In this document: one piece after another, positions 1-34,420 of the stretch | How the letters are laid out: each line of letters opens with the position of its first letter | Position numbering within the stretch: position 1 is the stretch's first letter | Source: a virus | DNA length: 34,420 nt | IMG/VR virus record: IMGVR_UViG_3300045910_000157 | Location: 1 to 34,420 of that record | Direction: 5' to 3' (one strand) | Notes under the pieces: generated by a model | Databases searched by the model: none | Seen by the model: the letters and a program-made list of their open reading frames with translations, nothing else | What the model was told of the DNA's origin: nothing | Made by a program: the position numbers and the translations under genes

Positions 1-14
1 CGCCCGACGGACCC
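1..14. repeat. Terminal direct repeat, left copy
   Basis: The 14 bases CGCCCGACGGACCC open the window and are repeated exactly as its last 14 bases. Together with an ORF that reads through the join, this indicates a circular molecule or cohesive ends. The join lies just upstream of the small terminase gene, where a cos site would be expected in a lambda-like phage; the cos reading is inference. Confidence 0.8.
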
Positions 15-100
15 TGCCGGGAGACCCCCAGCGGTAGGGTTCCCGTGGCATCGAGCCCAAGACCCAGTTGGACGGCCATATCCGTTTGCCGCGACTTCAT
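1..100 (-). CDS. Small ORF crossing the contig ends (5' part; continues to 34369)
   Basis: A 44-aa ORF starts at 100 with ATG overlapping the stop of the ERCC4 nuclease gene (ATGA at 97-100). It runs to base 1 and, after the 14-base terminal repeat is collapsed, continues in frame from 34406 to a TAG at 34369-34371. The product starts MKSRQTDMAVQLGLG and ends RRSGMSDRHAP. Its end overlaps the terS start. I recognise no domain. The coupled start and the open frame through the join make it a plausible small gene, and it links the early operon to the terminase genes. It may instead be a leader that couples translation into terS. Confidence 0.45.
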   Translation of the reverse strand, partial: MKSRQTDMAVQLGLGLDATGTLPLGVSRQGPSG

Positions 101-603
101 GGTGTCACCTCACTGTTCCGTTGCGCCCGCTCATGCGCGCGGCAAAGCCTGATCGCCCGGGTGAGCGGCTGAGTCAGGAACCGATAGGCGAACGCGACCG
201 CGAGGCCGGGGGTCGAGGCGAAGATGATGGGCGGGTAATCGCGGCACCAGGCTGCGATGGTCGGGACAACGATCCCTGACTTGCCGGACCGTTGGTGCGC
301 GTAGCCTTCCAGGTCCGCCAGCGATCCCTCGCAGACCACCGCGAAGTGTCGCAGGAAGCGTGCGCGGGCCAGCTCGCGGACGAAGCGTTCGCGCTCGGCG
401 AACAGGCAGGCGTACAGGTCGGCGACCGACTTGCGTTCGATACCTGCAAGCGTCGGATCGGCAGCCAGGGCGAAGTCCCCGGTTTCGAGTGCCTGACGGA
501 CGAGGATGACGTTGAGAGGCCAGTGCGGCGTCCACGGGTGGTCCTTGGGCTCGGGCTCCCGAGTGTCCATCAGGATGCTGACCTTCGGTGTGGGTGCACT
601 CAT
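97..603 (-). CDS. ERCC4-type (XPF-like) nuclease
   Basis: This 168-aa protein has the hallmarks of the ERCC4 nuclease fold: DTREPEP at residues 13-19, GDF at 42-44 and the signature ERKSVADL around 56-63 (E56, R57, K58, D62), matching the family pattern GD...ERKxxxD. The family cuts branched or flap DNA with metal ions. Phage members are stand-alone nuclease domains thought to resolve recombination or replication intermediates before packaging. It is the last clearly recognisable early gene, starts in an ATGA overlap with the gene ending at 600, and is followed by the ORF leading into terS. The domain call is firm; substrate and role are inferred. Confidence 0.88.
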   Translation of the reverse strand: MSAPTPKVSILMDTREPEPKDHPWTPHWPLNVILVRQALETGDFALAADPTLAGIERKSVADLYACLFAERERFVRELARARFLRHFAVVCEGSLADLEGYAHQRSGKSGIVVPTIAAWCRDYPPIIFASTPGLAVAFAYRFLTQPLTRAIRLCRAHERAQRNSEVTP

Positions 604-821
604 GCGAACGTCAGTTGTCTGGGGTCCTCTTTGGGTGCGGCGCCGGTGATGTTCCCCTGGTGCAGCATGGTGTCGCAGAGGATGCAGCCGGCGATGCTGT
701 ACTGGGTGCGGGCATGCAGTCGGCGTCCCACGAATTCGCCGGTCGTGGGCGACCAGGTGACTTTCCAGGTGTCACCATGGTGATCGGTGATGCGGATGTG
801 GGCCTGGCGGGTGCGGCTCAT
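600..821 (-). CDS. Hypothetical small protein
   Basis: Predicted 73 aa, starting MSRTRQAHIRITDHHG. I chose the ATG at 821 because it overlaps the upstream stop (ATGA at 818-821), the coupling used throughout this operon; an in-frame ATG at 836 would add five residues. The protein has a basic N-terminus, a segment resembling a short beta sheet (HIRITDHHGDTWKVTWSP) and a CxxC (CILC) in the middle, which might bind a metal. Its stop overlaps the start of the ERCC4 nuclease gene. No family recognised. Confidence 0.6.
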   Translation of the reverse strand: MSRTRQAHIRITDHHGDTWKVTWSPTTGEFVGRRLHARTQYSIAGCILCDTMLHQGNITGAAPKEDPRQLTFA

Positions 822-1108
822 GGGCATCCCAAGCATGCGTTGGTCGTTGCGCTGCCGCGGATCTCGTGTGGTCGGCGGACGCAGGGCTTGGCGGGTGGGG
901 TCAAGCGACGAGCCAGTGCGACCGCTAGGAGGGCCAAAGCGCGCATGCTGGCGCGGCGATCCAGGCAGAGGCCCACCTCAGCCCGAAGCGACAGCTCCTG
1001 AGGCGTGAAGTGTCGGCGGGACAGGTCGCGCTGCACGGCGGCGGCGTCCAGAAGGGCCAGAACGGCGTTGGGCGTGTCGCGGTGTCGGGGGAGCAGCGAG
1101 GGTTTCAT
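818..1108 (-). CDS. Hypothetical protein
   Basis: Predicted 96 aa starting at the ATG at 1108, two bases after the stop of the 128-aa gene ending at 1111. The frame stays open much further upstream, but that extension overlaps the conserved 128-aa gene and is a shadow: the same false extension appears over the second copy of that gene. The middle is helical and hydrophobic (LAVALARRL), and the C-terminal part is basic with two cysteines. No family recognised. The assignment rests on position in a tightly packed operon. Confidence 0.5.
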   Translation of the reverse strand: MKPSLLPRHRDTPNAVLALLDAAAVQRDLSRRHFTPQELSLRAEVGLCLDRRASMRALALLAVALARRLTPPAKPCVRRPHEIRGSATTNACLGCP

Positions 1109-1110
1109 GG

Positions 1111-1497
1111 TCAGACGCACGCCAACGGCGGCATCGGTATCCCGGCCTGACGCGGACGCCACCAGTGAAGGCACCCCGGATGGTGGTTCACGTAGCTGGA
1201 CTTTGGCGGACGATACTGCACGAGGCACTCCTCGTCGTCCCAGAACAGCCTGGCGACCGCCGCCATCTCCTCCCAAGTGGGCGGGAAGCGGTTGGTCAGG
1301 TGGGAGACGCTGACATGCTCGAATCCAGTGTCGAGGTTTGGAGTATCCAGCCGCCCATCTGTCGCCAGCATCTTCAGGCCGCTGAGACACCACGATTGAG
1401 GACGGATGACGAACAGACCGAACGGATCGCCCGGTTTGGATTCGTACTCGGACAGGCCGTCCAGCTTCGTGATGCGGAATTGTTCGGGGAACCTCAC
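1111..1497 (-). CDS. DUF7694-like conserved phage protein, copy 1
   Basis: A 128-aa protein with a conserved core: EHVSVSHLTNRFPPTWEEM, then LFWDDEECLVQYRPP, then YVNHHPGCLHWWRP. I recognise this pattern from small phage and bacterial proteins of unknown function (DUF7694-like). The histidines, cysteine and tryptophans cluster near the C-terminus and could form a binding site. A near-identical copy lies at 2465-2851; the C-terminal two thirds are almost the same while the first 30 residues differ. It is coupled to the upstream zinc-binding protein gene by ATGA at 1494-1497. Function unknown. Confidence 0.8.
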   Translation of the reverse strand: MRFPEQFRITKLDGLSEYESKPGDPFGLFVIRPQSWCLSGLKMLATDGRLDTPNLDTGFEHVSVSHLTNRFPPTWEEMAAVARLFWDDEECLVQYRPPKSSYVNHHPGCLHWWRPRQAGIPMPPLACV

Positions 1498-1802
1498 GAC
1501 GCCACCTCCTCGCGCTTACGGTTGAGCGCCAATCTCAGCTCAGCCCGGCGTTCCTCCCTCCATTGGTGGAGCGTCTTTCCGAAATGCTGCTCGGCGCATC
1601 GCATGCAGAACCACTCACCACAATAAAAGCAGCGAAACGCCAGACTGACCGCTCGCCGGAACCCACAGCGGCAAACGATGTGACCGTACTCCACCGCGGT
1701 CTCGTGCTGTTTCTGTATGAACTCACGGTCCTCCCGCGGAGCGGACAGGAGGTAATCCTCCAGATTGGGGGTTGACCACCTTGGAACCTCTAGGCCGTTC
1801 AC
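1494..1802 (-). CDS. Small cysteine-rich, probably zinc-binding protein
   Basis: A 102-aa protein whose centre holds CRCG, CFYCGEWFCMRC and a nearby histidine (AEQHF), the arrangement of a cross-braced or ribbon zinc site. A charged helix follows (REERRAELRLALNRKREE). Such small zinc proteins are common in phage early regions and often bind nucleic acid or host proteins; that role is inference. The gene sits between the two copies of the 128-aa gene and overlaps both neighbours by four bases (ATGA at 1799-1802 and 1494-1497). Confidence 0.65.
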   Translation of the reverse strand: MNGLEVPRWSTPNLEDYLLSAPREDREFIQKQHETAVEYGHIVCRCGFRRAVSLAFRCFYCGEWFCMRCAEQHFGKTLHQWREERRAELRLALNRKREEVAS

Positions 1803-2458
1803 GACGACACCTCCGCCCCAAGCTCATCCAACTGGCGAAAGATCGCGTCGCGTCGGTGGTCGAAGGCCTCCATCACCTTCAGAATCGCGGCCATCTTCAC
1901 GTCCCTATTCTTGATCCACTCACCAGTTTCCTCGTTCATTTCCGGCTCAGTGTCTCCAGTATCCAACCAATCTCCAGCCTTGCGGCGTTTCTGTTCGTCT
2001 GTGAGCCCCAGCCATTCCCTGGCTTTGGCCACTTCATAATCCTGCCGCGGCGGTCTGTCACCGAGCTGCTCGATCAATGCGGTCAGACGGCAGAGTACGG
2101 TTCCACCCTTGCCATCCCTCACGTCGGCGGTAACTTCGTACTTCGCATGCTCGAAGTCGCCGAGGTTGAAGAGCCGGGTGACAGAAACCCGGACGATCTG
2201 CGCCGGGCGTTGGTTGGGTTCTGCGGGTGTTTCTAGGTGCGTTTCCATAGGTCTCTTTTTTGGGTTCGGGTCGGGTTTTGGAACGGGGCAACCGTGAATC
2301 TCACGCGTGCCGCAAAGCCAGTCGTTCGAGCGGTGCCGGTAGCCGCGCCCCTGGCAAAATGATCCAGGGTCCAAGCGCGGCCAGTAGCAGGCCCGGCGCG
2401 GGCAGTCGGCATCCAGCACGTTCACCAGCTTCTTGAGTTTCTGGTCGCGGATTTTCAT
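1799..2458 (-). CDS. Early protein with Cys-rich N-terminus and conserved C-terminal part
   Basis: A 219-aa product. Residues 1-60 carry five cysteines (CPRRAC, FC, LC, GC), suggesting a small zinc-binding module. From a second methionine (METHLETPAEP, residue 71) the sequence looks like a separate domain (VRVSVTRLFNLGDFEHAKYEVTA) that I have seen as a stand-alone phage protein of unknown function. The C-terminus is helical (MAAILKVMEAFDHRRDAIFRQLDELG). Either two small genes have fused, or the ATG at residue 71 (about 2248) is a second start. The upstream gene ends at 2465. Function unknown. Confidence 0.6.
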   Translation of the reverse strand: MKIRDQKLKKLVNVLDADCPRRACYWPRLDPGSFCQGRGYRHRSNDWLCGTREIHGCPVPKPDPNPKKRPMETHLETPAEPNQRPAQIVRVSVTRLFNLGDFEHAKYEVTADVRDGKGGTVLCRLTALIEQLGDRPPRQDYEVAKAREWLGLTDEQKRRKAGDWLDTGDTEPEMNEETGEWIKNRDVKMAAILKVMEAFDHRRDAIFRQLDELGAEVSS

Positions 2459-2464
2459 GGGTTC

Positions 2465-2851
2465 TCACACGCACGCCAGCGGCGGCATCGGGATCACGGC
2501 CTGACGCGGACGCCACCAATGAAGGCACCCCGGGTGGTGGTTCACGTAACTGGACTTTGGCGGACGATACTGCACGAGGCACTCCTCGTCGTCCCAGAAC
2601 AGCCTGGCGACCGCCGCCATCTCCTCCCAAGTGGGCGGGAAGCGGTTGGTCAGGTGGGAGACGCTGACATGCTCGAATCCAGTGTCGAGGTTTGGAGTAT
2701 CCAACCGACCATCTGTCGCCATCATCTTCAGTCCCGCGAGGCACCAGGACTGCGGGCGGATGACGAACAGGCCGAATGGATCGCCGGTGCTGGACTGGTA
2801 TTGCGCTAGGCCGTCCAGTTTCGTGACGCGGAATCTCTCGGGGAACTTCAT
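2465..2851 (-). CDS. DUF7694-like conserved phage protein, copy 2
   Basis: A 128-aa paralogue of the gene at 1111-1497, from WEEM through YVNHHPGCLHWWRPRQA nearly residue for residue, and also very similar in DNA over about 270 bases at the 3' end. The N-terminal 30 residues differ more (MKFPERFRVTKLDGLAQYQSS against MRFPEQFRITKLDGLSEYESK). The offset between the copies is 1354 bases, enclosing the zinc protein and the 219-aa gene. It starts in an ATGA overlap with the 61-aa gene ending at 2848. Function unknown. Confidence 0.8.
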   Translation of the reverse strand: MKFPERFRVTKLDGLAQYQSSTGDPFGLFVIRPQSWCLAGLKMMATDGRLDTPNLDTGFEHVSVSHLTNRFPPTWEEMAAVARLFWDDEECLVQYRPPKSSYVNHHPGCLHWWRPRQAVIPMPPLACV

Positions 2852-3033
2852 GGGCTTGGCTTCCTGACTTGGGATGGTTCGGCGAGGATATGCAGCAGCA
2901 CGATGCTGTTGGTCCGGCTGAAGACGGTGGCCCAGCGTTGGGACTCGCGTTCGACGACCTGGCAGCCGCGGCCGGCCACGAAGGCCAGCGCAGCCAGGGA
3001 GAGGGACAGGAGGAGGGTGGGCAGGGTTCTCAT
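2848..3033 (-). CDS. Small exported or membrane protein
   Basis: A 61-aa protein beginning MRTLPTLLLSLSLAALAFVAGRGC: a basic start, about 17 hydrophobic residues and a cysteine at 24. This looks like a signal peptide or single membrane anchor; the cysteine resembles a lipobox but the preceding Arg-Gly is poor for lipoprotein processing. The rest is short and polar. It overlaps the replication gene before it (ATGA at 3030-3033) and the 128-aa gene after it (ATGA at 2848-2851). It could be a small membrane toxin or a spanin-like subunit, but nothing proves either. Confidence 0.55.
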   Translation of the reverse strand: MRTLPTLLLSLSLAALAFVAGRGCQVVERESQRWATVFSRTNSIVLLHILAEPSQVRKPSP

Positions 3034-3905
3034 GATGCAGGCACTTCCTGAGTCGTGTTCACCTCGTCCGCGGTTGTTCTGACACGCTTGCCCAGGCTGG
3101 CCAACATGCTGGCGATCCTGGCCTGTTCATCCGGGTTGCGCTCCTTGGGTGGGGGTGGGGGACTTGGCGGTGGCGTGGGCGTCCGCGGTGGAGGAGGCGG
3201 CAGCTCAACCGCTGGAGCGCGAACCTTCAGGCGGGTTTGCCCTAGGTCCTCGGCAAACCGGCCGAGGTTCAGGAGGTTCGACAGCTTCAGTGCCCCCGGC
3301 ATGCGCTTCTCCTGTCGGATGCCCTTCTGGATGTGAACCACGACGGCCACCAGGTCGGCCTCGTCGTGCCCCTCGGCCAGCCAATCGGCCCAGAGTTGCC
3401 GGACGGGCGGGGTGAGGGTGATCTGCTGTCCGGTCAGCCGCTCGAACCGTGCGTGCAGGTGCGCGATGGCATCTGGTTCTTGAGGCTGAGCTTCCTTGTC
3501 AGGTTCAGGATTTGCCTTCGGCGGTTTGGCTGGCTTTGAATTGGACGCCTTGAGGTGATCTTCAACGGACGCCTGGGCTTCGCGCGGGGGGAAGTTGCTC
3601 TTCGAGGGTTTATCAATTCGCTGATGCTTCGACCACTTTGGAATTTCGAGGTAGTGGTCAGCGCCCACGTTGTAGCGGATAACCATCCCCTCGGCCTCCA
3701 ATTCTTTCAGCCAGCCATCCATGCGATCAGGCACGTCGTCATCGTAGGGGAACAGAACGCTCGAGATGAGCCGCGGAGAAGCGCGACCACGACCGCAATC
3801 GTCCACGTAGAGCAAGAGGAGCACGAAGCAGAGCCTTGCTTCGCGGCTGAGGCGGCTGACCGACTCGCTGGTGACGAATTCCGGTTTCAAGGTTCGGATG
3901 CGCAT
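3030..3905 (-). CDS. Replication initiator / helicase loader (DnaD- or O-like)
   Basis: A 291-aa protein. The N-terminal ~100 residues fit the winged-helix domain of phage replisome organisers: MRIRTLKPEFVTSESVSRLSREARLCFVLLLLYVDDCGRG, then RLISSVLFPYDDD and a beta wing ending LEIPKWSKHQRIDKPSKS. A Pro/Lys/Gln linker follows, then a helical region (160-230) and a Pro-rich stretch before the C-terminus. The family binds the phage origin and recruits the replicative helicase. The gene is directly downstream of a non-coding block with 11-bp iterons, as expected for an initiator next to its origin. The N-terminal family is clear; the helicase-loading role is inferred. Confidence 0.8.
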   Translation of the reverse strand: MRIRTLKPEFVTSESVSRLSREARLCFVLLLLYVDDCGRGRASPRLISSVLFPYDDDVPDRMDGWLKELEAEGMVIRYNVGADHYLEIPKWSKHQRIDKPSKSNFPPREAQASVEDHLKASNSKPAKPPKANPEPDKEAQPQEPDAIAHLHARFERLTGQQITLTPPVRQLWADWLAEGHDEADLVAVVVHIQKGIRQEKRMPGALKLSNLLNLGRFAEDLGQTRLKVRAPAVELPPPPPRTPTPPPSPPPPPKERNPDEQARIASMLASLGKRVRTTADEVNTTQEVPAS

Positions 3906-4019
3906 TTGGCCTGGGTCGGGTTATCCGGTGGCAGGGTCCGTTATTGGCGATGATGGACGGCTATTTGGGGTGTTTTTTCCTGCCGAAGGCGCGAGAGAAA
4001 GAGAGAGAGAAAAGACATG

Positions 4020-4044
4020 TTCCTTATTCCTTATTCCCTGTTCC
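4020..4044. repeat. 7-bp tandem repeats at the origin
   Basis: TTCCTTA at 4020-4026 and 4027-4033, then TTCCCTG at 4034-4040 and a half unit TTCC. They are preceded by a purine-only tract (GAGAGAAAGAGAGAGAGAAAAG ending near 4014, of mixed A and G). Such short repeats often adjoin the unwinding region of origins. Confidence 0.6.
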
Positions 4045-4057
4045 AGGCGCCGAGTCC

Positions 4058-4112
4058 TCGGCGAACCCTCGGCGAGGATTCCACGAACCCTCCACGAACC
4101 CTCCACGAATGC
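4058..4112. repeat. Iteron array A: five 11-bp units
   Basis: Five contiguous units in exact 11-bp register: TCGGCGAACCC (4058), TCGGCGAGGAT (4069), TCCACGAACCC (4080), TCCACGAACCC (4091), TCCACGAATGC (4102). A weaker sixth unit may precede them at 4047. The period of one helical turn would place bound initiator molecules on one face of the DNA. Confidence 0.8.
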
Positions 4113-4196
4113 GTTGCAAGTTGCGTATTGTAAGATTCTTGCAAAACGACATCTGAGGAGCATTTCTCGATGATTTGGCGGGTTTGGTGGTTGAAA

Positions 4197-4245
4197 CCCC
4201 AAAGGCCGATTTGGGGGGGAGGGGGGGAGGGGTCCCCCCCCCTCC
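4197..4245. other. Hairpin and G/C homopolymer tract in the origin
   Basis: CCCCAAA (4197-4203) pairs with TTTGGGG (4210-4216) around a six-base loop. The G run then continues as G7-A-G7-A-G4, followed by T, C9 and TCC; GGAGGGG can pair with CCCCTCC (4226-4245). The G runs could form a quadruplex. Homopolymers of this length are also error-prone in sequencing, so exact lengths are uncertain. Confidence 0.55.
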
Positions 4246-4287
4246 GCAGAGGCTGTTTTGAAGTGGGAGAGAAGCCTCCTGGAGGAT

Positions 4288-4331
4288 TCGCCGAAGCTTC
4301 GCCGAACCCTCGGCGAATAGTCGGCGAATTG
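4288..4331. repeat. Iteron array B: four 11-bp units
   Basis: Four units in exact 11-bp register: TCGCCGAAGCT (4288), TCGCCGAACCC (4299), TCGGCGAATAG (4310), TCGGCGAATTG (4321). They match the core of array A (TCGSCGAA). The first two are also inverted relative to the last two (TTCGCCGAA is the complement of TTCGGCGAA), which gives the array dyad symmetry. Confidence 0.8.
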
Positions 4332-4352
4332 CGGTCCGCAAGCGCATGAAAT

Positions 4353-5219
4353 TCAAACCTCGATGAGGCGGTCCTTGCCGGTGCGGACACCGACCTTGGT
4401 TTCTTTCCAGATACGCAGGCCGGCGACCTTAGGTTCCCCCGCGCCGGCCTCGGCCAGGCGTCCGATGACCTCGTTGATCTCCTGCCGGCAGGGTTCGATT
4501 CGGACCAGACCGGGGTTCGTCCTGGCCAACAGCCAGATATCGGTGACCTCGAAGAGCCACACGGCACGGACGGTTTGGCCTTCGGTGCGCGTCGGGGCTT
4601 GGACGGTCGGCAGTGACTCGATCTCCTGGTTGCGGAGTTCGCCTTGCCGCAGCGCCTGTTTCTCAGCCTCGAGGGCGATGCGCATGGCCTCAGCCTTGGC
4701 GCGCGCCTCGATGGCTTCGCGTTCGGCTGCGCTCTTTGCCGCGGCTGCTTTGGCGGCCGCTTGGGCGGCGGCCTCCTGGGCGGCGCGCTCGGCCTCGGCC
4801 CGGATGCGGGCCAGCTCGGCCTGGCGTTCGGCTTCGATCCGGGCCAGCTCGGCCTGGCGCCGGCGTTCCTGCTCACGCACACGCTCAAGCTGTTCGGTCT
4901 GCCAGTCAGCGGCGGCCTTGGCGATGCGGACTTCCTCAGCCTTCAGCTCCTCGGCGAACTTCTTGGCGGTAGCGTCAATGCGGCGGCAGAGATCGAGGAC
5001 GGGTTCCTTGACGGTCTTGCGGGCATCCTCGACTCGATTGAGCATGCCCCGGATTTCCTTCATGGCCGCGATGGCGGCCTCGTTGTGGATGGCGTTGCGG
5101 ACAGCGCCGACCAGCGCGGACCGCTCGAGGATGGCATCGCGCAGGGCAACGGCTTCCTCGGTGGGCGTACAGCGGATCGCGTCATGCTCGAACACGACAA
5201 GTTCGGCGCCGGCACTCAC
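4353..5219 (-). CDS. Coiled-coil early protein
   Basis: I start this gene at the GTG at 5219, which overlaps the stop of the upstream gene as GTGA, giving 288 aa; the longer upstream frame has no better start. Residues ~5-110 are helical (MLNRVEDARKTVKEPVLDLCRRIDATAKKFAEELKAEE), then comes a long Ala/Glu/Arg-rich coiled coil (about 110-205) that automatic annotation often labels TolA-like, then a folded C-terminus (VRAVWLFEVTDIWLLARTNPGLVRI...GLRIWKETKVGVRTGK). I know similar proteins beside phage recombination genes; their function is not established. It lies just upstream of the candidate origin. Confidence 0.7.
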   Translation of the reverse strand: MSAGAELVVFEHDAIRCTPTEEAVALRDAILERSALVGAVRNAIHNEAAIAAMKEIRGMLNRVEDARKTVKEPVLDLCRRIDATAKKFAEELKAEEVRIAKAAADWQTEQLERVREQERRRQAELARIEAERQAELARIRAEAERAAQEAAAQAAAKAAAAKSAAEREAIEARAKAEAMRIALEAEKQALRQGELRNQEIESLPTVQAPTRTEGQTVRAVWLFEVTDIWLLARTNPGLVRIEPCRQEINEVIGRLAEAGAGEPKVAGLRIWKETKVGVRTGKDRLIEV

Positions 5220-6442
5220 TCCGCACCTCCCTTCCGACCGCGGAGCTCGGCGAGCTGGGTGAGCAGACCGCCCTTGGCCCGCAGGAGCCGGGTGCACATC
5301 GCGTCGGGCAGGTCATCGAACGATGGGATCGAGTCCGCATCCGGGACGTTGCCGGAGTCCAGACCCCACAGCCGAAAATCATCGAAGGTGAAGCCCGCCC
5401 CAAGGACCGCCTCGGCCAGTTGCTGTTGGATGGTCGCCACCGGCTTGGCCGGCGCCTTGGTGGCTTTGAGCTTGGGTGCGGCAGGCGCTTTGGGCAATGG
5501 GACCATGTCGGGGATCTCGTCCTCATCGGTCTCCGCGCTTGCCTCAGCCGATGGCGCGGCCTGGGCCGTGGGCTGCTGAGGTTCGGCTGATGTCGGTCCC
5601 TGCGCCTTGGGCCGGAAGTCGGACCAGGATGCCTCACCATCCCGGATGGCCGAGAAAATGGCGCGCAGTTCGGCGAGCTGGCGCGGTGAGACAGCGTTCA
5701 GTGCGCACCCGAGATAAGCCTCGATCTCGGACGGGATGATGCCGATGCCGGCAAAGGCATCCGCGATCCGCTTGGCTTCGGCCTGCGGGTCCGTGCCGCC
5801 CTTGGCGATGGTCTCCTTGATGGTCTCGGTCGCCTCCTCGATGATGTCCCCTGGGATGAGCCGCAGGCCCGAGTTGCGGATGGCTTTGGACTTGGCCGCG
5901 TTGACCTTGACGAACAGGTCGTCCTCGGTGGCCCGGAGGATGTACACCTTGCGGCCTTGGGAATTTGTCCGGGTGGCGAGAACCTCCTGTCCCTCCTTGG
6001 GCGAGCTGCGTTCGACCGTCTTGTTGAGGATGACCTCGTCGCAGTAGGAGACGTTCGACTCGAGGTCGGCGACCGTGATGCGAACGAGCCGGCGTTCGTC
6101 ATCCTCCCAGGCCGTGACGGCCGACACATCCACGTTGCGCCAGGCTTTCACGGCCTCCTCAGCGAAGCGGATGCTGAGTCCCTCGATAGTGCGCTGACCA
6201 ACGGGCTTGCGGTAGAGCGCGCCCGCGGCGAAGCGCGGTCGCTTGCAGGCCTCGAGGATCGCGGCCCGCGCGCCCAGGACGGACCGGGGACGTTGCAATG
6301 CGATGACGAACTTGGCTTCGATGGTGGCCTTGGCCAGTGCGGCGGATGCCGAAGCGGCGACCTCGACAGCGGATTTCTCCGGTGGCGGTGGCGCCAGGAC
6401 GGCCAGCGAAGTGGATGACGTGATGGTCTGTTCGGTGCTCAT
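5216..6442 (-). CDS. Conserved phage protein, putative recombination/ssDNA-annealing
   Basis: A 408-aa protein. Residues ~30-280 form a conserved block: IALQRPRSVLGARAAILEACKRPRFAAGALYRKPVG, IEGLSIRFAEEAVKAWRN, ITVADLESNVSYCDEVILNKTVERS, then AAKSKAIRNSGLRLIPGDIIEEA and DAFAGIGIIPSEIEAYLG. The phrase GLSIRFAE followed by an invariant region resembles RecT-type annealing proteins, and homologues I recall sit in early phage operons; the function is inferred and not firm. A low-complexity Ala/Pro/Glu linker (~285-345) leads to a short C-terminal helical part. The gene follows the structured non-coding region. Its leader has GAGAACC directly before ATG. Confidence 0.75.
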   Translation of the reverse strand: MSTEQTITSSTSLAVLAPPPPEKSAVEVAASASAALAKATIEAKFVIALQRPRSVLGARAAILEACKRPRFAAGALYRKPVGQRTIEGLSIRFAEEAVKAWRNVDVSAVTAWEDDERRLVRITVADLESNVSYCDEVILNKTVERSSPKEGQEVLATRTNSQGRKVYILRATEDDLFVKVNAAKSKAIRNSGLRLIPGDIIEEATETIKETIAKGGTDPQAEAKRIADAFAGIGIIPSEIEAYLGCALNAVSPRQLAELRAIFSAIRDGEASWSDFRPKAQGPTSAEPQQPTAQAAPSAEASAETDEDEIPDMVPLPKAPAAPKLKATKAPAKPVATIQQQLAEAVLGAGFTFDDFRLWGLDSGNVPDADSIPSFDDLPDAMCTRLLRAKGGLLTQLAELRGRKGGAE

Positions 6443-7234
6443 GGTTCTCGGTCTCTCTGTTCACTGCGGTTGGTTCTCTGTTCTCAGTCTGCAGCAAAGT
6501 GACTCCCCTCCACCCAGCCGAACACGACCGGTCTGAGGGGCGGGGAGTGGTCTTTCCGGCTGACCCGCACCCGCGGGGCGGAAAGTGAGCCGGCAGCGCG
6601 TCCACGTGGAAGCGTTCGCTGCCGGTTGCCCGAGGAGCCGTGCCCGTGCTGCGTTGCCCCTCGGCTGCCCCGACGCTCCGGGGAAAGCGATGCGTGCTGT
6701 CTCCCTGCTGGAAACTTCGCGGGACTCTTTGCGCCCGCTTGCGCCGGCACGCGCGGCGTTGCTTCGTACTCTCGGGCTCGGCACTTTCCACTCCCTTCCC
6801 GGACCGCGCAGGAAACGGCCTGCTCTGGCTTGTTGGCACCGGTACTGCCTCCGTGGTGAGCCATTTTTGGGGAAATTGGGTGAGCGCGGCAGGGTTTCCA
6901 CCTGCATCGGGAGGCCTTTCCGCTCTCCCGGCCAGCGCGTACTGAGTACGCCCGAGGTTTGCGTTTATCCGCCACGCGCCCAGCGCGACCGCGGGCCGGC
7001 TTCCCGGACCTGCAAGCGGAAACTCCCACGGGGAGCGCTGACCTTGCCGCGGTCGAAAGAGTTGCCCGCGTATTCGCCCGCGGGCGGGCGGCTCCAGCGC
7101 TGTTGCGCGTCCGTCTGACTGGAGCCTGGTCAAACAAGACGGTCCACGCCAGAGGGACCGGGACGACTTAAGCCTCACCTGCGCCTGGAGGATGCGTTCC
7201 ACGAGGAACATGCCAGTGCCTGAAAGGGGGAGAG
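6443..7234 (-). ncRNA. Candidate large structured RNA (stems tile 6502-7160)
   Basis: This 792-base gap has long open frames on both strands from GC bias but no recognisable protein. At least 12 perfect stems follow one another: 7140-7145/7155-7160; 7090-7097/7119-7126 (8 bp, inner 7098-7100/7105-7107); 6986-6994/7047-7055 (9 bp) enclosing 6996-6999/7004-7007 and a compound arm 7012-7015/7044-7047, 7016-7018/7036-7038, 7023-7027/7031-7035; 6937-6942/6946-6951; 6908-6913/6925-6930; 6889-6893/6901-6905; 6808-6812/6819-6823; 6719-6723/6734-6738; 6668-6672/6679-6683; 6630-6635/6659-6664; 6590-6598/6617-6625 (9 bp); 6552-6558/6579-6585 enclosing 6564-6568/6573-6577; 6502-6508/6542-6548. Unpaired segments are A-rich on the minus strand, and one arm can close on a GGAA tetraloop there, so I place the RNA on that strand, with the flanking genes. 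Size and ornateness recall phage GOLLD and ROOL RNAs; identity is not shown. Confidence 0.65.
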
Positions 7235-8650
7235 TCATGGGGTGGCTGGATTGGACGCCAGTTCCTTGAGCCACTTGGAATACTGCGTGAGGAAGTCCTG
7301 CCAGTTGACGGGACCCATCTCCATCTGAGCATCGCTTTTGGCCAGGCTCTTGTTAGCGGAGAGCAACGCCAAACATACGCTGATGATTCCCGGACGGTTC
7401 GGACCATCCATCAACGTTTGAATGTGTTCATGCCGATTGTTCAGAACGATGGAGATGCATCGGCGTTGATCCATCACATCACCGACGCGTCCGTCATCGA
7501 AATCGCCGTAGGAGACCGTCACACCCCTGGATTCTCCGGGCCGCTTGCTGCCGGATCGCTCGACCACATTCCGCTCAAAATCGGTATGAACCCGAGCGGC
7601 CTCCTCGACTTTTCTGGGTGTCCCTCGAGGTTCAACTTTTCCGTGGTTTTCTCGTGGACCGCGCAAGGCCCGCCCCTGCTTGAGACCAGTCACGCCTGCC
7701 AGAATCGCCTCGATCTCCTGAAGCTTGATCTGTTCGCCCAGCACCGCCGCACGGTCCATCAAGTCGGAGCAATCCTCCTCCAGTGATGCGTAGAGCCAGC
7801 GAACCGCCGGGCAATCGTCCAGGCCGTCCTTGTGAACCAATAAGGGCCAGCGTCCCACCAGTTCCACGTAGGCCATGAATCCCGTGGACGGAGGCCGTCC
7901 ATTGCATGGCTCGGAATTCTCGGCGACGATCCGATGCTCGTAAGCGAAGATGAAAGGGCGTCGCGAGTTGCATTCAACCAGCCCTGCTCTGACCCGGTAG
8001 CCGAACTCCGCGCCGTCATCGTCCGAGAGGGAATTGCTCGCGGTGATCAGCGACTCCATCGCCGGTAACGTCCACGGTTCGATCTGCACATCTTCTCCGT
8101 ACCAGCGCAACTCAATCACCCGACGTGACTGGATAGCCGGCGAAAAGTTGAAGCTTAGAGGACGAATCAGCTCATCCTTGCGCCGACGAGCGGGCCGCAA
8201 CTGTGAGATGCAAATGGATGTCCCCTTGCCGCTCGTGGTCGTGTCATCCGCCGAGACCTTTTGCTCCCACTTGCCGCTGCTATAGATTTCGTTCCAATCC
8301 ACATCGGCCTTCCGCATCACGCCATCGTGCACGGTCTGGATGCTGGCCAGGTCTCCGAGGGAGGTTGCCGCATGTTTGAGGCCGGCCCCGTATCGGCCCA
8401 ACCGCGTGGTCGGCGTGCGCTTGTGGCCGCCCAGCATGATCATCTTTTGGATGTCCGCGCAGCCATTCCCATCATCCACCACCGCGATGCAGTTGCTATC
8501 AACCCGGATCGTGACTTTCGTTGCGCCCTGGTCGAAAGCGTTGTCAACGAGTTCCGAGATAGCTGCCGGAAAGGGCAGGGCATTGGCCATCAACATGTGC
8601 TTCAGATAGTGAGGATCGGGAACGATGCTGATGACTTCTTCGGTTTTCAT
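7235..8650 (-). CDS. GHKL-type ATPase (MORC/Hsp90-like ATP-binding)
   Basis: A 471-aa protein starting MKTEEVISIVPDPHYLK at 8650, in an ATGA overlap with the ParB-like gene; the much longer open frame upstream is a shadow of that gene. All Bergerat-fold motifs are visible: N box AISELVDNAFDQGA (E33, D36, N37), G1 box VVDDGNG (57-63) and G2 box GRYGAGLKHAAT (85-96). The rest (residues 150-471) has beta-rich and charged parts (GPRENHGKVEPRGTPRKVEEAA) without a histidine kinase domain, so this is a MORC/MutL/Hsp90-like rather than a sensor kinase. Such ATPases remodel DNA or protein complexes; the target here is unknown. Pairing with ParB suggests a joint DNA-bound role. Confidence 0.82.
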   Translation of the reverse strand: MKTEEVISIVPDPHYLKHMLMANALPFPAAISELVDNAFDQGATKVTIRVDSNCIAVVDDGNGCADIQKMIMLGGHKRTPTTRLGRYGAGLKHAATSLGDLASIQTVHDGVMRKADVDWNEIYSSGKWEQKVSADDTTTSGKGTSICISQLRPARRRKDELIRPLSFNFSPAIQSRRVIELRWYGEDVQIEPWTLPAMESLITASNSLSDDDGAEFGYRVRAGLVECNSRRPFIFAYEHRIVAENSEPCNGRPPSTGFMAYVELVGRWPLLVHKDGLDDCPAVRWLYASLEEDCSDLMDRAAVLGEQIKLQEIEAILAGVTGLKQGRALRGPRENHGKVEPRGTPRKVEEAARVHTDFERNVVERSGSKRPGESRGVTVSYGDFDDGRVGDVMDQRRCISIVLNNRHEHIQTLMDGPNRPGIISVCLALLSANKSLAKSDAQMEMGPVNWQDFLTQYSKWLKELASNPATP

Positions 8651-9411
8651 GCGATGGATTCGAGAATGATCCGCTTGACCTCGGGGTGATCGGAGACGGG
8701 AAAGCAATCGAGCAATCGGTTGAACTTGCTCAGAACACGGTCGCGCAACGGCTTTGGAGCTTTGGGCTTTCGGCCGGCAGGCTTCTGCTGAACCTTCTTG
8801 CTGGCGTCCTTGAGTTTCACCTTGCCCGCCGCGACTTGCTGCATGGTGTCCGCGGGCAGCTCGCCCCGGTCCACCGCCTTGCTTACCGCAATCGCCTGCC
8901 CGGCTTTGTGACGTGAGGTCTTCGCCCTGGCCGCCAGCCGGCCCGCCGCGGAGTTGGCGGCCTTGGCCTTCAGGTCGCGGGAAAACGGTGGACCTGAATT
9001 CGGGTCCACCGTTTTGTTGCCTCGGCCAGGTCCTCCTTCGTTGCCCGCCTTGAACTGGCCGGCAGCTTTCCGGGCCGCGAGGGATTGCTGCTCCGACCAA
9101 TCATCCGATTGCCGAGCGATGGCTACCCGCTGGTCTTCGGTCAAGTGGCGACGATCCAGGTTCTTGACGAGAATCCAATCCGCCACCGGAATCTTGATTC
9201 GCAGCGTGGACCACTGGACAAAGCGCGGCTCAATCGAAGCGGCTTCGCACGCCGCTAGACGGTTGCGGCCATCCAGCAGCACATCGCCTTCTAAAACGAT
9301 GGGTTCCTGCAAGCCGCAGGATCGAATTGAATCCACCAGATCATTCCAGGCAGGCGAACCGCGTTCCAACAAAGGGAAGAATTCCGCGACGGGATGAACC
9401 GTGTACTTCAT
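8647..9411 (-). CDS. ParB-like nuclease/CTPase-fold protein
   Basis: A 254-aa protein with a ParB/Srx-fold N-terminus: VHPVAEFFPLL, LVDSIRSCGLQEPIVLEGDVLLDGRNRLAACEAA, where DGRNRLAA corresponds to the family's (D/E)GxxRxxA motif. Residues ~90-200 are basic and helical (HLTEDQRVAIARQ, SLAARKAAGQF) like the ParB DNA-binding region, then a Lys/Pro-rich stretch (KKVQQKPAGRKPKAPKP) and a short C-terminal helix. Members bind DNA and switch with CTP, or act as nucleases or modifiers; which applies is not visible. It starts with GAGAACC just before ATG and is coupled to the ATPase gene. Confidence 0.82.
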   Translation of the reverse strand: MKYTVHPVAEFFPLLERGSPAWNDLVDSIRSCGLQEPIVLEGDVLLDGRNRLAACEAASIEPRFVQWSTLRIKIPVADWILVKNLDRRHLTEDQRVAIARQSDDWSEQQSLAARKAAGQFKAGNEGGPGRGNKTVDPNSGPPFSRDLKAKAANSAAGRLAARAKTSRHKAGQAIAVSKAVDRGELPADTMQQVAAGKVKLKDASKKVQQKPAGRKPKAPKPLRDRVLSKFNRLLDCFPVSDHPEVKRIILESIA

Positions 9412-9428
9412 GGTTCTCGCGGTTGGGG

Positions 9429-9623
9429 TCAGGCCGTGCGGAGAAAATCGGGGTGGACGGACGCAAACAACAGGGCGCGTTCAACGGTGAGCGTCCTGGT
9501 CCAACCAGCGCGTCTGGAGATGTCCCCGATGGCTTGATCGGCGTGGTGGGACAGCTTGAAATTTTGAAGCCTTCCCTTCGTGGATGGTCTGCCGACTTTC
9601 TGTTTTTGGAGTCGTCGCTTCAC
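9429..9623 (-). CDS. Small ribbon-helix-helix-like DNA-binding protein
   Basis: A 64-aa basic protein (GTG start at 9623). After a Lys/Arg-rich arm, GRLQNFKLSHHADQAIGDISRRAGWTRTLTVERALLFA has the strand-helix-helix pattern of RHH repressors. It resembles the N-terminus of the divergently transcribed protein at 9731 (LQNFKLS against LSNFKLS), so the pair may be opposing regulators, as Cro and CI are in lambda; that role is inferred. A promoter-like -10 (9631-9636) lies so close that the message would be almost leaderless. It is the first gene of the minus-strand early operon. Confidence 0.65.
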   Translation of the reverse strand: MKRRLQKQKVGRPSTKGRLQNFKLSHHADQAIGDISRRAGWTRTLTVERALLFASVHPDFLRTA

Positions 9624-9730
9624 GTGCGCAAAGATAACGAAGTGTCTTTACCAATCAACAACCGTTTACCCCTTGCGTTAATTTCGTATAGACGTATATT
9701 CGCCGCGCCCTTCAGAAATCGGGCGATTGC
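9624..9730. promoter_or_regulatory. Divergent promoter/operator region of the RHH pair
   Basis: Rightward: TTGCGT (9673-9678), 16-bp spacer, TATATT (9695-9700), giving a start about 24-30 bases before the ATG at 9731. Leftward: TTGATT (complement of 9653-9658), 16-bp spacer, TATCTT (complement of 9631-9636), leading into the GTG at 9623. A direct repeat CGTATA at 9685-9690 and 9693-9698 overlaps the rightward -10; RHH proteins commonly bind short direct repeats with such spacing. This is the least GC-rich stretch nearby. Promoter calls are by eye. Confidence 0.5.
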
Positions 9731-10216
9731 ATGAGAACCAAGAAGACGAAACTCAGTAACTTCAAACTGTCGGACGCGGCGCGCGGGGCGTTAGAATCAG
9801 ACACGGTCCGCACTGGCAAAACGATGACGCAGGTCCTTGAAGATCGGCTGCTATGGCAGCGCGTTTTCAACGAAGACGCCGAGGCCGTGCTTGACGGACT
9901 GCGCCGCAAAACCGGCCTGCCTACGTACAAGATCGTGGAAGTCTGCATACTCAAAGCTGCCAAGGCTGACGTGCGACTCCCTTTTGAAGCGACCCCCACA
10001 AATGAGCCTGCCCTTGGTGGCCAACGCCACAATGGCATTGTGGGTGTCAGGGGTTCGAGCCCCCTCGACTCCACCAATCCAGCCGCGGAACGGAAAACGC
10101 ATGGCGCGAAGGTGCCAGGAGTGCCCTTTCGCCCGAGCATTTTTCGAAGCGGGAAAGGGGAACCACAACGGATCAGCAACGTCGCTTACGCGGAGGCATT
10201 GCCCCTCGCTGCGTGA
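9731..10216 (+). CDS. RHH regulator whose reading frame contains attP
   Basis: A 161-aa ORF. Residues 1-95 look like a genuine ribbon-helix-helix regulator (LSNFKLSDAARGALESDTVRTGKTMTQVLEDRLL, then a helical part to KAAKADVRLPF). Residues ~99-115 are encoded by the tRNA-Ala-like attP core, and residues 116-161 by phage DNA beyond it, ending AYAEALPLAA. In a prophage the recombination would replace everything after the core with host-encoded residues. The -LAA end resembles ClpXP/ssrA-type degrons. The layout matches the integration-dependent repressors described for mycobacteriophages. The RHH domain is fairly clear; the repressor role and degron are inference. The tail overlaps the proposed integrase N-terminus in another frame. 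Confidence 0.7.
   Translation: MRTKKTKLSNFKLSDAARGALESDTVRTGKTMTQVLEDRLLWQRVFNEDAEAVLDGLRRKTGLPTYKIVEVCILKAAKADVRLPFEATPTNEPALGGQRHNGIVGVRGSSPLDSTNPAAERKTHGAKVPGVPFRPSIFRSGKGEPQRISNVAYAEALPLAA
10026..10076 (+). other. attP core: 3' portion of tRNA-Ala(GGC)
   Basis: Anticodon arm: CCACA (10027-10031) pairs with TGTGG (10039-10043) around a seven-base loop with U33 (10033) and anticodon GGC (10034-10036). Variable GTGTC follows, then the T arm AGGGG/CCCCT (10049-10053, 10061-10065) with loop TTCGAGC, the acceptor strand CGACTCC (10066-10072) and ACCA (10073-10076). T at acceptor position 70 fits the G3:U70 identity pair of tRNA-Ala. No 5' acceptor strand or normal D arm is present, so this is not a working tRNA gene but the segment that would restore the host gene on integration. 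Confidence 0.85.
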
Positions 10217-11015
10217 GGCGGTCGCGGAATTCCTGTCGGTGCGAGCAAGGAGCGGTTTGCGGGAGTCTTACATGCGCAGCCTGCGCCAGTATTTGTCCGC
10301 CTTCGCCCGGGCCCTCGAGGAACGGCCCGTCAACCGGATCGGCCTGCCGGAGCTCGAGGCGTGGTTTGGCGGTCGCCAGGAGGCCTCGAGCGCGGAGGCC
10401 TCGAATCGTGGCCGCCTGTCAGCTTTCTTCGGATTTGCCGTCCGGCGCGGCTGGATCGCCGGAAACCCTGTAAGCCTGCTGGAGCCCATCCACATCCACC
10501 GGCAGGAGCCGGAGGTCCTCACCGTGGACGAATGCCGGAAGGCGTTGGATTGGACCCGGGATTACGCGCCCCGCTGCCTCGGCCTGCTGGTCGTGCTGCT
10601 GTTCCTTGGCCTCCGCCCGCAGGAAGCGCGGCGGCTCGGGGCCGAGGCGTTCCGTGACGGCGCGGTGGTGGTGGACTCGGCGGCCAGCAAGATTCACCGG
10701 CGCCGGATCGTTCCGGTGAACGCCACGGCTGCCGCCTGGCTGGCTGTTGCCGGCCCCTGGCGGCCCGTAGGCGCATCTTCAGCGCGGAGATGGCTGAGGA
10801 GACTGCGCGAGGCCATCGGTCGCGCTGCGTGGCCGCAGGACGTGCTGCGGCACTCGTACATCAGCTATGCGCTTGCCACTGGCCAGCCGGTGCATCAGGT
10901 GGCTGAGCTGGCCGGGAATTCGCCGGGGATCATCGGGCGCCACTACCGCGCCCTGGTGACGCGCGAGGAGGCGGCGCGCTTCTGGGGAATCCGTCCGGCA
11001 CATCAGTTGCTTTAG
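10101..11015 (+). CDS. int: Tyrosine-type site-specific integrase
   Basis: I propose the ATG at 10101 (304 aa), 25 bases after the attP core; the frame is open further upstream but through attP. Residues 38-125 form the core-binding SAM-like domain (LREAVAEFLSVRARSGLRES...ERPVNRIGLPELEAWF). The catalytic domain shows R172 (LGLRPQEARRL), K197 (SKIHRRRIVPV), R250-H251 (QDVLRHSYISYAL), N273 (LAGNSPG) and the nucleophile Y282 (GRHYRAL). Box II has D247 where many members have His, and N273 replaces the usual His/Trp, variants I believe also occur in related integrases. It would recombine attP with a host tRNA-Ala gene. N-terminal CxxC (CQEC) is of uncertain meaning. Confidence 0.88.
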   Translation: MARRCQECPFARAFFEAGKGNHNGSATSLTRRHCPSLREAVAEFLSVRARSGLRESYMRSLRQYLSAFARALEERPVNRIGLPELEAWFGGRQEASSAEASNRGRLSAFFGFAVRRGWIAGNPVSLLEPIHIHRQEPEVLTVDECRKALDWTRDYAPRCLGLLVVLLFLGLRPQEARRLGAEAFRDGAVVVDSAASKIHRRRIVPVNATAAAWLAVAGPWRPVGASSARRWLRRLREAIGRAAWPQDVLRHSYISYALATGQPVHQVAELAGNSPGIIGRHYRALVTREEAARFWGIRPAHQLL

Positions 11016-11051
11016 CGGGGAAACGTCAGTCGCAACAGAAAGAGAACCAAC

Positions 11052-11666
11052 ATGTCGCAGAACGCAGTCGGAATCCTCGTCGGTCTGCTGGTGACCATTG
11101 TCGCCGGCGCAATTATCACCAGGTACTTAAGCCGGCAGAGAATTCGCAAGATGCAGCACCAGGTCGAGGAACATCTCGCCTTCCTCCAGTACTTCGTCAG
11201 CAAGAACCGATCACTCCCGCAGGTCCAAACGGAGGTGATGCTTCATCCTGGTGAAGTGGCCTACTTCTCCGAGCCGGCCCAGCTCGCGGAGAGCCGAGCC
11301 GTCCGGTACACCAGAGGGATGGGCGGAGGAACCAGGATCGGCCGCGGGATGATGCTTGGCGGCTGGGGAAGCCGCAGCGCTTCACGCATGGAGTTGCAGG
11401 TCTTGAGTGATGGTTGGCTGGTCGTCACGAATCAGCGCGTGATCTTCGATGGGAACACGGACAACCGAACCGCACCGCTTGAGGATGTGCTCTCAGCGCG
11501 CGCCGGATCAGACTACCTCGACATCACGATCAGCGGCCGACAGAAGAGCCATGTCTTCGTGATACGAAACCCCATGATGGCCCGAGCATCAATCGTCGTC
11601 GCGAAAACGCTGGCCGAGAATCCGGAAGCCAACATCCAATTCACGGCTGATTTCGCGGCGAATTGA
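11052..11666 (+). CDS. Membrane-anchored bacterial PH-like domain protein
   Basis: A 204-aa protein: one N-terminal transmembrane segment (AVGILVGLLVTIVAGAIITRYL), a basic juxtamembrane helix, then a C-terminal beta-rich domain whose core, GWLVVTNQRVIFDGNTDNRTAPLEDVLSARAG, matches the signature of bacterial PH-like (YdjF/bPH) domains (LxxTxxRxxF...xxxIxxv). A Gly-rich stretch (GMGGGTRIGRGMMLGG) lies between. It follows the integrase by 36 bases and ends before a strong terminator, so it is placed like a lysogenic-conversion gene expressed from the prophage. Its function in the host envelope is unknown. The leader carries GAGAACC near the ATG. Confidence 0.7.
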   Translation: MSQNAVGILVGLLVTIVAGAIITRYLSRQRIRKMQHQVEEHLAFLQYFVSKNRSLPQVQTEVMLHPGEVAYFSEPAQLAESRAVRYTRGMGGGTRIGRGMMLGGWGSRSASRMELQVLSDGWLVVTNQRVIFDGNTDNRTAPLEDVLSARAGSDYLDITISGRQKSHVFVIRNPMMARASIVVAKTLAENPEANIQFTADFAAN

Positions 11667-11687
11667 GGACCGGGCTCCGAAACGAAG

Positions 11688-11721
11688 ACCGCCCCACGGG
11701 ACCAGACTCCCGCGGGGCGGT
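11688..11721. terminator. Bidirectional hairpin terminator
   Basis: ACCGCCCC (11688-11695) pairs with GGGGCGGT (11714-11721), continued by CGGGA (11697-11701) with TCCCG (11708-11712) around a six-base loop: 13 base pairs with a symmetric one-base mismatch. It lies 22 bases after the PH-protein stop and 22 bases before the stop of the convergent HTH gene. The rightward transcript continues TCTGCTTT, a partial U tract, so it best serves the plus strand. Confidence 0.8.
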
Positions 11722-11742
11722 TCTGCTTTGCCACCGACCGGG

Positions 11743-12072
11743 TTAGGTTTCCTCAGTTCGAGCGTGTGCCCTGAGCCACTGTCGGAGCCGTTCGACCGAG
11801 TCTTTGGCGGGCCAATCTGCCCCGGTGAGCCAGCGCCGCACCGTGCGATCGCTGACCTGCATCCAATCGGCCAGCGTGCGGAGGCTGACCCGTCCGCGCT
11901 TGGGATGATCTCGGATGAGGCTGACCGCGAGGTCCCGGACCACTGGCCAACCTTTCCCTGGGGAGTTGATCCGCTTCCCGCGCCGGTGCGCGTGGAGTCG
12001 CCGCAACGCGGCCGTTTTTGCTGGCGAGCGGGAGAGTCCGCCGCGGCGACCCGCAGATAGTGGCCAGGTCAT
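11743..12072 (-). CDS. HTH regulatory protein
   Basis: The ATG at 12072 sits right after the TAA of the upstream gene (12074-12076), giving 109 aa; an in-frame ATG at 12138 would overlap that gene by 65 bases. The C-terminal half holds a helix-turn-helix: VSLRTLADWMQVSDRTVRRWLTGADWPAKDSVERLRQWL. A basic region (LRRLHAHRRGKRINSPGKGWPVVRDLAVSLIRDHPKRG) precedes it. The TxRxWLxGxxxP pattern is that of DNA-binding domains that recognise by position rather than by cofactor. It is the last gene of the minus-strand late run and faces the lysogeny module, so it may regulate lysogeny; inferred. Confidence 0.7.
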   Translation of the reverse strand: MTWPLSAGRRGGLSRSPAKTAALRRLHAHRRGKRINSPGKGWPVVRDLAVSLIRDHPKRGRVSLRTLADWMQVSDRTVRRWLTGADWPAKDSVERLRQWLRAHARTEET

Positions 12073-12073
12073 T

Positions 12074-12469
12074 TTAGGGGAGGTTTCCTTCGCGATAATA
12101 GCATGGAGGGCCGGCGTGAACCGCGCCCGATTGCCCATAAATCACCAAGGACCTCGGTCCTGGTCCGAATTCACCGATGCGCTCGACTTGTTCCAGGCTC
12201 ATGAGCAGCACATAAGGATTGGTCGAGTTGTCATCAAACAGCAATTCAAGCATCTCGCGTTGGTGCTCAGGCTGATGGCCGCGGGTGATGACGCATACCT
12301 TCCCTGTCAGCATCTCCGCGATGTTCGACTCTAATGATGATGGGACGAGCAGGCGAATAGTTCCTGCATTGGGGGTCAGGTAACAGTACCCGGCGCGAGC
12401 CATTTCAGACGCCCAATAGGTCGTTCGGACAATCTCAGGCCCGTCGTTCGTGATCTCGAAAATGTTCAT
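12074..12469 (-). CDS. Conserved hypothetical protein
   Basis: A 131-aa protein starting MNIFEITNDGPEIVRTTYWASEMARAGYCYLTPNAGTIRLLVPSS. I recall similar proteins with this opening, encoded beside small HTH genes in diverse environmental bacteria, without known function. The middle contains a beta-alpha segment (KVCVITRGHQPEHQREMLELLFDD) and PYVLLMSLEQVERIG, suggesting a compact alpha/beta fold. It is flanked by the 171-aa gene (three bases upstream) and the HTH gene. Possibly part of a three-gene host-type cassette carried by the phage; inferred. Confidence 0.6.
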   Translation of the reverse strand: MNIFEITNDGPEIVRTTYWASEMARAGYCYLTPNAGTIRLLVPSSLESNIAEMLTGKVCVITRGHQPEHQREMLELLFDDNSTNPYVLLMSLEQVERIGEFGPGPRSLVIYGQSGAVHAGPPCYYREGNLP

Positions 12470-12472
12470 CCC

Positions 12473-12988
12473 TCAATAGGTATTCACCGCGCTTTGGGTT
12501 GTATTAAAACTCCCATCCGGTTCCACCCACAGGGTTTCCGTGCATGCAAATACATAGTCACCCCATTCCCCGCCTTCGCGGGCGCGGCGAGTTTCTGTCC
12601 AGCGGCTTGTTTTTACCGCGATGCGTGTTCCACTTGCGATGGCCTCCTGGCGCTGTGCCGCATACGTGATACGCAGCTCATCGTTCCGGCGCGATCTTTC
12701 GGCTTCCACCTGCTTCTCGAATTCCAGATCTGCATCCAGCAACTCGTTGCCATCCGGGTTCATCCCCATGCGGAGCATGAAGGGATGAAGCGATTCAAGG
12801 GTCCTTTTTCCCTCGACGTATTCCGATTGAACATCTTTGGCATCCAACCCGGCATTCTGAGCAGCTAACTTGCTCAGGAAAGGAATAAACTTCCCGTTGT
12901 GCCGGTGTACTGGGAATCCGTCGCGAAGTTCAGTGCCGGGCACCGTCAGCCGAACCGCACCATTCTTCTTAACCTGTAGCGTGAACAT
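12473..12988 (-). CDS. Hypothetical protein
   Basis: A 171-aa protein starting MFTLQVKKNGAVRLTVPGTELRDGFPVHRHNGKFIPF. The N-terminal part is beta-like, the middle is charged and helical (LEFEKQVEAERSRRNDELRITYAAQRQEAIASG) and the C-terminus again beta-like (GDYVFACTETLWVEPDGSF). No family recognised. It starts a three-gene set with the 131-aa and HTH genes, after a 243-base gap carrying a repeat and a hairpin in its leader, so the set may have its own promoter. Confidence 0.55.
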   Translation of the reverse strand: MFTLQVKKNGAVRLTVPGTELRDGFPVHRHNGKFIPFLSKLAAQNAGLDAKDVQSEYVEGKRTLESLHPFMLRMGMNPDGNELLDADLEFEKQVEAERSRRNDELRITYAAQRQEAIASGTRIAVKTSRWTETRRAREGGEWGDYVFACTETLWVEPDGSFNTTQSAVNTY

Positions 12989-13231
12989 GTTTTCTTTCTT
13001 TTCGGCACCGGGTTCATCCCGGCGACACGCGAACCATGCTTCAACGGGGCCGCGTTGTCGAATGAAGCATCGCGCTTTAATTCACGCAATCCGGAACGGT
13101 TGGCCCGGCGCATGCTTCAGCGGGGCCGCGCTATCCGCTGTCCGCGCAGAAATCGCGTCCAGCGCTCGCGCGGGGTGGCGCAACTTGGCCTCTGGCAGCC
13201 ACCATGATTGCGTTTGATGAGGGGGGCCTGA
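12989..13231 (-). other. Intergenic region with imperfect direct repeats
   Basis: This 243-base gap follows the large tail gene and precedes the 171-aa gene. Two imperfect 25-base direct repeats, CATGCTTCAACGGGGCCGCG... at 13035-13059 and CATGCTTCAGCGGGGCCGCG... at 13111-13135, lie 76 bases apart; between them ATGAAGCAT (13062-13070) is an inverted partial copy. A hairpin CCGGG/CCCGG (13008-13012, 13018-13022) sits in the leader just before the 12988 start. I see no gene. The repeats could be operator or regulator-binding sites for the downstream set. Confidence 0.5.
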
Positions 13232-16200
13232 CTAGATGGTGGGGGTGGAAACGGAGGCTGAGGGCGGAGATTCATCCGGACATCCCCCATCCAGGACGGG
13301 AACCATGACGAACATGATGTCACCCGGCAGGAACCCGACATCATAGCTCGAGGATGAGCCGCCAGCGGCCGAGTAGGTCCCGGTGACGTCCGACTGCCAG
13401 GCCATGTCCGTGGGGGTTGGCAACGCATCCGGCAGGACGGTCCCGACCGAGCGGAATTCCGCGAACCAGGTGTCCTCGTCCACTGGGCCGGGCAGCCAGA
13501 GGTAGTACTTCCCATCCGATGGATCGCGCCAACCGTTGGGGTCCCCGGATGTGGTCTCGGTGCGGGTGTGGTTGGTGCGGGTCTTGTGGCTCCAGGCCAC
13601 GACTTGAGCCGCGCCGAGGTCCAGGAGTTCGCGCACGTATCCGGGGATCGCGTTGGTGATTCCGGGCGTGAGCGTGATACGGAATTCGTCCGAAAGTCGG
13701 GATGATTCCACCACCCAGATCCAGGTGCCGCTGCCTGGTGGCTCCTGGCGCACGGTCAGCCCACTGAAAAGTCTGCTCAGCGCTGCCACATCCTCAGTCC
13801 AGTCCTCGGTTGACGTGATCTCGGTCAGCGCGGGAAAGCTGGTGACCCCTTGCAACGAGCCGTAGGTCGCGCCGGTCGGGTAGTTGATCGGGTACGGGCA
13901 CTCGGGCGCAGGTCGCCATCCATAGGTGATGGTCCGGTAACGCTCGAGGGTATGCGGGAGCATCACGCGAAATCGGGTTAGCCGGTTAACCATCGCGGCC
14001 AGGCGGTTGAACTGCTCGGCGCAAGCCCGCGTGGCCGGAACTGGGCCATGCCCATGCGGGTTGTCTGGCCGGACGAGGTCCTCAGGCGTCTGAGATGTGG
14101 CTTGGGTCGGCATCAGACCCACCCAGGAGCCGGAGAAAGCCGCCTGGCACAATCGGTCGTAGCTGTAGTCATGGAGGCTCCACCGCGGGATGGTCTGCCA
14201 GGCGCCCCCGACCGAATCCACGGCATCCTGGAGCTGCTGCACGGTCTGATCCGGGTCAACGCAGGCCTCGCACATCGCCCGGAGGTACGTCTCGGCCTGG
14301 GCCATCATGTCATGCCAGAGCGGAGAATCGTGGGCCGGGTCTGGGGTCGCATTGTTGTCGGAGTACGGCTCCGGCATCATGCGCACCAGGTACACGATCG
14401 GCCACATGGTCGCGTAGGGATAATCAGGTGTGTAACCGAGGGACGAATGTGCGGCGTGGTCGCCGAAGGTGGCCAGGAACGTCCGGCCAAACCGTTGTCG
14501 CGCGATGTAGCAGCGCAACGCCCGCTCCGTCGTCTGGTACGGCTCGGCCGCAAGAGCATCCAGATCCCAGGTCGCCGGATCACCATCAATCGCGGATGGC
14601 GCACCGTCGATTTCACCGTGGGTGGAATGCAGTCGGCCCGTGAGCGTGACCTTGACCAACTCGAGACCTCCCTCGGTAAGGGCCTCAGCACTCTCAATCT
14701 CGAGCTCGGGTTCATAGATGCGGCAGGACTTGAAGAAGCGGTCGCGCTCCGCGTCGGTCGGGTAGAAGTCCGATGGCACCTGGATGTTGTTCAGCCAGTA
14801 CCAGCCACCGCCGACGTTCGTCACCGGCTGATAACGGTAGCCGGTCGGGCTCTCGGAGATGATGTTGCCCCCGGATGGCCCGGGGACTCCCTGACCGTAG
14901 GAGACCTGCCAAAGAAGCCGCTTGTCGTGTTCCTGGACGATCTCCGGCGCGTAGAAGGTGGCGCGGTCGTTGAGCGCGAAAATGTCGCCATACGCCGAGG
15001 GCTTCCATTCGCTCGAGAGGCTCGGATGCTCGGCTTTGAAATTGAATCCGCAAATCCAACGGTTGGTGAAGCCATTGGCGGGAGCGGTGCGGGTGACCTG
15101 GTTGGCGATGCCCGACCAATAGTCGCCACTCAGCAGCGGGTCAATCGTCCCGGTGGAGAGCTCATAAACGTGAGCCTCACCGACCAGATTCGTCGCGAAA
15201 TCCGTCGAACCGGCCACCCCGACGAAGTGCTGGCCGTCGGTGAACTCGTGCACGTCAGGTCCGTAGAAGACCACCGCCCCGCCGCTGGTCGTGACCTCGT
15301 ACTCGCGTCCGGCCTGGATGGCATTGGCGCCCTGGGCCACCTCGGTGAGCGTGGGTGGCCTGGCCGTCCAAGCCGATTGACGCCGAAACCAGATGACGCT
15401 TTTCCCATCGGCAACACCGTATGAATAGACCGCGCTGGCCGGGAGCATGCGCACGAAGCGCGACCAGCGGCGGATCGGTTCGTAAGCCGGGTGTTCAGTG
15501 ATCGCAGCCAGCGGTTCGATGACGCTGTCCTGGCCCTGCTGATTCTGAATGCACCCGCGTTGCCGCAGATCGGCGTCCCAGGCTGAGGTATTTTGGCTCA
15601 ACCCGTTGTTCGGGTCTCCGATGATCCGCTGAACCATGAGGAGGTCCGAGAGGTCCGGCTTGTACTCCACGGCCTCCGACAATTCGACGCGCAGCGTGTT
15701 GCCCGCCCCACTGGTCCCCACCGCGGCCGCGAGGCTGACCGTCACGCTGGCCCCGGCGGCGACATCCAGAAGCAGGATGGCCGCCGGGGCTTCCGGGGTG
15801 AGCGTGACCTGCGCGGACCCGAAACTGACGACAGCCTCCTGGCCGGTGAGTAGTCCGGTGGCGACCGCGTAACCATAGCTGACCACACAGCCGCTGTTCG
15901 TCGTGTGGGTGAGAATGGTCCCTGGCTGGATCACGCCGCTGCTGTCCGCGGTCAAGGTCCCGGTAGGGATCACGGGAACAACCTGCGTCCCATTCCAAGT
16001 CCCGCGCAGGGGAGCGAGCACGTACTGCCGGGTGAGGAAGGCCTCGGCGGCGAACGACCCGGCAAGCCAGGTCGAGGGCTTGATGAGCGCGCCGGATTCG
16101 ATGGCGCTGCCGGCCGCGTCGTTCTGAGCGATCCCGCGATGCGTCGCGCAGAAAGCCTGCAACGCGCGGGTGAGCTGCTGGCCGTCGGACTTGCGCAGGA

Positions 16201-17044
16201 CACCGGGTCCGCTGTATGGCCCTTCGACGTAGGCGAAGCGTGGCAGCACATCCACCTGACCGGAGTTCAAGATCACATTGAACCCCCAGGGAGTGCGGAC
16301 CACGCGCGCGACGTGCAGGCTGTAATCCTCGGTGGTGGCCGGCCCGATGGGGCAGGTCCCCGCATAGACCTTGTCGGCGTATCCTGCGGCGAGTCCCTCT
16401 GCGGTCGCCGTGAACTTCACCTCGTACGAATAGGGTGCCGACACACCGTCATAAAGGTCGGGGTCCTGACAGGTGCCGATGGGCGCCGGAGAGGCCAGGA
16501 AGCCTCCGTATGAATTCCCGTGCGGGCTGCGGGGGCCTTGGTAGCCCGCGAACCACGAGCGCGCTGCCTGCCATGCCGGCGCATTCTGGCGGCCGGTGGA
16601 CAACTCGACCGCGCCGCACTGGGCCACCCGCAACGCCCAGGTCTCCTGCACGGTCGCCGGCGCGTGGCCCTCAATCCACAGGGGCACCTCGGCCAGCCGG
16701 ATGGATTCGGAGTACAGCAACGGATTTCCCCAGATGTACCCGTTGAGCGGGTTGCTAAGGTTGGCGCCTTCGGGATCGCCCGGGCCTTCCACGGGCCAGT
16801 CACCATCCCCAGGTGCCAGGCCCTGGTAGGAGAAGAAGTACTCGGCCCAGGGCGCTTGCAGGTTGCCGTCCGCGCTGCCGTTGCGCATCGAGCGGAAGAG
16901 GCCCAGAGCGTAGAACGCAATCCGCCAGGCGAAGTCGAAGTAAGGGAGCCGCGTATTGAACGCGCGGGCCAGCCGGTACAGGTCGCAACTGGAGATCGGG
17001 TCACCCGGCGCGACCGTTTTGGCCTCCTGAAACCAGATCGCCAT
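13232..17044 (-). CDS. Large putative tail-tip / virion structural protein
   Basis: A 1270-aa protein, the largest here, at the distal end of the tail gene run, where tail-tip or host-contact proteins usually lie. It starts MAIWFQEAKTVAPGDPISSCDLYRLARAFN. There are no long low-complexity or collagen-like stretches; composition is rich in Trp, Tyr, Pro and Gly, as in folded virion proteins. One region (about residues 370-460: PTGTLTADSSGVIQPGTILTH...VVSYGYAVATGLLTGQEAVVSFGSAQVTL) looks like an Ig- or lectin-type beta domain, as does the section giving TEIT...GLTVRQEPPGSGTWIWVV. No catalytic motif found. The role is inferred from position and size. Confidence 0.7.
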   Translation of the reverse strand: MAIWFQEAKTVAPGDPISSCDLYRLARAFNTRLPYFDFAWRIAFYALGLFRSMRNGSADGNLQAPWAEYFFSYQGLAPGDGDWPVEGPGDPEGANLSNPLNGYIWGNPLLYSESIRLAEVPLWIEGHAPATVQETWALRVAQCGAVELSTGRQNAPAWQAARSWFAGYQGPRSPHGNSYGGFLASPAPIGTCQDPDLYDGVSAPYSYEVKFTATAEGLAAGYADKVYAGTCPIGPATTEDYSLHVARVVRTPWGFNVILNSGQVDVLPRFAYVEGPYSGPGVLRKSDGQQLTRALQAFCATHRGIAQNDAAGSAIESGALIKPSTWLAGSFAAEAFLTRQYVLAPLRGTWNGTQVVPVIPTGTLTADSSGVIQPGTILTHTTNSGCVVSYGYAVATGLLTGQEAVVSFGSAQVTLTPEAPAAILLLDVAAGASVTVSLAAAVGTSGAGNTLRVELSEAVEYKPDLSDLLMVQRIIGDPNNGLSQNTSAWDADLRQRGCIQNQQGQDSVIEPLAAITEHPAYEPIRRWSRFVRMLPASAVYSYGVADGKSVIWFRRQSAWTARPPTLTEVAQGANAIQAGREYEVTTSGGAVVFYGPDVHEFTDGQHFVGVAGSTDFATNLVGEAHVYELSTGTIDPLLSGDYWSGIANQVTRTAPANGFTNRWICGFNFKAEHPSLSSEWKPSAYGDIFALNDRATFYAPEIVQEHDKRLLWQVSYGQGVPGPSGGNIISESPTGYRYQPVTNVGGGWYWLNNIQVPSDFYPTDAERDRFFKSCRIYEPELEIESAEALTEGGLELVKVTLTGRLHSTHGEIDGAPSAIDGDPATWDLDALAAEPYQTTERALRCYIARQRFGRTFLATFGDHAAHSSLGYTPDYPYATMWPIVYLVRMMPEPYSDNNATPDPAHDSPLWHDMMAQAETYLRAMCEACVDPDQTVQQLQDAVDSVGGAWQTIPRWSLHDYSYDRLCQAAFSGSWVGLMPTQATSQTPEDLVRPDNPHGHGPVPATRACAEQFNRLAAMVNRLTRFRVMLPHTLERYRTITYGWRPAPECPYPINYPTGATYGSLQGVTSFPALTEITSTEDWTEDVAALSRLFSGLTVRQEPPGSGTWIWVVESSRLSDEFRITLTPGITNAIPGYVRELLDLGAAQVVAWSHKTRTNHTRTETTSGDPNGWRDPSDGKYYLWLPGPVDEDTWFAEFRSVGTVLPDALPTPTDMAWQSDVTGTYSAAGGSSSSYDVGFLPGDIMFVMVPVLDGGCPDESPPSASVSTPTI

Positions 17045-17047
17045 GAC

Positions 17048-17260
17048 TCAACCCCACAACGGCACTCCGCTGACGCTCGGAGCGGCACTCCTCTGGCGGC
17101 TCATCTCGAGATCAGGCTGCACATGCGTCCCGCCGAATCGCCGATGCAGAATCATCCCGGACGTGCGCCCCTGTTTGTTGGCCAGCGCCTGGTCCTGCAA
17201 ATCCCGCACGGCGGTCCGCGCCGGAGACTGGCGGGCGACGTTGTGAAAGTGCTTCCTCAC
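17048..17260 (-). CDS. Small protein in the tail operon (GTG start)
   Basis: A 70-aa ORF whose GTG start overlaps the stop of the 309-aa gene (GTGA at 17257-17260) and whose TGA lies three bases before the start of the 1270-aa gene, so it fills the gap exactly. The product begins MRKHFHNVARQSPARTAVRDLQDQALANKQGRTSGMILHRRF and is basic. Fit and coupling are the main evidence; no family recognised. A small tail-assembly factor is possible. Confidence 0.6.
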   Translation of the reverse strand: MRKHFHNVARQSPARTAVRDLQDQALANKQGRTSGMILHRRFGGTHVQPDLEMSRQRSAAPSVSGVPLWG

Positions 17261-18186
17261 GGGATGCTTTCGACGATCTCGCCGTAATCGAAAATGAGGT
17301 CCTTCTCCCGCTTGCTGCCAGCGGGTGGACGGACGAATGACGTGTAGGTATGGCTGAGCTCGTAGTTTCCGCCGCTGGTCGCTGTCACTTCCGGCGCCGC
17401 CTTGAGCCAGATCAGCGCCTCCAGACCGGCCGTTTGAATCAGACCGGTGCCGGGCAGCGTTGGCTCGTGGACAATCAGGGCATTCCAGGAGAGCAAGCGA
17501 TTCACGTCGAGATGACTCACCACGAGGGTGCTCCAGGAGGTCACCCGTTCGGTCTTGCGCAACTGGTAGCCCGTCGTTTGCCAGGTCGCCTGGATGTCGG
17601 TGAGCAAGCGGTCGGCGAGGATCGCAGCGTTGTTGAGCAAGCCAGTATCCGGTGCTGTTGGCGGACCGATGGGAGGCGGAGGCGGAACTGGCACTTTCCA
17701 TTTAGGCAGAATTGGATCACCGACCTGTCCTGCTTCGTTCCATACCTTCAACCCCCCGCTCTGCGCCTCGTTATAGATGAACACCCAGTTGCGAATCATG
17801 GCGGGCCATTCACGCCAGAATTGGGCCAGCTCCTCGACGCGGGGGTTCTCTCTGATGGACAGTTGCTGATCGGTGCCGCCGAGCGTCCAGCTCCGCTCGA
17901 TGAGCCCGTAGTTCGGGTCGGTGTCAGGAAGCGGCTCCCCTTGCTCAGTCGAGGCGTAGCCGATCTGCGCCTCGCAGTCAGCATCCCCGTCCTCGACCGG
18001 GAGGAGGTCGCGAAACTGGAGCGAGATTTCCAGGCCATAGATGCTGCGCCACTCGGCCAGCCATGCGGAGCGCGTTGCCTTCCCTGGCCCGGATGGACCG
18101 TGCCAGGTCTGGTTGACGCGGAAGCCTGACTGCTGTGCCCAGTCCAGCGTCTCGCTCGTCATTCCCCATGTAGCGGGATAGGGCAT
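17257..18186 (-). CDS. Putative distal tail protein
   Basis: A 309-aa protein starting MPYPATWGMTSETLDWAQQSGFRVNQTWHGPSG, directly after the tape-measure gene, the usual place of a distal tail or minor tail protein. The N-terminal half is alpha/beta with many aromatics (FWREWPAMIRNWVFIYNE). A poly-Pro linker (VPVPPPPPIGPP, about 170-180) leads to a second part (QATWQTTGYQLRKTERVTSWSTLVVSHLDVNRLLSW...TSGGNYELSHTYTSFVRPP). No known family recognised, so the role rests on synteny. Confidence 0.55.
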   Translation of the reverse strand: MPYPATWGMTSETLDWAQQSGFRVNQTWHGPSGPGKATRSAWLAEWRSIYGLEISLQFRDLLPVEDGDADCEAQIGYASTEQGEPLPDTDPNYGLIERSWTLGGTDQQLSIRENPRVEELAQFWREWPAMIRNWVFIYNEAQSGGLKVWNEAGQVGDPILPKWKVPVPPPPPIGPPTAPDTGLLNNAAILADRLLTDIQATWQTTGYQLRKTERVTSWSTLVVSHLDVNRLLSWNALIVHEPTLPGTGLIQTAGLEALIWLKAAPEVTATSGGNYELSHTYTSFVRPPAGSKREKDLIFDYGEIVESIP

Positions 18187-18187
18187 A

Positions 18188-18835
18188 TTACCAGGGGTCC
18201 AAGGAATTCATCCGGTCCAGATCGTTTTCCATGCGGTGCAGGGTGGCGAGCTGATCGCGCGCGAAGACGAGCTGCTTCTGCTGAACGTCAATCAGCCTCT
18301 GTATGGCAGGATGTGCGCTGATTGGTGATGTGTATTGCGGTCCAGTCAGGAGCTTATTCGACTCCTGCTCCTGCAACATCGCCTGCCGGGCTGCGCTCAA
18401 GATAGAGAGCGGAGGCAATCCTGGAATCAGGCTGCTAGCAATAGCCGACGCTGTATCCATCACAGGACCCGATGTGATGGTTTTGCCAACGAAACCACCG
18501 ATCTTCTTCAGTCCCTCGTTGGCTATCTCGGTGGCCAGTGCCATTTCCTTGGAAGTTTTCGTCACCTCCTTAAAACCTTCGATCATTGGATTCATCACCT
18601 CTCGGATGATGTTGACGCCGAGAAAACCGGTGAAGAGCCCCGCTCCGAATCGTAGTCCACCCAGACCAGACTTGAACCTCTGAAACATGCCAGGTCCCTG
18701 GCTGACTTTGGCCATCTCCCTGGTCGCGACGGTTGCCTGCTTGGCCACCGAGCGCACCTCGGCTTTCACCTTCTGCATGTCGCGGAAGAGCGCCGAAGCA
18801 TTGCTGCCGAAATTGATGATGACGCTGCTGGTCAT
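18188..18835 (-). CDS. Putative tape measure protein (very short)
   Basis: A 215-aa, helix-rich protein directly after the frameshifted tail-chaperone genes, the diagnostic position of the tape measure. It starts MTSSVIINFGSNASALFRDMQKVKAEVRSVAKQATVATREMAKVSQ, typical of tape-measure N-termini, followed by a hydrophobic Gly-rich segment (GGLRFGAGLFTGFLGVNIIREVM, ~55-80) and more helices. Typical siphovirus tape measures are 600-1500 aa. Using the known ratio near 1.5 angstrom per residue, 215 aa would specify a tail of only about 30 nm. A membrane-active role for the hydrophobic part is known for the family. Confidence 0.65.
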   Translation of the reverse strand: MTSSVIINFGSNASALFRDMQKVKAEVRSVAKQATVATREMAKVSQGPGMFQRFKSGLGGLRFGAGLFTGFLGVNIIREVMNPMIEGFKEVTKTSKEMALATEIANEGLKKIGGFVGKTITSGPVMDTASAIASSLIPGLPPLSILSAARQAMLQEQESNKLLTGPQYTSPISAHPAIQRLIDVQQKQLVFARDQLATLHRMENDLDRMNSLDPW

Positions 18836-19080
18836 CGCTTCATCTCATCATTGAATTTGTGGGCGGCCTTCTCGCTGAACAACGCGGCGACCGCCAGGTG
18901 AAACAACCTGACCCGGCTGCGCTCCACTCGGCCAGCCGCCGCAGCCCAGCACATCAATTCTTCCATCGTCATGGCGTCCACTTCACGCGGCGAGGCTCCG
19001 ATGGCGCATCCGGACTCCGCTATCCAGTCGGCGAGGCGACGCCCCGCCAGGAATACTTCCTGGCGATAAAGCCAAAAAAA
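18832..19080 (-). CDS. Tail assembly chaperone GT extension, made by -1 frameshift
   Basis: This frame has no convincing start of its own. It is reached by -1 slippage on T7 (19074-19080 complement), which would fuse G residues 1-80 to 80 residues starting WLYRQEVFLAGRRLADWIAESG, a 160-aa GT protein. The extension is helical and ends FSEKAAHKFNDEMKR, overlapping the tape-measure start (ATGA at 18832-18835). In lambda and relatives, G and GT coat the tape measure during tail assembly. Slippery run, hairpin, reading frames and position all agree. Confidence 0.82.
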   Translation of the reverse strand, partial: FFWLYRQEVFLAGRRLADWIAESGCAIGASPREVDAMTMEELMCWAAAAGRVERSRVRLFHLAVAALFSEKAAHKFNDEMKR

Positions 19081-19313
19081 TCCGGATTGATGTCGTACAT
19101 GACTTTGACCGCGCGGGTGAAGCTCTCCGGTGTGAGCTTCAGACTCCACCCGTCAACCTGATTAAAGGCGATGTCGAGAAGTCTGATGTCGTCGTATCCT
19201 TTGTCGCACACGTCCCAGGCCCTGCGGAACCTGGTCACCGGCATCGCCTCGATGGTCAGCTCCTGCGACGGACCTTCCACGAACTCCAACTTGACGGTTT
19301 TGGGCTCGCTCAT
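19020..19313 (-). CDS. Tail assembly chaperone G
   Basis: The ATG at 19313 (MSEPKTVKLEFVEGPSQELTIEAMPVTRFRRAWDVCD) gives 97 aa; the longer upstream frame overlaps the tube gene and lacks a family-like start. It sits between the tail tube gene and the tape measure, carries a slippery T7 near its 3' end, and overlaps the GT frame, all typical of chaperone G. The unshifted product ends RKYSWRGVASPTG. Relative frameshift frequency would set the G:GT ratio. Confidence 0.82.
   Translation of the reverse strand: MSEPKTVKLEFVEGPSQELTIEAMPVTRFRRAWDVCDKGYDDIRLLDIAFNQVDGWSLKLTPESFTRAVKVMYDINPDFFGFIARKYSWRGVASPTG
19046..19080 (-). promoter_or_regulatory. Programmed -1 ribosomal frameshift site
   Basis: On the coding strand seven T (complement of 19074-19080) form a T-TTT-TTT slippery heptamer in the correct phase (D78-F79-F80 of G). 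After a nine-base spacer comes a stem of GCCAGGAA pairing with TTCCTGGC (19046-19064) around a three-base loop. Slippery site, spacer of the optimal length and stable stem are the standard elements of tail-chaperone frameshifting. Confidence 0.85.
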
Positions 19314-19326
19314 GCCGGGGGCTCCC

Positions 19327-19848
19327 TTAGCTGACACCGGAGAGCGTCGCAGTGTTGGATGGTGAGTAGAGCTTGCGCGCCGTAAACGTCGGCGGGACAT
19401 GGCCCACCTGCGGAAACTCGACGCTGGGGATGTCCAGCTTGCACCAGAATTTGACGTTGGACACTTCAGCGGCCGAGTCGTCCGTCGAGATGATTTGGAG
19501 CCAGCCCTTGTGCGTGATCGTGCTTCCGGGGACTACCGTGCCAGTCCCACCGGCCAGGACGCCCGAGTGAGCGAGGACCAACTCCCAGAAAAGCGGCGTG
19601 CATTCGATCCCGTTGAAGGTCCACACCTCGCTGTCCTGCTGATTTTTCGCGTCATAGTCCACCCACTTGCCGCCAACCGGCTTGCGGAACAATGCTTCCT
19701 CCGCCTCCTTGGCGATGCTGACGCTGGTCACGACGCCGAGGTAATACTGCGACGTGTTGATGGTCGGCGCGGGGATCGTGCCTTGCAGGCTGCCGGTCCC
19801 CTCGCGCCGGAAATATACCGCATGATGCAGGATCTTGGGTTGGCTCAT
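19327..19848 (-). CDS. Major tail tube protein
   Basis: A 173-aa beta-rich protein immediately upstream of the tail chaperones and after the tail terminator gene, the standard location of the tube protein. It begins MSQPKILHHAVYFRREGTGSLQGTIPAPTINTSQYYLGVVTSVSIA and includes VWTFNGIECTPLFWELVLAHSG and ITHKGWLQIISTDDSAAEVSNVKFWCKLDIPSVEFPQVG, a pattern of alternating strands expected for the tube fold shared with Hcp. The size fits. The call depends on synteny plus fold impression. It starts in an ATGA overlap with the preceding gene. Confidence 0.7.
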   Translation of the reverse strand: MSQPKILHHAVYFRREGTGSLQGTIPAPTINTSQYYLGVVTSVSIAKEAEEALFRKPVGGKWVDYDAKNQQDSEVWTFNGIECTPLFWELVLAHSGVLAGGTGTVVPGSTITHKGWLQIISTDDSAAEVSNVKFWCKLDIPSVEFPQVGHVPPTFTARKLYSPSNTATLSGVS

Positions 19849-20342
19849 ATTTTCGTCCTCCAGTCGCCACGGTCCGTCCGATAGGTGGCCACGAAATTCA
19901 CGGCAACGGCGGCCACAACGTCCTCGGCTCGTTGCTCGAGTCGGATCGTCCCGCCGCCTGATGGCTGCAGCGTGTCGCAGACACCACCGAGCGTTCGGTC
20001 GCTCGGCCCCAGCACGACCTCGATGATGTCAGCCAGCAGGTCACGGATATCGCTGATCACATGTTCGTCCTGCACCGGCACCCCGGTGCTCGAGATGTCC
20101 GGTTCGTAGGACACCTGGCCCTCGACTTCGATGCTCAGCGCATGCTGGACCTGCGTGCGTTCGAGCAGCGTAATGGTGTCGTCAGTGTCGGTGACCACGA
20201 TGGCCGGGGTCAGCGGTATGGCCAGGTTGGTGGGCAGCCACTCGAAGACGTTCGCGCCGGCATCCGACGCAAAGCCGGCCTCTGTGGTGATTCCCTTGAG
20301 CCGGGTCACCAGGGCATCGACGATGGCTTGGCGCACGCTCAT
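19845..20342 (-). CDS. Putative tail terminator / tail completion protein
   Basis: I start at the ATG at 20342 (ATGA overlap with the stop of the previous gene), giving 165 aa: MSVRQAIVDALVTRLKGITTEAGF...VFEWLPTNLAIPLTPAIVVTDTDDTI. An N-terminal helix, then strands and a helix (DEHVISDIRDLLADIIEVVLG) and a final strand pair (EDVVAAVAVNFVATYRTDRGDW) match the plan of gpU-like terminators, which cap the tail at the correct length. It lies directly upstream of the tube gene. Fold inferred from pattern and order. Confidence 0.65.
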   Translation of the reverse strand: MSVRQAIVDALVTRLKGITTEAGFASDAGANVFEWLPTNLAIPLTPAIVVTDTDDTITLLERTQVQHALSIEVEGQVSYEPDISSTGVPVQDEHVISDIRDLLADIIEVVLGPSDRTLGGVCDTLQPSGGGTIRLEQRAEDVVAAVAVNFVATYRTDRGDWRTKI

Positions 20343-20671
20343 CTCCGACCTGAAATCTTGAGGAGTCCAATCTCCAACCGAGTCGAAATCGCTGCCGGCT
20401 GTCGCTCGATGTCCAGGATTCGGTAGGTGATACCGTCCATGATGACGCACGAGTCTTTCGTAAACTGCGCGGCGTCTTGATCCACGAACAGCACGTAGGA
20501 GACGCCCTTGTTGGCGGCGGCGAAGGGCGCAATGTCAGCCGGCTTGGAGACCAGCGCCAGGAGCTTGACGGACTGGCCCTGGCCGCAGACCGGGAAATAC
20601 TCGATCTCCGTGCCATGATGCGCGAGCAAAGCGGCCCAGCCGGTGAGCAACAGTTGGCGGCCGGGGCTCAT
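20339..20671 (-). CDS. Putative head-tail joining (stopper-like) protein
   Basis: A 110-aa beta-rich protein starting MSPGRQLLLTGWAALLAHHGTEIEYFPVCGQGQSVKLLALVSKP and ending ILDIERQPAAISTRLEIGLLKISGRR. Small beta-barrel proteins of this size between head and tail genes are usually the stopper or joining protein closing the portal channel. It overlaps neighbours on both sides by four bases (ATGA at 20668-20671 and 20339-20342). Assigned by size, pattern and order only. Confidence 0.6.
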   Translation of the reverse strand: MSPGRQLLLTGWAALLAHHGTEIEYFPVCGQGQSVKLLALVSKPADIAPFAAANKGVSYVLFVDQDAAQFTKDSCVIMDGITYRILDIERQPAAISTRLEIGLLKISGRR

Positions 20672-21393
20672 GCGGGCAGTCCTCTCTTCGCGATCCGATC
20701 TCGGATGTAATCGAGCATGTCGTCATGGACGATCCGGATGGCGCGTTGCAGAAGCGCCTGGTGGCGCGGCTGGAGCAGTTCCTCCCCGAGCATCGTCTGC
20801 GTGCTTCCCCACATCATGCGCAACGAAGCATCCGATCCCTTGCCGGTAATCGCGGATGCGGCCGAGCCGAGCAACTGACGCGCGCCGCCAAAGAACTGCT
20901 CGTGCCATCGGCCATCCCGGTCCGCTCCTCGAGCGGCGTCAGCGATGCTGCGCATTCTGGCCATGAGCCGCGCTCCGTAGGACGCAAACCCTCGAGCCCG
21001 CTCGCGATAGGCAAGCTCGCGCTGCACGGCGATCTGCCAGACGTTCAGGCCCTTCGTGGTCTTAGCGACGACCGTCTCACCCTTGCGGGTGCGGCGCATG
21101 ATCCGTCGGGTGACCAGGTCGGAGAATGAACCGCTGCGGGAACCGATCTTCGCCCGCGCGCTGCGGAGGGCTCGCGGTCGCACCAGGATGCCGCCGCCCG
21201 CCTTGAGCCTGGCCAGATTGGCGGCGCGGATTTCACCCTTTCGCGGAGCCTCAGTCTTGAGCAACTGCGCCCATTCCCAGGCCAGACTGGCGCCCTTCTT
21301 GAACACCACCTCGGCCATCGTCTTGCGAGCCAACTTCGCGTAGATCGCCAGATCGCCCTCGAACGCGCGCAAGTCTGTGCTGATCGTAATCAC
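20668..21393 (-). CDS. Putative minor tail / connector-associated protein
   Basis: The GTG at 21393 overlaps the stop of a 37-aa ORF as GTGA and gives 241 aa, starting MITISTDLRAFEGDLAIYAKLARKTMAEVVFKKGASLAWEWAQLL; the longer open frame upstream has no family-like sequence. The product is basic and helical, with a TEAPRKGEIRAANLARLKAGGG segment resembling the tail-component proteins of the HK97 gp10 type, though it is longer. Gene order (before stopper, terminator and tube) supports a head-tail interface role. Confidence in the exact role is low. Confidence 0.6.
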   Translation of the reverse strand: MITISTDLRAFEGDLAIYAKLARKTMAEVVFKKGASLAWEWAQLLKTEAPRKGEIRAANLARLKAGGGILVRPRALRSARAKIGSRSGSFSDLVTRRIMRRTRKGETVVAKTTKGLNVWQIAVQRELAYRERARGFASYGARLMARMRSIADAARGADRDGRWHEQFFGGARQLLGSAASAITGKGSDASLRMMWGSTQTMLGEELLQPRHQALLQRAIRIVHDDMLDYIRDRIAKRGLPA

Positions 21394-21503
21394 TGGCTTC
21401 CGTTCAGCGGACACACCTGGGCGGCCACGGGGAGAACCATCCCGACGACCGCCCAGGGTGCCCGTCCACACTCCTGCACCACGCAGATGTTCCAGTGAGT
21501 CAT
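21390..21503 (-). CDS. Small 37-aa ORF, coupled to the next gene
   Basis: ATG at 21503; product MTHWNICVVQECGRAPWAVV followed by GMVLPVAAQVCPLNGSQ. Its TGA overlaps the GTG of the next gene (GTGA at 21390-21393), and it begins 12 bases after the fibre gene, filling what would otherwise be a gap. The hydrophobic centre with three cysteines could be membrane-associated. Alternatively it is only a translated leader. Too short for a family call. Confidence 0.4.
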   Translation of the reverse strand: MTHWNICVVQECGRAPWAVVGMVLPVAAQVCPLNGSQ

Positions 21504-21515
21504 TGCTTGAGGCAC

Positions 21516-23420
21516 TCAGGTCAATGATCCCTTGGCAATGAGCTGCCACAAGTTAAGCCCCCAACTCACCCGGCACCATTGGTTCTGGCCCAATGTGGTC
21601 AGCCCGCCGATGTCGTACGTGAAGGCCCCCCCTCCAGTCCGCACGAAGTGCAGCTCCGAGCCGAAGCCCCAGGACGGCATAGGCGTTGGCAGCGTAACGG
21701 CGCGGTTGGCGCTTAGCGTCGCATTCGACGTGTACAGCGTTTCGGGATAGCCGCTATACGTCAAAACGGTGTCCGCGTCTCCAATCGCTCCACCCGACAC
21801 GGGTCGCACCGAGAACCGTTGCGGGTACTCCGATTGCACGCGGTTGTAAAAGCGTTTGAACGCGTTCCCGACCTGCGTCGCCAGCCGCAGGATGCCATGA
21901 CGGGTCAGGTGCAATCCGTCCCCCGAGTCGAACTCCGCTTTCAGGTTCCACAGGTTGCCAGTTGCCCCGCCCACACGCAGCGAGCCGAACGCTTCCGTCA
22001 GGTCAACCCAGAGAGCCACGTCCGCCGCGTAGGTATGGACGAGCGCCTTGGCATCCCGCATCCATTCATCGCTGGTCGAGTTCAGCAGATTCGCCGCCGC
22101 GTCATTCGCCGCGCCGGGGTCGTGGAATGGAAGCTCAGCCAACACCAGCGCCGCGCCTTCGTTGCTCACCGTGATGGCGTCGAGCAACGTTCCCAGGCTG
22201 GCCAGCCATGCGGCCTTTGTCGTTCCCGCCTTGATGTCGTTGAGCGCACTGACGGACAGCGCCACGCACCGTGGGTACATCAAGGCGTAATCACCGGTCC
22301 AGAGCGTCAACTGGTCCGCCAGGAGCAGGCCGCGCTGCGCTCCGTTGCGCACCGTCGAGCCCAGGAACGTCTCCATGTTCCATCCGATGTCCTTCCGTCG
22401 GTCGAAGACCATCGTCGGAAGGTAGAGGGAATCGCTCGCCGGGTGGGCAAGCAACTGGTCGCTGCCCATCACCATCAGGACTGGGCAGCGCCGCAGCATG
22501 ACTTGGAGGCAGATGCTTCGCCCGGCCACCTTGGTAGCCGCGTCCCAATCCGCGCTCCCTTGCAGGTCGCCGTAGAGCACGGCGTAGCTCATGCCGTCGT
22601 TGTTCGCTGCCGCGTCAGGCGGCGTGCTCTTGTCGCCGATCCCAGCGGCATAATCGCCCGGCGCATACACCAGGCGGACGGCGAAGTAATCCCCGCTCTG
22701 GACAGTCGTAAGATCGGTGGTCAGGGAGATGGTGACCTGCCCGTCCGCTGGCGTGACCGTCGAGCGCTTGTTCACGCTGGTCCACACCCGCCGCCAGAGG
22801 TCGGACTTCCGCCATGCCTCGACGTACAGCCCGCAGGTTGCGGGCAGCGTCGCCGGAAGCCAAAGCTTCACCGACTCGGCCTTGGCGCCATTCAAGGCCA
22901 GGTAACGGTTCCCGAGGTTGAGGTACGTGACCGTATCCCCGCTGGCCCCAGTGAAGTTGACCGGCGTCCCAGTGCCAAGGGCGTCCGCCGTCAGTGGTCG
23001 GTTGGCGATGACCAATGGCACAATCGGGGTTCCAATCGTGTCCGCCAGACCAGCCGAGAGGATGTTCAACCGCGCGACCGCGGCCGCATCGTCGGCCATG
23101 TCCTGCGGACTGGTCGTCAGCAGGTAGCCGCCCGATGGAGTCATGGAGCCATCATCCACCAATAGCTCATAGAGCTGATACGCCCCACTTCCGCTCGGCA
23201 CGCGAATCGTGAAGTCCAGTGTCTCATTCATGTGCACCACGTAGTCACCCTCGACCAACGTGATGCTCAGCTCACCGTCCGTAATGGTCTTGAGGATGGG
23301 CTCGGCGCTGACCATATCCGACTCCACCACGCGAACCGGACGGTTTGGGGTGAACCGAATCCCGCCATTGTAGGGCTGGCCCTCGGAGGTCAACAGTGTT
23401 TCCGTGATCGCGCTAGGCAT
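21516..23420 (-). CDS. Tail fibre / receptor-binding protein with SGNH-hydrolase-like domain
   Basis: A 634-aa protein. Residues 1-100 look like a fibre attachment region (ITDGELSITLVEGDYVVHMNETLDFTIRVPSGSGAYQLYELLVDDG), followed by a beta domain (~130-260) and, from about 310, an SGNH-like region: VLMVMGSDQ with S320, SALND with N394, and DGLHLTRHG with D501 and H504, matching the order of catalytic Ser, Asn and Asp-x-x-His. The first block is GSD rather than GDS, so activity is uncertain. SGNH domains in phage fibres deacetylate surface polysaccharide during adsorption; inferred here. The C-terminal ~100 residues are beta-rich. Confidence 0.68.
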   Translation of the reverse strand: MPSAITETLLTSEGQPYNGGIRFTPNRPVRVVESDMVSAEPILKTITDGELSITLVEGDYVVHMNETLDFTIRVPSGSGAYQLYELLVDDGSMTPSGGYLLTTSPQDMADDAAAVARLNILSAGLADTIGTPIVPLVIANRPLTADALGTGTPVNFTGASGDTVTYLNLGNRYLALNGAKAESVKLWLPATLPATCGLYVEAWRKSDLWRRVWTSVNKRSTVTPADGQVTISLTTDLTTVQSGDYFAVRLVYAPGDYAAGIGDKSTPPDAAANNDGMSYAVLYGDLQGSADWDAATKVAGRSICLQVMLRRCPVLMVMGSDQLLAHPASDSLYLPTMVFDRRKDIGWNMETFLGSTVRNGAQRGLLLADQLTLWTGDYALMYPRCVALSVSALNDIKAGTTKAAWLASLGTLLDAITVSNEGAALVLAELPFHDPGAANDAAANLLNSTSDEWMRDAKALVHTYAADVALWVDLTEAFGSLRVGGATGNLWNLKAEFDSGDGLHLTRHGILRLATQVGNAFKRFYNRVQSEYPQRFSVRPVSGGAIGDADTVLTYSGYPETLYTSNATLSANRAVTLPTPMPSWGFGSELHFVRTGGGAFTYDIGGLTTLGQNQWCRVSWGLNLWQLIAKGSLT

Positions 23421-23424
23421 AGTA

Positions 23425-23601
23425 TTAGTGCTTGGACCCGTCCGTTGCCTCGGGTGAATCCGTATGATGCGGGCTGAACCAGTCCAGCTCGTACTGGTGC
23501 GTCGCTTTCACGGCGCAGCCGGCCATCATCATGAAGACGGCCGATCCGACGACAGTGACGATGAACCAGTCCTGCCAGCAGGTTGGGAATAGCCGTCTCA
23601 C
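23425..23601 (-). CDS. Small lipoprotein-like membrane protein
   Basis: GTG at 23601 overlaps the stop of the preceding gene (GTGA at 23598-23601); 58 aa starting MRRLFPTCWQDWFIVTVVGSAVFMMMAGCAVKATHQ. The hydrophobic stretch ends in MAGC, a good lipobox with Cys29, and a short polar tail follows (YELDWFSPHHTDSPEATDGSKH). This is the form of a small lipoprotein or single-pass membrane protein. A spanin-type o-spanin is conceivable, but no i-spanin partner is visible next to it. Confidence 0.6.
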   Translation of the reverse strand: MRRLFPTCWQDWFIVTVVGSAVFMMMAGCAVKATHQYELDWFSPHHTDSPEATDGSKH

Positions 23602-24242
23602 GGGTTGACACTGAAGCTCCGCTGCCAGAATCCCGCCTCGCCTCGCCGTACCCAGATGCCCTCCGCCACGGCCAGATATGGCTGGGCTCCCAACCACTCG
23701 CCGCCGTCATAGGTGAACGTGGTGTAACCGCGGTCGGGGCGGTACTGCAAGCACTGGTCGCCTTCTGATGGGAGATACCAGAGGTCGGCAGACAACAGAC
23801 CCTCCTGCGGCACCTGCGAGCCCACCAGGTTGAGGCCCTTGACCAGCGGCGTGCTCAAATCGCCCTGGCGCACGACCCCTACATAGGTATGGAAGATACG
23901 CCGGGGCACACGGACCCAATGCCCGCGCCCGGGAGGAAGCTGCGCGTCTCCGTTGGGGAGCCATTCGCCGCCATCGAACGTGATGATGCTGTAGCCGGTG
24001 GCCGCCGAGTAGATGACGAGCTGGGTGCCGTCGGGCATATCCGGGTAGATTTCCTTGGCCATGTTACCCTGATAGTCCATCGGGTTGTTCATCAGGTTGA
24101 AGCCCTCCTGTAACTCCCGGACGACGTACCCAACGGTGTTGACGGAATAGACCTGGCTCAAGGCCGCCGACGTGCAGCAGATCGCCAGGATGGCGGTTAA
24201 GGTCGTCCGCAACTGAGCCAGGAATGTGATGGGGTTCTTCAT
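23598..24242 (-). CDS. Exported two-repeat protein of Verrucomicrobiota type
   Basis: A 214-aa protein with a Sec signal peptide (LTAILAICCTSAALSQ, cleavage likely near 28-30). The mature part begins VYSVNTVGYVVRELQEGFNLMNNPM and contains two copies of one ~85-residue unit: LQEGFNLMNNP / LVKGLNLVGSQ; TGYSIITFDGGEWLP / RGYTTFTYDGGEWLG; PPGRGHWVRVP / AEGIWVRRG. I recognise this unit from numerous exported Verrucomicrobiota proteins of unknown function. Its presence in a phage late operon is odd and points to host-derived surface material. It overlaps its neighbours by ATGA and GTGA. Confidence 0.72.
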   Translation of the reverse strand: MKNPITFLAQLRTTLTAILAICCTSAALSQVYSVNTVGYVVRELQEGFNLMNNPMDYQGNMAKEIYPDMPDGTQLVIYSAATGYSIITFDGGEWLPNGDAQLPPGRGHWVRVPRRIFHTYVGVVRQGDLSTPLVKGLNLVGSQVPQEGLLSADLWYLPSEGDQCLQYRPDRGYTTFTYDGGEWLGAQPYLAVAEGIWVRRGEAGFWQRSFSVNP

Positions 24243-24736
24243 GATGTGTGTGGGTTTCCGTGCCTGCGTCCGCGAACAGCCATCCAGACGAGGAGGCCGA
24301 CCGCGGCAAAGAGCGCATGCGCTGGTTCGGGGATGAACAGCGGGCTGGCGGACGAGGAGGCGAACCCGAAGCGGAACGACCGGACCAGCGGGGAGGACGG
24401 TTGCCCGATGACCACGCGCAGCCAGACATCCTCGGGCCAGGCTGGCCCGGTCGCATCCGTCTCCTGCCAGTATTCGGCGAGCCCTGAGCTGGTGAAGTCA
24501 TCCATCGGCTCGATCACCGAACCGTCCGCATCCAGCACCAGGTGGGCCGGGGTGCCTGCTGGCGCGCTGTAGCTGAGCCAGTTGACCGACTTGCCCGGGC
24601 CCCAGCCCACGCTGCCGAAGTCCTCCGCCAGGCTGGCGGGCGGCTCGGGGAACAGCGCAGCGGAGTCGGGCTCGAGGAGGACTTGAGCCTGGGCGATCAG
24701 CCCAAGCAGGGCGATGAGGAGAATGCGGTGGATCAT
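24239..24736 (-). CDS. PEP-CTERM-like exported protein
   Basis: Start at 24736 (MIHRILLIALLGLIAQAQV), in an ATGA overlap with the preceding gene; the longer frame upstream is a shadow. The product is 165 aa with a signal peptide and a C-terminal PEP-CTERM-like signal: FIPEPAHALFAAVGLLVWM followed by AVRGRRHGNPHTS (PEP, hydrophobic span, Arg cluster). PEP-CTERM proteins are sorted and cleaved by exosortase in hosts such as Verrucomicrobiota. The mature part (~20-135) is beta-like (WLRVVIGQPSSPLVRSFRFGFASS). A phage product that uses the host exosortase route would be unusual. Confidence 0.68.
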   Translation of the reverse strand: MIHRILLIALLGLIAQAQVLLEPDSAALFPEPPASLAEDFGSVGWGPGKSVNWLSYSAPAGTPAHLVLDADGSVIEPMDDFTSSGLAEYWQETDATGPAWPEDVWLRVVIGQPSSPLVRSFRFGFASSSASPLFIPEPAHALFAAVGLLVWMAVRGRRHGNPHTS

Positions 24737-26139
24737 GGAACGACGATGGGGTTGGTTGCCGTGCCCGGTATTCCGTTCGTGAAGATGCGGCTCGATTCGC
24801 TGAGCAGCCACGGCACCAGCTCGATCAAAAGTTGGTCTTTGATGTGCCGGGGCAGGAGTTGGACGCCGTTGGCATCGGGAGCTGGCCAGGGGGCGGGCAG
24901 CGTCAGCAGACCGACACCGCTATTCACCCACAGGCTCGAGGCCGCTGAGAAGGTGAAGGTGTAGAACTTCCTGCCTTGCATGGTCAGCGCGGACGCCCCC
25001 GTGTCAATGTTCGAGCCAATCCCATCGGTCCCGTTGACGTCGTCCGATATGCCTACCGAATAAGGATCGTTGGCGTTGTTCTCGTTGAGAAGCGTGATGA
25101 CTTGCCCATCCACTCCATCCGCGAGGACGTTCGGTCCCACCAAGGACCAACTGCCCGGCGGATAGGTGAAGTACACGTAATCGTGCGTAATCGGGAACGT
25201 GTCTTCGTTCGCGTCAATGAAGACCTCGGTGCTGGTGAGTCCACCGCCGCCAGTCGGAACCGTGATCGGCAGCCATGTGTTGTTCTGGCGGGCGTAGGTT
25301 TGGCCGTCCGAGGGTGCATCGGTGAAGGTGGTCGGAATCCATATCCCCGTTTCACGGACCACCGCACCAACCAACGCGGGATTGCTCAACAGCGTATAGC
25401 TGAACCCAGACATATACAGATTAGCCCCGCGTCCGTAGTGTCCATACCCAAGACATTTGTTGCCCTTGGCTACACCTTCAAATGCTTCATACGCACTGGT
25501 CGTGTTTTCAACGACGTTCGTGTCCGTCAAATAGGTAACCGAAGTGAACAACGCCTCGGCGTAGAGGGAGACCGGGGCGGTGGCTGTATACTGTAATGAC
25601 TCGATGCGATAGGTGGCGCCGGCCAGGCTCAGATCGCCGACGTAGGCAATGTGTCTGACGTTCGCAGTTCCAACGCCAAGAGTATAATAGTACAATTCAT
25701 TCTCGACCTCCCTAGGCGTGACGAATGCTGCCATCGGCGGCTGAGTCTGTTCTGCCGCCCACAGGGTCACATCGTATATTGTCAGGTTAGTGATGGTCAC
25801 CCCCATCAACTGAGGAGAGAACTGGTAGGCGACCGGAACGGCCTGACGATCAGTCACGATGGCCACCGTTCCGTACGCCGCGCCGCTCGGCAACATGGTC
25901 TTGTCCGCATACCAGAGCACAGCGTTTGGTGCCCCGCCGCCGCCGCCGCCCGTGGTCACCCCGACCTGGCCCGGCCCGGTGAAACCGATGACCTGGCCAA
26001 CCTGCCCGGCTTCGAGGGCGCGATTGATGAGCAGGTTGGTGCTGGCCCAGGCCGTTGCCGGATAGGTGCCAATGTCCGGCGCTTGGGCGAGCAGCTTGAG
26101 ACTGACGAGACCCAGGGTGAGGAATGGAAGGGTTTTCAT
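24733..26139 (-). CDS. Exported or virion fibre-like protein with signal peptide
   Basis: A 468-aa protein starting MKTLPFLTLGLVSLKLLAQAPD, an apparent signal peptide. The rest is beta-rich with glycine stretches (TTGGGGGGAPN, PTGGGGLTS) and contains TDAPSDGQTYARQNNTWLPI (~290), the same motif repeated in the protein at 26670-27386 and familiar from phage fibres. This suggests a fibre or surface-display protein. A signal peptide is unexpected for a virion component; either the N-terminal hydrophobic stretch has another role, or the protein is exported to the cell surface. Confidence 0.6.
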   Translation of the reverse strand: MKTLPFLTLGLVSLKLLAQAPDIGTYPATAWASTNLLINRALEAGQVGQVIGFTGPGQVGVTTGGGGGGAPNAVLWYADKTMLPSGAAYGTVAIVTDRQAVPVAYQFSPQLMGVTITNLTIYDVTLWAAEQTQPPMAAFVTPREVENELYYYTLGVGTANVRHIAYVGDLSLAGATYRIESLQYTATAPVSLYAEALFTSVTYLTDTNVVENTTSAYEAFEGVAKGNKCLGYGHYGRGANLYMSGFSYTLLSNPALVGAVVRETGIWIPTTFTDAPSDGQTYARQNNTWLPITVPTGGGGLTSTEVFIDANEDTFPITHDYVYFTYPPGSWSLVGPNVLADGVDGQVITLLNENNANDPYSVGISDDVNGTDGIGSNIDTGASALTMQGRKFYTFTFSAASSLWVNSGVGLLTLPAPWPAPDANGVQLLPRHIKDQLLIELVPWLLSESSRIFTNGIPGTATNPIVVP

Positions 26140-26142
26140 GCG

Positions 26143-26673
26143 TCAAATCCAACCGACATTTGTCCCCGGCGTGCCGTTGAAGGTCCAGTCCCGCTGCTTA
26201 TACGTGCCCGATGGGGCTAATTGGGTGTACACTTGGCCCCTGGCCACCCCGATGACGTTGCCTTCCGGCGCGGTTGTTCCGGGGATCAGGAAGACATCCT
26301 CCGGGTTTGTCGCGCCACCACCGCCGGCCAATGCTCCCCATTGCACACTCACAAGCAACGTGTCTCCGATTGCCTGTGCACTCGTGACCGCGCGACCGAT
26401 GGCTGTCCCACCCTCCACATAAGTTTCCACTCTCCCGAGCAGGGAAAGCTGCACCAGCGAGTTTTTTTCAATCGGCCCGGCAGCCTCCAAGGTGAACACA
26501 TCATCAGCCAGCGCGTTGGCCTGCACCATGTGGTCGGCCAGGGCCGTGCTGGCACTGACGACTACCGGCGCGTCACTTCGGTTTCCCAGTGTTGCGAATC
26601 CCGGAGCCAACTCGCGCAGGAGCAGATTCGCGCGCGGGATGTCCACCATCGCGCGGAGAGCAGCAGAGGTCAT
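26143..26673 (-). CDS. Putative capsid decoration or fibre-associated protein
   Basis: A 176-aa protein starting MTSAALRAMVDIPRANLLLRELAPGFATL. The centre (DDVFTLEAAGPIEKNSLVQLSLLGRVETYVEGGTAIGRAVTSAQAIGDTLLVSVQ) resembles small beta proteins that decorate capsids. The C-terminus has Gly-rich loops (GGGGATNPEDVFLIPG). It lies two genes after the capsid protein, but next to fibre-like proteins, so either role fits. It overlaps the repeat protein by ATGA (26670-26673). Confidence 0.5.
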   Translation of the reverse strand: MTSAALRAMVDIPRANLLLRELAPGFATLGNRSDAPVVVSASTALADHMVQANALADDVFTLEAAGPIEKNSLVQLSLLGRVETYVEGGTAIGRAVTSAQAIGDTLLVSVQWGALAGGGGATNPEDVFLIPGTTAPEGNVIGVARGQVYTQLAPSGTYKQRDWTFNGTPGTNVGWI

Positions 26674-27386
26674 ACCTGGACCCAGGCGTCAGAGAGCCAG
26701 CACAATCGAAGTGAATCCCACGGCTTGAGGGTCACCGTGCCGTCGCGTAGCCGTACCCCGGCGTGCGCGTACTCACTCACTCCCTGGATCGTGATGGACG
26801 CATCGCTCGGCGCTGTCGGGTCAAACAACAGCAGCAACGACTGGCCGGCGCGCTTGCCGGGAGCAATGGCCAGAGCCACCGGATCAAATAGGGTAACATT
26901 CCCGACTGCAGTCAGGCAGAGAACATCGGCATCGGAGCGGATGGTGTCCGATGGCTTGGAGATAACCTGAGTGAGTACCGATGAAGATGGGGCGGCAGGC
27001 ACCCAGGCTCCTGCCTGACGCGCATACGCCTGCCCGTCAGCAGGCGCATCTGCCGGTGCGGCCACCCAGGCCGCACCGCTGCGCAGATAGGGCCTGCCAT
27101 CCATCGGGGCTTCCTTGAGGAATTGCTGGTCAACTTTCTGCCACTCGCCCGCTGAGCGGCCGTGCAAACCCGCAGGAGCCTCGGGGATCGCCGGGGCGAG
27201 CTTGACCCAGAGACCCTGCTGTCGGATGTAGGGTGCGCCGTCGGGTGGAGCCTCACCAATCCCTGGATCAGGAACGGCTACCCATTCGTTGCCTCGGCGG
27301 GCATACAGCTTGCCATCGTCAGGCGCCGGCAGGATGGGGTCTTTCACAAAGACACCAGGGGAAACTTCAACGAGTTCGTTGGCCAT
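26670..27386 (-). CDS. Fibre protein with about five APxDGxxYxRxxxxW repeats
   Basis: Start at 27386 (MANELVEVSPGVFVKDP); 238 aa. Residues ~20-150 contain units of APDDGKLYARRGNEWVAV type: APDDGKLYARRGNEW, APPDGAPYIRQQGLW, APAGLHGRSAGEW (degenerate), APMDGRPYLRSGAAW, APADGQAYARQAGAW. This motif is common in phage tail and surface proteins and forms short beta units. The C-terminal ~85 residues are a distinct beta domain (ADVLCLTAVGNVTLFDP...VTLKPWDSLRLCWLSDAWVQV). Probable virion fibre or head fibre. No catalytic residues seen. Confidence 0.62.
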   Translation of the reverse strand: MANELVEVSPGVFVKDPILPAPDDGKLYARRGNEWVAVPDPGIGEAPPDGAPYIRQQGLWVKLAPAIPEAPAGLHGRSAGEWQKVDQQFLKEAPMDGRPYLRSGAAWVAAPADAPADGQAYARQAGAWVPAAPSSSVLTQVISKPSDTIRSDADVLCLTAVGNVTLFDPVALAIAPGKRAGQSLLLLFDPTAPSDASITIQGVSEYAHAGVRLRDGTVTLKPWDSLRLCWLSDAWVQV

Positions 27387-27393
27387 AGTGATT

Positions 27394-27657
27394 TCAGGGT
27401 TTTCGTTTCTGGGTCTTTGGGTGCTGGTCCGAGTCAACGGATGTTGACTCGGTTGTCTCCCTCACCGGAGGCATCACCGGCATGGCCTTGTTCTTCGCGC
27501 TCTTGACCTTCTCGACCAGCATGATCTCCGGATGCGGCAGGGGCTGAACCGAGACCAATTCCCGGAACCTGGCCAGGGCCTCCGAATACAAGCAGAGGCC
27601 CTGAGTCAGCTCGGTCGAGCCGTCGGCGTGGATCGTAAGAATGGCTGCTTTTCGCAT
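27394..27657 (-). CDS. Small hypothetical protein after the capsid gene
   Basis: An 87-aa protein starting MRKAAILTIHADGSTELTQGLCLYSEALARFRELVSVQ, with a good ribosome binding site (GAAGGACCT before ATG). An N-terminal beta hairpin and helix are followed by a charged disordered tail (KVKSAKNKAMPVMPP...DQHPKTQKRKP). I recall similar small ORFs next to capsid genes of unknown function. The capsid gene ends 50 bases upstream. Confidence 0.6.
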   Translation of the reverse strand: MRKAAILTIHADGSTELTQGLCLYSEALARFRELVSVQPLPHPEIMLVEKVKSAKNKAMPVMPPVRETTESTSVDSDQHPKTQKRKP

Positions 27658-27707
27658 AGGTCCTTCGAGTGAGGTCCTCCGAGTGTGAAGTCCGGGAGAC
27701 TTGCAGC

Positions 27708-29678
27708 TCAGGCCGAGATCAGAATCTTGCCCGCGCCGTTCGCGCCACCGTTGCCGACCGCGACACCGAACATGACATCGTGGGACGCCCAGTTCGTGCG
27801 GGTCGCCGTATCGAACCAGCCGTAGGTCTCAACCGTCATGCCGTTGGAGAGTTCGGTCGTCTGGATGTAGTCAAACGCCCGGTTGGAAACCTGGATCGGC
27901 AGGCCGGAGACCGCCGCGAAGGCCGAGGGATCGCAGACGAAGCCGACCGTGTTGGTCAGCGCGCCAGTCCACTTGTTCTGCTCGGCGATGAGGTCAAAGC
28001 CGAACGCGCCGGTTTGCCCGACGCGGAAATTGTCCTGCGTCATCGGAATCAGCTTGGCGAGATAGGCCAGGCTCAGGATCAAATTCCGCTGGTTGAAGTT
28101 CGTCGTCGCGCCGTAGATCAGCGGCAGGTCATCGGTGGCGAAATCGGTGGCCGCCCCGATGGCCAGCCCGGCTCCGAAACCATTCTCACCCGTGGTGCCC
28201 ACGACCAACTTGGCCGTCCAGGCATCGCAGATCTTCTCGGCGAGATTGGCCGCCGCATGCGCGGAGAGCTGAGCCACCTTGAAGCCTTTCTGAAGTTGAT
28301 CGTTGGTGCAGTGGAAGGGGGCCGTGTACTGGTCCACCGCCACCGAGACGCCGACCAGCGTGCTGTCGCCGCTCTGGAAGTTGGTCGCGTTCACCAGCAC
28401 CGTCGGACCGACCGTTGACTTTGGCACAACCACGGTCGCCCGCGGGCGCATCCGGTCGCCCGAGAAAGCCGTCGAGAAGGCATTCAGCGGCGCCAGCTTG
28501 GCCTTGAGGACCATAATCAGGCCATCGCTCAGGTAGTCCGGCACCAGACTGGTGGCAAACGTGTTGTCACCGCGCGGGGCGGCCAGGCTCATCTCGCGCA
28601 TCAAGGCCGTGTGATGCTCGATGCGGAACGCGTTGCGCTCAGCACCAGGCTTCATGCCACGGTATTGCTCCAGCAGCGCATTCCCGAGATTGGAGACGCT
28701 GCCGGCCACCGGCGCCCGACCGCGGGCCGGCATTCCGCGCAGGTCCTCGAGGACGGAACGATCCGCGAGCACGCGCTTGACCCATTTGTCCGGCTCGATG
28801 CCATCGCGCTCGGCGGCGATTGAGCGCAGCTCGGTGCGCACCTCGCGTTCCTCGGCGGCCTGGCGGGCGCTCTTTTCCTGATCGAGCGCCGCCTTGACGC
28901 GCGCGAGCTCGAGCGCGAAATCAATCGGCGGGTTGGGGTTGGAGCTGGCCGTTGGCGTGGTCGGTGGGGTTGGCGTTGTCGGCGTGGTCGGAACCTCCGC
29001 CGCAGGGGTCGCTGCATTCATGGGTTTGCTTTCTTTACTCTGCACTGGCGGAGGCAACACGCCTCCCGTCGGGATGCCCGGCGCACGCCGGAACCTCGAC
29101 AAATCAAAGCTGTTCTGCGCGGGCGCTTCGTCGGTGATCTCGTCCACCAGGCCCATATGCCTGGCCTCAGTGCCGAAAAACGAAGTCCCTACGCCTCCGG
29201 ACTTCATTAAATCGCGCATCTCCTTGACGCTCTTTCCTGTCCGCTTGGCGTAGATTCCGGCGATCTCCTCGCCTAGGAAATTCAGCCGATCCGCCTGATT
29301 GCGCAGCACCTCGGCATCGCCACTGGCCCAGGTCCACGGTTCATGAATGAAAATCTCGGCCTGGCGCGGCATCACGACTCGCTTGCCGGCCATCGCGATC
29401 ACTGAGGCGATGGAAGCGGCCACACCTTCCACATAGGTGGTAACTCGATCCCGTGAAGCGGCCACCAGGTTGTAAATGGGGAGCCCATCCCAAATGCTTC
29501 CTCCGAGAGAATTGATGCGCAGCGAAATGGTGTTGTCATTGGGAATCTCATTCCACATCCGGCGGAAGTCCTTGTAAGTGGTCCCCGATTCGTCCCACGG
29601 GTCTTTGCCAATGGCGTCATACAACAGCACCTCCGTGTTGCCCGGCTTCTTGTTCAATATCTTGATCCACTCAGGCAT
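27708..29678 (-). CDS. Prohead protease - major capsid protein fusion
   Basis: Start at 29678 (MPEWIKILNKKPGNTEVLLYDAIG), overlapping the portal stop; 656 aa. Residues 1-200 are a ClpP-like (S14) protease: GVAASIASVIAMAG with S89, FIHEPW with H112 and MGLVDEI with D179. Residues ~215-360 are Pro/Thr-rich then charged helical (scaffold-like). From about 360 a HK97-type major capsid protein follows (GMKPGAERNAFRIEHHTALM...LVPDYLSDGLIMVLKAKLAPLNAFSTAF...). The protease would remove the scaffold and itself during maturation. An internal ATG at residue 220 (29021) could give a separate capsid precursor, as in nested phage head genes. Confidence 0.85.
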   Translation of the reverse strand: MPEWIKILNKKPGNTEVLLYDAIGKDPWDESGTTYKDFRRMWNEIPNDNTISLRINSLGGSIWDGLPIYNLVAASRDRVTTYVEGVAASIASVIAMAGKRVVMPRQAEIFIHEPWTWASGDAEVLRNQADRLNFLGEEIAGIYAKRTGKSVKEMRDLMKSGGVGTSFFGTEARHMGLVDEITDEAPAQNSFDLSRFRRAPGIPTGGVLPPPVQSKESKPMNAATPAAEVPTTPTTPTPPTTPTASSNPNPPIDFALELARVKAALDQEKSARQAAEEREVRTELRSIAAERDGIEPDKWVKRVLADRSVLEDLRGMPARGRAPVAGSVSNLGNALLEQYRGMKPGAERNAFRIEHHTALMREMSLAAPRGDNTFATSLVPDYLSDGLIMVLKAKLAPLNAFSTAFSGDRMRPRATVVVPKSTVGPTVLVNATNFQSGDSTLVGVSVAVDQYTAPFHCTNDQLQKGFKVAQLSAHAAANLAEKICDAWTAKLVVGTTGENGFGAGLAIGAATDFATDDLPLIYGATTNFNQRNLILSLAYLAKLIPMTQDNFRVGQTGAFGFDLIAEQNKWTGALTNTVGFVCDPSAFAAVSGLPIQVSNRAFDYIQTTELSNGMTVETYGWFDTATRTNWASHDVMFGVAVGNGGANGAGKILISA

Positions 29679-31221
29679 TCGTTTTCTCCGTTTCGGCTTC
29701 GGTTTGCTCGTCCTCTTCTTCGTCCTCCTCGTCCTCGTCTGGCTGCGGTTGTGCGGGCGGCGTGGCGGCGGACTGGGATCGTTCGCGCAGGAGGATGGAC
29801 ACCTCGCTGACATCGAGCCCGAATTCCTCGGCCAACTCCCGGATGTAGGCGGCCTCCTGGGCGCGAACTCTCAGCTCGGCCTTGGCATCCAGGCCAAGCG
29901 AGGCGTACGCGCGGGAGAACGTCGAGACGCCGGCGCCGATCTCCGCGAGTAACGCCTGCGAGTTCCGGCCCACGTCCACGTTCACCGCTCGAGGGGGCGA
30001 AATCCGGATGCGTTTCCAGTCGGCGGGAGCATCGAGCAAGGTCGGCTGCGTGTAGCGCGCCCAACCCATCGCGTACTGGTAGATGCGCGCCACCAGCGAC
30101 TGCATCACCGCCGAGCGACAGGCGAAAAACGCTGCGGCCGAGTCCAGCGCGCCGCGGTACACCGTCCCCTGCATCGAGTCCGGGAAGACGAGCACATAGG
30201 GGATGCCGACCGCCGCGCAGACCTGCTCGGTCAGGTAACGCCAGTACTCGCGGGTGACCACGGACGGACGCTCGGAACTGAACTGCTGGTAGTCGTCGCC
30301 GGGTTGGAGGATCACCCGGCCCTCGCCCACCGCGTCATCGTAGTACGCCACCCGGCTGGTCTCGACGGAGCCACCGTTGGCCGTTGGCAGCGTCCCGGTG
30401 ATACGTGCTGCAGCCAGCGTGGCCGCATTGAATTCATTCCCCGCAGCGCGCTTGATGACCTTGCTTGTCTTCGCGGCATCCTTCGCCGCCGACATCTCCA
30501 GGAGATGCAGGTCGTCCAGGTCGTGCAGGGTGTTAAGCGCGGGATGGAGCAACGGGAGGCCCCGGAGTTGTCCAGGCCGCGCTGGCTCGAAGTGATGCAT
30601 CACGAAGCGGGCCTCGACTTCCTCCCAGGTCGCCTCGCGGCTCTTCCCCTTCTCGGTATGCACGAAGTACGCGAGGGGGCGCAGCGTGCGGGTGTCCACC
30701 CGGATGCCGTCAATGATGTCCTCGGTCTGTTCGAGCTCCTTGGGTGTGCGAACCAGGTGCGCCTCGATGCACTGGAGCCGTGGCATGCCGGTATCGCCGC
30801 GGGCTTGCAGCAGGAAGAGTTCGCCGTCCACGAACCACGCCCGCGACACCATCGCCAGCAGCGTCCCGAGGTTTTGCCGGCTGGCCACGTCCGGGAGCTC
30901 ACTCCAGTATGCCCACCATTCCGCCGCCGCCGCGTTCCATTCCTCGTCCGAGCTGGCCGGCTGCGCCACCAGCCCCTGGCCCACCGTGTACTGCTCCCAG
31001 AGGTCCGCGAGCTTGTTGACGATGGGGGAATTCTTCTCGAAGTACCGGGCTTTGGCGCGGAGGGTGTAGAGCGACGATGCGTTGACATCGAACCGGGCCG
31101 ACTGGAGTCCGGCGCCGGGGAGGTAGGAGCGTCGGATCGTGTGCCGGGTCGCTTCGTAGTAAGCCTCTGGCGGGAGGAGCCAGCGAAGCAGCGCGTTGCG
31201 AATGGTGGTGGCCAGGTTCAT
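29671..31221 (-). CDS. Portal protein (lambda gpB-like)
   Basis: A 516-aa protein with lambda-type portal features: YYEATRHTIRRSYLPGAGLQSARFDVNASSLYTLRAKARYFEKNSPIVNKLADLWEQYTVGQGL near the N-terminus, then PLLHPALNTLHDLDDLHLLEMSAAKDAAKTSKVIKR and ITGTLPTANGG. The C-terminus is strikingly acidic (DEDEEDEEEDEQTEAETEKTNA). The portal forms the dodecameric DNA channel at one capsid vertex. It sits between the 124-aa connector gene (overlap ATGA, 31218-31221) and the protease-capsid gene, the same order as in lambda. Confidence 0.85.
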   Translation of the reverse strand: MNLATTIRNALLRWLLPPEAYYEATRHTIRRSYLPGAGLQSARFDVNASSLYTLRAKARYFEKNSPIVNKLADLWEQYTVGQGLVAQPASSDEEWNAAAAEWWAYWSELPDVASRQNLGTLLAMVSRAWFVDGELFLLQARGDTGMPRLQCIEAHLVRTPKELEQTEDIIDGIRVDTRTLRPLAYFVHTEKGKSREATWEEVEARFVMHHFEPARPGQLRGLPLLHPALNTLHDLDDLHLLEMSAAKDAAKTSKVIKRAAGNEFNAATLAAARITGTLPTANGGSVETSRVAYYDDAVGEGRVILQPGDDYQQFSSERPSVVTREYWRYLTEQVCAAVGIPYVLVFPDSMQGTVYRGALDSAAAFFACRSAVMQSLVARIYQYAMGWARYTQPTLLDAPADWKRIRISPPRAVNVDVGRNSQALLAEIGAGVSTFSRAYASLGLDAKAELRVRAQEAAYIRELAEEFGLDVSEVSILLRERSQSAATPPAQPQPDEDEEDEEEDEQTEAETEKTNA

Positions 31222-31592
31222 ACGCAGCGCAATGCGGAGAAGTCGTTCCGGAAGTGCGTGGCCGGGTACAGGCTGGCCCGCATGTCCGCGTAGAGCTCGG
31301 CATCGCTGGGGACCGGGTCCCGGTTGGCCAGGGAGTCGGCCAGTTCAATGAGGTACTGGTAGAGGTACTGGCGGGACTGCGGGGAGACGCCAGCCTCGCC
31401 AGGTACGGAGAACGTGACGGAGTGACCGTTGGCCGCGGTGCCGGAGATGATCTGGCCATTGGCCGTGACGGCCGCCGAGGAATCGTAGGCCGAGCGGAGA
31501 GCCTGACGCAACGTGCCGGTGCGGGACTCGTACAGCCGCGCCAACTCAGCGCGAGCAAGAAACAAGTCGAACGGCAGGAACGTCTCGGCCAC
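31218..31592 (-). CDS. Putative head-tail connector / gpW-position protein
   Basis: A 124-aa protein from a GTG at 31592: MAETFLPFDLFLARAELARLYESRTGTLRQALRSAYDSSAAVTANGQ..., then GEAGVSPQSRQYLYQYLIELADSLANRDPVP. It occupies the position of lambda gpW, between terminase and portal, but is longer and I cannot match its fold with confidence. Two helical parts flank a short beta region. Assigned by order only. A GTG start is used because no in-frame ATG is available upstream. Confidence 0.5.
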   Translation of the reverse strand: MAETFLPFDLFLARAELARLYESRTGTLRQALRSAYDSSAAVTANGQIISGTAANGHSVTFSVPGEAGVSPQSRQYLYQYLIELADSLANRDPVPSDAELYADMRASLYPATHFRNDFSALRCV

Positions 31593-31678
31593 GCCTGACG
31601 AGAACCACAGGCGGCCTCTGTTTGCCTAGGCCCCGGCTCCCCAAATCGAGTCAACTCGGGACAAGTCGGACCAACTTT
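31593..31678. other. Short non-coding gap in the head operon
   Basis: 86 bases between the HTH gene and the connector gene. It contains a small inverted repeat (GAGT CAACT CGGG region near 31655-31667) but I see no gene, terminator or clear promoter. Most other head genes overlap, so this is the main break in that stretch. Confidence 0.4.
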
Positions 31679-31873
31679 CTACTCATCCCCGAGGCGGCGG
31701 AACCATTCCCGGCGACGCAAGCGCGCGCTCAAGTATCGGATCACACGGCGGTTGACCTGGATCTTGGCCTCGTCCAAACCGAGGAATTTTTCCGCCTGGC
31801 GGATCGTCTCCTTGCTCACACCCAACCGCGCGGCCAGCTCCTTACGACTGAAACTCTCGCGGTTGCCGCTCAT
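31679..31873 (-). CDS. Small HTH DNA-binding protein
   Basis: The ATG at 31873 overlaps the terL stop (ATGA at 31870-31873), giving 64 aa: MSGNRESFSRKELAARLGVSKETIRQAEKFLGLDEAKI... The helix-turn-helix RKELAARLGVSKETIRQAEKFLGL is clear, with a basic C-terminus (RRVIRYLSARLRRREWFRR). The long upstream frame is a shadow of terL. A DNA-binding HTH in the head cluster, right after terminase, may help terminase bind the cos/pac region or may be a late regulator or excisionase-like protein; which is not visible. Confidence 0.72.
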   Translation of the reverse strand: MSGNRESFSRKELAARLGVSKETIRQAEKFLGLDEAKIQVNRRVIRYLSARLRRREWFRRLGDE

Positions 31874-33762
31874 GGCTTCGCTCCGATCTCGTACCTGAAC
31901 AGCCCCAGGGACAGCGCCCCCACGATCTGGATCACCTCGCAATCGAGGAGGTGGTTCGGGGTCCGGTGGCCGCCCACCTTGGCCCACCGATAGCGCACCC
32001 GGCCCGTGCGCTGGTCCACAAACGCCCGGTTTTCCTCGGACATGAGGTGGCGCTGATAGGTCACATCCGCCACCGCTTCGGCCACCTCCCAGGTCAGCGC
32101 GCCCATCCGTTTCTCGCGCAATGCCTCCAGGATGTCTTTGACCAGGTCGGTGCGGTACGTCAGCAGCTCGACGAGCCACCGACCGGCCTCGCGCCCGCCG
32201 AAGAACGGATCCTGGTGGGTGCGCAGGACTGGCGATGGCACTTTGGTCAGCACATCCACCCAGGGCTTGCGCCCGTCATCACCCTTCACGGGCGACCAAC
32301 ACATCGGCATGAGCATGCGCCCCGCCTGGATGTAGCCCGCCTCCGGCTGGTGATGCCGCCAGCACTGCTGATAGACGACCGTGGTGTCGTAGCCCGAATC
32401 CACGAAGACCCGGGTGTTGGGGATGCCGTGCGCCTGCTGCTTGGCCGCCACCTCCTCCCAGGTGTTCAGGCTGCCGGCCTCGATGGCGATGCTGGAACCG
32501 TCCCGCCACTTCCGCACCACAAACCAGAAGTGCGGCTCGAGGGCCTGCACGTCCACACTCAACAGGGGCAGCCAGTCCGCGCTGGCGGCCAGCTCCACCC
32601 GGATCAGGCCTTGGAGCGTCTGCACCCGCTGCCGGTCCACAAACGGCTCGGCCAGGTCCCCATTGACGAATCCTTGGAGGCCGAAACTGCTGGCTCTCCG
32701 CTCGAGGAACCGGATGGCGAGCTTGCCCCACGTCACATCCGGCCCGATGGCATACAGGCTCGGCAGGTGCCGCGACACCCGCCTGGCCGCCGCTGTGGCG
32801 CCAGCCATCCAGACACCGCCAGCGTTCATCGCCGCCTTGTCCCGATCCTCGATCCGGTGCTGACAGTGCGGACAAACGACGTGCGCGCTGGCCTCCACCC
32901 GATCGAGGTCCCAGCCCCCGTCCGAGAGCCGCGCCTTGGCATCCCAGCCGACGAACCCCTCGTTGCCGCGCAGCTCGAAAATCGTGTGGTCCTTGCTCCA
33001 CGCCAGCACGATCCGGCCACCGCACGCCGGACAGGGGATGTGCCAGCGCATCTGATTCCCGCGCTGGAAGTCCGTCCAGATGAGCCCGTCCGTGATCGTT
33101 GGTGTGCTCGTCTTCCAACGCTGCGGCAGCGCGGCATCCTTGGTCCGTTGTTCGGCCAGATCCACCGCATCAGCCTCCCCGCGGGTCCCCTCATCGAACT
33201 TGTCCACCTCATCCAGGATCGTGCGCCGGCAGGGCGTCGAGGCCAGGTTGCCGGGTGAGTTCGAGCCGGCGAAATTGATCGTGGTCGGCCCGAGGACCAT
33301 TTGACTCAAGCCGAACGCGTGCCGATCCGCACCCCGCGGGATCAGGCGAGCCACAGCACCCGAGGCCCGAAGCAACCGGGAGAACCGTTGGCGCGCGAAC
33401 GCCCGGACCTGCGTCAGGCTGGTCATCACCCACAGGATCCCTCCCGGACTGTGCTCGAGCGCCCACGCCGCCCCGGCCATCAGGATGCTTGTCTTGCCGA
33501 CCTGGCTGCCGAACACCAGGCACTCGTCCGTTACATCGTCCCGCCCAAAGTCATCGAGGATGTCGCGCGCGTATTCCCGGCCGGCCAACCGGAATGGCCC
33601 CCGGTTGTTCGCTTCGTCGAAGACGATATTCCTGGCCACCCACTCGGACGGAGGATCCAGCGAAAGCGGCGCCGTGAGGGACCGAATGATCCACGATGCC
33701 ACTTCATCGCTCATCCCTCCGACCAGCGGGCTGTCCATTGTCAGCGCCGGAGCCGGTCTCAT
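31870..33762 (-). CDS. terL: Large terminase subunit (gpA-like)
   Basis: A 630-aa protein of the lambda gpA type. Walker A GSQVGKT (85-91), Walker B TILDEVDKFDE with D184 and E185, two zinc-type pairs CPACGG and CPHCQH (~240 and ~300), and the nuclease region with VDSGYDT. gpA-type terminases cut at cos and drive packaging; this fits a cohesive-end phage. It starts in an ATGA overlap with terS (33759-33762) and ends in one with the HTH gene. Length is normal for the family. Confidence 0.92.
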   Translation of the reverse strand: MRPAPALTMDSPLVGGMSDEVASWIIRSLTAPLSLDPPSEWVARNIVFDEANNRGPFRLAGREYARDILDDFGRDDVTDECLVFGSQVGKTSILMAGAAWALEHSPGGILWVMTSLTQVRAFARQRFSRLLRASGAVARLIPRGADRHAFGLSQMVLGPTTINFAGSNSPGNLASTPCRRTILDEVDKFDEGTRGEADAVDLAEQRTKDAALPQRWKTSTPTITDGLIWTDFQRGNQMRWHIPCPACGGRIVLAWSKDHTIFELRGNEGFVGWDAKARLSDGGWDLDRVEASAHVVCPHCQHRIEDRDKAAMNAGGVWMAGATAAARRVSRHLPSLYAIGPDVTWGKLAIRFLERRASSFGLQGFVNGDLAEPFVDRQRVQTLQGLIRVELAASADWLPLLSVDVQALEPHFWFVVRKWRDGSSIAIEAGSLNTWEEVAAKQQAHGIPNTRVFVDSGYDTTVVYQQCWRHHQPEAGYIQAGRMLMPMCWSPVKGDDGRKPWVDVLTKVPSPVLRTHQDPFFGGREAGRWLVELLTYRTDLVKDILEALREKRMGALTWEVAEAVADVTYQRHLMSEENRAFVDQRTGRVRYRWAKVGGHRTPNHLLDCEVIQIVGALSLGLFRYEIGAKP

Positions 33763-34388
33763 GGCTTCCCCTCCCCGCGGAACCGCTCCTTAATCGCCTC
33801 GACGATATGCCTGAGTGCCCGCGCCCCAAGCTCCGGGTTCACCGGGTTCAGCTCACCGGCGAACCGCACGGGAAGCTCGGCCACGAACCGCAACCCGGCC
33901 TCCAGTGACCGGCGTACCAGAGCTTCATGTCGCTCCCGGCTAATCAGCTCGCCGTACCGTTCCGCCGTCCGCATTCGTTGCCAGATCGCCTGCTCGACCG
34001 CCAGATCACGACGGGCGTCCGTCAGCGTTGGGTGAGCCTGCCCGTTACTCCCACCACCGTGAAGCTTTACCAGCAGCCACCGCAGGTAGTCCCCCTTCCT
34101 CACCCGGCCTCCAGCAAACGCCGGACAACCGGCATTGCGGTCAGTCAGCAGCCAGTCCACCGACACCCCCAACACGCCAGCCGCACTCACCATGCTCGAA
34201 TACGCCACCCCGGCCACGTCGTTTACCGGGATTCCGTCCAGCGGCGCTGTCTTCGGCGCCTCGCCTTGGCGCGAGGATGCCGCAGGATGCGTCGTTGCAG
34301 CCGCCCGCCGTCCTGCTCCCCGGCGAACAGGATGGCGCGCAGGCCGCTTCCCGCGCTTCTGCTGGGGGCTATGGCGCATGGCGGTCAC
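33759..34388 (-). CDS. terS: Small terminase subunit
   Basis: A 209-aa protein starting at the GTG at 34388 (or an in-frame ATG at 34379), with GGAGG about ten bases before the GTG. A basic low-complexity N-terminus (RGKRPARHPVRRGAGRRAAAT) is followed by a helical domain with a possible HTH (DVAGVAYSSMVSAAGVLGVSVDWLLTD), then a helical part (TLTDARRDLAVEQAIWQRMRTAERYGELISRERHEALVRRSLE) typical of Nu1-like small terminases that recognise packaging sites. It is directly upstream of terL, as usual. Exact family unassigned. Confidence 0.75.
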   Translation of the reverse strand: MTAMRHSPQQKRGKRPARHPVRRGAGRRAAATTHPAASSRQGEAPKTAPLDGIPVNDVAGVAYSSMVSAAGVLGVSVDWLLTDRNAGCPAFAGGRVRKGDYLRWLLVKLHGGGSNGQAHPTLTDARRDLAVEQAIWQRMRTAERYGELISRERHEALVRRSLEAGLRFVAELPVRFAGELNPVNPELGARALRHIVEAIKERFRGEGKP

Positions 34389-34406
34389 TCATGCCTGACC
34401 TCCGCG

Positions 34407-34420
34407 CGCCCGACGGACCC
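34407..34420. repeat. Terminal direct repeat, right copy
   Basis: The last 14 bases equal the first 14 (CGCCCGACGGACCC). They lie 19 bases outside the terS start codon. If the sequence came from a filled-in virion end, the repeat could be the cos overhang; otherwise it is an assembly overlap of a circular molecule. Confidence 0.8.

Follow-up and report, generated by a model that had tools for sequence, protein, structure and literature searches.

A candidate integration-dependent immunity switch on an RHH regulator in a phage of Verrucomicrobiota

Analysis of a viral stretch of 34,420 nt (IMGVR_UViG_3300045910_000157, positions 1 to 34,420; hereafter the window) placed the attP core of the phage inside the open reading frame of a ribbon-helix-helix (RHH) regulator whose viral form ends in -LAA. 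As the best explanation, with a probability of roughly 0.5, we propose that the window is a temperate, circularising phage of Verrucomicrobiota and that its immunity and integration module acts as an integration-dependent switch on the RHH regulator. The features of this module are collected in Table 1.

Table 1. Features of the putative immunity and integration module and its surroundings (window coordinates).
Feature	Position	Strand	Remarks
ParB-like gene, 3' of the leftward RHH gene	8647..9411	-	family a guess from sequence
Divergent second RHH gene, Cro-like position	9429..9623	-	first gene of leftward operon; four-relative alignment
Intergenic control region, flanked by the divergent RHH genes	9624..9730	.	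by position
RHH regulator ORF, viral form	9731..10216	+	161 aa, ends -LAA
Folded DNA-binding part, residues 1-80	9731..9970	+	extended N-terminus and helices, AlphaFold2 model
tRNA-Ala(GGC) 3' half forming the attP core, from anticodon stem through CCA	10027..10076	+	RHH residues 99-115
Probable crossover CCACAATGGCAT	10027..10038	+	common to 5'-half attP sites of G003, L026, L059
Tyrosine integrase	10101..11015	+	304 aa from ATG 10101; overlaps RHH tail in another frame
Leu-Ala-Ala codons, C-terminal ssrA-like ClpXP tag motif, viral form	10205..10213	+	sequence; host ssrA tags

A contig from another metagenome (IMGVR_UViG_3300045977_000290), more than 99.9% identical to the window, spans the junction between the window's end and start, and the genome is therefore circular; a 14-bp exact terminal repeat is present at the window ends. 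Since the molecule is circular, the tRNA half that it carries does not mark the border of an integrated copy, and the site is a real, intact attP. Elsewhere in the genome, a 300-nt direct repeat (94% identical) occupies positions 1111-1410 and 2465-2764, the second copy lying inside a DUF7694 gene.

The attP core is a 50-nt tRNA segment, CCACAATGGCATTGTGGGTGTCAGGGGTTCGAGCCCCCTCGACTCCACCA, in frame with the RHH ORF. On the circular genome it falls entirely within that ORF, as the original prediction had claimed, its start lying one base from the position 10026 given there. Combined with the 5' half from the related phage G003, the core completes a perfect 76-nt tRNA-Ala(GGC) fold with the G3-U70 identity pair (ARAGORN), and its matches among Verrucomicrobiota tRNA-Ala(GGC) genes reached E=8e-11. 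It is therefore not a chance match. A search pattern made of D-arm and anticodon-arm, allowing up to two mismatches, was matched by 5 of the 388 sampled Verrucomicrobiota genomes. A tmRNA, the best Rfam match of the core (14 bits), was considered as att target and rejected on the anticodon arm, the 5-nt variable loop and the ARAGORN result for the hybrid, which gives tRNA-Ala(GGC) instead. The segment CCACAATGGCAT is common to 3'-half and 5'-half att sites and for this reason marks the probable place of crossover. Relatives and tRNA-Ala(GGC) matches both point to Verrucomicrobiota as hosts, which supports the host range first suggested. A search for the prophage form in host genomes had been proposed as a check; neither an exact attB nor an exact 3' half of the window core was found in the genomes searched, the order-level search for the exact host site covering a single genome, and no integrated copy of the window phage was recovered.

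The adjoining tyrosine integrase matched phrog_1 (E=1.9e-20), with the catalytic residues R172, K197, R250-H251 and Y282 conserved. Its start codon lies 25 nt past the core, and its frame also extends without a stop across the core, inside which an alternative ATG occurs at 10032. The integrase family was present in 123 of 388 Verrucomicrobiota genomes, often adjoining a tRNA or tmRNA gene. Two integrated members beside tRNA-Arg (G028 and G250) carry a direct duplication that covers the tRNA from its anticodon stem up to the 3' end, and by sequence comparison the window core has this same geometry; no ORF with RHH character was found across attR in these two genomes, both of a different integrase branch. 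The window integrase is without the N-terminal region of the longer relatives L014 and L027, which would be expected if its attP has no arm sites; BPs-type integration does without arm-type sites and a recombination directionality factor. Its sister in the integrase tree is L013 (support 0.87). A single match was found in INPHARED, Akkermansia phage Chambord (27% identity), whose integrase gene likewise adjoins a tRNA 3' end but which differs in its tRNA-Leu site and longer integrase, and in which no RHH gene was seen across att. Among other loci of the family, the integrase of L130 (genome G311) lies beside a tmRNA gene, and the tRNA-Ala anticodon arm of that genome equals that of the window core. 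Locus L140 (G250:C49, about 128177-134865) is a 6.7-kb island between tRNA-Arg duplications that carries a family integrase and a serine resolvase-like gene adjoining attR.

The regulator ORF starts MRTKKTKLSNFKLSDAARGALES and has the C-terminus ...AEALPLAA. Its AlphaFold2 model reached pLDDT 76-87 for residues 11-40 and about 40 beyond residue 80; residues 80-161 are predicted to be disordered, and the attP core falls within this tail. Foldseek matched the model best to RHH proteins, nearly without exception and with weak E-values, while a family profile search returned P22 Mnt (E=0.079) and ORF E73 as top matches. A Pfam search of the window protein gave no match; the RHH members of L013 match RHH_3. 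The hallmark of the fold, an extended N-terminus followed by two helices, was recovered by AlphaFold2 and Foldseek for both regulators, weakly for the rightward and well for the leftward one, so that fold comparison and family profile bear out an RHH-type regulator, with weak E-values for the rightward protein. Assigned purely by position, the rightward RHH protein is most likely the lysogeny repressor.

The model of the leftward protein superimposes on CopG at 0.5-0.6 Å over 33-35 residues, a fold comparison that convincingly suggests an RHH protein. Operator-like repeats are present in the control region between the two RHH genes of G003, L013 and L026; none were detected in that of the window. 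Behind the leftward RHH gene, the ParB-like gene had no Pfam or NCBIfam match and could not be aligned with its L026 counterpart. It contains a 34-nt near-perfect palindrome (8982-9015), near which the almost identical contig breaks. A further early-operon gene (7235-8659, minus strand) encodes a HATPase domain and weakly resembles BbrUII-type restriction enzymes and sacsin-type ATPases, which makes a role in anti-defence or defence possible.

To follow the regulator across an integration site, its frame was read into 34 Verrucomicrobiota tRNA-Ala(GGC) genes and their flanks. No stop interrupted it within the tRNA half at any of the 34, the modelled product measured 116-230 aa (median 127 aa) wherever the frame came to an end, and -LAA was lost at 33 of the 34 sites; an exchange of the C-terminus on integration, as first envisaged, is thus predicted at these modelled sites. 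Between the RHH domain and position 10214 the frame contains no stop, and therefore translation of the RHH gene on the circle always reads into -LAA. Given translation, the sequence implies that the viral form must end in -LAA and that the integrated form must lack this end, unless the host happens to supply an -AA. As the fold is confined to residues 1-80 and disorder follows, the exchange of the tail would spare the DNA-binding domain.

We hypothesize that crossover by the integrase takes place within the tRNA-Ala(GGC) anticodon arm, the tRNA 3' half of the phage being part of the RHH frame. In the circular phage form, the 161-aa protein with its -LAA end would be marked for ClpXP. Integration would lead the frame through the host tRNA half into the host flank and to another stop, so that the tag would be gone and the RHH domain kept. 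The stabilised protein could then maintain the lysogen, giving an integration-dependent switch as in mycobacteriophage BPs, based on an RHH protein whose -AA tag is older. We infer the repressor role, the proteolysis and the stabilisation.

The C-terminal -LAA, taken from the outset for an ssrA-type motif, is identical to the end of 27 of 30 Verrucomicrobiota ssrA tags (ARAGORN), most of which read -ALAA. Relatives were recovered by profile scans and tRNA-pattern scans, single-query scans with the window RHH protein or the window integrase having returned none. Among the eight rightward RHH proteins compared, four end in -AA (window LAA, L013 AAA, G003 KAA, L026 VAA) and four do not (L059 GGK, L045 QAK, L055 PAK, L046 KGR). 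The background, drawn from four of these phages, comprised 141 long ORFs without mutual overlap, and the single -AA ending among them was that of the L026 RHH protein itself. The enrichment has P of about 2.5e-9 for 4/4 and about 5e-5 for 4/8 at p=0.03; the sample is small, and because the positives came first in the comparison, 4/8 is the fairer figure. The leftward RHH proteins of L026 and L059 also end in -AA. By these comparisons, the -AA of RHH proteins in this phage group looks like a real, selected feature, independent of att capture, because two relatives, G003 and L026, have it upstream of att, where it would survive integration.

The order leftward RHH gene, control region, rightward RHH gene and integrase is common to the window, G003, L013, L026 and L059. 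In G003 (circular, with a 127-nt end repeat), L026 (123-nt end repeat) and L059, att lies between the rightward RHH gene and the integrase and corresponds to the 5' half of tRNA-Ala, not the 3' half (L011:8885-8923 for G003; L026:2882-2919). At such sites, the sequences indicate, the phage provides the 5' part of the tRNA, and the rebuilt gene would lie on the side of the prophage that bears the RHH gene. The rightward RHH stop precedes the tRNA half by about 85 nt (G003) or 43 nt (L026). L045, L055 and L046 carry a 3' half, ahead of which the RHH-like gene stops. Altogether, the RHH gene ends upstream of att in six relatives, and integration therefore cannot alter it there. Such a stop before attP had been named as evidence against the switch if seen in prophages of relatives; here it was seen in phage forms. 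The integration-dependent switch fits the layout of the window and is not supported as a general rule. In the sister L013, the RHH frame runs 98 nt into the integrase gene; neither an Rfam search nor a comparison against 388 genomes located the att site of this phage. An RHH frame through att is demonstrated in the window alone, with L013 a possible second case.

A different overlap was observed in five phages with integrases of this family, in which the tRNA-Ala 3' half lies inside the 5' end of the integrase gene (L045:8471, L055:2261, L046:11399, L053:6053, L054:6762). The integrase start codon is just upstream of the core, as is AGGAGG in L046-type phages, and integration would strip the integrase of its start region. 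This would be a bacterial parallel to the SSV-type integrases of archaeal viruses, in which a coding frame extends across attP and is interrupted when the virus integrates. L045 and L046 resemble that system in having att in the integrase 5' end; in the window, by contrast, the frame of interest is that of the regulator, though the integrase frame, too, continues through the core.

Several of these observations weigh against the switch, and some of them favour a competing account that we consider rather unlikely. Here the RHH protein would be constitutively unstable through its conserved -AA, and the attP overlap would be a bystander that arose after an old stop was lost, the frame reaching another -LAA by chance; the tail would change on integration, and the switch would be independent of that change. 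In its favour, the tag ahead of att in G003 and L026 need not await integration to be useful, other lineages have the RHH gene entirely upstream of att, and an RHH frame open through the core up to its stop is unremarkable (P about 0.26, not significant alone). Against this account, the window protein ends again in -LAA past att, and that of L013 in -LAAA overlapping the integrase gene, an outcome unlikely without selection for the tag, and exchange of the tail is a mechanical consequence of integration, used or unused. The switch itself is further weakened by the RHH proteins of L059, L045, L055 and L046, which have no -AA, by the repressor's identification from position, and by the negative searches for a prophage and an exact attB. 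Weighing both sides, the original prediction of a regulator switched by its internal attP stays plausible yet becomes narrower: the tag is more widely shared, and its coupling to attP is local to the window lineage, perhaps including L013.

It is improbable that the rightward RHH protein is instead a short-lived establishment regulator or excision factor acting with the integrase (CII- or Xis-like), confined by its tag to early infection while the leftward RHH or another protein represses: its gene is directly upstream of the integrase, two leftward RHH proteins are tagged as well and a constitutively tagged protein as in G003 and L026 would be a poor maintenance repressor, but the divergent pair has the rep/cro layout of BPs and other phages (PMC4557955), and loss of the tag at integration would work against a factor meant to be transient.

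RHH regulators in an immunity-like phage region are familiar from P22 Arc and Mnt, the latter being the top solved-structure profile match here, with a weak E-value; to our knowledge, the genes of both are without attP and not integration-dependent. Integration-dependent immunity has been described in mycobacteriophage BPs and in clusters G, I, N and P; BPs combines a rep-int operon, attP within rep, a divergent cro, a tRNA site and an -LAA tag (PMC4557955; PMC9262239). In immunity of this type the short prophage form of the repressor is stable and gives immunity, which the long form does not. The proposed switch shares with it a regulator and integrase in the same orientation with a divergent partner across a control region (in the window and in G003, L013 and L026), an attP core inside the regulator ORF (in the window, that of a putative repressor), a tRNA attB with the tRNA 3' end on the phage (here tRNA-Ala(GGC)), a viral regulator ending in -LAA or similar (here ssrA-like by motif) and a tyrosine integrase. 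The layout thus matches, and the one listed feature that fails is the integrase tag: BPs Int is tagged, whereas the window integrase ends in -HQLL, without an ssrA-like tag, as is also the case in G003, L026, L013 and L059, and this counts against the switch. The window phage differs further in having RHH proteins at both regulator positions, in its host phylum, Verrucomicrobiota, in its 50-nt core from the anticodon arm to CCA, in a predicted prophage protein that usually extends some residues beyond the core instead of ending at its edge, and in relatives that carry the tag without att capture.

The open-access papers found on integration-dependent immunity deal mostly with actinobacterial phages, and no RHH case appears in any of them. 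Tentatively, at somewhat less than even odds, we suggest that such immunity arose independently on an RHH protein in Verrucomicrobiota phages, the -AA coming first and attP being captured upstream of it later, in the branch to which the window and L013 belong. If true, this would be a second origin of integration-dependent immunity, with a different regulator fold and in a distant phylum. Relatives with the tag and without att capture would then show steps in the evolution of the switch and make it testable, and uncultured Verrucomicrobiota phages would gain a concrete, testable lysogeny switch.
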